A DNA stretch of 64,000 bases from Paenisporosarcina cavernae (GTDB lineage Bacteria; Bacillota; Bacilli; Bacillales_A; Planococcaceae): assembly GCF_003595195.1 (NCBI RefSeq), contig NZ_CP032418.1:1810501-1874500 (forward strand), written 5' to 3'. The position numbers were made by a program, and so were the translations under genes. The stretch's first letter is position 1. Every line of letters begins with the position of its first letter. Positions 1 to 64,000 of the stretch are shown piece by piece. The notes beneath the pieces were generated by a model. It was not told the DNA's origin. It searched no databases and saw only the letters and a list, made by a program, of their open reading frames with translations.

Positions 1-220
1 CTGCTTCTTCCTTGTTATCCACAAATTCACCTAAATAGTCAATTGTGACAACAAGACCTTCTTCATTTAATTTACGAATGGCAGCAACTGCTTGGTCAAT
101 ATCTTCACCGGCTACAAAACGAGAAGCACCAAATTTTAAGCCGTACTTTTTGGCAGCTTTTGTTAACGCTTTGTTTTTTGCTAAAAATAAAAAGAAATCA
201 CGCATTGATTGCTCAATCAT
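1..220 (-). CDS. Proline dehydrogenase, N-terminal part (cut by window edge)
   Basis: The minus strand encodes a protein beginning MIEQSMRDFFLFLAKNKAL and continuing through KYGLKFGASRFVAGED, which I recognise as the N-terminus of the monofunctional Gram-positive proline dehydrogenase (PutM/FadM type), the FAD enzyme that oxidises proline to pyrroline-5-carboxylate. About 73 residues are present and the rest lies outside the window. The start at 220 is supported by an AGGAGG box at 231-236, ten bases upstream; the next Met (residue 6) has no better site. The family call rests on recognition of a short N-terminus, so the catalytic barrel itself is not seen. Confidence 0.8.
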   Translation of the reverse strand, partial: MIEQSMRDFFLFLAKNKALTKAAKKYGLKFGASRFVAGEDIDQAVAAIRKLNEEGLVVTIDYLGEFVDNKEEA

Positions 221-359
221 GCGCTTTCAGCCTCCTCTAAATCACACAAATTCTTGCTAAATAAAGCAAATCTATTTTAACATTTTTCCGCCGAAATTCC
301 TATGTATATTATTTACGAGTCTTCTCACACTATACATAGCCAAAAGGAGGAGTAGACAA

Positions 360-620
360 ATGAATTTATTTCAATCAAACCAAACGGAACAAATCCCCTA
401 TCCAACTGTTCCTAAAATGATTTCCTCGAAAGATCTATCTTATATCAAGGATATGCATTCTTGGAATATGAATGTCTCCAAAAAAATGACGTATTATGCT
501 TCACAAGTATCTTGTGAAAAATTACGCTCTTTATTCGAAGATGCAGCAAAAACACACGAAACACATAACCAACGATTACAAAGTGTTTTAAAAGCGCATG
601 AAGGAGGTCTGCAACAATGA
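360..620 (+). CDS. Small CotF-like spore coat protein
   Basis: This 86-residue protein has no signal peptide or membrane segment and is helical and polar, with the pattern KDLSYIKDMHSWNMNVSKK seen in small companions of CotF-family proteins in Bacillus (YraG/YraD-like). A strong AAGGAGG box lies about ten bases before the ATG. Its end overlaps the next gene by an ATGA junction, so the two are probably translationally coupled. In the family such proteins are made in the mother cell and placed in the spore coat; that role here is inferred from similarity and from the coat-type partner. It is one of the few direct hints in the window that the host makes endospores. Confidence 0.72.
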   Translation: MNLFQSNQTEQIPYPTVPKMISSKDLSYIKDMHSWNMNVSKKMTYYASQVSCEKLRSLFEDAAKTHETHNQRLQSVLKAHEGGLQQ

Positions 621-916
621 CAGGTAAAACGATTCAAAATCCGGTCGTTCAGTCTGCTGGATCAACTCAATATGGGGAACGAGATATGCTGCAAGATGCA
701 TTGGCTTCTGAAAAATACTTAGTGCATTCCTATGGGATTGCAGCGCAAGAAGCTAGCCATGAAGCACTTTTTCAACTGTTGTCAGATCAATCAAGCGAAA
801 TCTCCAAATTACAACGAAACATGTACCAACAAATGTTTGAAAAAGGGTGGTATCAATTAGTAGAAGCTGAGCCACAAGAAATTTCGCAAACTTCGAGTCA
901 ATTTAAGCAGCAATAA
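617..916 (+). CDS. CotF-family spore coat protein
   Basis: The 99-residue product contains the Coat_F type sequence ERDMLQDALASEKYLVHSYG followed by a second amphipathic helix (SHEALFQLLSDQSSEISKLQ), typical of the CotF coat-protein domain, which resembles a ferritin-like helical hairpin. It starts inside the stop of the preceding small coat-like gene (ATGA), giving a two-gene coupled unit. No terminator is obvious before the thioredoxin-like gene, whose own start is 95 bases downstream. Role: spore coat component, inferred from the family. A Gln/Ser-rich tail is unremarkable. Confidence 0.78.
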   Translation: MTGKTIQNPVVQSAGSTQYGERDMLQDALASEKYLVHSYGIAAQEASHEALFQLLSDQSSEISKLQRNMYQQMFEKGWYQLVEAEPQEISQTSSQFKQQ

Positions 917-1010
917 TCAATCGAAGTAAACCAAATTTCTTTCCCCTTTTTGCCAATCCGTGTACAATGAGAGGCGTAAACTCTAAGGCTAACTATACGG
1001 AGGCATGAAA

Positions 1011-1331
1011 ATGAAAACAATTTCTACTAACAAAGATTTTCAAGATATTTTGAATAGCGGTCAAGAAGTGATGATTAAATTCCAAGCAAATTGGTGTCCA
1101 GATTGTCGTCGCATGGATATGTTCATTGACCCAATTGTGGAACAATATCAACAATACGAATGGTACGATATCGATCGCGATGAACTTCCTGAAATTGCAG
1201 AACAGTTTGATGTTCGAGGCATTCCAAGTTTATTGCGTTTCAAAAATGGAGAGAAATTAGCACATTTGCACAGCGCGAATGCAAAGTCTCCTGAACAAGT
1301 TACAGAGTTTTTAGAAGCTCAAAAAGCTTGA
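1011..1331 (+). CDS. Thioredoxin-like protein (WCPDC active site)
   Basis: A 106-residue thioredoxin fold protein. The active site is W28-C29-P-D-C32, and the cis-proline loop GIPSLLRFKNGE is present, so both redox cysteines and the substrate-binding loop are intact. It resembles the small Bacillus thioredoxin-like proteins of the YtpP kind rather than TrxA, whose motif is WCGPC. Two in-frame Met codons exist at 1005 and 1011; the GGAGG box at 999-1003 is only one base from the first and seven from the second, so the second is chosen. It is cytoplasmic (no signal peptide). A strong terminator follows, so the gene is probably the end of its own transcript. Confidence 0.85.
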   Translation: MKTISTNKDFQDILNSGQEVMIKFQANWCPDCRRMDMFIDPIVEQYQQYEWYDIDRDELPEIAEQFDVRGIPSLLRFKNGEKLAHLHSANAKSPEQVTEFLEAQKA

Positions 1332-1372
1332 TGTGATGTAAATGAAAAATTGCATTCTTTCCACGTAATAAA

Positions 1373-1411
1373 AACAACATCTCTTGAAATGTTATAGAGA
1401 TGTTGTTTTTT
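1373..1411 (+). terminator. Intrinsic terminator after thioredoxin-like gene
   Basis: A perfect 12-bp stem (1373-1384 paired with 1396-1407) closes an 11-base loop and runs into a T tract. It sits 41 bases after the thioredoxin-like stop codon. Confidence 0.9.
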
Positions 1412-1451
1412 CATGGTATACTAGTAAAAAATATCCTATTAGAGGTGTCAC

Positions 1452-1916
1452 ATGTCAGAAGTTAATGAACTCCAAATGCTACGAGAAAAAGTGGAGAGAT
1501 ACGTAGAAATTATTCGTAATATGTCTACTCCTATTATCCCTTCTATCGTACCAAGCACTATTTTAATTCCAATTGCTGGATACATAGATCAAACTCGTTT
1601 TGAAGCAATTCGCTCGAAAACACTTGCCTATATTGGTAATTCACGAGACACTGAACGCGCGATTTTCGATTTTACCGGCGTAACTATAGAAGACGTTGCG
1701 TCCTTTGATTATAATAGCCTAGCATCGGAAATTTTCCAGCTCAACGATTCGATGGCATTAATGGGTGTTCGCCCTATCTATGTTGGCTTTAACCCACGTT
1801 TTGTGCGAGAAATTGTGCACGCTGGAATCCAAGTGGAAATAGAAACGTACGTTACTTTCCGCGCAGCTCTACAACAATTAATCCGTGAAACAAGCACACC
1901 ACTTGCGAGTATGTAA
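1452..1916 (+). CDS. STAS-domain protein, RsbR-like stressosome paralogue
   Basis: The 154-residue protein begins with a short helix/coiled-coil (ELQMLREKVERYVEIIRNMS) followed by the signature link STPIIPSIVPSTILIPIAG that introduces the STAS domain of RsbR co-antagonists. The usual strand-turn FDFTGVTIEDV, which carries the phosphorylatable Thr region in RsbR/RsbS proteins, is present but the following DTxxA segment is replaced by ASFDYNSL. The normal N-terminal globin-like sensor is absent, so this is a short form. A role in SigB-type general stress signalling is inferred from the family. An AGAGGTG box precedes the ATG. A second, full-length RsbR-like gene lies at 6280-7107. Confidence 0.8.
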   Translation: MSEVNELQMLREKVERYVEIIRNMSTPIIPSIVPSTILIPIAGYIDQTRFEAIRSKTLAYIGNSRDTERAIFDFTGVTIEDVASFDYNSLASEIFQLNDSMALMGVRPIYVGFNPRFVREIVHAGIQVEIETYVTFRAALQQLIRETSTPLASM

Positions 1917-1929
1917 GTGGTGTTTTATT
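1895..1929 (+). terminator. Terminator overlapping the stop codon of the STAS gene
   Basis: A perfect 9-bp stem (ACACCACTT at 1895-1903 with AAGTGGTGT at 1914-1922) is followed by TTTATTT. The left arm is coding and the stop codon TAA is inside the right arm, so termination structure and the gene end are built from the same bases. The next gene converges on it from the other strand. Confidence 0.8.
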
Positions 1930-2764
1930 TGTGCATCAATACTTGCGAAATGCCAGCATCTTCAAATCCATTCGCCATTAAGAAAGCAATGGATCGATCA
2001 CACTTTTCTGATAAGTTATACGTATTACGATTGACCTCTTCGTTCATTTCAAGCGCATGGGCAAGAAGAAGCTCGATTCCTTCTCCTTCACTTACTTGGA
2101 ATAACGTAATATCACCTGTCGCATAATTTTTCCGTAGTAAAACGGCGCAAGTTACGGCCTCATCTTTTTTCAACAACACAATTTCTCCGCCAGCCCGTGG
2201 TCCGTGACTAGGTATACACTGCCAAGGAGCTTCTTTTGGGAAAATAGTTTCCCCAATTGGGTGATGTGCAGGAACACGCTCTATTGTAAACGAACGTAAT
2301 GGAGGCAGTTCGTCTACTAACTTGCCTTTTCCACTCAAGAACCGTAGCGTTTCCGTGAGGCTGTACCCCATTCGTTCATACAGAGCAATCGCCGGTTCAT
2401 TTTGGGACAATGCTTCGAGCGTTTGAAGCGTTACGCCGTTTTCAAGTAATACTCTCTCTGCCTCTTCCATCATTCCAATTGCGAGCTTCTTCCCGCGATG
2501 ACTTGGAATGATTCCCGTTCCGCCATTCCAGGAAATTTTCATTTCCCCAACTTTTCGGATTCCTTGTAAAACAAACCCAAATGGAACACCTTCTTCTAGC
2601 GCTACAACGGAAAGTGCAGGGGAAAGCCCTTCATTGCCAAAACGGGTGGTAAATTGGTCAAATGTTAGCTTCATGGGAATAAAATACCCTTCAAATCCTT
2701 TCAAAAAAAGCGCATGCCCCTCTTCATACGTTAACTCTGAAAAACGTTTATACGTGATCGCCAT
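1925..2764 (-). CDS. GNAT family N-acetyltransferase
   Basis: A 279-residue protein whose first 145 residues form a GNAT acetyltransferase domain: the acetyl-CoA loop is in GIIPSHRGKKLAIGMMEEAE and the later strand-helix in NEPAIALYERMGYSL. The remaining C-terminal half has no clear motif and may be a degenerate second GNAT lobe. It overlaps the end of the TetR gene by 17 bases, and a GGGGAG box lies just upstream, so it is the third gene of the Eis-TetR-GNAT operon. Substrate is unknown; drug or metabolite acetylation is only a guess from its neighbours. Confidence 0.8.
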   Translation of the reverse strand: MAITYKRFSELTYEEGHALFLKGFEGYFIPMKLTFDQFTTRFGNEGLSPALSVVALEEGVPFGFVLQGIRKVGEMKISWNGGTGIIPSHRGKKLAIGMMEEAERVLLENGVTLQTLEALSQNEPAIALYERMGYSLTETLRFLSGKGKLVDELPPLRSFTIERVPAHHPIGETIFPKEAPWQCIPSHGPRAGGEIVLLKKDEAVTCAVLLRKNYATGDITLFQVSEGEGIELLLAHALEMNEEVNRNTYNLSEKCDRSIAFLMANGFEDAGISQVLMHK

Positions 2765-3383
2765 TTCTTTCTCCCCTTTGTAAATAATTCATGAACATGT
2801 GCTGTGCAAATTCAATCATTTCTTTTGACGGAAATGATTGTCGCAACACGGCGGCATGAAGAAAAACACCGTCCATCATGACCCAAAAATATTTTGCGGC
2901 TAAAGTAGGTGAGATTGACTCGTCAAATTCTCCCTCTTGAATCCCTAGCTCAATCATCGGTGTTAAAAAGTCTTCAAACTTTTTCGCATGCGCTACATAT
3001 CGCTCGTTTGACGACGCTTTACTGCCATTAATCCAATGTTCTAATTGATTGGTAGCACGTAACAGTTTCATCCTGTCTTGCCAATCCCATTCCTTATATC
3101 CTTCAAACAAATGCGCCAGCTTCTCGGTAGCGGACGATTTAGAGAGCAACCGTTCCTCTAACATTTCCAAGGATTTCGTCACTAGTCGCTCGAGCATCGC
3201 ATGATACACTTCTTCTTTACTGGAGAAATAGTGATAGATGGAGCCTTTACTCATCGACACTTCATTCACCAAATCATCCATCGTTGCTTCGTAATATCCT
3301 TTAACCGCAAAAACCTTCTCAGCAGCAACAAGAAGTTCTTCCACTTTTTGTCGTTTATACGTTTCTGTTACTTTTGGAGACAT
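2748..3383 (-). CDS. TetR/AcrR family transcriptional regulator
   Basis: The 211-residue protein has the TetR helix-turn-helix at residues about 25-55 (ATMDDLVNEVSMSKGSIYHYFSSKEEVYHAML), then a helical ligand-binding domain. It lies 12 bases after the Eis-like gene and overlaps the GNAT gene, so all three are probably one transcript. A perfect palindrome upstream of the operon (4671-4680) is a likely operator, implying autoregulation; this is inferred. The ATG at 3383 has a GGAGGTG box seven bases away. Confidence 0.9.
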   Translation of the reverse strand: MSPKVTETYKRQKVEELLVAAEKVFAVKGYYEATMDDLVNEVSMSKGSIYHYFSSKEEVYHAMLERLVTKSLEMLEERLLSKSSATEKLAHLFEGYKEWDWQDRMKLLRATNQLEHWINGSKASSNERYVAHAKKFEDFLTPMIELGIQEGEFDESISPTLAAKYFWVMMDGVFLHAAVLRQSFPSKEMIEFAQHMFMNYLQRGERNGDHV

Positions 3384-3395
3384 TTCGCACCTCCA

Positions 3396-4643
3396 TTAAA
3401 AGCTCGTCAAACACATCGGCATTTCTTGCGCTTGAAAATACCTGTCTAATTCCGCCGCTCGCTGTGTGTGCAATGTCACGTTCCCATACTTCGCAAGTCT
3501 GGCAAGCGATGCAGTGCCCATCCACCATGCAGACAAATCACTAATAGAGATGTCAAACTCAGCAGGGTCTGTAGATTTCGAGATTTCCCATTTACCTTGT
3601 GCGAACGTAAGTTCATACGTTCCTTGATTTGGCGAATGAAAAGAATCGTTCACGTTAAATGTGAAACTAGTTGGTTCAGATGGCTTCATTCCATACGAAA
3701 ATTGAGTGGTCGCCACAAATTTCTCGATATCTAAAATGCGATACATTAATCCTGCCCCAACATTTGCCACTTCATGGTAAACACTATGAATAAGAATATT
3801 GGAATCATTTCTAGGATCTCCTACTACATGAAGGAAGTTTACATCCTGCGTCCGATAAACGACTCTCCCCACTTGATCTTGCTGACTAGCAATCCATGCA
3901 CATGTATCACGAAAAGCTGCTGATGACTCCCAAAACCATTCGTAAATTACCATTTCTTGATCAAGAAAATGGCTACCAGCTACTGGAACTAGCTTGTACG
4001 CGACAGCTGCCGTGATTCGATCATCCTCTTTCACGCCAGCATAATGTGTCACTCGTTTTTCCATCATATCTAGCTGGTTAGATGTTCGCGAAATCATCCC
4101 GTGTGTTTGATCGACAAAACGTTCGTACAACTCATTAATTGCTTTATTCTCCTTCTTTTCGAAAAACTGAACGCGCGATTTATCACCACTTGAAGGAAAT
4201 TCTTTTGGAAGTAAGCGAAATTCATAACGTGTAGGTCCTAACCCGTATCCCATTTTGTGATAAAACGGAATGGAAAAAGGATACAACGTCGTGAAGCAAA
4301 CGCCTTCTGAAGCCGCAGTTTCATGAAAATGCGTCAACAAGTCAAACGCAACTTTTTCCTTCTTATGAAAAAAATCCACTGCAACCATTCCTATACCAAA
4401 CTGACGCACTTTTTCCCCGTGAATATTCCCTAGAAAATCGTGAAGCCGATAGAGGCCAACTAACTTTTCGTACACATTAAATTTTCCATAATATCGCAAA
4501 TCCTGTTTTGTTTCCTGCTCACTCCGTAACCGTTCCTGGAATTGTTCGAGCTTCTCCTCCGAATCCAACCCCATACCAGGATACGCGGAAGCAATCAACT
4601 GTGAAGCCGCTACATAATCGTCTTTTGTTAATAAACGTATCAA
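3396..4643 (-). CDS. Eis-like GNAT acetyltransferase with SCP2-type C-terminal domain
   Basis: At 415 residues this has the three-part architecture of the Eis family: an N-terminal GNAT domain (acetyl-CoA region FGIGMVAVDFFHKKEKVAFDL), a central GNAT-like domain, and a C-terminal sterol-carrier-like domain (FTFNVNDSFHSPNQGTYELT onward) that ends with a free carboxylate, which is catalytic in characterised Eis proteins. Mycobacterial Eis acetylates aminoglycosides at several positions; whether this one does so cannot be told from sequence. The start is TTG at 4643, with GGGAGGG about eight bases upstream. It is the first gene of an operon with TetR and GNAT genes. Confidence 0.82.
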   Translation of the reverse strand: MIRLLTKDDYVAASQLIASAYPGMGLDSEEKLEQFQERLRSEQETKQDLRYYGKFNVYEKLVGLYRLHDFLGNIHGEKVRQFGIGMVAVDFFHKKEKVAFDLLTHFHETAASEGVCFTTLYPFSIPFYHKMGYGLGPTRYEFRLLPKEFPSSGDKSRVQFFEKKENKAINELYERFVDQTHGMISRTSNQLDMMEKRVTHYAGVKEDDRITAAVAYKLVPVAGSHFLDQEMVIYEWFWESSAAFRDTCAWIASQQDQVGRVVYRTQDVNFLHVVGDPRNDSNILIHSVYHEVANVGAGLMYRILDIEKFVATTQFSYGMKPSEPTSFTFNVNDSFHSPNQGTYELTFAQGKWEISKSTDPAEFDISISDLSAWWMGTASLARLAKYGNVTLHTQRAAELDRYFQAQEMPMCLTSF

Positions 4644-4670
4644 TTTCTCACCCTCCCTTTTTAAACCGAC

Positions 4671-4680
4671 TGACTAGTCA
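4671..4680. promoter_or_regulatory. Likely TetR-family operator before the Eis-like operon
   Basis: TGACTAGTCA is a perfect 10-bp palindrome, embedded in GACTGACTAGTCAATTT, the kind of sequence bound by many TetR/QacR-type repressors. It lies about 28 bases upstream of the operon start, just downstream of a TATATT element read on the minus strand (about 4687-4692). The adjacent TetR gene is the natural candidate for the binding protein. This is inferred from position and symmetry. Confidence 0.55.
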
Positions 4681-4751
4681 ATTTTAATATAGCATAAAGA
4701 GATCGATGGCTTCAAAATAAATCTTCAAGGTGAATGTATTGCGCGGGCAGA

Positions 4752-5486
4752 GTGTCCTAATGTCCGAGGAAAGTGTCCTAATGTCCGAGGAAAGTGTCCT
4801 AATGTCCGAGGAAAGTGTCCTAATGTCCAGCGAAAGTGTCTCAATGTTTGAGGAAAGTGTCCCAATGTCCAGCGAAAGTGTCTCAATGTTTCTGGAAAGT
4901 GTCCCAATGTCCAGCGAAAGTGTCCTAATGTCCGAGGAAAGTGTCCTAATGTCCAGCGAAAGTGTCCTAATGTCCAAGGAAAGTGTCCCAATGTCCAGCG
5001 AAAGTGTCTCAATGTTTCTGGAAAGTGTCCCAATGTCCAGCGAAAGTGTCCTAATGTCCGAGGAAAGTGTCCTAATGTCCGAGGAATGTGTCCTAATGTT
5101 TCTGGAAAGTGTCCTAATGTCCGAGGAAAGTGTCCCAATGTTTCTGGAAAGTGTCCTAATGTCCAGCGAAAATGTCCTAATGTTTCTGGAAAGTGTCCTA
5201 ATGTCCGAGGAAAGTGTCCTAATGTCCAGCGAAAGTGTCCTAATGTCCGAGGAAAGTGTCCTAATGTCCGAGGAAAGTGTCCTAATGTCCAGCGAAAGTG
5301 TCCTAATGTCCAAGGAAAGTGTCCTAATGTCCGAGGAAAGTGTCCTAATGTCCGAGGAATGTGTCCTAATGTTTCTGGAAAGTGTCCTAATGTCCGAGGA
5401 AAGTGTCCTAATGTCCGAGGAAAGTGTCCCAATGTTTCTGGAAAGTGTCCTAATGTCCGAGGAAAGTGTCCAAATGTCCGCGCCTA
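4752..5486. repeat. Tandem array of 35 units of 21 bp, no indels
   Basis: Thirty-five copies of GTGTCCTAATGTCCGAGGAAA follow one another from 4752 to 5486 with every unit exactly 21 bp; a further out-of-phase half copy starts at 5488. The GTGTCCYAATGT half is nearly constant, while the next seven bases come in a few variants (TCCGAGG, TCCAGCG, TTTCTGG, TTTGAGG, TCCAAGG). Groups of units recur in the same order (for example units 6-9 and 12-15), which points to larger segmental duplications. Because 21 is divisible by three and stops are absent, all six frames stay open, giving heptad-repeat peptides that I do not consider genes. The array lies between two divergent genes. Confidence 0.97.
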
Positions 5487-5587
5487 AGTGTCCCAAAGTT
5501 ACGAAATTCCCTATTAATAGACTGCCTACTACTTTATCTAGACGTTATGTGTATCCAGTATCTAGTTTCTCTTTTACTCATTCGGAG

Positions 5588-5621
5588 GATTTTCGGTTGA
5601 CCGAAAATCTTTTTATTTTTT
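5588..5621 (+). terminator. Terminator-like hairpin downstream of the 21-bp array
   Basis: A perfect inverted repeat, GATTTTCGGT (5588-5597) with ACCGAAAATC (5600-5609), is followed at once by TTTTTATTTTTT. It has the form of a plus-strand intrinsic terminator, yet no plus-strand gene lies upstream, only the 21-bp array. It could end a transcript of the array or protect the downstream gene from read-through. The remaining sequence to 5771 shows nothing else I can name. Confidence 0.75.
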
Positions 5622-5771
5622 ACAACCATAATGATAGCCTGATAAATTATCCCAATGTAGCACGCCATTTTCACCCTTCCCTGCTACCTCTATCCTTGGC
5701 AGTTTTTCTTCTAGTAAGCTATACTTTTTTCACATTGAATCGTATTCCTGCTTACTTGAAAGGGGATTATC

Positions 5772-6293
5772 ATGAAGGTTTTATTGGATGTAGAAGGGTT
5801 TTCTCAACATGATACGTCGATTGAGGCGGCTAGTCGAAATTCGGCATGTGGCCCTGTAACGGTTTTTACGCTGTTGAATTATTGGATGCCGAATGCGTGT
5901 CCATATGGGATGAATGAGTTGTATGCATTACTTGGGACGACGAGAATTGGACTTTTTACGTGGCGAATGAAAAGAAGATTGCGGAAGTTGCTTGGTTCTT
6001 CGTGGGATATTGAGACAATCTCGTTAGAGGATTCGTTGGAAGAGTTACAACAAGGTCGTCCTGTGGCGATGAAATTTGACCGCTATTTCCGATTTCAATT
6101 CCGTTCTGATTTTGAGTTTTCCTATCACTGGGTCCCGTTGATTGGATTTGAAGAAGTAAACGGAGAGGTGCGTTTATTTATACATGATAATGGCTCACCG
6201 ACAAAAGAGAGTCATATTCGTAAAGTTTCGTATACAAAAAATAAGCGAATCCTCACGTTTGTAAGGATCCGCCCACATTCTAGTTTGGTTTAA
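5772..6293 (+). CDS. C39-like papain-fold peptidase family protein
   Basis: A 173-residue protein with the features of C39-like cysteine peptidases: Cys in NSACGPVT (C26), His in YHWVPLIGF (H119) and Asp/Asn in FIHDNGSP (D139, N140). Similar proteins in Bacillus are butirosin BtrH-like N-terminal or C39-family hypothetical proteins. There is no signal peptide, no transporter and no bacteriocin gene nearby, so peptide processing is not supported by context. AAGGGGA precedes the ATG. Its last 14 bases overlap the end of the convergent RsbR-like gene. Substrate unknown. Confidence 0.68.
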   Translation: MKVLLDVEGFSQHDTSIEAASRNSACGPVTVFTLLNYWMPNACPYGMNELYALLGTTRIGLFTWRMKRRLRKLLGSSWDIETISLEDSLEELQQGRPVAMKFDRYFRFQFRSDFEFSYHWVPLIGFEEVNGEVRLFIHDNGSPTKESHIRKVSYTKNKRILTFVRIRPHSSLV

Positions 6294-7107
6294 GTTCTGC
6301 AAGTGCTTGTTTTAACGAAGAGAAGCTTTCAAATCGTCCAAAGTCGAGTCCAAGTTGCACTAGTGTTTGTGCGATGATTGGCGAAATGCCACTTACCTTT
6401 CCTTCAATACCTAGTAATGCTAAGGAGTCAAGTAAGTGAAATAATTGCTGCGCGACATATGTATCAATCGTTTGCACACCGGATAAATCGACATACATGT
6501 ATGAGATTTGAAGGCGAGCGGCTTCACTTAATGCACGTTCATGTAATACTTTTGCGCGTTCTTCATTAATGGAGCCTATGAGAGGTAGAACGGCAATTTG
6601 ATTTGTAATGAGTACAACAGGTACGGACAGTTCTGTTACAAGTTGTCTTGAAATTTCTAATTTTTTCTGTTCATGTTGCACGAAAGGCACACTGAAGTAG
6701 AATACGACATCGTTGATGCAACGGTCGAATAAGGAGATGACCTCGTAAAATTCGCGTGTCGTAAGTTTCAGTTTTTCCGCTTCTTCAAATATTAAGTCTC
6801 CAAGAATGGTTCGATAGTGAGGTACTTCCCTAAGCATCATGTCTAGCGAAACATCGCCATGACTTGCGGTATAAGTACCTGATTTTTCTCCCCATTCTTT
6901 CAATAATTCCTCACGTTGACCTTCGGATAAGCCCATACATGCTCCGTACATCTCTACTAACTCTATTCGCATCGACAAAAAGTCGATAGTTGAATCCTTT
7001 AATTCTTTATACGTCTCATTTTGTTTCTCTGTAATTAATGTTGCTAACTGTTCTGCATTCGCCAAAATAACATCTTTCATATGTACGAAATAGGATCTGT
7101 TACTCAA
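6280..7107 (-). CDS. RsbR-family stressosome co-antagonist
   Basis: The 275-residue protein has an N-terminal all-helical sensor region (about residues 1-150) and a C-terminal STAS domain joined by the typical linker VTELSVPVVLITNQIAVLPLIG. The STAS strand-helix YVDLSGVQTIDTYVAQQ contains the Thr equivalent to the RsbT-phosphorylated position of RsbR. In Bacillus such proteins build the stressosome that releases RsbT to activate SigB; partner genes (rsbS, rsbT) are not in the window. It converges on the C39-like gene with a 14-bp overlap and is followed upstream by the exonuclease gene on the same strand. Confidence 0.85.
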   Translation of the reverse strand: MSNRSYFVHMKDVILANAEQLATLITEKQNETYKELKDSTIDFLSMRIELVEMYGACMGLSEGQREELLKEWGEKSGTYTASHGDVSLDMMLREVPHYRTILGDLIFEEAEKLKLTTREFYEVISLFDRCINDVVFYFSVPFVQHEQKKLEISRQLVTELSVPVVLITNQIAVLPLIGSINEERAKVLHERALSEAARLQISYMYVDLSGVQTIDTYVAQQLFHLLDSLALLGIEGKVSGISPIIAQTLVQLGLDFGRFESFSSLKQALAELKPN

Positions 7108-7120
7108 AAAAATCCCTCCA

Positions 7121-8017
7121 CTACTTTATCGGAAATAATGATTGCAAATGACGCAAGGTGATTCGGTATTCTTGTTCACTTAACGCATCGATATGTTTCT
7201 TCGTATAATCATTTACTTTCAATGCATCTAACGTGACGTCTAGCGGGACTTCACAATCGATCGTTGCAAGTTCTTTTGACAACTTTAGCATCTCCAGTGA
7301 TTCTTCAATTTTCTTACGTTGACCAGGTTTTAGTGAAGCCATATTTTGTAGGACTCCATCGATAGAACCGTGGTTTTGAATAAATTGTAACGCACTTTTC
7401 GGGCCAATCCCTTTCACACCCGGATAACCATCGCTCGAGTCTCCCATAAATGCCTTTACATCAGCAAATTGCTTCGGTTCGAGCAAATATTCCTCTTGGA
7501 ATCGTTGCAACGTATAAACGTCATATTCTGTATACCCTTTTTTCGTAAAAGCAATCGTCGTAGAAGGCGACAAAAGTTGGAGTAAATCTTTATCTCCGCT
7601 AATAATCGTCATGTCCGCTTCGTTTTCAAATTTACAAGCAAGCGATCCAATGACATCGTCTGCTTCTTTTCCAACAACCCCAAAGCTTGTCCAATCCATC
7701 AAATCAGCCACTTGTTTTGCCATATCAAATTGTGGAAGCATTTCCTCTGGTGGTGCAGGACGGTTCGCTTTGTACCCGTCGAATAAATCATTGCGAAACG
7801 TACGGGCACCCATATCCCATGTGATGGCTAAATGGGTGGGATTCATCAACTGTTTCGCAGACATCACATGACGCGCAAAACCCTGAACGGCATTCGTTGG
7901 TATTCCTTTTGAGTTTGGAAAGTATTGTGAAAAAGCAGCCGTTGCGAAAAACGAGCGAAATAATAGTGCCATTCCGTCCACAATGAGTAAATGAGGTCGT
8001 TCGCGTTCGCCAGTCAC
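7121..8017 (-). CDS. 5'-3' exonuclease of the PolA N-domain/flap endonuclease family
   Basis: A stand-alone 298-residue homologue of the 5' nuclease domain of DNA polymerase I (Bacillus YpcP type). The metal-binding acidic residues are visible in LLIVDGMALLFRSF, KEADDVIGSLA and MTIISGDKDLLQLL, and the helix-hairpin-helix/H3TH in DSSDGYPGVKGIGPKSALQ. It removes RNA primers or flaps during replication and repair. A longer frame to 8044 exists, but GTG at 8017 is chosen because a GGAGG box (8024-8028) lies six bases upstream, inside the end of the reductase gene, and leaves a one-base gap. The two are therefore probably coupled. Confidence 0.88.
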   Translation of the reverse strand: MTGERERPHLLIVDGMALLFRSFFATAAFSQYFPNSKGIPTNAVQGFARHVMSAKQLMNPTHLAITWDMGARTFRNDLFDGYKANRPAPPEEMLPQFDMAKQVADLMDWTSFGVVGKEADDVIGSLACKFENEADMTIISGDKDLLQLLSPSTTIAFTKKGYTEYDVYTLQRFQEEYLLEPKQFADVKAFMGDSSDGYPGVKGIGPKSALQFIQNHGSIDGVLQNMASLKPGQRKKIEESLEMLKLSKELATIDCEVPLDVTLDALKVNDYTKKHIDALSEQEYRITLRHLQSLFPIK

Positions 8018-8018
8018 T

Positions 8019-8576
8019 TTATTCCTCCATCCACTTCGGGGCAATCTTCACCCATTTCTCAAATTTCTTCCAAACGTTTCCGATAAATTCAATCGTACTT
8101 TCATCCGTCAATTGACCATTTTCAAATTTACTTTTTGCAGCCCCGACAAGTATTTCATTGCCTGGCATCACTAAACATTGCATACCAGGAGCATTTAAAC
8201 TCAAGCGCAGATGGTTTTGTCCACGAGAAGTTCCTACCGGACCAGTAGATGCGCCCATTAGAAGAACAGGTTTTCCAGCAAGTGGTTTTTCTCTACGGGA
8301 TAACCAATCAAGTGCATTTTTAAACGCACCCGGGATAGAGTGATTATACTCCGGCATACTCATAACGACCGCATCGATATCCTGTAAGGTATCTAGCATT
8401 GCGCGTACTTCTGTTGGATAAGGTGTCTCTATGTCTTCATTAAAATACGGCAATTGGGAATAGTCGACGAAAAACATATCGATTTCTTTTCCAAAGTTCG
8501 CCTTCACAAATTCTAATAACGCTTTATTGTAAGAATCTTTTCGTAAACTTCCGCATAGTAATGCTACTTTTTGCAT
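8019..8576 (-). CDS. NADPH-dependent FMN reductase
   Basis: A 185-residue flavodoxin-like protein with the FMN phosphate loop LLCGSLRKDSYNKAL at the N-terminus and the family signature PEYNHSIPGAFKNALDWLSR in the middle. Members reduce quinones, azo dyes or chromate using NAD(P)H and bound FMN, usually as dimers or tetramers in the cytoplasm. It is the first gene of a two-gene unit with the flap exonuclease. A GGAGTGG box precedes the ATG at 8576. The physiological substrate cannot be inferred. Confidence 0.88.
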   Translation of the reverse strand: MQKVALLCGSLRKDSYNKALLEFVKANFGKEIDMFFVDYSQLPYFNEDIETPYPTEVRAMLDTLQDIDAVVMSMPEYNHSIPGAFKNALDWLSRREKPLAGKPVLLMGASTGPVGTSRGQNHLRLSLNAPGMQCLVMPGNEILVGAAKSKFENGQLTDESTIEFIGNVWKKFEKWVKIAPKWMEE

Positions 8577-8717
8577 GATTCCACTCCTCTATTTTCACTG
8601 AGTACCAACCTCTTTTATTCCAATGAAAAGCGTCTCAGCACATTTCCTTCAGTATAGCATGCTTACAAAAATAGAACTCGGGGTAAACCTTTAAAAAAGG
8701 TGAAATGAGGATGAAAG

Positions 8718-9953
8718 ATGGATATACATAATGGACTGCTTTACTGGAATTCGACATTTCCAGAGCCTGTAGAGATACCTTCAATGGAAAAAGACGCATT
8801 ATATGATGTAATAGTAGTGGGTGGAGGTATGTCCGGAAGTTTAACCGCCCTCGCTTTAGTTGAAAAAGGCTGGAAAGTAGCACTTCTTGATAAACGTATG
8901 CCCGGTAGCGGAAGCACCATGGCAAATACTGGCCTGTTGCAATACTCAAACGATATTATGCTGCATGAATTGATTGATCAAATTGACGAACGCGATGCAG
9001 TTCGGTTTTATGAACTTTGTTTTGAAGCAATGGGACAACTTCGCGGTGTGGCAAGTGAATTGCCAATAGATCCGGACTTCATCGTTCGTCCGAGTATTTG
9101 TTATGCAAGTGAGGATTCTCATGTCGAAAAATTACAGCGTGAATATGAGACCTTAAAAAAATTCGGATTCCCTTGCGATTATTGGAATGAAGAGCAGGTA
9201 ACCGAAAAACTGGGATTCTCAAAACCTGCAGCGCTTGTTACATATGAGGATGCAGAAGTAAATCCGTATAAATTCGTCCAAGGTATCGTCAAGCACTTAA
9301 TCGACAAAGGTGTGTCCATTTTCCCTTATACAGATGTCCGAGACGTGCATGAAGAAAATTCGTTATTACATGTAAAAACATCAGCAGGAGAATTTGTTAC
9401 CGAGAAAATAGTGTGGACAACCGGCTATGAAACATTACCAGTTGGACATCGAATTGGTGCAGATATCAATCGTTCCTATGCAATGGTCACGAATGTGATT
9501 AATCAAGGAGTCAAAACATCTGGCAACAAAGACATTTGGCATGAAGGTACGCTCATATGGGAAACAGCAAGGCCCTATTTATACATTCGTCAAACGGCTG
9601 AAGGACGCATCTTGATTGGTGGATTAGACGAAGATAAAGCAGAAGCACCAGCTTCAGAAAAAGTGATTGCAGAACACGCGGAAAAATTACGGATAGAATT
9701 AAAGAAATTATTTCCTCAAATTGATACTGTTGTCGAATTCGCTTATGGTGCCACGTTCGGGGAGTCTATTGATAACTTGCCTTTTATCGGCAAGCATCCG
9801 ACAAAAGAAGGACATTATTATTTGCTTGGGTACGGTGGAAATGGAACCGTCTACAGTATGTTAGGATCTAAAATGATCGCAGAGTTAATGGAAAACGGCT
9901 TTCATCCAGATGCAGATCTTGTACAGCTCGAACGAAAATACGGCATCAAATAA
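8718..9953 (+). CDS. FAD-dependent oxidoreductase of the D-amino acid oxidase family
   Basis: The 411-residue protein starts with a short leader and then the dinucleotide-binding motif DVIVVGGGMSGSLTALALVEKGW (about residues 28-50), followed by the glycine/D-amino acid oxidase (DAO) fold; the C-terminal FAD loop is LPFIGKHPTKEGHYYLLGYGGNG. A GAGG box lies a few bases before the ATG. It is transcribed alone; a periodic repeat element and then a terminator follow. Related proteins oxidise secondary or D-amino acids, but the substrate of this one is not evident. Confidence 0.83.
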   Translation: MDIHNGLLYWNSTFPEPVEIPSMEKDALYDVIVVGGGMSGSLTALALVEKGWKVALLDKRMPGSGSTMANTGLLQYSNDIMLHELIDQIDERDAVRFYELCFEAMGQLRGVASELPIDPDFIVRPSICYASEDSHVEKLQREYETLKKFGFPCDYWNEEQVTEKLGFSKPAALVTYEDAEVNPYKFVQGIVKHLIDKGVSIFPYTDVRDVHEENSLLHVKTSAGEFVTEKIVWTTGYETLPVGHRIGADINRSYAMVTNVINQGVKTSGNKDIWHEGTLIWETARPYLYIRQTAEGRILIGGLDEDKAEAPASEKVIAEHAEKLRIELKKLFPQIDTVVEFAYGATFGESIDNLPFIGKHPTKEGHYYLLGYGGNGTVYSMLGSKMIAELMENGFHPDADLVQLERKYGIK

Positions 9954-9966
9954 TCGGAACGTTTAC

Positions 9967-10079
9967 CGCTCATAAACTGCGGTTGAACGCTCAAAAATCA
10001 GCATAAGCGATGTTATTATCGCATTAAACGATTATTACTAAATTGTAAGAGTTCATAAATTAGTCAAAACCGCTCATAA
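9967..10079. repeat. Six-word array with 20-21 bp period (CGCTCATAA type)
   Basis: Words beginning at 9967, 9988, 10008, 10029, 10050 and 10071 match CGCTCATAA to varying degrees (exact at the first and last; CGCTCAAAA, CGATTATTA and AGTTCATAA between; the one at 10008 is poor). The steps are 21, 20, 21, 21 and 21 bases. The bases between words are not conserved. It lies directly after the FAD oxidoreductase stop. The same spacing occurs in the element at 56819-56931. Confidence 0.75.
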
Positions 10080-10148
10080 AGAGCTTTGCAAGCTATTTCT
10101 CTGTCATTTATACCATTTTTCTATTACATGTCCAACCTTACATTCGGT

Positions 10149-10170
10149 AGACTTTCTCCTGCGAAAGTCT
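10149..10170 (+). terminator. Hairpin after FAD oxidoreductase, possible terminator
   Basis: AGACTTTC and GAAAGTCT form a perfect 8-bp stem around TCCTGC, followed by TTCTAATT, a weak T tract. It may end the oxidoreductase transcript, although the better terminator is the next one. Confidence 0.4.
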
Positions 10171-10194
10171 TTCTAATTGAAACAGCACACATGA

Positions 10195-10227
10195 AAAAAG
10201 AGCTGCCCAAAAAAGAGCAGCTCCTTT
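10195..10227 (-). terminator. Terminator of hutH, usable from both sides
   Basis: GAGCTGC (10200-10206) pairs with GCAGCTC (10217-10223). Read on the minus strand the stem is followed by TTTTTT, and on the plus strand by CTTTTCC, so it serves hutH best and may also stop plus-strand transcripts. Confidence 0.85.
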
Positions 10228-10233
10228 TCCTCT

Positions 10234-11730
10234 TTATTTCGATTTTCCAGTGTCTTCGTATAAATGATCGGCGATTCGTTCCACGTCATGATGGAAAATG
10301 CGATCTTCCACAACGGATGGACAAACTTTTCGTAGCTCATCCCATTTCGCGCGTAGCTTCGGAGCCATTTTTTCTACACCACGATATTCCGTGCCTTGAA
10401 GTGCGCATAATGTTTCAATAGCAAGCACTCGACGTGCATTCTGAATAATCTGTGCTGCGTGTCGAGAACCGATTGTCCCCATGCTCACGTGATCTTCTTG
10501 ATTCGCAGAAGATGGAATCGAGTCCACAGACGCTGGGTGCGCAAGTGTTTTATTCTCGGACACAAGACTCGCCGCTGCATATTGTAAAATCATTGCACCT
10601 GACTGTAAGCCGGGTTCTGGACTTAAAAATGCCGGCAATCCATCATTTAATTGCGGATTCACCAGACGTTCAATACGTCGCTCCGAGACATTCGCAAGCT
10701 CTGCTACGCCAAGTTTTAAGAAGTCCATTGCAAAAGCGATTGGTTGTCCGTGGAAATTCCCACCAGACACGACCACTTCCCCATCTTCAAAAATCAATGG
10801 ATTATCGGTTGCTGCATTCATTTCAATTTCTAATTTTTCTTTCACATAATTCAATACTTGCCAGCTTGCGCCGTGAATTTGTGGGATGCATCGCAGAGAA
10901 TACGCATCCTGAACGCGGTGTTCTCCTTGCGCGGAAATTAGTTGACTTCCGTCCATCCACTCTAGCATTCGACTCGCCACAGCGATTTGTTCTTGATACC
11001 CACGTGCAATGTGGATTTCTTCTCGGAAAGCATCTCGTATTCCACGGAGCGATTCCATGGTCATTGCCGCGATCCATTCACTTTGATAGGCTAGTGTTTC
11101 CGCTTCTAAGTAATTCACCACACCTTGCGCAGTCATTGCTTGCGTTCCGTTTATTAACGCCAAACCTTCCTTCGCTTCCAGCACAATATTGTCCATCCCG
11201 CGATCTTTCCACACGTTCGAAGCATCGATTTTCTGCCCTTCATTCCAAATAGCGCCTTCCCCTAATAACACTAAAGCTAAGTGAGATAACGGCGCCAAAT
11301 CTCCAGAAGCTCCAAGCGAACCTTGACTTGGAATCACTGGATGAATGTGATGGTTCGCCATAAACGCTAAGCGCTCCACAACCTCCACTCGAATCCCCGA
11401 GAACCCTTTCAATAGGGCATTTAAGCGAAGCACCACAATCGCACGAGACACCATTTCTGGAAATGCATCACCGATTCCACACGCATGCGAACGGATTAAA
11501 TGGAGTTGCAGTGCACGAACGTCCTTCTCGTCAATGCTCACATCGCTGAACTTCCCGAACCCAGTGTTAATCCCATAAATCGTTTCTTTATTCGCGACGA
11601 TGCGATCAACCGAATCACGGCTCTTTTGCACCCGTTTTAGTGCTTCTGTATCTAACTGAATTTCTTCTTGTTGAAATAAAATACGACGCATTTCTTCCAG
11701 CGTCAATGTCGAACCTGTTAATGTAATCAT
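10234..11730 (-). CDS. hutH: Histidine ammonia-lyase (histidase)
   Basis: Full-length (498 residues) member of the aromatic amino acid lyase family. The MIO prosthetic group forms from A141-S142-G143 in [14 protein letters not shown], and the catalytic Tyr is Y53 in IYGINTGFG; the MATDNP-like motif appears as [10 protein letters not shown]. It converts histidine to urocanate and ammonia, the first step of histidine degradation. GAGGG precedes the ATG. No hutU, hutI, hutG or histidine permease gene lies next to it, unlike the usual hut operon, so the rest of the pathway must be elsewhere if present. Confidence 0.95.
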
Positions 11731-11840
11731 TGAAAAACCCTCCCCATATGCCGAGTATAAAGCTCGTAAGGAAGGGATTCAATTAATTATTTCCAAATTT
11801 TAACAAGATACAGAAGTGACGTAGTAGCGTGCTAAAGTGA

Positions 11841-13145
11841 TTATTCCAATTTCAAGGGAATACGAATCGCCTTTTCCATCTCATTTGGATAGGAGATAAG
11901 CGAAATTCGTAACGGGTTTTCATAATTCGACGTGTCTAACTTAATCATCTCACGTCCATCGGATGACTCGCTGTAAGAAGTCGGAATAGCCTTCCCATTT
12001 GCATCCTCAACATTTCCTAATAAGTTCGAAGAAACGGAGTCCATATAATAGATTACTTCGATTTCTGTTGGCGTCACTTTTCCCAACGAGAGCATTCCAT
12101 CCTCCATCGGATTTTGTAACGTTTTCTTTTCCGTATCGATTGTTATGAACGCCTTGTCTTTCGGAAGTGCTTCTACTCGATTTAGCTTCAGGGAAAGTTC
12201 TTCTGATTCATTCAATATATTCGACTGCACATAATAGACTTTGTTTCCATTTTCTGCATCTGTTGAAATAATTCCATTTTTTACTGGCAAAGATTGATGG
12301 CCATTGGAATCTTCTAGACGTAAATCTAAAAATCGTAAAACTTTATAGGTATTATTTTTGTCTTCCTCTATTTCAATCGATGTAATTCCCGGGTGAACAA
12401 CCACACGTTTTACACTAAAAGACTGTCCATCTAGTTCAAATGAGGTTTTTTTGGTCGCGTATTTCGTTACATCCGCAACTTTTTCAATCTCGATAGGAAG
12501 AGTGAACGCATAATTTTTTGCATTTAACGTGACACTATAGGAAACATTTAACTCTTTCGCATCCATGTCAATTGGGTCTCGAACAATCGCAACATACGTA
12601 TCGTCTACTTTCTTTCCATTTCCATTTTCTTGAAAATTTCCCCAAGACTGTTCCGTTACTACAAACTTATCATCCACAGTAAAAAGAAATGTATCACCAC
12701 CGAGTCCTACAGAATCCGACGGTAATGCGAGATGATAATCGAGCGCAATTGTCGTTTGATCTACGATAATTCCATCTATTGTAAAAGTCATGCCATCAAC
12801 TGTTTGTGATTTATCTACTCGTTGATACGCGCTACTTTCCGAAATATTCAATTCCATTCCTTGTAACGAATCATTTTTCCATACCCACTCCAATCCTGGT
12901 ACCTTCTGAAGAAGTTGAACTGGACGTAATGTTTGATCACTTAAACTAAGCAACACTAAAAGCAATGCAACTGCGGCAATTAGTACAACACTTACTTTTC
13001 GAGACTGCTTCACGCGAATCTTCCTCTCCGCTTTTGCTCGCATATATCCTTTCATCACTGAAGAATACAGCTGATCTTCAGGAACTGATTGCTGGTCTAG
13101 TTCATCTCTCAATTTTTCCATATACACACTCTCTTTAATAGACAT
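11841..13145 (-). CDS. Membrane-bound anti-sigma factor (DUF4179-like)
   Basis: The 434-residue product has a short cytoplasmic N-terminus of about 48 residues, one transmembrane helix (VSVVLIAAVALLLVLLSL), then a large extracytoplasmic beta-rich region. This layout, and its position directly after an ECF sigma factor with an 11-bp overlap, match anti-sigma factors of the DUF4179 kind. It probably holds the sigma factor inactive at the membrane until an envelope signal is sensed. The SD lies inside a tiny hairpin next to the ATG. The signal is unknown. Confidence 0.78.
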   Translation of the reverse strand: MSIKESVYMEKLRDELDQQSVPEDQLYSSVMKGYMRAKAERKIRVKQSRKVSVVLIAAVALLLVLLSLSDQTLRPVQLLQKVPGLEWVWKNDSLQGMELNISESSAYQRVDKSQTVDGMTFTIDGIIVDQTTIALDYHLALPSDSVGLGGDTFLFTVDDKFVVTEQSWGNFQENGNGKKVDDTYVAIVRDPIDMDAKELNVSYSVTLNAKNYAFTLPIEIEKVADVTKYATKKTSFELDGQSFSVKRVVVHPGITSIEIEEDKNNTYKVLRFLDLRLEDSNGHQSLPVKNGIISTDAENGNKVYYVQSNILNESEELSLKLNRVEALPKDKAFITIDTEKKTLQNPMEDGMLSLGKVTPTEIEVIYYMDSVSSNLLGNVEDANGKAIPTSYSESSDGREMIKLDTSNYENPLRISLISYPNEMEKAIRIPLKLE

Positions 13146-13650
13146 GAGGACTCTCCTCCTTCCATCCGTGCGTTTCTCGAAGCTCTCGAACGATTCGATG
13201 CAATCGCGACTTTACCGTTCCTTCCGGTAAATTCTTCACCACCGCAATTTCTTTAATTGGCACTTCCAATATATATTTCAAATAGATCAATTCTTGATCT
13301 TTTGGTCGTAATGTTTGTAGCAATTCTTGAATTTCTAATCGATTGGATGGTGTTACATGTCGCTCATCTGATGGCAATAAAAAACGGAACCGCTTCTTTC
13401 GTTTTATCTGGTCCTGGCAATAATTTATCATTATTCGTATGAGCCATGTTTTCGCGTAACTAGGCTCTTTCACTGTATGTATTTTCTTATACGCTCGGTA
13501 CGTTACTTCTTGAATCGCTTCCACTGCATCGTGTTCATTACGCAAAAAAGCAAGTGCAGTCTTATATAAATCGACTTGATACGTTGAAAACAACGTGAGA
13601 AACGCTTCATCATCTCCGTCAATTGCACGTTTGATCTCATCTAGTTCCAT
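13135..13650 (-). CDS. ECF-type RNA polymerase sigma factor
   Basis: A 171-residue sigma-70 family protein of the extracytoplasmic function group. Region 2 is visible as LYKTALAFLRNEHDAVEAIQEVTYRAYKKI and SYAKTWLIRIMINYCQDQIK; region 4 as LRPKDQELIYLKYILEVPIKEIA and NLPEGTVKSRLHRIVRELR. An upstream in-frame Met at 13680 exists, but the ATG at 13650 is chosen since AGGTG lies about six bases before it. The gene overlaps the anti-sigma gene by 11 bp. A TGAAC-N17-GTC element upstream suggests autoregulation. Confidence 0.9.
   Translation of the reverse strand: MELDEIKRAIDGDDEAFLTLFSTYQVDLYKTALAFLRNEHDAVEAIQEVTYRAYKKIHTVKEPSYAKTWLIRIMINYCQDQIKRKKRFRFLLPSDERHVTPSNRLEIQELLQTLRPKDQELIYLKYILEVPIKEIAVVKNLPEGTVKSRLHRIVRELRETHGWKEESPHVY
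13146..13158 (-). promoter_or_regulatory. Hairpin covering the anti-sigma ribosome binding site
   Basis: Read on the minus strand, GAGGA-GAG-TCCTC forms a 5-bp stem directly before the ATG of the anti-sigma gene, and its left arm includes the ribosome binding site. Since the upstream sigma gene overlaps this point, translating ribosomes would open it, linking synthesis of the two proteins. This is inferred. Confidence 0.4.
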
Positions 13651-13680
13651 TTTTTCACCTCGCACTCTTTCATTTAACAT

Positions 13681-13707
13681 TAGACTAGTTAATCGAGATA
13701 TAGTTCA
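13681..13707 (-). promoter_or_regulatory. Candidate autoregulatory ECF promoter
   Basis: On the minus strand TGAAC (13707-13703) is followed after 17 bases by GTCTA (13685-13681), resembling the AAC/CGTC pattern of ECF promoters. It lies 31 bases upstream of the sigma factor start codon. The -10 lacks the leading C, so this is tentative. Confidence 0.35.
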
Positions 13708-13762
13708 TTTAAATCGAAAAATTTTTTCAACTTATGTAAACTGTTAAAAAGGGGGTTTTTAA

Positions 13763-14242
13763 ATGGACGGTATTAAAATGTGGAATTATCACAAATGGGC
13801 AACCCAAAAATTATTGCAACATGTTAAAAACACTGCACCAGATACATTCACGAAAGAAGCAAAAAGCTCTTTCCCGACGATGAAGGCAACTTACGCTCAT
13901 GTCATCGGTGTGGAATATTTGTGGTTTTTGCGAATGAAAGGCGAATTTTCTCCAACATGGAAACACTTCGAATTTGAAGACATCGAGGAGATACAAGAAT
14001 TATTTACAGAACTTCATGAGGAAATGGAAGACTACTTTTATTCGCTTGAAAAAGAAGATTGGCACAAGGTTCTCACATTCCAAAACGTCAAAGGTGCAAC
14101 ATTTGAAACGGAACTTGAAGATATGCTCTTTACGTTCATCAACCATGCATCCTATCATCGGGGACAAATTACCACATTCCTTCGAACATTTGGCTACGAA
14201 GGAATTCCGATCGACTATATTTACTTTACAAGAGATCAATAA
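13763..14242 (+). CDS. DinB family protein
   Basis: A 159-residue four-helix DinB/YfiT-type protein. The three metal-binding histidines are in place: H46 in ATYAHVIGVEYLW and H128 and H132 in FINHASYHRGQI. Many Bacillus members are bacillithiol-dependent transferases, but others have no known substrate. A GGGGG box lies before the ATG. The VOC-family gene follows 25 bases later on the same strand and ends in a shared terminator, so the two form a small operon. Confidence 0.85.
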   Translation: MDGIKMWNYHKWATQKLLQHVKNTAPDTFTKEAKSSFPTMKATYAHVIGVEYLWFLRMKGEFSPTWKHFEFEDIEEIQELFTELHEEMEDYFYSLEKEDWHKVLTFQNVKGATFETELEDMLFTFINHASYHRGQITTFLRTFGYEGIPIDYIYFTRDQ

Positions 14243-14267
14243 GACAATTGCTGTTAGGAGTAGTGCA

Positions 14268-14621
14268 ATGGAATTTGGCTATGTGATGGTCTTCGTGACC
14301 GACGTACAACAAGCAAAACAGTTTTACCAAGATATACTGGAACTTCCGCTTATTCATGAGGAACCTAATCGACTCGTTTTCTCCATGGGTCCTCAAAAAC
14401 TTGTTCTATTTCAAGCAGATAAGAAAACGGAAACCGGCGATTACTCCAATGAAGCGAGAACGGTACTTGTATTTCATGTAGGTGATGTACACAATACATT
14501 CGCGAAACTTCAGGAAAAAGGCGTGCAATTTTTACATACCAAACCGACGGAAGCGCGTTATGCCGCTTTTACAGATCCATTTGGGAATGTGCATGAAATC
14601 GCAGAAAAAAGCAACGAGTGA
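14268..14621 (+). CDS. VOC superfamily (glyoxalase/dioxygenase-like) protein
   Basis: A 117-residue vicinal oxygen chelate protein with two beta-alpha-beta modules: GYVMVFVTDVQQAKQFYQDI at the N-terminus and AAFTDPFGNVHEIAEK near the C-terminus, the latter holding the conserved metal-ligand Glu region. The ATG at 14268 has AGGAG eight bases upstream; a longer frame in the same register runs back through the DinB gene and is not used. Function could be glyoxalase, fosfomycin/bleomycin resistance or other; the sequence does not decide. Confidence 0.85.
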   Translation: MEFGYVMVFVTDVQQAKQFYQDILELPLIHEEPNRLVFSMGPQKLVLFQADKKTETGDYSNEARTVLVFHVGDVHNTFAKLQEKGVQFLHTKPTEARYAAFTDPFGNVHEIAEKSNE

Positions 14622-14644
14622 GCGAATCATCTCGTTGCTTTTTA
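14609..14644. terminator. Bidirectional terminator between VOC gene and copA
   Basis: AAGCAACGAG (14609-14618) pairs perfectly with CTCGTTGCTT (14631-14640). T tracts follow on both strands, so it can end both the DinB-VOC transcript and copA. The VOC stop codon lies in the loop. Confidence 0.9.
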
Positions 14645-17053
14645 TTATGCTTTCAATTTTATTCGCTGTAACCGAAGTGCATTCAACACGACAGAAACGG
14701 AACTCAATGCCATTGCTCCACCTGCTAACCATGGTGCAAGCAGTCCGAGCGCCGCAATAGGAATTCCAAGTGTATTGTAAGCGAGAGCCCAGAACAAGTT
14801 TTGTTTGATGTTTCGAATCGTCGCTTTACTCATGTAAATTGCATCCGCAATACTTCGTAGATCACCATGTATCAACGTAATGTCTGCTGCTTCCATCGCA
14901 ATATCGGTCCCTGTACCAATTGCCATCCCGATATCCGCCGTCGCAAGTGCTGGCGCATCGTTAATACCGTCTCCAACCATTGCCACTTTCTTGCCTTGCG
15001 ACTGTAGTTTTTCCACTTCTGCCGCTTTTCCTTCAGGTAAAACTTCTGCAAGTACAAGATCAATCCCTACTTCTTTCGCAATCGCTTGTGCAGTTCGTTC
15101 GTTATCGCCAGTCATCATCCACACATCGATTCCCATTTCTCGTAGTTTTCGAATCGCTTCTTTGGACGTTTCTTTTACCGTATCTGCAACGGCAATCAGT
15201 CCGGCATACGTGCCATCAAACGCCACAAGCATAACCGTTTTACCGTCTGATTCTAATGTTTCTTTTTCTGTGAATGAAAGACTGACACCTAGTTCGGTCA
15301 TCCATTTTTCGGTGCCAATTACTACCTCCACACCGTCAACTTTCCCTTGTACGCCTCGACCAGTGACAGAGGTAAACTCTTCCACTTCTTTCAATGCAAT
15401 GCCTTTTTCTCGTACACCTTCGACAATCGCTTCCGCTAAAGGATGTTCTGACTGCTTCTCAACAGAAGCGACGATTGATAGAAAATCTTCTTCACTCACA
15501 CTAGACACAGGTTGAACAGTTGTAAGAACTGGTTTTCCATTCGTCACTGTTCCAGTTTTATCGACGATAATTGTATCCACTGCTTGCGTTTGTTCTAAAT
15601 GCTCGCCGCCTTTGAATAAAATGCCATACTCCGCTGCTCTCCCTGAGCCCGCCATAATCGATGTCGGTGTTGCTAAACCAAGCGCACATGGACAGGCTAT
15701 CACAAGAACCGCGATAAATTTCTCGAGCGAATTCGCGAAATCACCAGGAGTGACAAGCGTAAACCAAATGATAAACGTTAGTACCGCAAGTCCTACAACA
15801 ATCGGCACGAAAATTCCGGAAATTTTATCCGCCATCCGTTGAATCGGCGCTTTGGTGCCTTGTGCGTTTTCTACTACTTTTATGATTTGTGCAAGTGCTG
15901 TATCTTTACCAACACCCGTTGCTTTCATTTCCAAATAACCATTTCGATTGAGCGTTGCACCAATGACTGTGTCTCCGATCGTCTTATCAATCGGAATACT
16001 TTCCCCCGTCAGCATCGATTCATCGACTGCAGAGGCACCTTTTGTAATGACACCATCCACGGGAACCTTTTCACCAGGTTTGATTGCCACAATGTCACCG
16101 ACCAGAACTTCTTGCAGTGGAATCGTTTGTTCTTGGTTATCACGAATGACTGTCGCTGTAGTTGCTTGCAAACCCATTAATTTTTTAATTGCCTCGGAGG
16201 AACGACCTTTCGCTTTCGCTTCTAGCAATTTCCCTAAAATGATCAGCGTGATTAAAATCGCACTCGTTTCAAAATACAAGGCAGGTGTGTGCATTGCACC
16301 AATGGAGTCAATTGCTAAGTAAACACTATAAAAATAAGCAGCCGAGGTCCCTAGGGCAACGAGTACGTCCATATTCGCACTTTTGTTTTTCAACGCTTTA
16401 TAGGCACCAACATAAAACTGCTTCCCAATCCAAAATTGAACCGGCGTTGCCAGTGCGAATTGGAACCAAGGATTCATGAAAATATCTGGTAGTGGGATAA
16501 ACGACGTGAACTCAAAATGCGTCACCATCGCGAGTAATAATGGGAATGAAAAAATCGCAGCAATTATAAATTTTCGTTTTTGCTCACGAATTGCTTCGAC
16601 TCGATGATCGACTGATTCACCGTCTTCCCGTTTAATGGTTGCCCCGTATCCGACATCTTCAATTTTTCGCACTATATCTTGATCGGACATTGCACTTGGG
16701 TAGTATTCAACCAACGCTTTTTCGAGTGCTAAATTTACTGTCGCTTTTGCTACACCTGGTTGTTTGTTTAACGTTTTCTCAATTCGTGTCGCACACGTGG
16801 CACACGTCATACCTGTAATATCCATTTCCAACTTATCGAGTTTTGTATCATATCCTAAATCTTGAATCTTTGCTTGAAAGTCAAACGGATTTACTTTTTC
16901 TGCGTCAAATTGGATGGTCGCACGCTCTAACGCTAAATTAACATTGGCAGATTCAACACCATCCATTTTTGCCAAGCCCTTTTCAATTCGATTGGCACAA
17001 GCAGAACATGTCATCCCAATTACATCTAACGTTACTTCTGATTCTTTTGTCAT
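14645..17053 (-). CDS. copA: Copper-exporting P1B-type ATPase
   Basis: An 802-residue P-type ATPase with two N-terminal heavy-metal domains (C16-S-A-C19 and C84-A-T-C87), eight predicted membrane helices, the copper-specific CPC motif in [14 protein letters not shown], the phosphorylation site DKTGTVTNG, the HP motif in SEHPLAEA and the hinge [10 protein letters not shown]. It exports Cu(I) at the cost of ATP. It lies just after csoR, and the gap contains a copper-operator-like palindrome. The gene for the chaperone CopZ, often found in this unit, is not present between them. Confidence 0.95.
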
Positions 17054-17067
17054 CGTTTTACCTCCAA

Positions 17068-17085
17068 TACCTATATGGGGTATAT
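17068..17085. promoter_or_regulatory. CsoR operator before copA
   Basis: The sequence AATACCTATATGGGGTATA matches the copper-repressor operator form TACC(C)-AT-rich-GGGGTA, with one mismatch in the left arm. It is 15 bases upstream of the copA start and probably overlaps its promoter. Confidence 0.7.
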
Positions 17086-17127
17086 TTTATTCCAAGAAAT
17101 TCTCCGTTTGCACATGCAACACGGAGA

Positions 17128-17463
17128 TTATTTTTTCATTAGCTTTTGTATCGTAATCAGTACTTCATCTAAAACTTCTTCATCGCCTTGTTTAATACGG
17201 TCCACAACACACGATTTTAAATGTCCATCCAGTAAAATCTTTGCCACACTATTTAGCGCAGACTGCGTTGCAGAAATTTGGGTAATGACATCATCACAAT
17301 ACGTATCCCGTTCGATTAGACCTTTAATTCCGCGAATCTGACCCTCAATACGATTCAATCTCGTCACCAAATTCTTCTTCGTTTCATGTGAATGGTGACT
17401 CGTTCTAACTCCATCATTCGGTAATTCCACCGTAATTAACTCTTCCACCTGTTCTTTCGCCAT
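17128..17463 (-). CDS. csoR: Copper-sensing repressor CsoR
   Basis: A 111-residue CsoR/RcnR family regulator. The Cu(I) ligands C56, H81 and C85 are present (TYCDDVI and DGHLKSCVV), as are the N-terminal basic helix TRLNRIEGQIRGIKGL that contacts DNA. Apo-CsoR represses copper export genes and releases DNA when copper binds. ATG at 17463 is chosen because GAGGTG lies six bases upstream; the frame could extend to 17502 without a ribosome site. Its own promoter region contains a near-perfect operator, so it is likely autoregulated. Confidence 0.93.
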   Translation of the reverse strand: MAKEQVEELITVELPNDGVRTSHHSHETKKNLVTRLNRIEGQIRGIKGLIERDTYCDDVITQISATQSALNSVAKILLDGHLKSCVVDRIKQGDEEVLDEVLITIQKLMKK

Positions 17464-17509
17464 CTTTTTCACCTCGACTATCCTACTTTTCTTCTTGTAC
17501 ATAAAAATA

Positions 17510-17530
17510 ACATACCCATATGGGGTATGT
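17510..17530. promoter_or_regulatory. CsoR operator before csoR
   Basis: ACATACCCATATGGGGTATGT-like sequence with TACCC and GGGGTA half sites, almost perfectly symmetric, 47 bases upstream of the csoR start. It is the stronger of the two copper operators. Confidence 0.8.
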
Positions 17531-17694
17531 AAAATTTTATGTTATTAAAATAATGGGAAAAGTATTTATTGTATTCCTGAGCAGGGTATAAGTGTGAATA
17601 GCAACCGATAACCTGAGTTTACTTTATTAAATTTCTATTTACTTTAAGTCTAAATTAAACTTGATTCCATATCTTTTTCCTTGCCTAATATGTT

Positions 17695-18459
17695 TTAATT
17701 GCCTTCACAGAAAAGATGTCGATAGATATTCTCGATAAATTCCTTCGCAAGCATATCAGCCGTGGTGTTCTCAGATCTGTTCGGAACATTTTTTGCAGCT
17801 ATGGCGTAAATATATTGTTCACCGGCATAGTTTCCTATAAATCCAATATTAAGTAAAGCTTGTTCCAATCCTCCTGTCATGTGACTGATTAAATGACTTG
17901 GCACAATTCCATTCTCTCCTCGTTGTCTAACAAGCCCACGAATTATAGGACTCCATCGAAATGGATTTCTCTCATAACCGCTTCGAATTTGGTTCATCAT
18001 GGCGAATAAATCCTCTACCGTTCCGATATTTTTATCATCTCGCGGATTTTCCGTTACATGCATCGATGGAAATTTCTCCGATATTAACCGATTGATTTTC
18101 TCCCACCCTCCAGCACACGTAACAATTAGCTTTGCCACAATGCTATCGTGACAAGCAATCATGACTTCTATTGCTTCACCCAATTGAATGGAGCTTCTTC
18201 CTATTAAGTGTGGATAAAGTTCGTTGCTGTCTTCTTTAGGATCAAATAAAACGTCGTCTAGTTTGTCTTCCCACGATAGATGTTGCGCTTCCACCAATTT
18301 CGTCACAGCATAAGCAATGGCTACTTTTGCAGCCGAAGCGAGAGGCATTACTTCATTCGTTTGAAACGAGTGAAGGTTTTGGTTCCCTCTTACCGAAGCG
18401 ATGGCATAAGCAAATACCCCTTCGTTTGTTTCGTCTATTTTACTTAAAATTTCTAGCAA
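17695..18459 (-). CDS. Serine hydrolase of the class A beta-lactamase fold, atypical motifs
   Basis: A 254-residue protein related to class A beta-lactamases. The SxxK motif is S42-A-A-K45 (MPLASAAKVAIAY). The SDN position is C-H-D-S (HDSIVAKLI), and the KTG position reads H-M-T-G-G (194-197), so the usual Lys is replaced. There is no signal peptide, although true beta-lactamases are secreted. It starts at TTG with GAGG just before it. The changes suggest a function other than penicillin hydrolysis. Identification of motifs is direct; the altered activity is inferred. Confidence 0.7.
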   Translation of the reverse strand: MLEILSKIDETNEGVFAYAIASVRGNQNLHSFQTNEVMPLASAAKVAIAYAVTKLVEAQHLSWEDKLDDVLFDPKEDSNELYPHLIGRSSIQLGEAIEVMIACHDSIVAKLIVTCAGGWEKINRLISEKFPSMHVTENPRDDKNIGTVEDLFAMMNQIRSGYERNPFRWSPIIRGLVRQRGENGIVPSHLISHMTGGLEQALLNIGFIGNYAGEQYIYAIAAKNVPNRSENTTADMLAKEFIENIYRHLFCEGN

Positions 18460-18616
18460 CTTTCCTCTTCCCCTTTCATGAACCTTTTCAACTTACATAT
18501 CGTCAAAATGAATGCTATTTATCGATAATCAATTAATATGTATTGAAAATCATTATATATGTGAAGTTTTTCATTTTAAAAGCACCGTAAATCATTTTTT
18601 ACTAAAGGAGTGCATT

Positions 18617-19393
18617 ATGAAACAGGCAATCATACAGCTATGGCATTTTGGTTGGATGCAAGCAAAGGCCTGCATCTTTCCAGTGATCATTTTCGCCACC
18701 CTCGCGTTAACCCAATGGATAGAACTTCCCTTTCTTCCAAGGTACGACTGGATTCTACTGATATGTTTAGCTGTTCAAGTCGGTATGGTGTACTCTGGCC
18801 TCGAATCTCGAGATGAACTAAAAGTCATCACACTCTTTCATCTCATTGGACTGGCACTTGAATTATTTAAAGTGCATATGGGTTCATGGTCTTACCCGAA
18901 CGAAGGCTACACAAAATTTTTCGGCGTTCCATTGTATAGCGGATTTATGTATGCCAGTGTAGCGAGTTATTTATGCCAAGCGTGGAATCGTATGAACGTG
19001 CAGCTTCTAAAATGGCCACCTTATTACGTAGTAGTTCCACTCACAGCAGCCATCTACTTGAACTTCTTCTGGCATCATTTTTGGTTAGACATTCGGTGGA
19101 TATTGAGCACAGCGGTTCTTATTGTTTTCTGGAAAACAATTGTCACGTATCGAGTAAATGGCATTCGGTATCGAATGCCGCTAACTTTATCCTTTTTCCT
19201 CATCGGTTTTTTCATCTGGATAGCGGAAAATATTGCTACGTATTTTGGTGCATGGCAATATCCCGATCAAGTGGATGCATGGAGCCTCGTTCATTTAGGA
19301 AAAGTAAGTTCATGGTTGTTACTTGTGATTGTCAGTTTTCTAATTGTAGCTACGTTAAAACGAGTAAAGCATACGCTGCAACACGAGACATAA
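18617..19393 (+). CDS. DUF817 family integral membrane protein
   Basis: A 258-residue polytopic membrane protein with about eight hydrophobic helices and the conserved sequence KVHMGSWSYPNEGYTKFFGVPLYSGFMYASV, characteristic of DUF817 (Bacillus YoaT-like). A matching later segment is ENIATYFGAWQYPDQVDAW. AAAGGAG lies before the ATG at 18617; the frame is open further upstream to 18512 but without a ribosome site. Function unknown. It stands alone, divergent from the beta-lactamase-like gene. Confidence 0.85.
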   Translation: MKQAIIQLWHFGWMQAKACIFPVIIFATLALTQWIELPFLPRYDWILLICLAVQVGMVYSGLESRDELKVITLFHLIGLALELFKVHMGSWSYPNEGYTKFFGVPLYSGFMYASVASYLCQAWNRMNVQLLKWPPYYVVVPLTAAIYLNFFWHHFWLDIRWILSTAVLIVFWKTIVTYRVNGIRYRMPLTLSFFLIGFFIWIAENIATYFGAWQYPDQVDAWSLVHLGKVSSWLLLVIVSFLIVATLKRVKHTLQHET

Positions 19394-19485
19394 ATTGCAG
19401 CGTATGTACTAAATAGACAAGCTCGAACAGTCCCTTTTGAGTTGTTTTCTTGGACTATTAGATAAACCTATTAATTCTACCGAGG

Positions 19486-19935
19486 TTATTCTCGTTCCCA
19501 TTCATATCGTATATCTGGCAAGTTTTCTTCGTTCTCGGTTCCGCGCGCCATAATCCGAAATCCATTTTTTTCATAGAATTGCTGAGCGAGCGTATTCACT
19601 TCAAACGTATATAAGCTTAACGTTCCTGACGAGTTGTTTTTCGCCTCCTTTAACAACATTTGCCCGATGCCAAGCCCTTGATATGCTGGATCAATATATA
19701 ACTGGCTAACTTCCTCCTCGTTATAGGCAATCATTCCAATGACTGATTCTTCATCTAAAACAACCTTCACTTGATACTGCTTCGTCAATACATCATTCAA
19801 AAACTGCAGATGATTTTCTACACTATGTATTTCTTTCTGTCCAATTGCTTTTTCCTTCGACAGTCTCCACATATTTACCGTTTCAAAGGCATACCGCGGT
19901 TCAAAATTTACCGTCTTATACTGATGATTCGCCAA
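19486..19935 (-). CDS. GNAT family N-acetyltransferase
   Basis: A 149-residue single-domain acetyltransferase. The acetyl-CoA binding segment is IDPAYQGLGIGQMLLKEAK and the later helix is TLAQQFYEKNGFRIMARG. TTG at 19935 is chosen because GGGGAGG lies six bases upstream; the frame itself could begin at 19953, but that would put the ribosome site inside the gene. Substrate unknown. Confidence 0.82.
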   Translation of the reverse strand: MANHQYKTVNFEPRYAFETVNMWRLSKEKAIGQKEIHSVENHLQFLNDVLTKQYQVKVVLDEESVIGMIAYNEEEVSQLYIDPAYQGLGIGQMLLKEAKNNSSGTLSLYTFEVNTLAQQFYEKNGFRIMARGTENEENLPDIRYEWERE

Positions 19936-20109
19936 AGAAAAACCTCCCCTCAAACTTGTCCTAATCCAAATTGTACTTTCATTTTATCATTTTCTTGAAG
20001 GGTTTATTTCTATAGCTAACAGACATCTACATCTAACTTATAATTACCAGACAATAAATTGCATTTCTTCACCACCTAGCAGTTGCCATTTCTCGATAAG
20101 TAGCATATA

Positions 20110-20125
20110 GTTTCTTTAAGGAAAC
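20110..20125. promoter_or_regulatory. MntR-like palindrome 1 upstream of mntH
   Basis: GTTTCTTTAAGGAAAC is a near-perfect palindrome resembling the manganese repressor (MntR) boxes found before mntH genes in Bacillus. It lies 58 bases upstream of the start codon. Confidence 0.5.
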
Positions 20126-20147
20126 TTTTATTCCTATAACTAAAATA

Positions 20148-20165
20148 TATTCCTTAGGAAAATAA
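20148..20165. promoter_or_regulatory. MntR-like palindrome 2 upstream of mntH
   Basis: TTCCTTAGGAA (20150-20160), flanked by A/T bases, is a perfect odd palindrome and similar in core to the first box. It is 22 bases before the start codon, so a bound protein would block transcription or early elongation. Confidence 0.5.
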
Positions 20166-20182
20166 AAAGTAGGTGTTACACG

Positions 20183-21451
20183 ATGAAAATTTTTGAAAAC
20201 GCAGGAGTTACTTCATTTACAGCAAAACCAACTTCAAAACGAAAAGTTGGTATTCTGCCTTTTTTAGGACCCGCTTTTGTCGCAGGTGTGGCATATATCG
20301 ATCCAGGCAACTTCGCTACAAACATTTCTGCTGGATCGCATTACGGCTACTTACTACTATGGGTTGTTCTTACTTCTAACTTAATGGCGATTCTTATCCA
20401 GTCGCTATCAGCAAAGCTAGGTATCGCGACAGGACTAAATTTACCGGAAGTATCGAGAGAGACGTTCTCGAGCGTATCCAATTTATTATTATGGATCCAA
20501 GCAGAGTTAGTCGTTATTGCAACGGACTTAGCGGAATTTATCGGGGCAGCGCTCGGATTATACTTGTTATTCGACATCCCGCTTTTACCTGCCGCTTTTA
20601 TCGCCGCAATCGGATCGTTCGTCATCCTGATGTTGCAACGAAAAGGATATCGAAGTTTAGAAGCTGGAATTACCGGCATGGTCTTTATCGTTGTTCTAGC
20701 ATTCGGATTACAAGTATTCTTTGCAAAACCAGACGGTTCAAGTGTTATCCAAGGACTTTTCACACCGGAATTTCAAGGAAAAGATAGTATTATGTTAGCT
20801 GCCGGAATATTAGGGGCAACTGTTATGCCACACGCCATCTACCTACATTCCGCTTTAACACAACGTCGTATTGTGGGTGGAACGGAAGCCGAACGGAAAC
20901 GAATTTTCCGTTTTGAATTCATCGATATTTTACTAGCAATGGTCATAGCCGGGGCTGTCAATGCTTGTATGCTCATTGTCGCAGCGGCGTTATTTCATAC
21001 AAACAAATTAGGTGTCGAGGACTTAGAAGTCGCATTCCATCAATTTGGAACACTCGTCAGTCCAGCATCCTCCATTATCTTTGGTATTGCTTTACTTGCA
21101 TCAGGACTTGCGAGTTCATCCGTTGGGACGATGTCAGGTGACATCATCATGCAAGGATACATTAACAAGCGTATTCCTATTTATATTCGAAGAGCTATAA
21201 CCGTCATCCCACCGCTCGTGATTATCGCACTAGGTGTTAATCCTTCTGCTGCACTTGTCCTTAGCCAAATCATCTTATCGTTCGGAATACCATTTGCGTT
21301 AATCCCTTTAATCGTCTTTACTAGCAACAAAAAACTGATGGGAACGCTCGTGAACAAACCAATCACAAAAGTGCTCGCTTGGGGTATTGCAGGAATCATT
21401 ATCACATTGAATGTGTTTTTACTTGTTCAAACCATCGTGCAGCTCCTTTAA
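20183..21451 (+). CDS. mntH: Nramp-family manganese transporter
   Basis: A 422-residue Nramp protein with eleven or so membrane helices. The metal-binding motif of helix 1 is D40-P-G-N (YIDPGNFATN), and helix 6 carries the MPH motif in GATVMPHAIYLHSALTQRR, so both halves of the Mn(II) site are present. It imports divalent metal with protons. Two palindromes resembling MntR boxes lie upstream, suggesting manganese repression. A terminator follows the stop codon. Confidence 0.92.
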   Translation: MKIFENAGVTSFTAKPTSKRKVGILPFLGPAFVAGVAYIDPGNFATNISAGSHYGYLLLWVVLTSNLMAILIQSLSAKLGIATGLNLPEVSRETFSSVSNLLLWIQAELVVIATDLAEFIGAALGLYLLFDIPLLPAAFIAAIGSFVILMLQRKGYRSLEAGITGMVFIVVLAFGLQVFFAKPDGSSVIQGLFTPEFQGKDSIMLAAGILGATVMPHAIYLHSALTQRRIVGGTEAERKRIFRFEFIDILLAMVIAGAVNACMLIVAAALFHTNKLGVEDLEVAFHQFGTLVSPASSIIFGIALLASGLASSSVGTMSGDIIMQGYINKRIPIYIRRAITVIPPLVIIALGVNPSAALVLSQIILSFGIPFALIPLIVFTSNKKLMGTLVNKPITKVLAWGIAGIIITLNVFLLVQTIVQLL

Positions 21452-21458
21452 ATGAATA

Positions 21459-21493
21459 AACAACCTAGCGGTTCAAATCGCTAGGATGTTTTC
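21459..21493 (+). terminator. Terminator after mntH
   Basis: AACAACCTAGCG (21459-21470) pairs with CGCTAGGATGTT (21479-21490) with one mismatch, followed by TTCGTTTCTT. It may also end the convergent MFS gene. Confidence 0.8.
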
Positions 21494-21503
21494 GTTTCTT
21501 CTG

Positions 21504-22727
21504 CTATTCATTTCCCACCGCTTGGTTCTCCATCGATTGAAACGTCGAACGGCATACGGTGACTGCTAAATAACTTGCTACAACGAACATAAGTCCTGAT
21601 CCCACAATGACTACTTCTCGAATGGAAAACCAGTCTGCCACAATACCCATCGTAAAAACGACCAGAAGTTGTACGGTATGAGAGACCATGCCATAAAGAC
21701 TTGAAATTCTGCCCATCATGTCAATCGGAATATATGTTTGAATATACGTAAGAAAACCTGTATTTGCGAGGGAAAGGAAAAAACACAAGACGAAAAATCC
21801 GATACTTGCCACTACATACGTTGTAGAAAAACTGTAGATAAGATATCCCATCGCTAGACATAATGTTCCAATACTCATCAATTGCTTCGCGGTAACCATT
21901 CGGACGAGCCCGTTCGTGAGTGCAGCCCCCATTAGAAATCCAATCCCTGCCACACTTACTAAAGAACCGTATGCTGCATCCGATAAGTGAAGAACTTCCT
22001 TTGCAAAAGCTACTTCCATCGAATCGAGTGCAGCTGTCAACAACATCACGCATTGAAACACCATATAGATAACCACAAACGGCATAGCCACTTTACTGAA
22101 ATTCCATACTAATCGCCAATCGCTTATAACTTCCTGAAGATTAAATCGCGTCGACGTCGGTTCAGCTACCGTTAGTTTAGGTAACACACTTACGAGACAA
22201 GCTGACACAATATACGTCCCGATATTAACAAGCAATGACATCTTCCATGAACCTAAGATGAACAAAAACCCAGCTAAGGCAGGTCCCAAAACAAAGGCAC
22301 CGGATTGAACAAAACTAAGTAAAGCATTGAATTTTAAACGTATTTGTTCTGGCAGTAGACGTGTCATGTAACTAAAGGATGCATGTTCAAATACTGCTCC
22401 ACTCATTTGAATGATGAACACGACCATATAAACGAGCCATAAAGAGTCTACGAAAAGAAGAGTCAGAACAAGAATTGCTCTCACAATATCTAAGAAAATC
22501 ATGAGATGCTTCGTGGAAACTCGATCAATGACACTTCCTGCCCAAGATCCTACGACCATATATGCGAGTGGTTTAATCATATATAAACCGGCAACTGCAA
22601 GCGCAGAGCCAGTCCGCTCAAAAACAAGTAAATTCATCGTTAGTAAATAAATCCAACTTCCAATATTCGCAATACCCACTGCACTTAAGTAAACAGTCAA
22701 CACGCGCCAATTTCTTTTCTCCATCAT
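21504..22727 (-). CDS. MFS transporter under T-box control
   Basis: A 407-residue major facilitator protein with about twelve hydrophobic helices; the loop 2-3 signature is GSWAGSVIDRVSTKHLMIFLD. It resembles the MefA/EntS-type exporters but the substrate cannot be told. GGAGG lies just before the ATG. Directly upstream is a complete T-box leader whose terminator ends 27 bases before the start codon, so expression should rise when a particular tRNA is uncharged. That points to an amino-acid-linked role, either uptake of an amino acid or export of a related compound. Confidence 0.85.
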   Translation of the reverse strand: MMEKRNWRVLTVYLSAVGIANIGSWIYLLTMNLLVFERTGSALAVAGLYMIKPLAYMVVGSWAGSVIDRVSTKHLMIFLDIVRAILVLTLLFVDSLWLVYMVVFIIQMSGAVFEHASFSYMTRLLPEQIRLKFNALLSFVQSGAFVLGPALAGFLFILGSWKMSLLVNIGTYIVSACLVSVLPKLTVAEPTSTRFNLQEVISDWRLVWNFSKVAMPFVVIYMVFQCVMLLTAALDSMEVAFAKEVLHLSDAAYGSLVSVAGIGFLMGAALTNGLVRMVTAKQLMSIGTLCLAMGYLIYSFSTTYVVASIGFFVLCFFLSLANTGFLTYIQTYIPIDMMGRISSLYGMVSHTVQLLVVFTMGIVADWFSIREVVIVGSGLMFVVASYLAVTVCRSTFQSMENQAVGNE

Positions 22728-22753
22728 GAATCCTCCGACATGTTTTTTGGAAT

Positions 22754-23075
22754 AAAAAAAATCCCACCCCCAAGACGATTTGTCTTGGGGACGAGAGTTA
22801 CATGTCGTGGTACCACCCCAGTTTGTCCTAATGTCACCATTAGCACCTTTTCAAGTACGGCAAAAAAAACTTGCGTATACTATAGCTTTCTAACGGGAGC
22901 ATCCGTCACACCATCTCAAGTAAACCACACACATTTACAAGTCCTGTGCAAAGCTCAGAGGCTTGTTTCGGCAAATCTTCTCTTACCCTTTTGCAGCTAC
23001 CAGGGCTCTCTGTCAAAGAAAACAATTCACGTACTCTTCTCTTCATCGCTGTTATTGTTCTTAATCATAGCACAC
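22754..23075 (-). promoter_or_regulatory. T-box riboswitch leader
   Basis: On the minus strand the region holds the T-box sequence ACTGGGGTGGTACCACG (22806-22822) and an intrinsic terminator of 9 bp (22768-22776 with 22782-22790, loop of five, then a run of T at 22761-22754). Further upstream is a stem I with the conserved GACAGAGAGCC and GTAGCTGCAAAAGGG elements. The probable specifier loop reads CGAAACAAGCCTCTGAGC near 22963; ACA (threonine) is the best candidate codon but uncertain. An extended -10 element TGTGCTATGAT precedes it near 23065-23075. The leader controls the MFS gene by tRNA-dependent antitermination. Confidence 0.93.
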
Positions 23076-23156
23076 GTAAAATTAAATTGTATATAGAGAA
23101 ATTTTTTCAGAGACAGTTTTGTTCTGAAAGGAAATCTAAGCCTTTTGAACATTGGT

Positions 23157-24446
23157 TTATTGCAGCTGCGCTCTTAATTCTTCTTCGTGCGCTTTTAAGT
23201 GATCGTTCGTCCGCTGTTCCAACGCTGGAATGATACGGGCGATAATGATGTAGCCAAGAACACCAGTCAAAAGTAACAACAAGCTCATGACTTCCCGAGA
23301 GAAGTACGCACTTAGTGTAATGGAAATAGACGCTAAAATCATCGAGCCTTGAAACGAGAATCCCAATACCGCCATGTAGCTACTTCGCTTGTCATCTGGT
23401 GGAAGAGCAGCCATGTAACTTTGTTGAACAGGTACGCGCATTAGCTCTCCAATTGTTGCAATTAACATGGCAATAAACAAAATCCACACGTTGTTAAAAT
23501 AACTAATGGTTGTGTAGCCAACGGTAAATAGCACGATGGACCATAAAAACACACTTTTATCTTTATAGCTTTGAATCCATTTCATGACGAGTGCTGCAAA
23601 TAGAACAACGAGCACCGTATTTTCAGTACGCAATAATCCGGTCATTTTCAACCCATCGATGGACCAAAGAAGAAATGTCTGGTCTGTCATGTCTTGATGT
23701 AGGCGCACAGCAATGTAATTCGTCAGTTGCATTTCAAGTGATTGGATGAACATCCCTGCAAGCATAAATAACAAAAAGATCTTATCAAGAGCTACTACTT
23801 TATAACTTTTAAACATGTAACCAATTTCTTTTAACGCATTCGTTTTTTCAGTAGGTCCCTCTGACTTCTTCGGAATATAACTTTCTGTAATAAAGAACGT
23901 AATCACGATGAACAAAATAGCGGACATAATCGTCATTCCGATAAATAGTTCAAATAAATACGATTCGAATAAAAAGGCACCGATTGTACCACCGATGGCA
24001 ATAGACAAATTCGCTGACCAATACATGATGGCATACATCAATTTACGTTCTGGAGGCTTACTGACATCAATTAACATTGCATCCGTTGCCGGTCCTACAA
24101 TTCCCCAACAAATACTGCTTACTAAAAACATGAGAAACGTAATCATTGGCGATTCAAACCATGGTGAATTTGCAATTGTCATCACAATCAACGAAACAAA
24201 GCGTATACCTTCTGCTGCTACCATAAGCTTTTTTCGTCCCACTTTATCCGATAAATAGCCTCCATAAAAACCAACAAGCGCTCCGATAATGACGTTTACG
24301 ATTAATAGAATTCCTGTTAATTTCGCACCAAAATGTATGGTGAAGTAAATCGCCATAAATGGAAAGATCATACTTCCAATAATTTCGCTAAAGAATCCAA
24401 AAATAATTCGCAGCTTTATATTCGGATGAAAATCTCGAAATCTCAT
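23157..24446 (-). CDS. MFS transporter (probable multidrug efflux type)
   Basis: A 429-residue major facilitator protein. The motif A loop is GGYLSDKVGRKKLMVAAEG and the first helix region FGFFSEIIGSMIFPFMAIYF is typical of 12-helix drug efflux proteins of Bacillus (YttB-like). A charged tail LEQRTNDHLKAHEEELRAQL ends the protein. A GGGGG stretch serves as ribosome site before the ATG. It is not part of the T-box unit, as that leader begins after its stop. An unusual separated inverted repeat lies in its 5' region. Confidence 0.82.
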   Translation of the reverse strand: MRFRDFHPNIKLRIIFGFFSEIIGSMIFPFMAIYFTIHFGAKLTGILLIVNVIIGALVGFYGGYLSDKVGRKKLMVAAEGIRFVSLIVMTIANSPWFESPMITFLMFLVSSICWGIVGPATDAMLIDVSKPPERKLMYAIMYWSANLSIAIGGTIGAFLFESYLFELFIGMTIMSAILFIVITFFITESYIPKKSEGPTEKTNALKEIGYMFKSYKVVALDKIFLLFMLAGMFIQSLEMQLTNYIAVRLHQDMTDQTFLLWSIDGLKMTGLLRTENTVLVVLFAALVMKWIQSYKDKSVFLWSIVLFTVGYTTISYFNNVWILFIAMLIATIGELMRVPVQQSYMAALPPDDKRSSYMAVLGFSFQGSMILASISITLSAYFSREVMSLLLLLTGVLGYIIIARIIPALEQRTNDHLKAHEEELRAQLQ

Positions 24447-24466
24447 CTCTTTTTCCCCCTACCCCA

Positions 24467-24494
24467 CTTTGACAACATTTTCTAGAAGTCAAAG
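24467..24494. promoter_or_regulatory. Inverted repeat in the leader of the MFS gene
   Basis: CTTTGAC (24467-24473) and GTCAAAG (24488-24494) are perfect inverted arms 14 bases apart, 20 bases upstream of the start codon and downstream of a TATACT -10 element (24521-24526 read on the minus strand). This could be an operator for a regulator of this transporter. The rest of the region to 24725 contains only the promoter of the chemotaxis gene. Confidence 0.4.
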
Positions 24495-24682
24495 ATCTCT
24501 CTATATTTATTTCGGAGATTAGTATACCATACCTCTTTTTTCCAATTATGCTACGTTCAAAATTCTCATGTTGTTTAATTATAAGAACCTTCACCTTTAA
24601 TGTAGTGTATTTATCATCATCCATTTATTTCTAAACAATTAAATAAAGAAGTAAATTTCCCCCTTCATTTTCCATTTATTAT

Positions 24683-24690
24683 ACCGATAA
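24683..24690 (+). promoter_or_regulatory. Candidate SigD-type -10 element before the chemotaxis receptor
   Basis: ACCGATAA matches the GCCGATAA -10 of motility sigma factor promoters in seven of eight positions. The -35 at the right distance (TTCA) is poor, so this is tentative; the function of the gene supports it. Confidence 0.4.
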
Positions 24691-24725
24691 TATATTCGTT
24701 ATCTTGTACATAAAGGAGTTTTTAA

Positions 24726-26462
24726 ATGAGAAGTGTTCGAGGGAAATTATTAAGCATTACGTTTATTCTACTGTTGGTTCCATCTTTATTAATCGGGACA
24801 ATAAGTTACATAACGGCTAAAAACAGTTTGAACGAATCTGGTCAGACAATGATCAAAAATGCCGTCACACAAGCTATTCAAATGATTGATGGCTACCAAC
24901 AACAAGTAGATGCTGGAGAAATTACACTAGAAGAAGCACAAGAACAAGTCAAAACATACTTACTCGGTGAAAAACAAGCGGATGGAACACGTCCAAATAC
25001 GAATCCTATTGACCTCGGTAAAAATGGATATTTCGTCGTTTATGATGAACAAGGAAACGAAGTCGCCCATCCTTCATTAGAAGGTAAAAACGTCATTGAT
25101 GTGAAAGATGTAAATGGAAAGTTTCTTGTACAAGAACAAATCAAAGCTGCTCAAAACGGTGGTGGGTTTGTCCAGTACTCATGGGCATTTCCAGACAATC
25201 CCGACCGCATTGGGGAGAAAATTATGTATAACGACCTCGATCCGAACTGGGGTTGGGTCGTTACAGCAGGATCGTATATGGAAGATTTTAACGCACAGTC
25301 TAACAGTATACTGTGGATACTTGCCTGGACGATTGGAATTTCCTTAATTGTCGGCGCGGTCATTATTTATCTTCTTTCGAACCATCTATCACGTCCAATA
25401 AATGCAGTGAAACATCAATTAAACCGTTTAAGTGAAAATGATCTCACTGGAACATTTGAGCCATTTAAACGAAAAGATGAAATTGGAGAACTTGGAAACA
25501 GTCTTGCGAAAATGAAAGATAACTTAAGTGCGATGATTCTTCGTATCCAGGAAGTCTCACACACACTAGCTGCCTCTTCTGAAGAAGTGACAGCTAGTGC
25601 AGAAGAAACGAATCGTGCCTCCGAGCAGATCGCAAGTTCGATTCAACTGATTTCGGAAAATGCAGAAACGCAAACACAACAAGCTGGATCTTCTCAAGAA
25701 GCTGTTCACGAAATCTCCGAAGGTATTCGTGGTATTAAAGACCATTTAGTCGCTACTCAACAATCAACTGAAACAACATCTCTTAAAGTAGCAGAAGGAA
25801 AAAATCGAGTGGTAAACACAGAAGAGAAAATTCACGACATTCAAGAAAAATCACACCGTGCATCGCTTTCGATTCAACAACTCGGAGATAAATCCACCGA
25901 GATTGGTAACATTGTTTCCCTTATTACAGCAGTTGCGGAACAAACAAATCTACTGGCATTAAACGCAGCAATCGAAGCAGCCCGCGCAGGAGAACATGGC
26001 AAAGGATTTGCAGTAGTTGCAGGTGAAATTCGAAAACTTGCAGAGCAATCCGGGAATTCTGCATCACAAATTCAAGAACTCATCTTCGATATTCAAAATG
26101 GTATCGAAGAATCTGTCACATTTATGAAAGACGGTGAAGAATCTGTCTCTGCTGGTATTTTGGCAATGAACTTAACAGGTGAAAGCTTTAATGAAATTGA
26201 AAAAGCTTCTTCTGTTATCTCGGAAGCAGCAAACAATGTGCTTCAGGCGGTAAAAACATTAGATCAACGAACAGCTAGCATGGTCGAATCGACAGCTAAA
26301 ACAGCTGAAATGATCGAGCACTCGTCTGCTGAATCAGAATCTATTGCTGCCGCATCTGAAGAACAAAGCGCATCTATGCAAGAAGTTGCAGCAAGTTCAG
26401 CAGCTCTTGCGAAAATGGCAGAAGAACTAAGTGGTATAGTCGCAGAATTTAAACTTGGATAA
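24726..26462 (+). CDS. Methyl-accepting chemotaxis protein
   Basis: A 578-residue chemoreceptor: transmembrane helix 1 at about residues 8-30, an extracellular single Cache-type domain ([21 protein letters not shown] and [14 protein letters not shown]), helix 2 at about 195-218, HAMP ([18 protein letters not shown]), and the signalling coiled coil with its conserved tip [20 protein letters not shown]. No terminal CheR-docking peptide is present. The ligand is unknown. AAGGAG precedes the ATG, and a terminator follows the stop. Confidence 0.93.
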
Positions 26463-26482
26463 AGAATAAATAGTACAGAAAG

Positions 26483-26517
26483 AGCAGAAGACAGATGAAA
26501 ATTGTCTTCTGCTTTAT
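26483..26517 (+). terminator. Terminator of the chemotaxis receptor gene
   Basis: AGCAGAAGACA (26483-26493) pairs perfectly with TGTCTTCTGCT (26503-26513), followed by TTATT. The remaining 180 bases to the next gene show nothing I can name. Confidence 0.85.
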
Positions 26518-26701
26518 TATGAATACATGAAAGTAGGATAAACGATGCATTAATAATTGAAATAGGGAATGGACCTTCCGTTGCTAAATACCACAAAGAC
26601 ATTGGAGATAGATTGCGAAGATGAACGCTATCCTTCCTGTAATGTACCCCGGGTATTTTTCCCTCTATCTTACATGTTTTGGTTTTAGGAACAAATAACT
26701 C

Positions 26702-26920
26702 TTAACTTTCCGCTTCTTGTAACGCTCTCTCCCGCTTATAATCCTCGACAGCTGCTAACACTTTATCTCGCTTATCTTTTGTCACCACAACATTATGTAT
26801 CTCATACACCATGATAAATAGATGAATAAAAAACCCAACAATAATACCGACGATCGGTGCAAAAAAGCCAACAAAAATTGTGGCAAGTAGCGTAGGAATT
26901 ATATAGAGAAGTATAACCAT
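26702..26920 (-). CDS. Small membrane protein, paralogue of the one at 34186
   Basis: A 72-residue protein with two closely packed hydrophobic helices (VILLYIIPTLLATIFVGFFA and IVGIIVGFFIHLFIMVYEI) and a charged C-terminal helix KDKRDKVLAAVEDYKRERA. The protein at 34186-34434 has the same layout and about half its residues identical. ATG at 26920 is chosen for the GGGGTG box seven bases upstream. I do not recognise a family. Two copies in one accessory stretch suggest gene duplication. Confidence 0.68.
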   Translation of the reverse strand: MVILLYIIPTLLATIFVGFFAPIVGIIVGFFIHLFIMVYEIHNVVVTKDKRDKVLAAVEDYKRERALQEAES

Positions 26921-26979
26921 TTTCTTCACCCCGTTTTTCTCCAAAGTTTTATTACTTACATTGGTTTCGCAACACTACT

Positions 26980-27357
26980 CTAGCCTTCCACCATCTTTAA
27001 GTAGGGTATTTCCTTCCCCTCCACTATGGCGATGTAGAGTGGTGAGTTTGTATTATAAATCTTCGTGCCAACGGGAAGTATATTAGATGTCGAATCGTTA
27101 AAACCAAACGAGCTAGTCGCTTGTTTCTTAATTTCACCTATCTCTTCTCCCATGACATACTCCGTTTCAAGCACCCAATCAACATCTTCTGCATTGGAAT
27201 AAACCATTCCATCCAGAACAAAAATGTCTGCATCTTCATTATCTAAAAAGTCTTTCGGGGTAGGATTTCCATTTTGTACAGCTGGAGTAAACTCAATTTG
27301 ATCACATCCTGCTAGCATTGATAGCAGAGTCACCGTCACGATGAACAATCTTTTCAT
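26980..27357 (-). CDS. Putative lipoprotein
   Basis: A 125-residue protein with a lipoprotein signal peptide: MKRLFIVTVTLLSMLAGC, cleavage before C18. The rest (from DQIEFTPAVQNGNPTPKDFL) has no motif I recognise. GAGGTG before ATG at 27357 fixes the start; the frame extends further upstream without a ribosome site. It would be anchored on the outer face of the membrane. Similar small lipoproteins without known function are common in Bacillus. Confidence 0.7.
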   Translation of the reverse strand: MKRLFIVTVTLLSMLAGCDQIEFTPAVQNGNPTPKDFLDNEDADIFVLDGMVYSNAEDVDWVLETEYVMGEEIGEIKKQATSSFGFNDSTSNILPVGTKIYNTNSPLYIAIVEGKEIPYLKMVEG

Positions 27358-27447
27358 GCATTCACCTCGATAAACTATTGTTAAAATGAGTGTAATGGAA
27401 TCAGACAACCTATAAATCTCTCTTAGGAAAAGTGAGAAGAATTAATT

Positions 27448-27855
27448 CTAGAAATTCTCCTTAAACCCTGGACTCAGCTCACTCCAAACGTCAAACTTGT
27501 TTCCGTCCAAGTCCTGAAAGACAAAATTGTTTCCAGCATGTCCACGATCTTCGATGTCACCTACTTCAACTTGTTTCTCTTTTAAGTCAACATGAAACTC
27601 TTTTAGCTTATCCAAGCCATCTACCTCAAACGTTAGGAGGAAATGTTCCACATTTAGATAATCTTTAAATGTCGCTTTCTCCCCAGGCATTGATTTCACG
27701 AGAAAAAAACTAACATTCGCTATATCTAAAATTGCTTTATTCTCATCTCGATAGTTTTCTACTGCTCCAAAATTCTCTTGATACCATCTCGATGAACGTT
27801 CCGGATTTTCTACCGGTACATAAATTGTTCCTACACGTTGAAGATATGCTTTCAT
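27448..27855 (-). CDS. VOC superfamily (glyoxalase-like) protein
   Basis: A 135-residue vicinal oxygen chelate protein, with the first module YVPVENPERSSRWYQENFGA and the second ending in FVFQDLDGNKFDVWSEL. AAAGGATGG lies before the ATG at 27855. Substrate is unknown; it is unlike the VOC gene at 14268 in length and sequence, so not a recent duplicate. Confidence 0.8.
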   Translation of the reverse strand: MKAYLQRVGTIYVPVENPERSSRWYQENFGAVENYRDENKAILDIANVSFFLVKSMPGEKATFKDYLNVEHFLLTFEVDGLDKLKEFHVDLKEKQVEVGDIEDRGHAGNNFVFQDLDGNKFDVWSELSPGFKENF

Positions 27856-28049
27856 TTTAATCAACCATCCTTTATTAAATTCTAGAGAAGTATTTAATTT
27901 CAAAATCTATGAATAAATTACATGTAATCTCCAATAAAACAAATATCTAAAAAACTGTATTTTTGAACAGAAAGTTGAATGTTACAGGAGGTAACCGTTT
28001 AAAAATATGAAGACTATTTAAAACTATTTTGCATGATAAGAAGCAAATC

Positions 28050-28526
28050 TCATCTTAATAATATGGGTCTAACTGTTTGATTTATATCATCATATTCCAA
28101 GAACTCTACATCTTTTGGAATCATATGGCTATATGTACGTACATAATAGTCTGCTAGCGTTTCGTTTCTTTTTACACTCAAATCTTTCAAGATAAAGAAA
28201 ATTTTCTGGTACCCTGGAGGAGCTAGATAAAAGTAATACATTGCTTCGTTCCAAACAGTTAACTTTGAACTTGGGGTGTTACCACTGGATGTCCAGCGAT
28301 GAGATTTGCACTCTACAATCACCTTTTGACTAGCATCAGGGAGTGTCCCTAAATCGAACCGATGTAATTTTTTGTTCTCTGATATACCAACTTCTAAAGC
28401 TACATCTTTAACTAACTCTATTCCTTCTTGTCTAAAATACTTCTTAGCTACCTCCTCAAAATCTCTCCCCACATGTGCATTACTTAAAGAATTAACACGC
28501 TGAAAATTGTTGTATGAATTTTTCAA
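28050..28526 (-). CDS. Orphan PD-(D/E)XK nuclease-like protein
   Basis: A 158-residue protein with the core of a restriction-endonuclease fold: an early helix with Glu (VGRDFEEVAKKYF), Asp58 in HRFDLG, and E72-C-K74 in VIVECKSHRW, spaced as in PD-(D/E)XK nucleases. The next strand-helix NEAMYYFYLAPPGYQKIFFIL is also as expected. There is no methyltransferase or other defence gene beside it. TTG at 28526 has GAGGGGA seven bases upstream. Nuclease activity is inferred from the motif; biological role is unknown. Confidence 0.65.
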   Translation of the reverse strand: MKNSYNNFQRVNSLSNAHVGRDFEEVAKKYFRQEGIELVKDVALEVGISENKKLHRFDLGTLPDASQKVIVECKSHRWTSSGNTPSSKLTVWNEAMYYFYLAPPGYQKIFFILKDLSVKRNETLADYYVRTYSHMIPKDVEFLEYDDINQTVRPILLR

Positions 28527-28643
28527 AGATAAATCCCCTCTAACAAGTTAATTACAAGTATATATGTAAAAAATTTCCGCTTAACATAAGTTTTTATTGT
28601 ATGTATTTACTTGGTTCCTAATTAGTAAAAATAAGTACTAAAC

Positions 28644-28949
28644 TTAGTTTGCTAGTTTAATCGTTGATGTTTCATCATTAATCGAAATTACGTTTTGGTC
28701 TTGACCTAATTTCACTTCAATATAATATCTGATTTGATTCTGGTCTTCCAAAATCACTGCATAGTTGTTTCTTCCAACATCGTAACGTATTCCAGCATTG
28801 GATAAATCACTTGCTTCGTTGTATTTAGTTTGAACAAATTCCTTTGCGTGCTCATAAGCGATTTTTTCTCTATTCTTAGATTCCGTGATATTTATAAAGA
28901 GTAGACAACCTAATAGAAAAATGATTGAAAATAGAATTGGTTTCCACAT
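28644..28949 (-). CDS. Small protein with one N-terminal membrane helix
   Basis: A 101-residue protein with an N-terminal hydrophobic helix (ILFSIIFLLGCLLFINI, residues about 5-21) and a charged extracytoplasmic part. The helix could alternatively be a lipoprotein signal (LLGC), but the motif is followed by more hydrophobic residues, so an anchor is more likely. AGGAG before the ATG at 28949 sets the start. No family recognised. The next 280 bases upstream hold no clear gene on this strand. Confidence 0.55.
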   Translation of the reverse strand: MWKPILFSIIFLLGCLLFINITESKNREKIAYEHAKEFVQTKYNEASDLSNAGIRYDVGRNNYAVILEDQNQIRYYIEVKLGQDQNVISINDETSTIKLAN

Positions 28950-29231
28950 AGTTATGCTCCTATTCTTCAAACAGAACCTAAAATATTTTCGACTATTCAG
29001 TAAATAATTGATAAGCTTATTTTATCATTCATTACCACAAATTGGATGCTGTTTTCAAATAAATTTAATTTGCTACTTTAAAGAAATATCAACGTTTTTT
29101 CGCCTAATGAATATGAGGGTTTTTTGAAGTTTCAATATAAGATGCATTTAGGAGCAATTTGATCTTCACTAGAATCTTTTGTGAAGAATTTTACTTTGAA
29201 TAACTTTTGATACATTTCTTAATGGAAAGGG

Positions 29232-29378
29232 ATAGAAATCGTAACCTTCATTGTCATACTCTTGTTGCTTTCTTTAGTTCTGGCAGTAGATAAACTAGCG
29301 AAACAAATGGTAGAGAGATTAGATTATCAAAACAAGTTACTAGAGCAAATTATTAGTAAGGAACGAGAAAATAATTAA
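29232..29378 (+). pseudogene. Small membrane protein frame without a normal start codon
   Basis: The frame encodes about 48 residues: a hydrophobic helix (IVTFIVILLLLSLVLAV) followed by a charged helix (DKLAKQMVERLDYQNKLLEQIISKERENN). It matches the gene at 35070-35219 along its whole length. A ribosome-site-like GGAAAGGG is present, but the codon at the expected start is ATA and no ATG, GTG or TTG occurs before the hydrophobic segment. It is either a decayed copy or uses a rare start. Confidence 0.5.
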
Positions 29379-29389
29379 ATTTCACATAC

Positions 29390-29430
29390 ATAAAAAACCG
29401 AGCATTTGCAACGATCACAAATACTCGGTT
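29390..29430 (-). terminator. Terminator of the GrpB-like gene
   Basis: AACCGAG-CATTTG (29396 onward) pairs with CAAATA-CTCGGTT (to 29430), and a run of T follows on the minus strand. It touches the stop codon of the GrpB-like gene. Confidence 0.85.
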
Positions 29431-29948
29431 CAAGTTTGTTCTTGTTTCCACTTCAACGCTCGTTTCTCCAGTGCAGAAACGAAATAGTGCTTGGCTTTAC
29501 TATACTCAGTTGTTTCATCAAATTGGTTTGCTAACTCTTCTTTTTTTGCCGAATACAAGTCTACTTCAACTGGATGTGCTCGCAAATAATCACGAACAGC
29601 TAAATGACGAGCTATTTCTGAATTACCTTCTCCATATATATGTAAATGATGCGTTCGATTTTCTCCCCCTTTACGGAAGAAACGTCTACCAGTTATTCCA
29701 TACACCCCAATCGATTCGTAACCCATCGATTCGAAGAATGGAATATGTTCGTCTACTTGTTCAATAGTAGGCACAATACAGATTATATCGATCACCGGCT
29801 TTGCTTTCATGCCTTTCACTGAAGTGCTTTCAAAATGTTCCCACTTCATTCCGTCGATGGGAAGGTGATTTTCGATTCGTTCGATTTCTTCTTGAAATCT
29901 CCTCGGCCATTCATCCGTGTATTCCGTTAAACGTACTTTCATAGCCAT
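29430..29948 (-). CDS. GrpB family protein (nucleotidyltransferase-like)
   Basis: A 172-residue GrpB/UPF0157 protein: VRLTEYTDEWPRRFQEEIERI at the N-terminus, then the nucleotidyltransferase-like strand KWEHFESTSVKGMKAKPVIDIICIV with conserved Ser and Asp, and HHLHIYGEGNSEIARHLAVRDYLRAHP. The family belongs to the nucleotidyltransferase fold; the catalytic function is not well defined. The gene has a terminator at its end and stands as a single unit or after the 93-residue membrane gene. Confidence 0.88.
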   Translation of the reverse strand: MAMKVRLTEYTDEWPRRFQEEIERIENHLPIDGMKWEHFESTSVKGMKAKPVIDIICIVPTIEQVDEHIPFFESMGYESIGVYGITGRRFFRKGGENRTHHLHIYGEGNSEIARHLAVRDYLRAHPVEVDLYSAKKEELANQFDETTEYSKAKHYFVSALEKRALKWKQEQT

Positions 29949-29977
29949 TCCTCTTTTCTACAACCTAGTTTATTTCG

Positions 29978-30259
29978 TTAAATAAAGATCATATCCAACA
30001 TTAAACCAGCAAGTATTAGTAAAATCGCTAACGCAAAGTGTATCTTCTTATCATTCAAACCTACTCTTTCAACTAACAAAAACAAAACTACGATACCTCC
30101 TATATATTGTGCACTAGCTAGAAGACCATTTTCAGACAAAAATAAGTTAGGAAATGATTGATATAATGCTGAAGTTGTCCCCAAAAGGAATAAAACGAGA
30201 GGAATGCTTAAATTCCATCGTGTCCAATCCTGTTTCTCTTTACTAATCAGATTTTGCAT
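29978..30259 (-). CDS. Small membrane protein, three predicted helices
   Basis: A 93-residue protein with three hydrophobic segments (LSIPLVLFLLGTTSALYQS, ASAQYIGGIVVLFLLVERV and FALAILLILAGLMLDMIFI). GGGAG precedes the ATG. I do not recognise a family. It is 29 bases upstream of the GrpB-like gene on the same strand, so they may be cotranscribed. The 284 bases upstream to the next gene show no gene or clear element. Confidence 0.6.
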   Translation of the reverse strand: MQNLISKEKQDWTRWNLSIPLVLFLLGTTSALYQSFPNLFLSENGLLASAQYIGGIVVLFLLVERVGLNDKKIHFALAILLILAGLMLDMIFI

Positions 30260-30543
30260 TTAAATAACTCCCTTGAAAGTTGTCGTAGTAAATTTCTTTA
30301 TTTTCCCCTTTATTCAAATAACTGCTAACTGCTCTGTTAAAGAAATACATTATTTTTACAAAGAATAGCGTCTCATTTGGTGTTGTAAGTTACACTTTTT
30401 TCAAGCTAATTGACTTTCACGCTAACCGAATAAGAGTTTCACGTAAAAAATGATAACGATCGAGGAACTGTAAAACCCTGAATTGTGTCTATTAATACTT
30501 TGCAGAAGTAATCCGTAAGCGAAAAACATTTTTTGAGACAAGC

Positions 30544-31119
30544 TTATCTAACCGTCTGATATACCAAGCCAATTGCGCCAGAATCAAATGTCTTATTTTC
30601 GATCAGTTTAAGAGTGATCTTCTCCTCGATACCTTGGAATAACGGCAACCCACTGCCGATCAAAACAGGAGAAACCGTAATTTTATACTCATCTATTAAA
30701 TCAAGCTGCATAAGGTAGTGTGCGAACCTAGGACTGCCGAGGATGACCATATCCTTACCTGGCTGTTCTTTGAGGTTCTTGATTTCTTCCTCGACATTTT
30801 CTTTCACCAATCTAGAATTGTTCCAATCGACCTTCTCCAGCGTCTTGGAAAAAACAATTTTGGCTGTCTTTTCAATCCACTCGGCATGATCCAGTTCGTA
30901 CTGTGAAGCTGATGGGTTTGATGGCCCTGAAGACCAGTAACTGTACATCATCTGATAAGTCCCACGTCCCCAAATGACAGTGTCAGCAGTACTGAGAATT
31001 TCTTTCGCGTGTTTCTCTAAATCAGCATCGTAAGAAATATAGCCAATGTCCATTTTACCGTTCGGTCCTTCTACAAAGCCGTCAAGCGATGCGTGCAGGA
31101 ATAAAACAAGTTTTCTCAT
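30544..31119 (-). CDS. RibD C-terminal/dihydrofolate reductase-like protein
   Basis: A 191-residue protein of the RibD_C family (stand-alone reductase domain, Bacillus YyaP/YwjB-like). Recognised parts are LFLHASLDGFVEGPNGKMD at the N-terminus, VIWGRGTYQMM and GKDMVILGSPRFAHYLMQLDLIDEY. NADPH-dependent reduction is known for the fold, but the substrate of stand-alone members is unknown. AAAGGAG before the ATG at 31119 gives the start. A divergent relative lies at 31509. Confidence 0.85.
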   Translation of the reverse strand: MRKLVLFLHASLDGFVEGPNGKMDIGYISYDADLEKHAKEILSTADTVIWGRGTYQMMYSYWSSGPSNPSASQYELDHAEWIEKTAKIVFSKTLEKVDWNNSRLVKENVEEEIKNLKEQPGKDMVILGSPRFAHYLMQLDLIDEYKITVSPVLIGSGLPLFQGIEEKITLKLIENKTFDSGAIGLVYQTVR

Positions 31120-31508
31120 TTTCAGTTCTCCTTTGTATTTGATCAACACTCAACCAGCTCACATTTAGCAAAGTTCAACAGGTGGTGATTCTTACATAGT
31201 GAAGACACAATGTGCTCAATCAAAACCTTATTGTTTCTCTAAGAAAAAATTGTTAAACTCTTCTTTGCATGAAAAGATTACGATCTAAAGTCTAAGTGGT
31301 AATGAAACAAAAACGCCACCAAATCCCATTTTCAATTGCCTCCAATTTAATTGCACCCAATTTCGTAAATATTCGACGCACATAACTAAACACCTTTTTA
31401 TTCCAAAAGTTCTTGTGGATAAAATCGTGAGTACGAGCTGTATTATATAATTTAGCTATAGCTTATGTTAAATCAGGAAACAAAAAGATCATAAAATGTA
31501 GTTTGTGT
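31120..31508. other. Intergenic region without a clear gene
   Basis: AT-rich, between two RibD_C-family genes. The only coding-like sign is a GGAGG followed by an ATG on the minus strand near 31330, but that frame is just 14 codons. No promoter or terminator is obvious. Confidence 0.5.
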
Positions 31509-32069
31509 TTAATTTGCTCGATAGATTAGTTGCACAACGCCAGATGAAAACGTTCTTGTATTTACCAGTTTCAAATTCATTCGTTTGTTAATATCTATAA
31601 ACATCGGTTTTCCTTTACCCAATATTACAGGGTGAACAGACAACCTAAATTCATCAACAAGTTTTAAATTGACAAAAGTTGTTATCAAGTTCGCTCCACC
31701 ATAAAGCCAAATGTCTTTTCCAGGCTTATTCTTTAATGTATTTACTTCTTCAAGAATATTCTTATTTAGATAAATAACATTAGTATCTGACCTTTTTTGT
31801 GTCTTCGAGAACACATATTTTTCTTTACTATGTATTAGATTCCACAACTCTTTGTCGGCATCAGATGCATCATTTTCGGGAATATACTCACCCCATTCAT
31901 CGTAGCTTTTCCTACCGTATAGAATTGTATCTATTTGACGTAAGAAATTAATAAAGTTCATCTCTTCGTCCATGATACACCAGTCAACTTCTCCGTTCTC
32001 TGCTTCAATAAAACCATCTAAAGTTACTGCTAAATCTAGAATTATTTTTCTCGGTAATCCATTTTCCAC
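31509..32069 (-). CDS. RibD C-terminal/dihydrofolate reductase-like protein, second copy
   Basis: A 186-residue member of the same family as the gene at 30544, with LDLAVTLDGFIEAENGEVDW, TILYGRKSYDEW and GKDIWLYGGANLITTFVNLKLVDEF. The two share fold motifs but little sequence outside them, so they are distinct members and not a recent duplication. The start is GTG at 32069, with GGGAGG about ten bases upstream. Substrate unknown. Confidence 0.83.
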   Translation of the reverse strand: MENGLPRKIILDLAVTLDGFIEAENGEVDWCIMDEEMNFINFLRQIDTILYGRKSYDEWGEYIPENDASDADKELWNLIHSKEKYVFSKTQKRSDTNVIYLNKNILEEVNTLKNKPGKDIWLYGGANLITTFVNLKLVDEFRLSVHPVILGKGKPMFIDINKRMNLKLVNTRTFSSGVVQLIYRAN

Positions 32070-32122
32070 CTTCGTTGAACCTCCCTTGAATCATGTAGAT
32101 CGAGTAAATACCGGTTTGTAAA

Positions 32123-32158
32123 AATGCCGTAAACAAAAGAGCCAGAGATCACGGCATT
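32123..32158 (-). terminator. Hairpin with T run on the minus strand
   Basis: AATGCCGT (32123-32130) and ACGGCATT (32151-32158) are perfect inverted arms around 20 bases, and on the minus strand TTTTT overlaps the end. It has terminator form with a long loop. No gene ends close to it, so it may belong to the repeat beside it. Confidence 0.45.
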
Positions 32159-32159
32159 A

Positions 32160-32234
32160 CAGGTGTCAGTTCACGTATGTAATATGCAAGTTGAATTGAC
32201 CAGGAATATCTGAAGAAACAATTCTGTTTTATAC
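32160..32234. repeat. Dispersed repeat, copy A
   Basis: About 75 bases align with 33750-33826, including CAGGAATATCTGAA against CAGGAATGTCTGAA, with flanking CAGGTGTCAG against CAGACGCCAG. Both copies lie in the same orientation in non-coding DNA about 1.6 kb apart. Confidence 0.65.
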
Positions 32235-32621
32235 GCAGACGTCTAAATGTCGCGTAAAGATTTATTGGAATTTAGATCCTACAATATTGTCGTATATTTT
32301 ACTTCTACAATCACATCATCTAAGCTGAGGTTTTTGATAGGTTCTAAATTTGTTTCTTCTATAATTATCTTCCTTTATATTGACCACTCGCTAGCAACCA
32401 GTTTTGAAACATAAGTAGGTTGTGAAACGATTGATAACCTACTGAAGTTGCTTCAAATAAGAATAATGCTTTGCATTTTTATTCCCCCACCGATAGTTGT
32501 ATTTAATACATTTCTATAATTAGTTTGCAAAAGCACGAAACCATGCCGCAGGTTTAATTATTGAAAGCTTACATTTTCTGAAAAAATTAGGAACCATTAT
32601 TACGTGGGATATAACCTTATT

Positions 32622-33161
32622 TTAGTGTACTAATGCGCTGTATAACGAAAAATCTACTTCTCCAGAAATAGTTTCTAATCCCCTATCTTTCAACTCTAAA
32701 GCCATTAAGTACTCTTCTGAGGGTGGGAGATTTTTCTCAGATGCGTAAATTCCAAATTCGGTCGACGTCCTAAAACCGAATCTTCTATAATAACGATAAT
32801 CTCCTTCCACCACAATTCCTTGATAGCCCATGTTTGTTGCTATCTTAATGGCTTCCCGCAACATAAATTCTCCTACACCTTGACGCTGTTTATTAATCGC
32901 TACAGTAACGGGTGACAACAACAACACTTCTTTCGAATGCTCGTTACTGATAGGAAACTTAGAAAGTATCGTATGTGCAATGATTTCTCCACTGTCTTCT
33001 ACCACAAGGTCTAAATCAGGTATGTAGTATTCTTTTTCTCTAATTTCTCTTATCAATGTCTTTTCGACTAATCCATCTGAAAAAGTGGTATTTTCGAACA
33101 CCTCAAAAACTAATTTTTCTGTGATGCAGTGTTCCTCTTGTTTGACAGGTCTAATATTCAC
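32622..33161 (-). CDS. GNAT family N-acetyltransferase (YhbS-like)
   Basis: A 179-residue acetyltransferase with LSPVTVAINKQRQGVGEFMLREAIKIA as the acetyl-CoA loop and YYRRFGFRTSTEFGI typical of YhbS-like members. Substrate unknown. It lies alone, with about 550 non-coding bases downstream. Confidence 0.85.
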   Translation of the reverse strand: MNIRPVKQEEHCITEKLVFEVFENTTFSDGLVEKTLIREIREKEYYIPDLDLVVEDSGEIIAHTILSKFPISNEHSKEVLLLSPVTVAINKQRQGVGEFMLREAIKIATNMGYQGIVVEGDYRYYRRFGFRTSTEFGIYASEKNLPPSEEYLMALELKDRGLETISGEVDFSLYSALVH

Positions 33162-33238
33162 TACATAATCCCCTTTATCTTTTTCTTATTCATGATCTCT
33201 AGATATATGTAAATACGCCTAGCAGGTAAATAAAAGCC

Positions 33239-33676
33239 TTAAAGGAATTGGCTTTTCAAAAAAATCTCCTCACCTGCTTTATTCACCATTTTAACTCCCT
33301 CTATAAATGGTGAGTGATCAATAATCTCCTTTTTGGATAACCCTTTTGTATTAAAAGTGACGTACCCTTTAATATGGATACTCTCACTCTCAAAATTTTT
33401 TTCCGTCATTTTATCTTCTAGTGTATGTTGCATCATCCAATCAGTTAAGACAATCTCAATTGACTCCTCATTCAATGCTAGTTTCTCTTCATTGCTTATG
33501 GTTAAATCATAACTAAACTTTTGGATCTCTAACTGGTCTGTGTTATCTATCGCTCCAATACCCAATTGCATGTTCGTAATTTCTAATCTTTTATTTTTCT
33601 CTTCTTCTGTTCCTGTGTTTGAACATGCAGATAAAGTGAGGACAATTACTCCCAACAACACGATAATTTTTTTCAA
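33239..33676 (-). CDS. Putative lipoprotein
   Basis: A 145-residue protein with a lipoprotein signal MKKIIVLLGVIVLTLSAC (lipidated C18) followed by a polar linker and a beta-rich domain (SIHIKGYVTFNTKGLSKKEI). No family recognised. It would be exposed outside the membrane. It is one of four predicted lipoproteins within 10 kb. Confidence 0.72.
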   Translation of the reverse strand: MKKIIVLLGVIVLTLSACSNTGTEEEKNKRLEITNMQLGIGAIDNTDQLEIQKFSYDLTISNEEKLALNEESIEIVLTDWMMQHTLEDKMTEKNFESESIHIKGYVTFNTKGLSKKEIIDHSPFIEGVKMVNKAGEEIFLKSQFL

Positions 33677-33749
33677 TGTGCACTTCCTCCTTAATACACG
33701 TGACTATGAATGAGAATTTTCGTAAATGTAACTTTTATTATTGTTAGTA

Positions 33750-33826
33750 CAGACGCCAGTGCACAAAACTATGATGTCAGTTTAAATGATCAGGAATGTC
33801 TGAATAATAACGTTTGTTTTTTGTAC
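33750..33826. repeat. Dispersed repeat, copy B
   Basis: Second copy of the roughly 75-base element at 32160-32234; similar over its whole length with scattered substitutions. It lies between the lipoprotein gene and a small membrane gene. Confidence 0.65.
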
Positions 33827-33876
33827 TGGTACCCGAATCTGGTAATTTTCATGACACAATGCCTTTAAAACAGACT

Positions 33877-34044
33877 CTAAAATAGCCAGCTTACTAGTTG
33901 AAATAAAACAGAAAGCACAATTATTTCGATTGCCGAATGCACGATCTGAAAGTCCTTTTTATCCAAAACGTTTCTTATCAAAACAAATATGAAAGCAACA
34001 GTAAAGCTCCCTAGAAGCGAACCCCATTCAAATAACACCATCAT
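33877..34044 (-). CDS. Very small membrane protein
   Basis: A 55-residue frame with two hydrophobic helices: LFEWGSLLGSFTVAFIFVLI, then after RNVLDKKDFQIVHSAIE the helix IIVLSVLFQLVSWLF. AAAGG immediately precedes ATGATGGTG; the GTG two codons later has the best spacing. Codon use and hydrophobic pattern look real, but no family is recognised. Confidence 0.5.
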   Translation of the reverse strand: MMVLFEWGSLLGSFTVAFIFVLIRNVLDKKDFQIVHSAIEIIVLSVLFQLVSWLF

Positions 34045-34185
34045 CCTTTATTTCGTGAATATGTAATCCATCAATTTTCATGTTCTTTTAAAGTACGAAA
34101 TTTTAATTCTTTCATTTTCCGGTAGATGAAACATTTTTACTTACTTCCAACTCTTAATTCTTTTGGGCCGTCTTGAGTGGTCTCT

Positions 34186-34434
34186 CTACGAAAATTTTTC
34201 ATTATTTTCACTTTGACTTATTTTCAATTCTCTTTCTTGTTTGTATCTCTCCACAGCGATTAAGACTTTGTCTCTTTTATCCTTCGGTACTACAACACTG
34301 TGAATCTCGTAAATCATGATGAATAAATGAAAGAAAAATCCAACAACAAGACCAATCAAAGGTGCGAAATAACCAACGAAAATAAACGCAATCAATGTTG
34401 GAAAGATATATCCAAACGCTACCATAACATTCAT
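34186..34434 (-). CDS. Small membrane protein, paralogue of the one at 26702
   Basis: An 82-residue protein: two hydrophobic helices (YIFPTLIAFIFVGYFA, LIGLVVGFFFHLFIMIYEI) then KDKRDKVLIAVERYKQERE, matching the protein at 26702-26920 in order and sequence. AAGGAG before the ATG at 34434 gives the start, although the frame runs further upstream. The tail KISQSENNEKFS is an extension not found in the other copy. Confidence 0.68.
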   Translation of the reverse strand: MNVMVAFGYIFPTLIAFIFVGYFAPLIGLVVGFFFHLFIMIYEIHSVVVPKDKRDKVLIAVERYKQERELKISQSENNEKFS

Positions 34435-34683
34435 GATCCTTTTCTCCTTAAATAGTTTAATAGAACTTATTACAAACCATTCACTTAAATTGAAGTAGTT
34501 GATCCCAGCTTTCAAGAGATCGTTCATTTCCTCTCGATTATCAACTAAAAATAATTTCGACTATTCTGTTAATATTTGCTAGACTTATCATATCATTACC
34601 TTCCACAATATGGATGGTTATTTCGAAATTTATCGAAATAATGGAGGAAGATTTAACTTAAGATTTTTAGTGGCTTAATAGAG

Positions 34684-34926
34684 TTGCTTGAGAGGATTTA
34701 TGTAAGATTTGGATTATTAATAACACATAGAGAATGCGGTGATCTTTTGACAGCTTTTATCAAAGATAATTATGTACGAATAATTACGACGATTATACTA
34801 GGATTATTATTTTACCTTGCAACTACTACTAATTTGATGAAGTATGTGGCGCTATGCCTTGTAGTTGTTACCCTTCTCCTATTTTTTATCATTCAGAAAT
34901 TTCAGGGTAAAAATAAATTGAACTAA
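34684..34926 (+). CDS. Small membrane protein, start uncertain
   Basis: An 80-residue frame from TTG at 34684 with two hydrophobic helices (IITTIILGLLFYLATTT and YVALCLVVVTLLLFFII) and a basic tail. No convincing ribosome site precedes the TTG; another TTG in LLTAFIKDN follows a GGTGAT and may be the real start. Unknown family. It is followed by two more plus-strand genes for small envelope proteins. Confidence 0.4.
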   Translation: MLERIYVRFGLLITHRECGDLLTAFIKDNYVRIITTIILGLLFYLATTTNLMKYVALCLVVVTLLLFFIIQKFQGKNKLN

Positions 34927-35069
34927 TATAGCTCTCTTCTCTTAATCCCTGACAATCTTTACAGGAAATAAGATCAAACTCGTAATCGTTCTTCAAAAAG
35001 TGTCTGAAGTAATTTTCATAAATGCTAATATTACAGTCCGGAATAAAAACATATAAAAGGGGTGAAGAA

Positions 35070-35219
35070 GTGGGAGTAGGAATAGTCATAATGATGTTAT
35101 TGTTGCTGTATTCTATCACAGTAACACTCGATAAAATGACAGAAAAAATTCTCGGAAAATTAGATGAACAAAACGAATTGTTGAAGCAACTTATACATAA
35201 AAAGAAAGAAAATCAATAA
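35070..35219 (+). CDS. 49-residue membrane protein with charged helix
   Basis: GTG at 35070 is preceded by AAGGGGTGA. The protein has one hydrophobic helix (VGIVIMMLLLLYSITVTL) and a charged amphipathic helix (DKMTEKILGKLDEQNELLKQ). It has a full-length, apparently decayed relative at 29232-29378. Such proteins often work as small membrane regulators, but no function can be assigned. Fifty bases later the lipoprotein gene begins, suggesting an operon. Confidence 0.65.
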   Translation: MGVGIVIMMLLLLYSITVTLDKMTEKILGKLDEQNELLKQLIHKKKENQ

Positions 35220-35269
35220 CTTTTCTAAGATACGTTCTCATCAAACAAACAATAAATGGAGGTTTAAAG

Positions 35270-35749
35270 TTGAAAAGATACTGCTACCTATCCATTGTAA
35301 TTGTTTTATTGCTATTAACTTCTTGTTCCCAAGAGACAAGGCTCGATTCGTCAGAGGAGAAGATATCTCCCCACAACACTGACACAGGAATATCAAACCA
35401 TCTTACCGATCCCACAACGGATATACATATTTATCCAGATAAAGAAGTCTATACGACACCTATTGAAAATGTATCACTAATTATCGAAAATAATGGACAA
35501 GAAGCAGTTGTGTTCGGAAATGGGATGTATGTTGAAAGAAATGAAAACGGCACGTGGTATGAGATACCATACGCAAGTTTTGAATTTGGAGATGTAACTG
35601 GGGAGATACGATCTAAGGAAAAAATAGGCGAGGAAGTTCCAGTGGCAAATTTAAAAAGCAAATTAACTCCCGGAACATATAGAATCGTTAAATCATTCTT
35701 TATTGATTCGAACCAAACTTTCCTCGCTACTGAATTTGAAGTGGAATGA
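35270..35749 (+). CDS. Lipoprotein with Ig-like domain
   Basis: A 159-residue protein starting at TTG with GGAGG seven bases upstream. The signal MKRYCYLSIVIVLLLLTSC gives a lipidated C19. The mature part has the pattern of a bacterial Ig-like domain (Big_14 kind): VSLIIENNGQEAVVFGNGMY, NGTWYEIPYASFEF and LTPGTYRIVKSF. It would sit on the cell surface. Function unknown. Confidence 0.75.
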   Translation: MKRYCYLSIVIVLLLLTSCSQETRLDSSEEKISPHNTDTGISNHLTDPTTDIHIYPDKEVYTTPIENVSLIIENNGQEAVVFGNGMYVERNENGTWYEIPYASFEFGDVTGEIRSKEKIGEEVPVANLKSKLTPGTYRIVKSFFIDSNQTFLATEFEVE

Positions 35750-35827
35750 CGTATGAGAAATTCAACAAAAATATGTTTCTTATCATTTTTTTTCAATTAA
35801 TTACAACAAGCTGCATTCAAACCTACT

Positions 35828-35848
35828 AAATCTCTCCATGAGAGATTT
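35828..35848. terminator. Short hairpin, possible terminator
   Basis: AAATCTCT (35828-35835) and AGAGATTT (35841-35848) form a perfect 8-bp stem with a five-base loop between two convergent genes. The T tracts are short. Confidence 0.45.
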
Positions 35849-35926
35849 CTTATAGAGACGTTTTACGGATCGAAACATGTAAATAGGAATGGATGAGTGT
35901 TAGTGAGATGCTAGATGAACAGTGAA

Positions 35927-36880
35927 TTACTCCCCGACCATTCCATCGTGGTCGTTATCATGCATGTAGGGGTATAACCAATGACCTTCCCTTATTGGCA
36001 TACGAAATCCCGCAGCCTTCGCTTCTTTAATTGTCACTTGTCCATTACCGTTAATGTCAATGTTCGAAACGTCTCCTTCTACAATTGCATTATTAGAGGT
36101 TGAATTGGTGGAAGTCGGATCGTCACTCGTCTTATTAGTCTGCGAGCCGTTTACTTCTTCAGGGTTCACATTATCAAATTTATCCACAATGACATTTCCA
36201 TGTACCGTATATGTAAATTGATAGCTAGAAGGTACCTGCGTTTTGATGGATGGATAAGTTATAATTGCTTCAAACTGAGTAGCCCCGCCTGCCTTACGAA
36301 TCACGTCTTCCATATATGCTTGATCCCCGTGGCGGTTAAGCGTACTATCTTGAGGGGTAATATTATAGGCATTTGCCACTCCACCGAGAGAATCCGCTAT
36401 TATATGTCCCGCATCTAACGTGTCGCTATTCACTCCAGGAACTTTTGCTTCATCTGAATAATATCTACCAGAAGATAAGACAGGTTCAAGGGAATCATCT
36501 TGCAAAATGATTTTTTCTGCAATGACCCGAACGACTTGCCCGTATTCATTCGTAAAAGCCCAATATTCGCGGTCTCCGAATCCAACGTCAACGACCACAT
36601 TCGATTCACGATAGCCGGACATATCGTCTCCATCTACATCTATCTGATTGTAACCTTCAAAACGATCGCTTTTCGGTTCTGGCGTTAGTTCCTCTTTTAC
36701 CTGTTCCTCCACAACAGTTGGAAGGGGCTCTTCTTTTTCACTCTCTTGCTCTATATCAGAAGCGTGCGTTTCTTGCGCAACTTTTTCTTCATTTGTAATG
36801 GATGTAACCGTTTCATTCGTGCAACCGGTTAATATGGTTGCTATGAAAAAGGTTAGTAAAAAAAGATCGTTTTTCTTCAC
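35927..36880 (-). CDS. Lipoprotein DNA/RNA non-specific endonuclease with calcium-binding tail
   Basis: A 317-residue protein. Signal MKKNDLFLLTFFIATILTGC gives lipidated C20, followed by a Glu/Pro-rich spacer. The nuclease core contains DAGHIIADSLGGVANAYNI (catalytic H159) and DSTLNRHGDQAYMEDVIRKA, as in the NucA/DNA-entry nuclease group. The C-terminal part has two EF-hand-like loops, DINGNGQVTIKEA and DNDHDGMVGE. A surface-bound nuclease for degrading extracellular DNA, as nutrient or in competence, fits. There is no neighbouring inhibitor gene. Confidence 0.82.
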   Translation of the reverse strand: MKKNDLFLLTFFIATILTGCTNETVTSITNEEKVAQETHASDIEQESEKEEPLPTVVEEQVKEELTPEPKSDRFEGYNQIDVDGDDMSGYRESNVVVDVGFGDREYWAFTNEYGQVVRVIAEKIILQDDSLEPVLSSGRYYSDEAKVPGVNSDTLDAGHIIADSLGGVANAYNITPQDSTLNRHGDQAYMEDVIRKAGGATQFEAIITYPSIKTQVPSSYQFTYTVHGNVIVDKFDNVNPEEVNGSQTNKTSDDPTSTNSTSNNAIVEGDVSNIDINGNGQVTIKEAKAAGFRMPIREGHWLYPYMHDNDHDGMVGE

Positions 36881-37088
36881 GTTAAAAATCTCCTGTAATT
36901 TCTTCTAGTTGTTTTAATGAAATCTTGGTTGTCAAACAGGACAAAAATGCTTTTTTCGCCATTGTAAGATAAACCGAGCTGAATACAAATCGGAATATTT
37001 CCAGCTCCTACTTTCTTCAATCATAGAATATCCATTCACCGCTACTTACCGTCAAACATTTCCCTAATAGCATAATTGTCTTTAAAAA

Positions 37089-37124
37089 CAAAAAACCGAA
37101 TACCTCTATTAAAAGGTTTTTCGG
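37089..37124 (-). terminator. Terminator of the 53-residue protein gene
   Basis: CCGAATACCT (37096-37105) pairs imperfectly with AGGTTTTTCGG (37114-37124); on the minus strand a run of T follows. It lies 11 bases after the gene's stop. Confidence 0.7.
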
Positions 37125-37135
37125 CTCGTTCTAAA

Positions 37136-37297
37136 CTATTCTTTTGTTAAGTCATTTGCTTTCATCTGTTTCTTTCGTAAAATTTCCTCACGTAATTTCT
37201 CAAGATGTTGCTTTTTATCAAATGAAGCACCTTTGTTCTTGTCGCGATATTTTTGTACCGCCATTTTGCTTTTATCATCTAATTGATATTTTCCCAT
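37136..37297 (-). CDS. Small charged protein of 53 residues
   Basis: MGKYQLDDKSKMAVQKYRDK begins a very polar helical protein ending in KKQMKANDLTKE. AGGTGA lies seven bases before the ATG at 37297 and a terminator follows, so it has all marks of a real gene. It is cytoplasmic. I do not recognise the function; similar tiny Lys/Glu-rich proteins are conserved in Bacillales. Confidence 0.65.
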   Translation of the reverse strand: MGKYQLDDKSKMAVQKYRDKNKGASFDKKQHLEKLREEILRKKQMKANDLTKE

Positions 37298-37596
37298 TCG
37301 AATCACCTACTTTTTTCTTCTCAGAAATAATCTATCAATTGTAGCAAAAGTAATGCTAGTTTTCAAAGACAATAAAGTTTATCCAACTATGCACGTTCCA
37401 ACAACAAAACATACTCAACCTTACTTCAGTTATTTATCCATTATGTTTTCAATAAGTATTGCCACTAAAACAAAAAATCATTAATAAGGTGTGAACTATA
37501 CTATTATTTTAGTTAAAACAAACAGGAATGTTTTAATAATTGTACAGGTAGCTGAAACTTAATAAAAAGACTAAACATAAACCATACTGACTCTAC

Positions 37597-37806
37597 TTAA
37601 TCCTTCTTATCTTTATTTTTCTTATTAAGATATAGGAATCGCCATGTGTAGAAGAGAATTATACCTGCCATAATAATTATTGGAGAAATTGATTGAAATC
37701 CGTAAAACAGCGTAATTAAAATTGCAGTAATCACAGCAGGTCCCATAATCATTAATTGCATTTTAATCTGTTTGTTTTTGAAATTTGCTTCAAACCGTTC
37801 ACTCAC
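37597..37806 (-). CDS. Small membrane protein, two helices
   Basis: A 69-residue protein from GTG at 37806 (GGGAG eight bases upstream): a polar N-terminus VSERFEANFKNKQIKM, then LMIMGPAVITAILITLFYGF and SPIIIMAGIILFYTWRFLYL, and a Lys-rich tail. Family unknown. Confidence 0.55.
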   Translation of the reverse strand: MSERFEANFKNKQIKMQLMIMGPAVITAILITLFYGFQSISPIIIMAGIILFYTWRFLYLNKKNKDKKD

Positions 37807-37962
37807 ATGGAATACTCCCTTTCCTGCTATTAAGTAAAAATTATTTCTAAAAATGATTACCACTTTCAAAAATTAAAGTTAATAAATGTTTCATGATTCC
37901 TATTGCATAGTATAAATGTTCATCATTTATCAAATTATGTTACCAAAACTGTTACCACGGAA

Positions 37963-38000
37963 ATTAAAAATCCTAGCGGTCCGCATAACCGCTAGGATTT
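37963..38000 (-). terminator. Terminator of tmRNA gene
   Basis: AAATCCTAGCGGT (37968-37980) pairs perfectly with ACCGCTAGGATTT (37988-38000), with a T-rich tail on the minus strand. It begins 12 bases after the mature 3' end of ssrA. Confidence 0.9.
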
Positions 38001-38011
38001 TTTTCTAACTA

Positions 38012-38362
38012 TGGAGACGGCGGGAGTTGAACCCGCGTCCAGAAACTCTGACACTCAAGCTTCTACGCGTGTAGCTTACCTATTTGCAATTCGCGTAACA
38101 TTATGCCGATAAGCAGGCGTCTTGTACGCTAACTTGGAAATCTCTTATTCGTGACTCAAGTGGCACCACGAATCGTATCCCACTAAAGTTGAGCTCTTCC
38201 AAACCACATGGGCGATGGTCAGGTCGAGCAGCTACGCAACTTACGCTGCGAAAGCTAGGTTTTGGTTTTTGCCAGTTATTATAAACTGCCGTTGATACGG
38301 AGCCGAGCCCTCCGACGCGCAACTCAAGCTAAGACAATCCCTGTCGAATCCGTAACGTCCCC
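38012..38362 (-). ncRNA. ssrA: Transfer-messenger RNA
   Basis: A 351-base tmRNA. The 5' end GGGGACGTTACGGATTCGAC and the 3' end, with a T-arm GGTTCAACTCCCGCC and CCA encoded, form the tRNA-like part. The tag reading frame is at 38241-38273 and encodes GKNQNLAFAA before a TAA, so the degradation tag is A-GKNQNLAFAA, 11 residues including the Ala carried by the tRNA. It rescues stalled ribosomes together with SmpB, whose gene lies 47 bases upstream. Confidence 0.97.
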
Positions 38363-38409
38363 TTGATATAGTTCTACTATACGCTTTTTTCGGCAAAAAC
38401 TCAAGTGTG

Positions 38410-38877
38410 CTAGCCTTGTTGGCTCGCTTTAAACGCACGTTCAACATCGCGTTTTGCTTCTTTTTTCTTTAGGTCATCTCGTTTGTCGTAGTTTTTCTTA
38501 CCCTTACCAACACCGATCAGAACTTTCGCAAATCCATCTTTAATATACATTTTAAGTGGCACAATTGTGTAACCATCTTGTTTTGTACGTCCGATCAGTT
38601 CTGCGATTTGTTTCTTTTTTAGCAATAGTTTACGAGACCTTACCGGGTCATGATTAAATCTATTTCCTTGTTCGTATGGACTGATATGCATATTCGAAAT
38701 CCATGCTTCATTGTTTCGAATACGCACAAACGAGTCCTTCAGTTGGACTTTGCCATTACGAATGGATTTAATCTCGGTTCCTTGTAACACGATGCCGGCC
38801 TCGATTGTTTCTTCAATGAAATAATCGTGGCCAGCTTTTTTGTTTTGGGATAAGACTTTCCCTTCCCCTTTTGGCAT
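38410..38877 (-). CDS. smpB: SsrA-binding protein
   Basis: A 155-residue Smp[21 protein letters not shown] at the N-terminus, [20 protein letters not shown], and a basic C-terminal tail ([20 protein letters not shown]). It carries tmRNA to stalled ribosomes. The ATG at 38877 is chosen; it matches the usual N-terminus and has AGGTG at good distance, whereas the Met codons at 38886 and 38883 are inside or too near that box. It lies between rnr and ssrA as in other Bacillales. Confidence 0.96.
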
Positions 38878-38891
38878 TTCCATCACCTAAC

Positions 38892-41198
38892 TTATTTTTT
38901 CTTTTTCTTACGACGCGATTTCTTCGCGATATCTTCATAAAACTTTTTCTTTTGTTTTGGCTGCTGACCGCCTTTTTTTGGCTTTGCTTTCGGATTTTTT
39001 CCAGCGCCTTCTTTCTTTCTAGCTTGAATCACTTTTGGCGTTTCTTTTCGAACCCGACGATTTGCTTTTGGCATACCAACGATTTCAAAATCGACTGCCG
39101 CTTCTTCTGGTTTTACTTCACTAACGCGAACTGTTACTTCGTCCCCAATACGGAACTGCTTGTTGGAACGTTCCCCGATCATCATCATTTGACGATCATC
39201 GAATTTATAATAGTCATCAGTCATGTTCGACACATGCACAAGACCTTCTATTGTATTCGTCAGTTCGATGAACATTCCAAAGTTTGTGACAGAGCTGACG
39301 ATCCCTTCAAACTCTTCCCCAACTTTGTCCACCATAAACTGCGCTTTCTTCAAGGCGTCTGTGTCACGTTCCGCATCAACTGCGCGACGCTCACGACTAG
39401 AGGTGTGATCCGCAATCTCGTCCATCACTCCGTCCCAATACGCGACAGTCGATTTTGATACGTCCCCTTCGATTAAATAACGACGGATTAATCGGTGAAC
39501 GATTAAATCTGGGTAACGTCGAATTGGTGACGTAAAGTGCGTATAAAATTCCGTCGATAACCCGAAATGTCCTAAGCTGTCCGCTGAATACTTCGCTTGT
39601 TGCATCGAACGAAGGAGCATCGTTGAGATAACTGGCTCTTCTGGCATCCCATCAATCGCATCTACAATTTCTTGAAGAGCACGAGGGTGAATTTCATTGC
39701 CAGAACCTTTCACGACTAACCCGAAATTCGTGATGAACTCGAAGAATCGTTGCAATTTCTCCGGCTTTGGATCTTCGTGAATACGGTAAATGAACGGCAC
39801 TTCCATCCAGTGGAAATGCTCTGCCACCGTTTCGTTCGCGGCTAACATGAACTCTTCGATAAGTCGCTCAGCCACAGTACGCTCACGAATCACCACGTCC
39901 GTTGGCCAACCTTCGTCGTCCACTAATACTTTCGATTCTTTGAAATCAAAATCGATTGCTCCACGATTTGCACGTTTCGTACGCAAAATCTCGGCAAGCT
40001 CCGCCATCAATTCAAACATCGGAACAAGCGTCTTATATCGCTCGCGAAGCGCCTCGTCTTTTTCATCAATAATCTTATACACATCCGTGTACGTCATACG
40101 TTCTGTCGTATTAATCACCGATTGGAAAATCTCGTGACCAACCACATTTCCTGAACCGTCAATGGTCATTTCACAAGACAATGTGAGACGATCTACTTGT
40201 GGATTCAACGAGCAAATACCATTTGATAAACGGTGTGGCAACATTGGAATGACTCGGTCCGTTAAGTACACACTCGTCGCACGGTCATATGCTTCCACGT
40301 CCATCGGAGAATCTTGTGTCACATAATGACTCACATCTGCGATATGAACACCAAGCTTGTACGTAACATCGGCATTCTTCGTTACAGTTACCGCATCATC
40401 CAAGTCCTTTGCATCTGCTCCATCAATGGTGACAATGGTTTCATTGCGAAGATCGCGACGGCCAACTAAATCGTTTTCACTAATCTCATCTGGCACGGCA
40501 TTTGCTTGATCTAACACTTCTTGCGGGAACTCAATCGTGATTCCGTGTTTATAAATAATGGACAAAATATCGACACCAGGGTCATTTTTATGTCCTAGAA
40601 TTTTTGTAATGACCCCTGTCGCAGACTTGCGCCCTTCTGGCCAGTCGACAATTTCAGCGACTACTTTGTGTCCATCCATCGCACCTAATGTATCTTCTTT
40701 GGCAATAAAAATGTCCATGGAAATTTTCTGGTCATCCGGTAAAACAAATCCAAACCCTTTATTCGCTTGGAATGTCCCAACGACAGTCGAAATACCACGA
40801 GAAACAATTTTCGTAATAGATCCTTCTCTGCGATCCCCGTTTTGATTCGCCGAAACACGAACAAAAACGACATCACCATTCATCGCACCATTTGTTTCCG
40901 TTGGCGGGATGAAGATATCATCTAACCCATCCTCTTCTGGTGCGACAAATCCAAACCCTTTTGCATGGCCAATGAACTTCCCGCGAAGCAAATTCATGCG
41001 TTCAGGTAACCCATAACGATTCGAACGTGAACGAACGATAAAACCCTTTTCTTCCATTTGAACTAGTGTTTTCACCAATTCTTTAAATTCCTCGGAATAC
41101 TCAAGCTCTAACTGTTCTTCCAACTCCTGCACCGTTGCTGGTTTGTATGCATCCTCTTTCATCAAGAGGAGTAGTTTATCTTTTAATTCAGTATCCAT
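38892..41198 (-). CDS. rnr: Ribonuclease R
   Basis: A 768-residue 3'-5' exoribonuclease of the RNB family: N-terminal helix-turn-helix, two cold-shock domains ([20 protein letters not shown] and [18 protein letters not shown]), the catalytic RNB domain with [14 protein letters not shown] holding the Mg-binding Asp residues, an S1 domain ([20 protein letters not shown]), and a long Lys-rich tail. It degrades structured RNA, including in trans-translation. It sits between est and smpB. Confidence 0.96.
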
Positions 41199-41242
41199 TC
41201 AATCTTCCCTCCTTCTAACAGAATTCCCTTGCCCGAGCAATT

Positions 41243-41989
41243 TTACACATGCCAGTCAAGATTCTCTAAGAAGGCATATATATCCTCGTGCAATTGTTCT
41301 TTCTCTTGATCGAGCGTAATGACATGACCTGAGTTCTCATACCATTTAATCGACTTTTCAATCGACTCCGCCTCGTCATAAATAATGTTTGCAGAATTTT
41401 GGTCGATTACATCATCTAATTTTCCTTGCACCACAAATAGTGGTGCGTACACCATATCTACTTGAGAGCGTACATCATATACAAGCTCTTGTAGTGCAGG
41501 TAAGCCAGGCATTCCTGCTTTTCGTATCGCATCTACTTCTGATTCGATAATAGCCTCGTCTTTTCCTTCATACTTCTTATAATCACGGGAATACTTCAAC
41601 ACACCTTCAAACATCAAATCAGTTGTCTTCATCGACATTGGGGCGCACATGGTGACAATTCCCTTCACAGGAAAAGTATACCCTACTTTGAGAGAAAACA
41701 CGCCGCCAAGCGATAAACCTGCAACCGCAATCTCTTCATAGCCTTCTGACTTTAACGTTTCATATGCTTCGACTACATCTTCCCACCACTGCTCCGGGTT
41801 CGATACAATCAACTCTTCTGGCGGAACACCATGCCCTCTATAATGAGGCGCAATCGACGTATAACCCTTTTTCTCTAGAAATCTTCCTAACATACGAACA
41901 TCAGAAGAATTCCCCGTAAATCCATGTAACAACAACACTGCGCGTTTCCCTGCTTGAAAAAAAAACGGCTTCGGCTGTGCAATTCTCAT
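41243..41989 (-). CDS. est: Carboxylesterase
   Basis: A 248-residue alpha/beta hydrolase close to the Bacillus Est30 carboxylesterase. The triad is S93 (GLSLGG), D192 (GKLDDVI) and H222 (NSGHVITLD); the oxyanion loop is [11 protein letters not shown]. It hydrolyses short acyl esters in the cytoplasm. The ATG at 41989 has AGAGGTG six bases upstream. Its place between secG and rnr is typical of Bacillus genomes. Confidence 0.93.
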
Positions 41990-42094
41990 ATCAATCACCT
42001 CTATTAAATCTCTATACTTAAATCTACATGTTCTATAGCAACATGTTAAATGTAAAGATTGTTATTTTAAGTTTCTCTGGTAGTTTTAAAAACG

Positions 42095-42216
42095 AAAGGC
42101 AGCGACTCCCAGATGAAAAGCGAAGCGTCAGCTAGCTGAAGACCCTGGACTGAACAAAGTGAAGGAAGCGGCTGAAGTAGCGCATCGGGACAGCGTCTGC
42201 CTGGAGTGAAAGGATT
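42095..42216. repeat. Extragenic repeat element
   Basis: About 120 bases with higher GC than its surroundings, starting GGCAGCGACTCCCAG and ending CTGCCTGGAGTGAAAGG; the ends are partly inverted, and a perfect CAGCTAGCTG palindrome and repeated GAAG/GGCTGAAG blocks lie inside. It resembles a dispersed extragenic element I have seen in Bacillaceae intergenic regions; only one copy is in this window, so the class is from memory. Confidence 0.5.
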
Positions 42217-42235
42217 GCACCTTCAGTGCTTGTAA

Positions 42236-42271
42236 TAAAAGAAAACGCCTAACCAAAAAGTTGGTCAGGCG
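42236..42271 (-). terminator. Terminator after secG
   Basis: CGCCTAACCAA (42246-42256) pairs with TTGGTCAGGCG (42261-42271) with one mismatch; TTTTCTTTT follows on the minus strand, 14 bases beyond the secG stop. It probably ends the long glycolytic/secG transcript or secG alone. Confidence 0.85.
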
Positions 42272-42285
42272 GTTCAATTTCGTCA

Positions 42286-42513
42286 TTATAACTTCGTAAT
42301 GGCAATTGCCAAGATAAAAAATACGACAGATAGTACAATCGTAACTCGGTGCAAAACTAGGTCTAAGCCTCGAGCTTTTTGCTTACCGAAAAGTTGCTCC
42401 GCTCCTCCAGAGATGGCCCCGGATAAACCTGCACTTTTTCCTGATTGTAATAACACAACAACGATCAATGCAATCGCAACAATTACTAATAATGTTAGTA
42501 AAAACGCATGCAT
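42286..42513 (-). CDS. secG: Preprotein translocase subunit SecG
   Basis: A 75-residue protein with two membrane helices ([21 protein letters not shown] and [17 protein letters not shown]) and the conserved loop [21 protein letters not shown]. It is part of the SecYEG channel. GGAGGTGG lies before the ATG at 42513. It follows eno by 68 bases on the same strand. Confidence 0.94.
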
Positions 42514-42581
42514 TTGTTCCACCTCCTGCAAGAAAACTTCACAACACAGTTAAGTTTACCAAATCTTGAAAGTGAAAACAA

Positions 42582-43877
<1,296 letters not shown>

Positions 43878-45419
43878 TTACATTTCCTCCAATTGTATTA
43901 ATGATGTTCCAGTCATTTCTTCTGGTTGTTTTATTCCCATTAAGTGTAGCATGGTCGGTGCTAAATCGGCTAAAATTCCATCACCACGTAGGTTTACACC
44001 TTTTTTCGTGACGATAACGGGTACCGGATTTGTCGTGTGAGCCGTCATTGGTGTTCCTTCGAGTGTTACCACTTCGTCGGAATTCCCGTGATCCGCAGTT
44101 ACAATCGCTGCACCGTTTTTCGCAAAAATGGCGTCCATAATTTTGCCTAAGCATGTATCTACCGCTTCAATCGCTTGAATGGTAGGTTCGAGCATTCCAC
44201 TATGTCCAACCATATCTGGATTGGCAAAGTTTAAAATAATGCCATCAAACTTATCGGATTCGATTGCTGCAAGCAGCGCGTCGGTTACTTCATATGCACT
44301 CATCTCTGGTTGCAAATCATACGTCGCAACTTTTGGTGATGGAATTAAGATTCGTTCTTCGCCAGGAAATTCTTCCTCACGCCCACCACTCATGAAGAAC
44401 GTCACGTGTGGAAATTTTTCCGTTTCGGCAATACGTAGTTGTGTTTTGCCGTTTTCGGATAGTACTTCTCCTAGCGTGTTAATTAAATCTTGATTGGCAT
44501 ATGCCACGGATGCATTTACTGCATCGCTATAATGTGTGAATGTCACAAATTTTAGGTTTTCTGGATGCTTGTCACTGAGCGGAAATTCATTCCATTCCGA
44601 GTTGGTAAATATCGTGGATAATTGAATTGCACGATCTGGTCGGAAATTAAAGAAAATCACGGCATCGTTTGAGTCAATGGTAGCGACAGGTTGTTCTTTT
44701 TCCATAATTGTAAATGGCACAACGAATTCATCCACTACATCTTCTGAGTAAGATGCTTCGATTCCCTCTAGAGCACTAGTCGCTTTTTTCCCGACGCCAT
44801 CCACCATCGCTCGGTACGCTAGTTCTTCTCGGTCCCATCGCTTGTCACGATCCATGGCATAATACCGGCCGCTGATTGTTGCAAACTTCCCAACGCCTAT
44901 TTCCGCCATTTTGTTTTCTGCATCTTTCACATAACCCGTTGCAGTTGTTGGCCCGACATCGCGACCATCTAAAAAGCCGTGTATGAAAACGTCTTGAACG
45001 TCTTGCTCACTTGCCAATTTTAATAAGGCATACAAATGATCAATATGAGAATGCACACCACCATCAGATAATAGGCCCATAATGTGAAGCTTTGACCCAT
45101 TCGCTTTGACATGTGCTATCGCTTCTAAAAGTGCATTGTTATGATAGAAATCGCCTTCTCGAATCGACTTGTGAATGCGAGTTAAATTTTGATAGACGAT
45201 GCGGCCAGCACCAATGTTTAAATGTCCTACTTCTGAATTGCCCATTTGACCATCTGGAAGTCCAACCGCTTCCCCTGATGCCGTTAATTGTGCATGGGGG
45301 AAGGTTTCCCATAACCGATCAAAATTTGGCTTTTTCGCTTGCGCTACTGCGTTTCCCTTTGTCTCTGCACGACATGCAAAACCATCTAAAATGATAAGTG
45401 CTACTGGAGATTTAGGCAT
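43878..45419 (-). CDS. gpmI: 2,3-bisphosphoglycerate-independent phosphoglycerate mutase
   Basis: A 513-residue Mn-dependent mutase of the alkaline phosphatase superfamily. D12 in ILDGFACR and the phosphorylated S62 in [17 protein letters not shown] are present, as is the C-terminal metal site [13 protein letters not shown] at 45419 overlaps the tpiA stop by eight bases; a longer frame to 45476 lacks a ribosome site. In sporulating Bacillus this enzyme is pH- and Mn-sensitive, which affects spore phosphoglycerate storage. Confidence 0.96.
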
Positions 45420-46173
45420 TTGCAGCCGCCTCCAATAGCTTGCCAAACGATTCTGCTTGTAAGCTAGCACCACCAACTAAGGCACCGTCAATGTGTTCTT
45501 GACTCATTAACTCTTCCATATTGTCCGGTTTAACCGATCCGCCGTATTGAATACGAATGGCATCTGCCACTTCTGTTGAATATAGAGAAGCTATTTTCGC
45601 GCGAATCGCACCACAAACTTCATTCGCATCCGCTGCAGTAGCTGTTTTACCTGTACCGATAGCCCAAATCGGTTCATACGCAATAATGGTTTGTTTGACT
45701 TGATCTTCCGTTAACGGTTTTAGTGCCGCTTGGACTTGACCTTCTACTTTTTGCGTCGTTTCGCCCGCTTCTTTTTCATCCAGCGTTTCGCCAACACAAA
45801 CAATTGGTGTTAACTGATGGTCAAATGCTGCTTGAACTTTTTTGGCAATGAATTCATCACTTTCATAAAAGTATTCTCGACGTTCAGAGTGCCCTAAAAT
45901 GACATACTTTACTCCGAAATCTTGAAGCAGCACAGGGCTAGTTTCTCCCGTGAATGCTCCTTCTTTTTCAAAGTGCATGTTTTGAGCACCAATGTGAATG
46001 TCGCTATTTTTCGCCGTTTCCGTTACCGCATCCAATAAAATAGGGGATGCACAAATAACCGTATCTACCTTATCTGACGATGGTGTGATTGCCTTTAACG
46101 CTTCTACAAATTGCACCGCTTCGTCTTTTGTTTTAAACATTTTCCAGTTCCCTGCTACAATCGGTTTACGCAA
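45412..46173 (-). CDS. tpiA: Triosephosphate isomerase
   Basis: A 253-residue TIM barrel with K11 (GNWKMF), H95 (GHSERRE) and catalytic E167 ([11 protein letters not shown]). Normal length. It overlaps gpmI and lies 15 bases after pgk. Confidence 0.97.
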
Positions 46174-46188
46174 ATCAGTGCCCTCCTC

Positions 46189-47373
46189 TTATTTATCGTT
46201 CAGTGCGCTTACGCCAGGTAAATCTTTCCCTTCCATAAACTCAAGGGAAGCTCCTCCACCAGTCGAAATGTGATCCATTTTATCTGCGACTTGGAATTTC
46301 TCCACAGCAGCAGCAGAATCTCCTCCACCAATCACGGTAAAGCCTTCTGTTTTCGCCATCGCTTCTGCAATTCCTTTTGTGCCACTTGCAAATGCGTCCA
46401 TTTCGAATACACCCATCGGGCCATTCCACAAAATGAGTTGTGATTTTTCAATGATGTCTGCATACAGAGCGGTCGTTTTCGGTCCAATATCAAGTCCCAT
46501 CCAGCCTTCTGGAATGTCACTAATATCGACGATTTTCGTTTCCGCGTCTGCTGCAAATTCGCTAGCAATAACAGCATCGATTGGAATATATAAATTGACG
46601 CCTTTATCTTTCGCTTTTTCCATAAAGGATTTCGCTAAGTCAATTTTGTCTTCTTCTAACAGGGAATTCCCGATTTCATTCCCTTGAGCTTTTGTAAATG
46701 TATACGAAAGTCCACCACCGATTAACAGGTTGTCCACTTTGTCTAATAAGTTTTCAATCACGCCAATTTTATCCTTCACTTTCGATCCACCAATAATCGC
46801 AGTGAACGGTCGCTCTGGACTCGCTAGTGCTTTCCCTAAAACGTCTAATTCTTTTTGTAATAAAAGACCAGATACTGCAGGTAAGAATGCTGCAATGCCA
46901 GCAGTAGAAGCATGCGCACGGTGTGCTGCTCCAAATGCGTCATTCACATACACATCTGCAAGTGATGCGAATTCTTTTGCAAGTGCTTCGTCATTCTTTT
47001 CTTCTCCCGCATGAAAGCGAACGTTTTCTAGTAACACAATGTCGCCGTCTTCCATTTTTTCAATCGCTTGTTTAACAGAATCTCCAATTGACTGGTCTAA
47101 TTTCGTCACGGATTTCCCTAATAGTTGTTGTAATTTCTCTCCAACAGCAGTTAGACGAAATTCTTCGTTTACTTGCCCTTTTGGACGGCCCATGTGGCTC
47201 GCTAAAATGACACGTGCACCTTGCTTCACTAAAGCTTCAATCGTCGGGATTGCTGCTCGAATTCGAGTATCGTCCGTAATCTTCCCATCTTCCATTGGAA
47301 CATTGAAATCGACTCGGCAAAAAACTTTTTTCGATGCAACATCGACATCTTGAATGGTTTGTTTTTGGTTCAT
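46189..47373 (-). CDS. pgk: Phosphoglycerate kinase
   Basis: A 394-residue kinase: [21 protein letters not shown] at the N-terminus and the nucleotide site near [16 protein letters not shown]. It makes ATP from 1,3-bisphosphoglycerate. A strong hairpin lies in the 96-base gap after gap, so pgk expression may depend on read-through or on its own promoter. Confidence 0.97.
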
Positions 47374-47416
47374 GAAGAATTTCCTCCTAGCATCTTAAAA
47401 GAGTATGGTAAAGCGT

Positions 47417-47457
47417 TTATCGAAAAGAAGGAGCAGGGGTATTTTCCCTGCTCCTTC
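47417..47457 (-). terminator. Hairpin between gap and pgk, probable partial terminator
   Basis: GAAGGAGCAGGG (47427-47438) and CCCTGCTCCTTC (47446-47457) form a perfect 12-bp stem with a seven-base loop; TTTTCG follows on the minus strand. It lies 12 bases after the gap stop inside the operon. In B. subtilis gapA transcripts also end at this place, allowing much higher gap than pgk expression. The short T tract fits partial termination. Confidence 0.75.
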
Positions 47458-47469
47458 TACCCTCTTATA

Positions 47470-48477
47470 TTATAGTCCTTTGTTATACATGTGCAAAGCT
47501 AAGTCAATACAACGAGTAGAGTAGCCTGTTTCATTGTCATACCAAGCAAGTACTTTTACCATGTTGTTTTCTAATACCATTGTAGATAAGCCATCTACCG
47601 TAGAAGAAGCATTGTTCCCGTTATAATCACGAGAGACTAGTGGTAATTCGTTGTAGTCTAAGAATCCTTTTAACTCATTCTCAGAAGCATCTTTCAGCGC
47701 TTTGTTTAATTCCTCCACCGTCACGTCTTTTTCAAGCTCAGCTACTAAGTCTACTAGTGATACGTTCGGAGTTGGCACTCGAACTGCCATACCATCTAAT
47801 TTTCCTTTTAAAGAAGGAAGAACTTTTGCTACAGCAGAAGCCGCACCAGTAGTTGTCGGAATCATCGACTCTGCAGCTGCACGAGCACGACGGTAATCTT
47901 CGTGTGGAAGATCTAAAATGCGTTGATCATTTGTGTACGAGTGAATCGTTGTCATCATTCCGCGTTTCATACCGAATTTTTCTTCTAACACTTTTGCAAC
48001 AGGTGCAAGACAGTTTGTTGTACAAGATGCATTCGATACCACTTTGTCAGATGTAGCATTGTAAGATTCATGGTTAACACCCATTACGAATGTTGGCATG
48101 TCACCTTTACCAGGAGCTGAAACGATGACACGTTTTGCACCAGCTTGAAGATGTTTACCAGCTGAATCTGTGTCGCGGAAAATACCTGTTGATTCAATCA
48201 CGATATCAATTCCTAGGTCTCCCCATGGAAGAGCTGCAGGATCTTTTTCTGCGTACACACGAACTTTTTTGCCATTCACAACAAGTGAATCGCCTTCTGA
48301 AGAAACGTCTGCGTCAAATACGCCATGTACCGAATCATATTTTAATAAATGTGCAAGCATTGCTGCGTCTGTTAAATCATTCACCGCCACAACTTCCACG
48401 TCATTATGTTTCAATGCTTCGCGGAATACTACACGTCCAATACGTCCAAATCCATTAATCGCTAATTTTAAAGTCAT
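47470..48477 (-). CDS. gap: Glyceraldehyde-3-phosphate dehydrogenase
   Basis: A 335-residue enzyme with the NAD motif INGFGRIGR, catalytic C152 in SNASCTTNCLAPV and the conserved HSYTNDQ. The operon position directly after cggR identifies it as the glycolytic, NAD-dependent form (gapA) rather than the gluconeogenic one. Confidence 0.97.
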   Translation of the reverse strand: MTLKLAINGFGRIGRVVFREALKHNDVEVVAVNDLTDAAMLAHLLKYDSVHGVFDADVSSEGDSLVVNGKKVRVYAEKDPAALPWGDLGIDIVIESTGIFRDTDSAGKHLQAGAKRVIVSAPGKGDMPTFVMGVNHESYNATSDKVVSNASCTTNCLAPVAKVLEEKFGMKRGMMTTIHSYTNDQRILDLPHEDYRRARAAAESMIPTTTGAASAVAKVLPSLKGKLDGMAVRVPTPNVSLVDLVAELEKDVTVEELNKALKDASENELKGFLDYNELPLVSRDYNGNNASSTVDGLSTMVLENNMVKVLAWYDNETGYSTRCIDLALHMYNKGL

Positions 48478-48489
48478 ACTAATTTCCTC

Positions 48490-49515
48490 CTAAAGTTGGT
48501 TTACTAGTTTCTTTGCCGCACCTTCATCGGTAATGAAAATCGTTTGAGAAGGGGCTTTATTCAAATAAGCGCCAATTGCAGAAGCTTTCGAACTTCCTCC
48601 TGCGACTGCAATGACGATAGGTGACTGTTCAACTTGTTCTAACTGAATCCCGACTGTTTTAATGCGATGTACCGGTTCACCTTTAGCATTGAAGTAATAA
48701 CCAAATGCTTCTCCGACTGCTTTGTTCTTTGTCAGCAAGGCAACTTCCGTTTCCGATGCCTGGCGACGATTCGCCATATCAAGTGCATCCCCGATACCGT
48801 GCAACACGACATCCGCATTTTCGTAGTGCGAGATCATCTCTTTAATAATGGGTTCTTTGACCATCATGTCATACGCTTGATCACTCATTTGTTCTGGTAA
48901 ATAAAGCGTTTTAGACTTAGCGTGAATGCGTTCTGCGAAATTCGAAACGATTGTATTCGCCTGCACATCCGCTTTTTCATTCATCCCGCCTCGAGCTGCT
49001 AAGAACGTTAACTGTTTTTTGTCAATAAATGCTGCAAGGTGAGGACCAATTGATGCGATCGTGCTACCACCAGTAACGGCGATATAGGATCTGTCTGTGA
49101 GACATTCTCCTAATACTTTTGCGGCACGCTGTCCAAGTAGAGACTTCGTTGACTCGTCTTGATCGGATTCTCCAGGAACGATCATCACTTTCGAAATACC
49201 ATATTTCAAGCGAATCTGTTGTTCCATCTCGTCAAATCCAACCCATTGCTGGATGAAATCTTCGAGCTCATCTAATACAGAATGACCATCTGAGGTCAAT
49301 TCCATGCCAGATGCTGAAACGTGAAGAAGTCCTTGTGACTTTAGTAAATCGGCTTCTTTCCTCGTTTCCCTCTCGGTCAATCCGATGCGTTCGCTTAATG
49401 CTCTTCGGCCAATTCCGCCTCCAAATTTTAAGCTAGAAAGTAATTTATACCGTTTTAATAAAATCGACGACATTTCTGGTACAAGCTTTTGAAGTGAAGC
49501 AAATGATTGATCCAT
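48490..49515 (-). CDS. cggR: Central glycolytic genes regulator
   Basis: A 341-residue SorC/DeoR-type repressor with an N-terminal helix-turn-helix (GRRALSERIGLTERETRKEADLL) and a sugar-binding domain (ITGGSTIASIGPHLAAFI-like, and GGSSKASAIGAYLNKAP). It represses the gap operon in the absence of glycolytic sugars and is released by fructose-1,6-bisphosphate. ATG at 49515, with AAGGAG upstream, gives the usual length; a frame extending to 49611 would run through the operator. Confidence 0.96.
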   Translation of the reverse strand: MDQSFASLQKLVPEMSSILLKRYKLLSSLKFGGGIGRRALSERIGLTERETRKEADLLKSQGLLHVSASGMELTSDGHSVLDELEDFIQQWVGFDEMEQQIRLKYGISKVMIVPGESDQDESTKSLLGQRAAKVLGECLTDRSYIAVTGGSTIASIGPHLAAFIDKKQLTFLAARGGMNEKADVQANTIVSNFAERIHAKSKTLYLPEQMSDQAYDMMVKEPIIKEMISHYENADVVLHGIGDALDMANRRQASETEVALLTKNKAVGEAFGYYFNAKGEPVHRIKTVGIQLEQVEQSPIVIAVAGGSSKASAIGAYLNKAPSQTIFITDEGAAKKLVNQL

Positions 49516-49535
49516 CGCATCTCCTTCTTTTAGTT

Positions 49536-49572
49536 GGACGTCTTTTGTCCATCTATGTAATATTTTGTCCCG
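49536..49572 (-). promoter_or_regulatory. CggR operator
   Basis: Read on the minus strand, CGGGAC starts the first half site and, exactly 20 bases later, ATGGAC starts the second, with ATAG just before it. The spacing and the ATAG link match the B. subtilis operator, CGGGACN6TGTC-ATAG-CGGGAC. It lies 20 bases upstream of the cggR start, after a promoter with TATATC at about 49573-49578. Confidence 0.8.
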
Positions 49573-49699
49573 ATATAGTTTTAGTTTACCGTGGATACCA
49601 AATGAATGCAAGTAAATACATTTCGTTGAAGTGCTTGTGTCGGTGGAATTCGTGGAAAGAGAGGGTGAAATGGCATTTTTTTGATTCTGCGTGTTATTT

Positions 49700-49756
49700 T
49701 ATCGCATGAATCGCACCATTTTTTCGTGAATCGCACATTTTTCGAACTAATCGCAC
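49700..49756. repeat. Short word array, 20-bp period (AATCGCAC type)
   Basis: AATCGCAC occurs at 49709, 49729 and 49749, exactly 20 bases apart, each with a T-rich spacer; an extra TATCGCAT sits at 49700. It is in the 325 bases between the cggR operator and the glutaredoxin-like gene. A perfect 8-bp inverted repeat with a two-base centre follows at 49807-49824. No gene is visible in this region. Confidence 0.7.
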
Positions 49757-49851
49757 TTCGACAAGGTATTTCTACCTGCTTTCCACCCTTCAAACAGGAG
49801 CGGTACGATTTCGAACTCGAAATCGCTCATTTAAAACGATCTTTTCTCCGA

Positions 49852-49889
49852 ATAAAAAAATCACTATGAACAACATGTCCATAGTGATT
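49852..49889 (-). terminator. Terminator of the LemA-TPM-glutaredoxin unit
   Basis: AATCACTATG (49859-49868) pairs with CATAGTGATT (49880-49889), followed by a T7 run on the minus strand. It starts eight bases after the glutaredoxin-like stop. Confidence 0.88.
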
Positions 49890-49896
49890 TCTTTAC

Positions 49897-50136
49897 CTAT
49901 TTTCGTTGTTGTAAACCTTCAAGTACGGTCGGGTAATCGATGATTCCTTCTTGAATGACGACTCCCTCTTGCTCAATAACCGGGATTCGCATCATATACG
50001 TTTCTAACAGAGCATCCGTCGATTCAATGTTTATCTCTTCTATTTCAATATCGATATCCGATTGCGTTAATTGTAAAACGAGCTTTGCTTCTTCACATAA
50101 ATGACATTCTGGTCGTGTATAGAGTTGAACACGCAT
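49897..50136 (-). CDS. Glutaredoxin-like protein (DUF836 type)
   Basis: A 79-residue thioredoxin-fold protein with C11-H-L-C14 as redox site (TRPECHLCEEAK) and cis-Pro loop in RIPVIEQEG. It lies 22 bases after the TPM-domain gene and before a terminator. Partners unknown. Confidence 0.85.
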   Translation of the reverse strand: MRVQLYTRPECHLCEEAKLVLQLTQSDIDIEIEEINIESTDALLETYMMRIPVIEQEGVVIQEGIIDYPTVLEGLQQRK

Positions 50137-50158
50137 GATGATTCCTCTTTTCGTTTAA

Positions 50159-50944
50159 TTACCAGCTACGTCCAGCCCCGCCTCCACCGGAAGAGCCACC
50201 GCCACCTCCGCGGAAACCACCACCACCTCCGCCGAAGCCTCCGCCACCGCCAAATCCACCTCCACCAAATGGAGGGAATCCAGAGCGTGTACGTGGACCT
50301 CTTCCTCCGCCGCCACCGCGGTTAGAAAGGAAGAAATAGATAAGGAGGATAATGACAACGAAGATAATGGTTCCAGTGGACATCCCACCAGAAGAATTAT
50401 CTTGATTGCCAGTAGGCGAGACAACGTTTACCGCTTCGCCGTTCCAATCATACTCTTTCGAAATTTCTTCATAAAAAACTTTCATCGTATTCATGATACC
50501 GAGATTCGGATCACCTTGTTTAAAGTAAGGTATCGTATATTCGTCAAGAATACGACCAACTTTTCCGTCAGGTAACGCGCCTTCTAGCCCGTATCCAACT
50601 TCGACCCACATTTCTCGGTCTTCCATCGAAATAACGAGTAACACACCGTTATTTTTTTCGGCAGATCCTAATTCATATTCGCGAAAAGCGCGATTCGCAA
50701 AGCTTTGAATATCATCGCCTTCTAATGAATCGATCGTCAATAGACCGATTTGCGCTTGCGTTCCATCATCTAAACGTTTTGCAATTTCCGTTAATTCCGA
50801 TTTCTCTTCTGATGATAATACTCCAGCAAAATCCTGCACATATATATCACCAACTGGTTTAGGAACTTCTAACGCAAAGGCTTGTGTTTGAAAGGATAAA
50901 ACGGAAAAGAGCGCAGTCAGTACTACTAGCGCTATTTTTTTCAT
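50159..50944 (-). CDS. TPM domain protein with Gly-rich tail (YgcG family)
   Basis: A 261-residue membrane protein: signal peptide at residues 1-25 (ending QAFALE), TPM domain about 28-165 (DIYVQDFAGVLSSEEKSELT, NNGVLLVISMEDREMWVEVG), one helix near 190-210 (GTIIFVVIILLIYFFLSN), and a cytoplasmic-end tail of GGGG/FGGGG runs. It overlaps lemA by an ATGA junction; LemA and TPM proteins often occur as a pair, thought to act in envelope maintenance. Confidence 0.88.
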   Translation of the reverse strand: MKKIALVVLTALFSVLSFQTQAFALEVPKPVGDIYVQDFAGVLSSEEKSELTEIAKRLDDGTQAQIGLLTIDSLEGDDIQSFANRAFREYELGSAEKNNGVLLVISMEDREMWVEVGYGLEGALPDGKVGRILDEYTIPYFKQGDPNLGIMNTMKVFYEEISKEYDWNGEAVNVVSPTGNQDNSSGGMSTGTIIFVVIILLIYFFLSNRGGGGGRGPRTRSGFPPFGGGGFGGGGGFGGGGGGFRGGGGGSSGGGGAGRSW

Positions 50945-51522
50945 CCTTCACTCAACCCTTCAAAATCTACTTCTGGTACTTCTTGTGCGCCAGCACTTGC
51001 TTTAAAGTATTCTTTTTCATCAAATCCAAAGATTCCCGCGATCATCGCACCAGGAAAACGTTTTACTTTCTTATTATAATCCGCGACTTCGGCGTTATAG
51101 TCTTGACGAGCTACGGAAAGACGATTTTCTGTTCCAGCTAATTCATCCATCAATTGACGGAAATTCGCATCCGATTTAAGATCCGGATAATTTTCAACTA
51201 CTACTAACAAACGACTTAAAGCACCCGTCAATTCATCATTCGCTGTTGCTTGATCTTCTGGCGAATTTGCTCCAGCAAGCTTCGCGCGAGCTTCTGTCAC
51301 GCTTGCGATAACATCACGTTCTTGTTTCGCAAACGCTTCAACTGTTTTCACTAAGTTCGGGATTAAATCCATGCGTCGTTGCAATTGATTTTCCACTTGC
51401 GCATACGCTTGATCGACATTTTCTTCTCCATTTACAAATCCGTTATAACTTGGAATAAGCATAAGTCCTAACACAACAATAATTCCGACAACCACAAGGA
51501 TTGGGATTAAACTCTTTTTCAT
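50941..51522 (-). CDS. LemA family protein
   Basis: A 193-residue protein with an N-terminal membrane helix (LIPILVVVGIIVVLGLMLIP) and the LemA coiled-coil domain (NVDQAYAQVENQLQRRMDLIPNLV; SARKDYN-type SVARQDYNAEVADYN). It starts the three-gene unit with the TPM and glutaredoxin genes. The role of the family in bacteria is poorly known. Confidence 0.92.
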   Translation of the reverse strand: MKKSLIPILVVVGIIVVLGLMLIPSYNGFVNGEENVDQAYAQVENQLQRRMDLIPNLVKTVEAFAKQERDVIASVTEARAKLAGANSPEDQATANDELTGALSRLLVVVENYPDLKSDANFRQLMDELAGTENRLSVARQDYNAEVADYNKKVKRFPGAMIAGIFGFDEKEYFKASAGAQEVPEVDFEGLSEG

Positions 51523-51708
51523 GGTTTCACCTCTTCAATAGAATAATTATCTCTACCTTCTTTTTACGGAAATGAAACCGAAAAAGTTTCGTGATTTTAC
51601 TAGTATAATAGAAAGTCTTCATATTAAAGATTAAGTTTTAACTATTCATCTATTGGATGCTATAGTTGATAGAACGTAATAGCACATCTAATAAGGAGAA
51701 ATCATCAG

Positions 51709-52086
51709 ATGAACAAACTAAAGACGTGGGCGAAAAAACTTAAACGACAACTCTATGTGCTTTACTTAGCTTATCAAGATGATCGAGTACCTTGGTTTGC
51801 CAAACTAGTCACAATCCTTGTAGTTGCTTATGCACTTAGCCCAATTGATCTGATACCTGATTTTATTCCAATAATAGGATACTTAGATGATATTATTTTA
51901 GTTCCTCTTGGTATTGTTCTTGCGTTAAAACTTATCCCAGAGGAAGTACGATTGGACTGTGAAGAAATGGCACGCAACAATATGAATCCCAAAACTCCAA
52001 AAAATTGGTGGGCTGGAGCAATGGTTCTTCTCTTATGGGTAGCGATTGGTTACTGGCTAATTCTTCGCTATACTTCCTTTTTTTAA
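51709..52086 (+). CDS. DUF1232 membrane protein (YkvA-like)
   Basis: A 125-residue protein with the DUF1232 core VAYALSPIDLIPDFIPIIGYLDDIILVPLGI (residues about 39-69) and a C-terminal helix (MVLLLWVAIGYWLILRY). AAGGAG lies before the ATG. Function unknown; the SPIDLIPD motif is shared across many bacteria. Confidence 0.9.
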   Translation: MNKLKTWAKKLKRQLYVLYLAYQDDRVPWFAKLVTILVVAYALSPIDLIPDFIPIIGYLDDIILVPLGIVLALKLIPEEVRLDCEEMARNNMNPKTPKNWWAGAMVLLLWVAIGYWLILRYTSFF

Positions 52087-52126
52087 TTAACACCTGCAAA
52101 AAAGGGGACTTCACTTCTATCTTTCA

Positions 52127-52162
52127 TCAAAAAAACTGGCTCTAATAATCAGAGCCAGTTCT
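52127..52162. terminator. Bidirectional terminator after clpP
   Basis: AACTGGCTCT (52134-52143) pairs with AGAGCCAGTT (52151-52160). On the minus strand TTTTTT follows, right after the clpP stop; on the plus strand CTTCCTT follows for the DUF1232 gene. Confidence 0.88.
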
Positions 52163-52165
52163 TCC

Positions 52166-52768
52166 TTATTTCATATCTTTTTTGTGTTCGCTACGTTCGA
52201 TAATGTGGTCAACTAACCCGTATTCTTTTGCACGTTCAGCTGTCATAAAGTTATCGCGATCTGTGTCTTTCGCAATGATATCAATTGGTTGACCTGTGCG
52301 TTCTGCAAGAATTTCGTTTAATTTTTCACGTAGGAATAAAATACGTTTTGCTGCAATTTCGATTTCCGTTGCTTGCCCTTGTGCTCCACCAAGTGGTTGG
52401 TGAATCATGACTTCTGCATTTGGAAGTGCATAACGTTTTCCTTTTGTTCCTGCAGCAAGTAAGAAAGCACCCATCGATGCTGCCATACCGATACATACTG
52501 TTTGTACGTCTGGTTTAATGAATTGCATGACATCGTAAATTGCCATACCAGCAGTAATACTACCACCAGGGCTATTAATGTAAATAGAGATATCTTTTTC
52601 TGGATCTTCTGCTTCTAAGAAAAGTAATTGCGCAACGATGGAGTTTGCCACGTTGTCATCAATTCCGCTCCCTAGCATAATTACACGGTCTTTTAATAAA
52701 CGAGAGTAAATATCGTATGCACGTTCACCGCGGTTTGTTTGTTCAATAACTGTTGGAATTAAGTTCAT
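52166..52768 (-). CDS. clpP: ATP-dependent Clp protease proteolytic subunit
   Basis: A 200-residue ClpP with S98 (GMAASMGAF), H123 (MIHQPLGG) and the conserved Asp near the C-terminus ([10 protein letters not shown]). It forms the tetradecameric chamber used by ClpX and ClpC. A CtsR site upstream indicates heat-shock control. A terminator follows. Confidence 0.97.
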
Positions 52769-52798
52769 GTGAAAAGCCTCCCTTTTTTATCTACATCC

Positions 52799-52829
52799 AT
52801 CATATGTCTTTTAGTCAAGAAAGGTCAAA
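52799..52829 (-). promoter_or_regulatory. clpP promoter with CtsR operator
   Basis: On the plus strand AGTCAAGAAAGGTCAAA (52813-52829) matches the CtsR heptad repeat with one substitution. On the minus strand it overlaps a -35 TTGACC (52826-52821), with an 18-base spacer and -10 TATGAT (52804-52799). A bound CtsR would block RNA polymerase. Confidence 0.85.
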
Positions 52830-52851
52830 CGTAATGCTTTCTTGAAATGTA

Positions 52852-52880
52852 TTGTACATCCCGAACATTCTTTGTATAAT
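52852..52880 (+). promoter_or_regulatory. Promoter of tRNA-Arg gene
   Basis: TTGTAC (52852-52857), a 17-base spacer and a perfect TATAAT (52875-52880), 14 bases before the tRNA. Confidence 0.85.
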
Positions 52881-52893
52881 GAAAAAGTTGACT

Positions 52894-52965
52894 GCCCTCG
52901 TAGTGTAATGGATAACACGTAAGATTCCGGTTCTTAAAATAGGGGTTCGATTCCCTTCGAGGGCG
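52894..52965 (+). tRNA. tRNA-Arg (anticodon CCG)
   Basis: A 72-base tRNA. The acceptor arm pairs GCCCTCG (52894-52900) with CGAGGGC (52958-52964) plus a G discriminator. The anticodon loop is TTCCGGT on an AAGA/TCTT stem, giving anticodon CCG, which reads CGG arginine codons. The T loop is GGTTCGATTCC. CCA is not encoded. It has its own promoter and terminator. Confidence 0.94.
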
Positions 52966-53012
52966 TACTTTTACCTTCCTACATAAAAAAGACGTACAAT
53001 TGATTGGAACGG

Positions 53013-53044
53013 CACGTATCGCTTATGCTCTACGTGTTTTTTTA
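53013..53044 (+). terminator. Terminator of tRNA-Arg transcript
   Basis: CACGTA (53013-53018) pairs with TACGTG (53031-53036), followed by T7. It lies 48 bases after the tRNA and touches the end of crh. Confidence 0.75.
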
Positions 53045-53299
53045 TTCCGCTTTTTCAATCATTTCCACAAGTGCTTGGACTGCTTCTTCCTCATCTACCC
53101 CGTCTGCTTCAATCTTAACCGTCGTTCCACGACTAATTGCCAGACTCATGACACCCATAATACTTTTCGCATTTACTTTTTTCTCTTCTTTTTCTAAAAA
53201 AACGTCTGATACAAAGCGGTTTGCTTCTTGCACAAATAATGCCGCTTGCCTTGCTTGTAATCCGGATTTTAGTGCCACTTCTGCTGTTTGCTCTTTCAT
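53042..53299 (-). CDS. crh: HPr-like catabolite repression protein Crh
   Basis: An 85-residue HPr fold protein. Position 15 is Gln instead of the phosphorylated His of HPr (GLQARQAA), while the regulatory S46 is present (KSIMGVMSL). This is the definition of Crh, which cannot act in sugar transport but binds CcpA when HPr kinase phosphorylates S46. It is the last gene of the whiA cluster; the hprK gene lies 9 kb away. Confidence 0.95.
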   Translation of the reverse strand: MKEQTAEVALKSGLQARQAALFVQEANRFVSDVFLEKEEKKVNAKSIMGVMSLAISRGTTVKIEADGVDEEEAVQALVEMIEKAE

Positions 53300-53319
53300 T
53301 AGCCCATATCCCCTTTTCG

Positions 53320-54273
53320 TTATTTCAATTGGTCCATCGATTTTCCAGATCGTAAAGCTTCTGCTATTTCATCTAATTTACGAAGACGATGATTAATACC
53401 GGATTTACTTACTGTTCCAGTAGACACCATTTCGCCTAGTTCTTTTAATGTGACATCTTGGTATTCAACTCGTAAGCGGGCAATCTCCTTTAATTTCTCT
53501 GGAAGTTGATCGAGTCCGATTGCGTTGTCGATGTATCGTATATTTTCCACTTGGCGCAGTGCAGCACCAATGGTTTTATTCAAATTCGCTGTTTCACAAT
53601 TTACTAGTCGGTTAACACTATTACGCATATCACGCACAATTCGAACGTCTTCAAATTTCAGCAACGCGCCGTGCGCTCCTGCAATCCCTAAAAAGTCAGC
53701 GATTTTCTCTGCTTCTTTTAAATACGTAACATAGCCTTTTTTACGCTCTATTGTTTTTGCATTTAAACGGAATTTGTTCATCAATTTTTCTAGTGCTTCG
53801 GAATGATCTTTGTATAACGAATAGATTTCTAAATGATACGAAGACGTTTCAGGATTGTTGACTGAACCTCCTGCTAAAAACGCTCCTCGTAAATAGGCTC
53901 TCTTACAACAATCTTTTTTAATCAATTCTTTATCAATATGGTGATGGAACTCAAATGTTTCCGAGACAATGGAGAGATCATCTAATATATGCTTTGCACC
54001 GTCTCGAACACGGCATATATAGACATTATTTTTCTTCAGTCTCATTTTTTTTCGAACAAGTAATTCTACTTGGTACGGATAATTGGATTTCAACATGGTA
54101 TACAAGCGTCTTGCTATTGCGGCATTCTCTGTTTGTACGTCTAAACTAATCGTTCGGTTCGAAAATCCGAGCGCACCGTTCATCCGTATGAGAGCGGATA
54201 ATTCAGCCTTAGAACAACATGGCTTCATCTCCGCTTGCGTCATTTCTTTCTTTGTTTCGGATGCAAACGACAA
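53320..54273 (-). CDS. whiA: DNA-binding protein WhiA
   Basis: A 317-residue WhiA with the degenerate LAGLIDADG-type N-terminal domain ([20 protein letters not shown]-like) and C-terminal helix-turn-helix ([21 protein letters not shown]). In Bacillus it affects cell division and chromosome segregation. TTG at 54273 is chosen since the product then begins with the conserved SFASETKKE and a G-rich ribosome site is just upstream. Confidence 0.95.
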
Positions 54274-54293
54274 GAGTCTCCCCCCCTCTCTAC

Positions 54294-55271
54294 TTATCTT
54301 CTGGATACTCCGTTTTCCGCATGTGCAACCAGCCATTCCGCTACCTTATATGCATCATGGCGAATTGCTCCTTCACGAATCGTCGCAATATCTTTTTTCA
54401 CGACACTGATTCCTAATTGAATGAGTCGGCTTTCATCGTAACTTACTGGTTTCGATTGTTCTTCTTCATACGCGCGTTGAACGTCCGCCGGAGCCTCATC
54501 GGTGTTTAATAAAATCGTATGGATAAAAGGTGCACCCATATGCATCATGAGCGCACGCACATGGTCAGCTGCAGAATAATCCTGCGTTTCCCCAGCTTGT
54601 GTCATTAAATTACAGACATATACATTTGGTGCACTAGAAGCTAATATCGCTTTTTTTATATCTTCGACTAATAAATTCGGAAGGATACTCGTATATAAAC
54701 TACCTGGGCCAAACACAATAAGATCTGCCTTTTGAATCGCTCGGATCGCATCTGGTAACGCTTGCACATCATTCGGCGTCAAAAATACACGGTAAATTCG
54801 CTGATTGTAGGTTGGGATTTTTGATTCCCCTGTAACAATCGTGCCGTCTTCCAACTCAGCATGTAGTGTAATTCGCTGATTAGCTGCCGGCAAGACCGTA
54901 CCATTCACATTTAGTACACGACTCATTTCTCGAATGGCATGCGAAAAATCACCAGTAATATCCGTTAACGCTGTTAACATCAGATTCCCAAGAGAATGTC
55001 CTGCTAAATCCGGCGAATTGCTAAAACGATATTGGAACATTTCTTCTACCAATGGTTCGACTTCCGAAAGCGCTGCCATTACTTTTCGTATATCTCCAGG
55101 TGGGGGAATCGAATAATCGTCCCCTAATCTTCCGGAACTACCTCCATCATCAGCTACAGTAACAATTGCTGTAATATCAACTGGGAATTTTTTTAATCCT
55201 CGAAGTAACGTGGAAAGTCCAGTTCCGCCGCCGATAATGACGATATTCTTCCGGCCTTTGGAACGCGACAT
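54294..55271 (-). CDS. yvcK: Gluconeogenesis factor YvcK
   Basis: A 325-residue protein of the YvcK/CofD-like family: [20 protein letters not shown] at the N-terminus, [12 protein letters not shown], and [19 protein letters not shown]. It binds UDP-sugars and influences cell wall synthesis and growth on gluconeogenic substrates. It is between rapZ (4-base gap) and whiA. Confidence 0.96.
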
Positions 55272-55275
55272 CCCA

Positions 55276-56160
55276 TCAGCCCTTTCTCAGCTTAATGTCA
55301 CGATGCGTGACCACTGTATCATAATCTAGTCCCAATAGTTTACCATAGTATTCCGCTAAGGTAACAGAACGATGCTGACCACCTGTACATCCGAAAGCAA
55401 TGACTAATTGACGCTTTCCTTCCTTCTTGTACAACGGAATCATGTATCGCAGTAAATCGGTTAACTTTTCGATTAACACTTTTGTTTCCTCGAATTTTAA
55501 AACGTATCCACTTACCTCTTCATTCATTCCCGTAAGCGGTCGTAAATTTTCGATATAATATGGATTTGGCAAGAAACGAACATCGAACACCAAATCGGCA
55601 TCAATCGGAAGACCATGCTTAAAGCCAAACGACAGAATATTTACTGTAAACGTTGCAGACTCTTGTGAGTTAAATTCCTGTTGGATCTTTTCACGCAACT
55701 GCACTGGTTTTAAACTCGATGTTTGGAAAATGAAGTTCGCTCTGCCCTTCAACTCTGACAATAATTGCCTCTCTTTGTGAATTCCATCTAACGGTAGACC
55801 TGCTGGCGCAAGTGGATGCGAACGGCGAGACTCTTTGTATCGTCTTACTAGCGTCTGATCATCTGCATCTAAAAACACAATTTTCGGTGTAATTTGCAGT
55901 TCCTTTGATAAAGAATCGAGGGTGCCTATGAGGGAATCGAACATATCTCCGCCGCGCATGTCAATAACAGCCGCGACTTTACGCATATCCTTCCCCGATT
56001 CTTTCATTAACTTTAAAAACGTCATTAATAGGGCTGGAGGTAAATTATCGATACAGAAAAATCCCAAATCCTCAAAACTTTGGATAGCTACTGTTTTTCC
56101 TGCTCCAGACATTCCTGTGATCAAAACAAATTGATTATCAATCGAGGGTGAGTTATCCAT
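55276..56160 (-). CDS. rapZ: RNase adapter/nucleotide-binding protein RapZ (YvcJ)
   Basis: A 294-residue P-loop protein: Walker A G16-M-S-G-A-G-K-T23 and the C-terminal domain [19 protein letters not shown]. In B. subtilis YvcJ hydrolyses GTP and affects competence; in E. coli RapZ controls GlmZ RNA. Its ATG overlaps the NUDIX gene by eight bases. Confidence 0.96.
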
Positions 56161-56635
56161 TTAACACGTCTCCTTCAGACGAAGATTGTAAGTGTTGTTT
56201 CAACAGTTGAAACTCTTCTGTGTAATGAAACGTTCCGTACTGTGTTCCACTTTCCTTCACAGCAAACAAAAGATTCGCTCGATCTCCTTCTGCCATTGGT
56301 AACGACTCTAAATGTTCGATAGGATGCCATTCAAGCAATCCTTCTCTTGTTTCCTCCCACGGAGTCCCTGTAAGACCATTCGCTACAAAAGTAAATAACA
56401 TCCACTCATCTTTCACTACTTCACCGTCTTCGATCACCATCGTATAAATTCCTTTTAAATGTGGTTGAATAGGTTTTGCATTTGTTTCTTCTGTAAATTC
56501 TCGAATTGCCGCGTCGTAAATCGATTCTTCCGGCTCCACTTTTCCACCAGGAGCTACATACCAATTTCGCCTTGGCTTTTTCAAAAGCAATACTTGCCCA
56601 TCTTGGACAACTAACAAATTCGCAATTCGTTGCAC
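56153..56635 (-). CDS. NUDIX hydrolase (YvcI-like)
   Basis: A 160-residue protein with the NUDIX box [20 protein letters not shown] (all key Gly/Glu residues present). Substrate unknown; it is the first gene of the yvcI-rapZ-yvcK-whiA-crh cluster, as in B. subtilis. Confidence 0.92.
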
Positions 56636-56818
56636 GTTTCACACTCCGCCCTCTGTAAACTCACTTCTTCTATTATACCGAAAGTTACAGATGCATATCA
56701 AAGTCTTTGCAAGAAAGAGAGAGGATTTTTGAGAATAGTTATGGATGAATTGAATAGAAAGAATTTTTTATTAGAAAATGGTTGATTCTGAGTTGTTTCT
56801 TTACATCTTTGAACTGAA

Positions 56819-56931
56819 CGCTTGTAATTCGGCATTAATCGCTTGTAAACCTCAACGAGCGCTTATAAACTCGACTTGTACGCTTATATTTAGAAGCTGA
56901 ACTCTTATAAATCGTCCATTACCGCTTATAA
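56819..56931. repeat. Six-word array with 20-21 bp period (CGCTTATAA type)
   Basis: CGCTTGTAA or CGCTTATAA words begin at 56819, 56840, 56860, 56881, 56902 (CTCTTATAA) and 56923: steps of 21, 20, 21, 21 and 21. Spacers are unrelated to each other. The element lies in the 534 bases between the NUDIX gene and trxB, where no gene is visible. Word count and spacing equal those at 9967-10079. Confidence 0.85.
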
Positions 56932-57029
56932 CCGTATATGTATACTAAACTTTTCTTATCCTTACTAATTAACTGCCCCACATCGCGTACTTCTGATTCA
57001 GAAATCCTTCATTCATCATTCAAACTAAA

Positions 57030-57075
57030 AAAGAGACCGCCTCTCCAATTAACTTGGAAAAACGGTCTTTCAAAG
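57030..57075 (-). terminator. Terminator downstream of trxB
   Basis: AGACCG (57033-57038) pairs with CGGTCT (57063-57068), with an inner stem CTCCAA/TTGGAA; on the minus strand CTCTTTTTTAG follows. It lies about 100 bases after the trxB stop. Confidence 0.75.
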
Positions 57076-57169
57076 GTAATGCTATTAAAAAGGGGGTCAA
57101 TTTAATAACTTCACTATACATCATCAATGTTGCACAGACATTACAGGATGGTTAAGGAATGATTAAATA

Positions 57170-58123
<954 letters not shown>

Positions 58124-58192
58124 TCATCCTCCTAGACTACTTCGTCTCGGTAAAATCGTATGTGAAATTTGTCGCGACGACAAGTTTTTTGC

Positions 58193-59716
58193 TTAAGCGT
58201 CAAAAAGCGGCAAAAATTGAATTAATTCCGAAACATATTTCGTTAATGTTGCGGAAGTGGTGCCATAATTTTCAGAAATCGCTTTTTTCGTGATGCCATC
58301 TTCGCGAGAAGACTGGAACATATAGTCAGCTGCAGCAGCGAGCGCTTTTGGATTACGAAATGAGTAGTCCTTATCTATCCCACGTTCCATTAATACAAAC
58401 CACATTTGGAATAAATAAGATCCACCTGTCGCCACTGGATGATGCTGTTCATACAGTAAATTGGTTGCTTCGAACGCTCGTAGAAACGTAGGTGAAACGG
58501 TTTTTAAATCGTCCGACTCACCAATAGCGGCCGCTAACATCCATTTCTCTAGCGGACTATACTCTTCGACATTAATCCACTCAGGATGCGAAATGATTTC
58601 TTGACGATGAGCGGTTTTATTCAATAAAAACAAGCCAAATAACCGTTCACTTCGATACGCATTTTCCAATTTCTCCACGATGAAGTCTCGGTTATGTTCT
58701 AGTCCTTTTAACGTATCGCCTGCTTTTTGGCCAAGCCACGGCTCGAGTCCTTCTTTATCAGGAGCTAAAAGTAATAGCTGTTCCCATGCCTGTCGAGCGA
58801 TTTTTTCATGTCCAGAAAAGTACGCAGAATGCGAGAGCCAAAAGTAGAAACCTGCATCTCCTTCATGCCCTTTTTTCTGAAGAGAACGCAACCATTTATA
58901 CGCTTGTTCGTATTTTCCCACAAGCGCGAATGTTGCACCAAGTTTATACCGGTGCTCTAACATGTACGGTTGAATTTTCGATAACACTTGTAAATAGTGC
59001 GTCAGTTCTTCTTCATTTTTTTCGTAATAATGAAGGACAGCAAGGTTGCAAAGCGCGTGTAAATTCCCAGTATTTCGTCGTAGCACATCGTGAAGAAGTG
59101 CTTTCGATTGTTCCACTTCTCCGACGTAAAAATACGCAAGTGCTAAATTGTTATACGCACTCCAGAAATCTGGATGCTCTTCAATCACTTTTTCGAGTAA
59201 TGAAATCGCCGATTCGAATTCACCATTTTCCATCCACTTTCTCGCACGCTCTTGTAGCGCAAAACGCTCGCCTTCTTCTCCGTCTAGATCAAACTGCGCA
59301 AGCTCTTCTTGATCGGTAAAATCCATAATTTCCATTGCTTCTTCTGCGTAACTTCCATCAGGATCCATTTCTAAATAAAGCTTTGCATATTTTCTAGCAT
59401 CGACTAAAAACCCTAAATGGGCATTCACTTCAGATAAGAAAAACACAATATCCGATTCGGAATCCTCGAGTAAATACGCTTCATTTAACAACTGAAGCGC
59501 ATGTTCAAACCGTTCACTCTCGAGTTCCACAATCGCATACTGCATTAAAATCATGGCATCATTCGGACTTAACTCCACTGCACGTTTTAAATACAGTTGC
59601 GCCTTATCGTACTGATCACGACTTAATGCTTGTAATGCTTTCTGATAGTAGTACTCTCCTGTAGGTAGGAAAGATACAATATTTTGTTTCGTGTCGTTCT
59701 GTTTCTTCTTCTCCAA
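58193..59716 (-). CDS. Tetratricopeptide repeat protein (YvcD-like)
   Basis: A 507-residue cytoplasmic protein with several TPR motifs (for example YYYQKALQALSRDQYDKAQL, FESAISLLEKVIEEHPDFWS and AYNNLALAYFYVGEVEQSKA). TTG at 59716 follows GGAGG by seven bases; the frame can extend to 59734 but that would include the ribosome site. It is just upstream of trxB. TPRs mediate protein contacts; partner unknown. Confidence 0.88.
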   Translation of the reverse strand: MEKKKQNDTKQNIVSFLPTGEYYYQKALQALSRDQYDKAQLYLKRAVELSPNDAMILMQYAIVELESERFEHALQLLNEAYLLEDSESDIVFFLSEVNAHLGFLVDARKYAKLYLEMDPDGSYAEEAMEIMDFTDQEELAQFDLDGEEGERFALQERARKWMENGEFESAISLLEKVIEEHPDFWSAYNNLALAYFYVGEVEQSKALLHDVLRRNTGNLHALCNLAVLHYYEKNEEELTHYLQVLSKIQPYMLEHRYKLGATFALVGKYEQAYKWLRSLQKKGHEGDAGFYFWLSHSAYFSGHEKIARQAWEQLLLLAPDKEGLEPWLGQKAGDTLKGLEHNRDFIVEKLENAYRSERLFGLFLLNKTAHRQEIISHPEWINVEEYSPLEKWMLAAAIGESDDLKTVSPTFLRAFEATNLLYEQHHPVATGGSYLFQMWFVLMERGIDKDYSFRNPKALAAAADYMFQSSREDGITKKAISENYGTTSATLTKYVSELIQFLPLFDA

Positions 59717-59734
59717 ACAATTGCCTCCGAACAT

Positions 59735-59760
59735 AAAAAAAGGGACTGCGAAGGTCCCTT
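59735..59760 (-). terminator. Terminator after the hprK-lgt-yvoD-yvoF unit
   Basis: AAGGGAC (59740-59746) and GTCCCTT (59754-59760) form a 7-bp stem; on the minus strand a T run follows, seven bases before the ribosome site of the TPR gene. It separates the two operons. Confidence 0.85.
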
Positions 59761-59824
59761 ACAGTATCTTGTAAGTATATCATATTCTATGCAAATTTAC
59801 TGTTTCGCATGATGACGCTCTCTT

Positions 59825-60334
59825 TTAAAAATCGAACTTCACCGCACGTTCTTCTGCTGTATAGATAAGTTGCATCGGATTACCTCCAACAAACGATCCA
59901 GCAGGTACATCTTGATGGACAAGGGTACCCGCTGAGACGATGGCACCATCGCCAATGGTAACGCCTGGAAGAATCGTCGAATTCGCGCCGATCATTACTT
60001 CATTGCCAATCCGCACATCGCCAATTCGATATTCATGAATAATATATTCATGCGCTAAAATGGTAGTGTTGTAGCCTATGATACAGTTATCTCCGATGGA
60101 AATACGTTCTGGAAACATAATATCTGGCATCACCATTAAAGCAAATGATGTTTTCTCCCCCACTTTCATGCGAAGAAAAGTTCGATACAGCCAGTTTTTC
60201 ACCGGCAATAAAGGGGTATAACGTGCAAGCTGGATCACTAAAAAGTTTTTCATCACTTTCCAAAAGGAAACAGTTTTATAAATGTGCCATAAGGAGTTTG
60301 CGCCTTGAACCGGATAACGTTCCGTTTTTCTCAT
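59825..60334 (-). CDS. yvoF: Hexapeptide-repeat acyltransferase (YvoF-like)
   Basis: A 169-residue left-handed beta-helix acyltransferase: ERISIGDNCIIGYNTTILAH, DVRIGNEVMIGANSTILPGV and VTIGDGAIVSAGTLVHQDVP are hexapeptide repeats, ending with the GGNPMQLI motif typical of O-acetyltransferases. The ATG at 60334 overlaps the yvoD stop (ATGA). Substrate unknown, possibly an envelope polymer. Confidence 0.88.
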   Translation of the reverse strand: MRKTERYPVQGANSLWHIYKTVSFWKVMKNFLVIQLARYTPLLPVKNWLYRTFLRMKVGEKTSFALMVMPDIMFPERISIGDNCIIGYNTTILAHEYIIHEYRIGDVRIGNEVMIGANSTILPGVTIGDGAIVSAGTLVHQDVPAGSFVGGNPMQLIYTAEERAVKFDF

Positions 60335-61269
60335 GTCGACCAAACTTCCTTTCGCTTCCTTGCTTCCGCTTGTTGCCACAGTTTCGAAACGACGATTGTT
60401 AAGACAAAAGCCGTAACTAAGCGAAGGAGAAACAGCGGTAATATTGGAATTCCAAGTGGTAGGAAGATTAATGTGTCTTCCACTACGGCATGACATGCCA
60501 CTAAAAAGATGAATACAAGTGTAGCATCTTTTTTACTGACACCATCCTCTTGCACCGCTTGAATCATCACACCCGCACCGAACGCCAGTCCAATGACTAA
60601 ACCAGAAATAAGCGTCATCGAGGCATTTGGCTGAATGCCCAACAATTTTGTAAAGGGTTCGATTTTCTTTGATGCGCGTTGTAAATATAGTTTTTCTTTC
60701 AAATATTGAATCATGATCATTAACGGAATGACGACCAGTGCAAATTGAAGGACACCAAACGATGCTTTTTGTAAGCCGAACATGAAAATGTCGAACCAGC
60801 CATCTGGCACCATTCCGCTTTTTGGTGCAAGACCATACTGAGCGATTTCGCCTCCACCTTGCCATACAAGGTTGATCACGATGGCAGAGAGAGCTGCTAG
60901 TCCTAACCGAACAAGCAACACGACCCACAATTTCACCCCAACTTTTAACGCAACTGCCGTTTCGATGAATAAATTATGTGAAAAAGACAGCATGACCGCA
61001 ATGATGAATACTTCTTTGACAGACAAATCGAGCGAGATAATTCCCGCAATACCTGCGTATAAATTGATTGCATTTCCCAACACAAGTGGGATTGCTGCAT
61101 CTCCACTCAAACCAAAGAGTTTCATGAAAGGTGCAATTTTATCGATTACCCAAGGTAAGACTGGTGTATGCTGCAAAATCACAACAAGTAATGTTATTGG
61201 AAATATGACTTTACTTAGCGTCCATGTCGTTTTAAGTCCCGCTTGTAATCCACGTGTTAAAATTCCCAT
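60331..61269 (-). CDS. yvoD: Nucleoside-recognition domain membrane protein (YvoD-like)
   Basis: A 312-residue protein with about eight membrane helices in two Gate/nucleoside-recognition-type halves (GDAAIPLVLGNAINLYAGIA, LLGIQPNASMTLISGLVIGL). ATG at 61269 has AGAAGGGTG upstream. It lies 13 bases after lgt. Function unknown. The ppaX phosphatase gene that lies next to yvoD in B. subtilis is absent here. Confidence 0.87.
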   Translation of the reverse strand: MGILTRGLQAGLKTTWTLSKVIFPITLLVVILQHTPVLPWVIDKIAPFMKLFGLSGDAAIPLVLGNAINLYAGIAGIISLDLSVKEVFIIAVMLSFSHNLFIETAVALKVGVKLWVVLLVRLGLAALSAIVINLVWQGGGEIAQYGLAPKSGMVPDGWFDIFMFGLQKASFGVLQFALVVIPLMIMIQYLKEKLYLQRASKKIEPFTKLLGIQPNASMTLISGLVIGLAFGAGVMIQAVQEDGVSKKDATLVFIFLVACHAVVEDTLIFLPLGIPILPLFLLRLVTAFVLTIVVSKLWQQAEARKRKEVWST

Positions 61270-61282
61270 ATCCTTCACCCTT

Positions 61283-62095
61283 CTACGCGTCTTGATAACG
61301 CGGAAGTTTCTCTTTTTTCATTCGACGGGTAATGAAAATCACTAGTGCCACGACAAAAGCCACGACGGATACCACTTGTGCTGTGCGTAATTCTCCGACC
61401 AAATACAAACTATCCGTACGCATTCCTTCAATGAAGAAACGACCAAACGAATACCACATGATGTAAAACAACGTCATTTCTCCGCGAATTAATCGAACTT
61501 TTCGAAGCAACAACATAATAATGACGCCAGTGAAATTCCAAATAGATTCATACAAGAACGTCGGATGGTAATACGTTCCGTTAATGTTCATTTGGTTAAT
61601 AATCCACTCCGGAATATGTAAATCTTCTAAAAAGGCTCTTGAAACAGGACCACCGTGAGCTTCTTGGTTCATAAAATTGCCCCAACGACCAATCGTTTGA
61701 CCGATTAAAATACTTGGAACGACTATGTCCGTCACTTTCAAAAAAGGCTCATTGCGTTTTTTTGTAAAAATATAGGCGACGAGGAAGGACACAATTAGCG
61801 CACCATGAATGGCTAGTCCACCATTCCAAATTTGAATACTCTCAATTGGATTATCTGCGTAGCGGTCCCATTCGGACAATACATAGTAAATTCGTGCTCC
61901 CACGATTGCCAGTGGAATTGCCCATATTAATAAATCGGTTAAAAAGTCCGGATGAAAGCCTCGCTTGACCATCTCTGCTTGCGCCACTAAAAAGGCAATG
62001 ACAATGCCTGATGCGATGATCACCCCGTACCATCTAACATCAATCGGGCCGATAGAAAAAGCAATCGGATCCATAATGTTCAATAAAAAACTCAT
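61283..62095 (-). CDS. lgt: Prolipoprotein diacylglyceryl transferase
   Basis: A 270-residue integral membrane enzyme with seven helices and the Lgt signature QTIGRWGNFMNQEAHGGPVS. It transfers diacylglycerol from phosphatidylglycerol to the lipobox Cys of prolipoproteins, such as the four predicted in this window. It lies 20 bases after hprK. Confidence 0.96.
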   Translation of the reverse strand: MSFLLNIMDPIAFSIGPIDVRWYGVIIASGIVIAFLVAQAEMVKRGFHPDFLTDLLIWAIPLAIVGARIYYVLSEWDRYADNPIESIQIWNGGLAIHGALIVSFLVAYIFTKKRNEPFLKVTDIVVPSILIGQTIGRWGNFMNQEAHGGPVSRAFLEDLHIPEWIINQMNINGTYYHPTFLYESIWNFTGVIIMLLLRKVRLIRGEMTLFYIMWYSFGRFFIEGMRTDSLYLVGELRTAQVVSVVAFVVALVIFITRRMKKEKLPRYQDA

Positions 62096-62115
62096 GTGAA
62101 ACTCCTCTCCATCTG

Positions 62116-63051
62116 TTAACGAGTACCTTCTTCTTTTTGTTCAATCACTTCATTCAAACGGTTAGAAAACTCTTCTGCCGTATTGACACCCATTCGTTTT
62201 AATCGGTAATCCATCGCTGCAACTTCTACAATGACCGATAGATTTCGACCGGGACGAACTGGAACGGTGAGTTTTGGAAGACTCGTATCCATAATTTGCA
62301 TTTTTTCTTCATCTAATCCTAAACGGTCATACGTTTTCTTCTCATCCCAAATCTCTAAATCCATGACAAGCGAAATACGCTTGTGATTTCGGACTGCACT
62401 CGCCCCAAAAAGCGTCATAATATTAATGATGCCAATACCTCTAATTTCGAGCAAATGTTCAATCAAATTGGGTGCGTTTCCGATAAGTGTATTTTCGCCT
62501 TCTTGACGAATTTCCACACAATCATCGGCTACTAAACGATGACCTCGCTTCACTAATTCTAACGCAGTCTCACTCTTCCCGACACCACTTTTGCCTGTAA
62601 TTAAAACCCCAATGCCATAAATGTCCACTAAAACGCCATGAACGGCTGTCGTTGGAGCAAGTTTACTTTCTAAAAAGTTTGTCAGCAAACTCGAAAAACG
62701 AGTCGTAGGCATCTTCGCAGTAAGCACCGGCACATGATTCGAGTTAGAAGCCGAGATCAATTCCTTAGGCGCTTCCATTTCATGTGACACAATGATCGCC
62801 GGTGTATTCTCCGAGCACAGACGTAACATACGTTCATGTTTTTCCGACGTCGTTAACATATCAAAAAAGGATAATTCCGTTTTTCCCAACAATTGAATTC
62901 GATTTTCAGGATAATGTGTAAAATAACCGGCCATCTCAAGACCAGGACGTGAAATATCACTCACCGTAATATGACGACCAATACCTTCTGCGCCGCTAAC
63001 CAGCTCTAATTTAAACGTCTCCATCACATCTTTGACGGTAACATGTGCCAT
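62116..63051 (-). CDS. hprK: HPr kinase/phosphorylase
   Basis: A 311-residue enzyme with Walker A G153-K-S-G-V-G-K-S160, the catalytic His region ([17 protein letters not shown]138) and the signature [20 protein letters not shown]. It phosphorylates S46 of HPr and Crh to set carbon catabolite repression. First gene of the hprK-lgt-yvoD-yvoF unit. Confidence 0.97.
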
Positions 63052-63195
63052 TTATTCTTCACCTCAATTAGTCAATCTCAGTCGCATCATACTGCCCACT
63101 ATTTTACCACTCCTAATAAGATTTAACAGAAAAATAATGTTGCTTGTCCCTTTTTAGTCGTTGCTATCTATTCCTTTTAATAGGAGGCGATATAA

Positions 63196-63744
63196 ATGCT
63201 TAAAATTGCGTTAGATGCTGGGCATGGTGCCCAAACGCCCGGGAAGCGAACCCCAGATGGAAGAATGCGAGAATTTCAGTTCAATGAAGCTGTTGCAGTA
63301 GAACTAAAGAAGCGATGGATGAAGAAAGGATGGCTCGTTGTTTTTACGCATGACAAAACGAAAGATGTCTCCTTGCACGAGCGAGTCGAACTCGCAAATC
63401 GGATGAAAGTCGATCTCTTTGTATCGATACATGCCAACGCATTTGGTTCTGGTTGGAATGACGCAAACGGCATTGAAACGTTTACATGCACACATGCACA
63501 ACCTACAAGTCGAGCCATCGCACAAGCAATTCAACTGTCACTAAGTAAACGAACAGGGAGAAAAAATCGTGGAGTGAAAGAAGCAGACTTCACGGTATTG
63601 AAGCGAACGTTTATGCCCGCTGTATTAGTAGAATGCGGATTTATGACAAATAAAGAAGAAGCTGCGTTGTTACAAAGCACGGCATACCGCCAACTTTGTG
63701 CGGAAGCAATTGGAATAGGAGTGGAGGAGTACTTTCAACAGTAG
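63196..63744 (+). CDS. N-acetylmuramoyl-L-alanine amidase (Amidase_3)
   Basis: A 182-residue zinc amidase with H10 (DAGHG), E26, H79 (SIHANA) and catalytic E146 (VECGFMTN). There is no signal peptide and no cell-wall-binding domain; the protein is just the catalytic domain. Such forms occur as phage endolysins or mother-cell lysis enzymes such as CwlC (which has an added binding domain). No phage genes are near. AGGAGG lies nine bases before the ATG. Confidence 0.87.
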   Translation: MLKIALDAGHGAQTPGKRTPDGRMREFQFNEAVAVELKKRWMKKGWLVVFTHDKTKDVSLHERVELANRMKVDLFVSIHANAFGSGWNDANGIETFTCTHAQPTSRAIAQAIQLSLSKRTGRKNRGVKEADFTVLKRTFMPAVLVECGFMTNKEEAALLQSTAYRQLCAEAIGIGVEEYFQQ

Positions 63745-63767
63745 TTAAGCTTATGGGAAGATTGCCA

Positions 63768-63879
63768 GGACAAAAACAAGTGATTCCAGGACAAAATCGC
63801 GTTTTCAGAGTCAATTTCGAGTCATTCCGGGACAAAATGGAACATTTCAAGGACAAAATCAAGAAAAACCGAACATTAG
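63768..63879. repeat. Word array with 20-21 bp period (GGACAAAA type)
   Basis: GGACAAAA occurs at 63768, 63789, 63830 and 63851; degenerate words fall at 63810 (GTCAATTT) and 63872. Steps are 21, 21, 20, 21 and 21. It begins 24 bases after the amidase stop. The longer form TTCC-N1/2-GGACAAAA resembles the minus strand of the 4752-5486 unit. Confidence 0.8.
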
Positions 63880-63897
63880 CCAAAAATTTACAATAAT

Positions 63898-63957
63898 AAA
63901 ACACTCCGCTTCAACGCTTCGTTCGATCGAAGTCGTTAAAGTGGAGTGTTTTCGTTT
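63898..63957 (+). terminator. Terminator after amidase and repeat element
   Basis: AAAACACTCC (63898-63907) pairs with GGAGTGTTTT (63943-63952), with further pairing inside (CTTCAACG and CTTCG arms), followed by CGTTTT. Since it lies beyond the word array, the array would be transcribed as part of the amidase 3' region. Confidence 0.8.
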
Positions 63958-64000
63958 TAAGCAAATAGTTATTGAGCTGTCGAACTATATTTTACAAGAA

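Follow-up and report, generated by a model that had tools for sequence, protein, structure and literature searches.

Noncoding DNA in the source genome of the window (the whole analyzed stretch of 64,000 nucleotides) carries arrays of short direct repeats that recur every 20 or 21 bp, about two helical turns. The repeated words are conserved while the spacers between them are free, the arrays lie mostly at the 3' ends of genes, and other species use other words at the same spacing. The reading that we favor, with a probability of about one half, is that the arrays are phased, iteron-like sites for a putative fast-evolving, sequence-specific DNA-binding protein.

Arrays of the window

The sequence-only reading had described two distant intergenic elements, A and B, as each holding six words whose starts are separated by 21, 20, 21, 21 and 21 bp. 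Element A bears this out: its words start at positions 56819, 56840, 56860, 56881, 56902 and 56923, four of them match CGCTYRTAA exactly, and the other two (CGCTTATAT and CTCTTATAA) are one base off. Its score of 90.7 in the detector described below is the highest in the window. For element B, the register of the spacings was confirmed, but the claim of six words in both elements was overstated. Of the words found in register (CGCTCATAA, CGCTCAAAA, CGATGTTAT, CGATTATTA, AGTTCATAA and CGCTCATAA), only the first and the last are exact, while one is one base off and three are two to four bases off. The same register was picked in element B by the word-agnostic detector, with scores of 69.4 in the window and 70.0 in the 464-kb scan.

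Altogether, the window carries at least four arrays, A, B, C, and D (Table 1), and nine exact occurrences of CGCTYRTAA compared with 2.05 expected. TRF, at a score of 40, reported none of the elements A, B, and C. Array D lies within an ORF (4730-5812) that consists of its repeats and is probably a spurious gene prediction.

Table 1. Arrays of the window and the features next to them (window positions)
Feature	Position	Strand	Description	Basis
Element A	56819..56931	+	Words in order: CGCTTGTAA, CGCTTGTAA, CGCTTATAA, CGCTTATAT, CTCTTATAA, CGCTTATAA	Sequence
Terminator-like hairpin	57034..57068	-	Of gene 57170-58120; one flank of element A	0.2 expected in shuffles
Promoter-like site	56672..56701	-	Other flank of element A	Weak evidence; 2.0 expected in shuffles
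Thioredoxin-reductase-like gene (Pyr_redox_2)	57170..58120	-	Flanks element A; putative TrxB	Domain match
NUDIX-domain gene	56153..56635	-	Flanks element A	Domain match
Element B	9967..10079	+	Register of element A, degenerate middle words; begins 13 bp past the stop of 8718-9953	
FAD-dependent oxidoreductase (DAO) gene	8718..9953	+	Upstream of element B	Domain match
Aromatic amino acid lyase gene	10234..11730	-	Downstream of element B	Domain match
Element C	63765..63877	+	CCAGGACAA-type words at 21-20-21-21-20 or 21-20-21-21-21; direct repeats	Score 77.3
Array D	4751..5480	+	About 35 copies of AGTGTCCTAATGTCCGAGGAA, period 21	TRF, 34.8 copies; unit table

Some arrays, such as a Sporosarcina pair and element C, which has the stop of 63196-63744 on one side and, on the other, a hairpin visible in the sequence, are located between a stop codon and a hairpin. 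They could accordingly act as RNA, their words in the 3' UTR binding an RNA-binding protein or affecting mRNA decay. We consider this very unlikely, as element A is flanked by terminator-like and promoter-like sites, the folding z-scores (-0.31/0.47 for A, -2.78/-1.89 for B, and 1.58/1.51 for C) point to no common fold, and a single-base precision of 20/21 would not be expected of single-stranded RNA. Moreover, neither the window elements nor eight array loci gave a match to Rfam 15 at the gathering score. The inconsistent z-scores and the absence of inverted pairs of at least 10 bp from elements A, B, and C also set the arrays apart from MITEs and REP-type palindromes. Elsewhere in the window, Rfam identified a tmRNA (38009-38362, minus strand), a T-box leader (22784-23055, minus strand) and a tRNA (52894-52965, plus strand).

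The 20/21-bp period in the source genome

The source genome (G000, 2.54 Mb) was sampled over 464 kb including the window, with ORFs taken from a simple caller rather than from annotation. The word-agnostic detector compares six nine-base windows spaced p-1 or p and scores the columns that they share, with a cut-off of 65. In the window, three noncoding loci (A, B, and C) reached this cut-off at a spacing of 20/21 and none did at each of 12 other spacing pairs. In the 464-kb sample, 37 noncoding loci were found at 20/21, compared with zero to two at the 14 control pairs that have no gap in common with it; the overlapping pairs 19/20 and 21/22 gave 1 and 17 loci, respectively, with arrays shared with 20/21. 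Arrays were present in 34 of 182 noncoding segments, about a fifth, and in none in each of 10 dinucleotide shuffles. The spacing is therefore not a feature of shuffled sequence, and the further genomic copies on which the sequence-only reading depended are present.

Exact 7-mer pairs, counted independently over 74.4 kb of noncoding sequence, gave the same result, with 73.7 pairs per 10 kb at lag 21 and 12.5 at lag 20, and with 18.5, 42.9, 11.3, and 31.7 at the summed lags of 41, 42, 62, and 63, respectively. Every other lag between 8 and 65 gave 0 to 3.2 pairs, and lags 10 and 11 were not raised. The signal at lag 21 comes from 40 of 239 noncoding segments. Arrays found by their words likewise show steps of 20 or 21 bp or sums of these (exceptions: 19 five times, 23 twice, 39 once, 43 twice, and 44 once), and steps of 22 bp are absent although 20 and 21 are common. 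Hence, the proposed restriction to steps of essentially 20 and 21 bp holds on both counts.

A coding origin of the period was rejected, since the lag-21 signal of coding DNA in G000 stems mainly from four ORFs made up of arrays and steps of 20 bp break the reading frame. ORFs built wholly or at one end from arrays were noted at 4730-5812 in the window and at 1882007, 1955669, and 435819 in G000; the repeat "proteins" that they encode, with SVLMSEE- and TLGHSAA-like units, are probably spurious gene calls.

The two-turn period also bears on RemA of Bacillus, whose target regions are described in an excerpt of one study as repeat-rich DNA of low conservation, possibly wrapped around a ring of protein, with 7-bp protected regions at 3-bp intervals, about one turn (PMC8481266). 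The arrays follow two turns, lags 10 and 11 showing no peak, and RemA was rejected as the binder on the period given in that excerpt (PMC8481266).

The order of the steps is less fixed than their size. In a fixed-frame scan, whose loci outside the window had been selected for having matches, 21-20-21-21-21 was no commoner than frames in which the 20 is shifted by one step in either direction, and a fixed six-word element as a unit was rejected because these neighboring frames score equally often. Exactly one step of 20 occurs in 13 of the 37 arrays and is the second or fourth interval in 10 of these 13 (post hoc p = 0.008), and several CGCYNATAGAA-type elements show 21-20-21-21-21 in a six-word frame.

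Conserved words and free spacers

The 37 arrays of G000 contain many different words and share only the period. The pair A/B, presented by the sequence-only reading as two elements that share six words and one layout, is instead part of a genome-wide class with constant spacing and differing words. A two-word pattern with a spacing of 21 bp and up to two mismatches matched the whole of G000 26 times, compared with 20 times for a backwards-word control, and a looser pattern 91 times compared with 59; this control is not neutral, as the backwards word forms real arrays in other genomes. The relative word CGCYNATAGAA was counted by hand at about 20 loci. GTGTCCYAATG pairs were found 178 times in G000 and not once in 260 other genomes of the family.

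Because the detector picks the best nine columns of each array, which is a weakness, the contrast between words and spacers was judged only on long arrays taken as a whole and on word-found arrays, the ends of which exact words define. In CGCTYRTAA arrays, variation amounts to 0-18% in the word columns compared with 12-48% in the spacer columns, and in GCGAGTATT arrays the respective values are 0-2% and 0-19%. Variants fall in the same columns across loci, as in CGCT[CT][AG]TAA and CGC[CT]NATAG. By eye, GGACACT recurs with different spacers at five loci and CCCATAG at four or five. In two long G000 arrays the variation concentrates outside the core, as it does by eye in array D; two shorter arrays are less clear, the units of the G034 arrays are near-homogeneous, and 76 of 232 units inside the G190 arrays carry a non-matching word. 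Conserved word and phase with varying spacers, first proposed from two elements, are thus found in further copies of this genome and of other Bacillales.

Minisatellites, or VNTRs, are tandem copies of variable number, and functionless minisatellites are the main rival explanation of the arrays. In that case, a replication, repair or recombination process would duplicate DNA in two-helical-turn steps, and the arrays would persist where they are harmless, at 3' ends, drift and homogenize, with species-specific words arising by concerted evolution. Array D and the G034 arrays are indeed tandem copies, the long arrays are mosaics of few unit types, and many different words have the period alone in common. 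Against this explanation speak the unequal drift of columns in CGCTYRTAA arrays and in two long arrays, where words are kept and spacers lost, the finding of one word at many loci with unrelated spacers, and the lack of 22-bp steps in word-found arrays. The arrays also differ from minisatellites in that a single period is common to arrays whose words are unrelated and in that each unit has a conserved core. On balance, we regard this explanation as possible but rather unlikely. An apparent local duplication was observed at 1902490-1902922 of G000, where two arrays of TTAATCACC units have alternating steps of 21 and 20 bp; by eye, words and spacers differ about equally often between these two arrays (1902490 and 1902792).

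CRISPR arrays combine a constant repeat of about 23 bp or more, which is lineage-specific, with variable spacers and a near-constant period. The arrays likewise have, at many loci, a constant repeat that is specific to the species, free spacers, and a period that is nearly constant, as would be the result of a CRISPR-like insertion of an 11-12-bp piece per unit with duplication of a short word. Extra units in long arrays, on the other hand, copy existing units and do not bring new spacers, which leaves this the least probable of the explanations weighed. In contrast to CRISPR arrays, the conserved part comprises about 9-13 bp and the rest of the unit 8-12 bp, dozens of loci are occupied, and spacers are often duplicated; neither the repeat size nor the unique spacers of CRISPR were found.

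Arrays in other genomes

At least one exact three-word CGCTYRTAA array is present in 29 of 261 genomes of the family. With 299 exact three-word matches, G209 lies far above every other family genome listed. A scan of 84,980 species, from which the genome of the window itself was perhaps left out, returned 33 stretches with the 21-20 three-word form, all assigned by title to Bacillus, Sporosarcina, Oceanobacillus, Cytobacillus or Fictibacillus and together carrying 35 arrays with between 3 and 38 exact words each. The array sequence is identical between G173/G177 and Sporosarcina koreensis/S. luteola, which suggests that the family compared is probably the Planococcaceae. The stretch with the 38-word array, from Bacillus sp. 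CECT 9360 (L073), also contains a c-di-GMP-I riboswitch identified by Rfam (1253-1339, plus strand).

Array density differs between genomes, as indicated by the few arrays in the G190 sample: in 168 kb, its noncoding DNA gave 2.0 pairs per 10 kb at lag 21, below several other lags, and the detector found two loci, both within one stretch. In the coding sample of G190, lags 21, 42, and 63 were raised (7.5, 6.4, and 4.5 per 10 kb), a smaller coding signal than that of G000. In 400 kb of the congener G075, lag 21 reached 9.7 pairs per 10 kb from 18 segments, and six loci scored at least 65, compared with zero to two at spacings without a shared gap.

Other genomes use other words. TNTGWCCR pairs are present in six of nine genomes of the genus and absent from G000, and GCGAGTATT is the array word of another genus (G033, G034, and G057), where the exact pairs listed for G033 and G034 have a spacing of 21 bp. 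On contig C215 of G073 (L201, L215, and L220), TTTGACCGATAAA arrays recur every 320 bp or so, forming a higher-order repeat. Pieces of at most 20 kb from each of 18 other genera, one of which had no usable noncoding DNA, were pooled and gave 30 pairs at lag 21, 11 at lag 19, and 9 at lag 20, while the remaining lags used averaged 5.3 pairs and reached 13 at most. They contained two arrays with yet other words and none at five control spacings. No array with a score of at least 65 was found in 50 kb of E. coli, a small control.

Gene context, orthologous gaps and orientation

The arrays favor gene 3' ends, as their distribution over gaps of 120-1500 bp in the 464-kb sample indicates. An array was found in 17 of 38 convergent gaps and in 17 of 109 tandem ones, while all 33 divergent gaps were free of arrays (Fisher p = 0.0009 for divergent gaps compared with the rest, p = 0.0006 for convergent compared with tandem gaps). 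Elsewhere, 2 of 29 elements in G000, 2 of 21 in G190, 1 of 14 in G033/G034, and 0 of 6 in G065 lie between divergent ORFs, as do none of the 26 named loci for which both flanks are known. For 22 of 29 elements in G000, the upstream gene has the same direction as the word.

Both words and location bear on the reading of the arrays as operators of LytTR-domain regulators. LRS-type LytTR operators are described in an excerpt of one study as 9-bp direct repeats with 11-13 bp between them, arranged as repeat pairs beside a promoter, just upstream of the -35 box (PMC6193735). The spacing agrees, as a period of 20/21 leaves 11-12 bp between nine-base words; published repeats such as ACCGCTTGT-12-ACCGCTTAT in the same excerpt carry the word and spacing of element A, which scores 6.67 with a matrix made from these repeats (PMC6193735). 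Over the 37 arrays, by contrast, the repeat given in the excerpt matches the element A word only, the mean matrix score is -2.01 compared with -2.04 after column permutation (30 of 60 permutations were as high), and no array besides A exceeds 1.70. With 3 to 38 exact words and a location mostly away from promoters, in convergent or tandem gaps and in none of 33 divergent ones, the arrays also differ from the repeat pairs placed at promoters in that excerpt. There is one LytTR gene in this genome, located inside an operon, and the 260 bp directly before the gene contain no array-word pair in any of 21 LytTR genes from six genomes (two have other pairs). LytTR was rejected as the binder, since the geometry fits and the words and location do not, and the operator reading is highly improbable.

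Orthologs of the thioredoxin-reductase-like gene beside element A are present in seven congeners with 84-87% identity. Two of these, G074 and G075, are nearly identical in the orthologous gap and contain six TGACCA/TGTCCA words on the same strand at 21-20-21-21-21; by eye, G072 may have a degenerate array and the other four congeners have none. This looks like replacement of the word within a kept frame. The shared layout may also be a coincidence involving an independent array, since the spacers are not detectably homologous: at nearly all offsets, in-register identity between G000 and G075 was no higher than out-of-register identity, and the best of 21 offsets had a permutation share of 0.05, as expected with that many offsets.

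Among 39 gaps orthologous between G000 and G075, an array was present in eight in G000, in two in G075, and in one in both, so that seven of the eight G000 arrays have no counterpart in G075. Several G000 arrays are extra DNA relative to G075, and such gain or loss between congeners favors the minisatellite explanation. The G075 gap corresponding to element B holds three words (CAGACGTGA/CAGATGTGA) with a score of 52.6, which is within noise.

Array polarity is consistent within some genomes, with no sign common to all. In G190 (L126-L144), the word is on the leading strand, as judged from local GC skew, in 18 of 21 arrays, in agreement with the two replichores seen in the skew along the chromosome with arrays masked. 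In G033/G034 (L146-L159), GCGAGTATT is on the lagging strand in 14 of 14 arrays, orthologous pairs included, and the six G034 arrays that have three exact words change strand a single time over the length of the chromosome. G065 shows a ratio of 5 to 1 in favor of the leading strand, while 35 arrays at named loci split 17 to 18.

Discussion

In iteron arrays of plasmid origins, direct repeats follow one another in helical phase at about 20-22 bp, with a word that differs between replicons; they are bound by a replication initiator and lie beside its gene or an origin. The arrays described here share the phased direct repeats about two turns apart and differ in that they are found on the chromosome, scattered over many loci at gene 3' ends, that their spacers are free, and that they are not known to neighbor a replication gene. 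By analogy, each conserved word of about 9-13 bp would be one site of the putative protein, and the 20/21-bp recurrence would place all sites on one face of the helix, where the protein could occupy adjacent sites, probably with cooperativity, in the way that initiator proteins occupy iterons. Since the arrays are intergenic and mostly at 3' ends, the likely role would be to bend, bridge or bound chromosomal DNA rather than to switch single promoters. The specificity of the putative protein would shift between species, with the word replaced and the geometry kept, and arrays would grow and shrink by tandem duplication. What the sequences display is the geometry, the contrast between words and spacers, the location, and the different words of different species; the protein, its cooperativity and its role are what we infer.

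Several results argue for such a protein. Steps confined to 20/21 bp, together with free spacers, agree with sites on a single helix face, and variation in fixed word columns fits a motif. The 37 arrays stand against zero to two in the controls and none in 10 shuffles, and the lag peaks occur only at 20/21 and their sums. Word columns vary less than spacers, the same word recurs with different spacers, its variation falls in the same columns, and other species have other words at the same spacing. In addition, the layout of element A is found with another word in G074/G075, and no array lies in the 33 divergent gaps of the sample. On the other side, the many words in one genome would need several proteins or a tolerant one, seven of the eight G000 arrays are absent from the orthologous G075 gaps, and the spacers in the shared gap are not detectably homologous. 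The contrast between words and spacers is weak in GCGAGTATT arrays, in the pair at 1902490/1902792, and in the G190 units with non-matching words (76 of 232). Some arrays do lie between divergent ORFs, and the orientation to replication has no common sign.

Among the matches listed for the open-licence PMC literature, none described this array layout, and the matches listed for the word strings were all unrelated to the arrays. We tentatively propose, as a possibility at well below even odds, that the arrays form a satellite-like system of the Bacillales: two-turn arrays at gene 3' ends bound by a putative, rapidly diverging DNA-binding protein, a bacterial counterpart of the centromere-box proteins and their satellites, with geometry conserved, the word replaced between species, and one replication orientation in some genomes. 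Arrays with a two-turn period in 34 of 182 noncoding segments need either a phased DNA-coating protein or a process that makes repeats of exact length. Neither is known to have been described, and each would add something new to the biology of a widespread order of bacteria.
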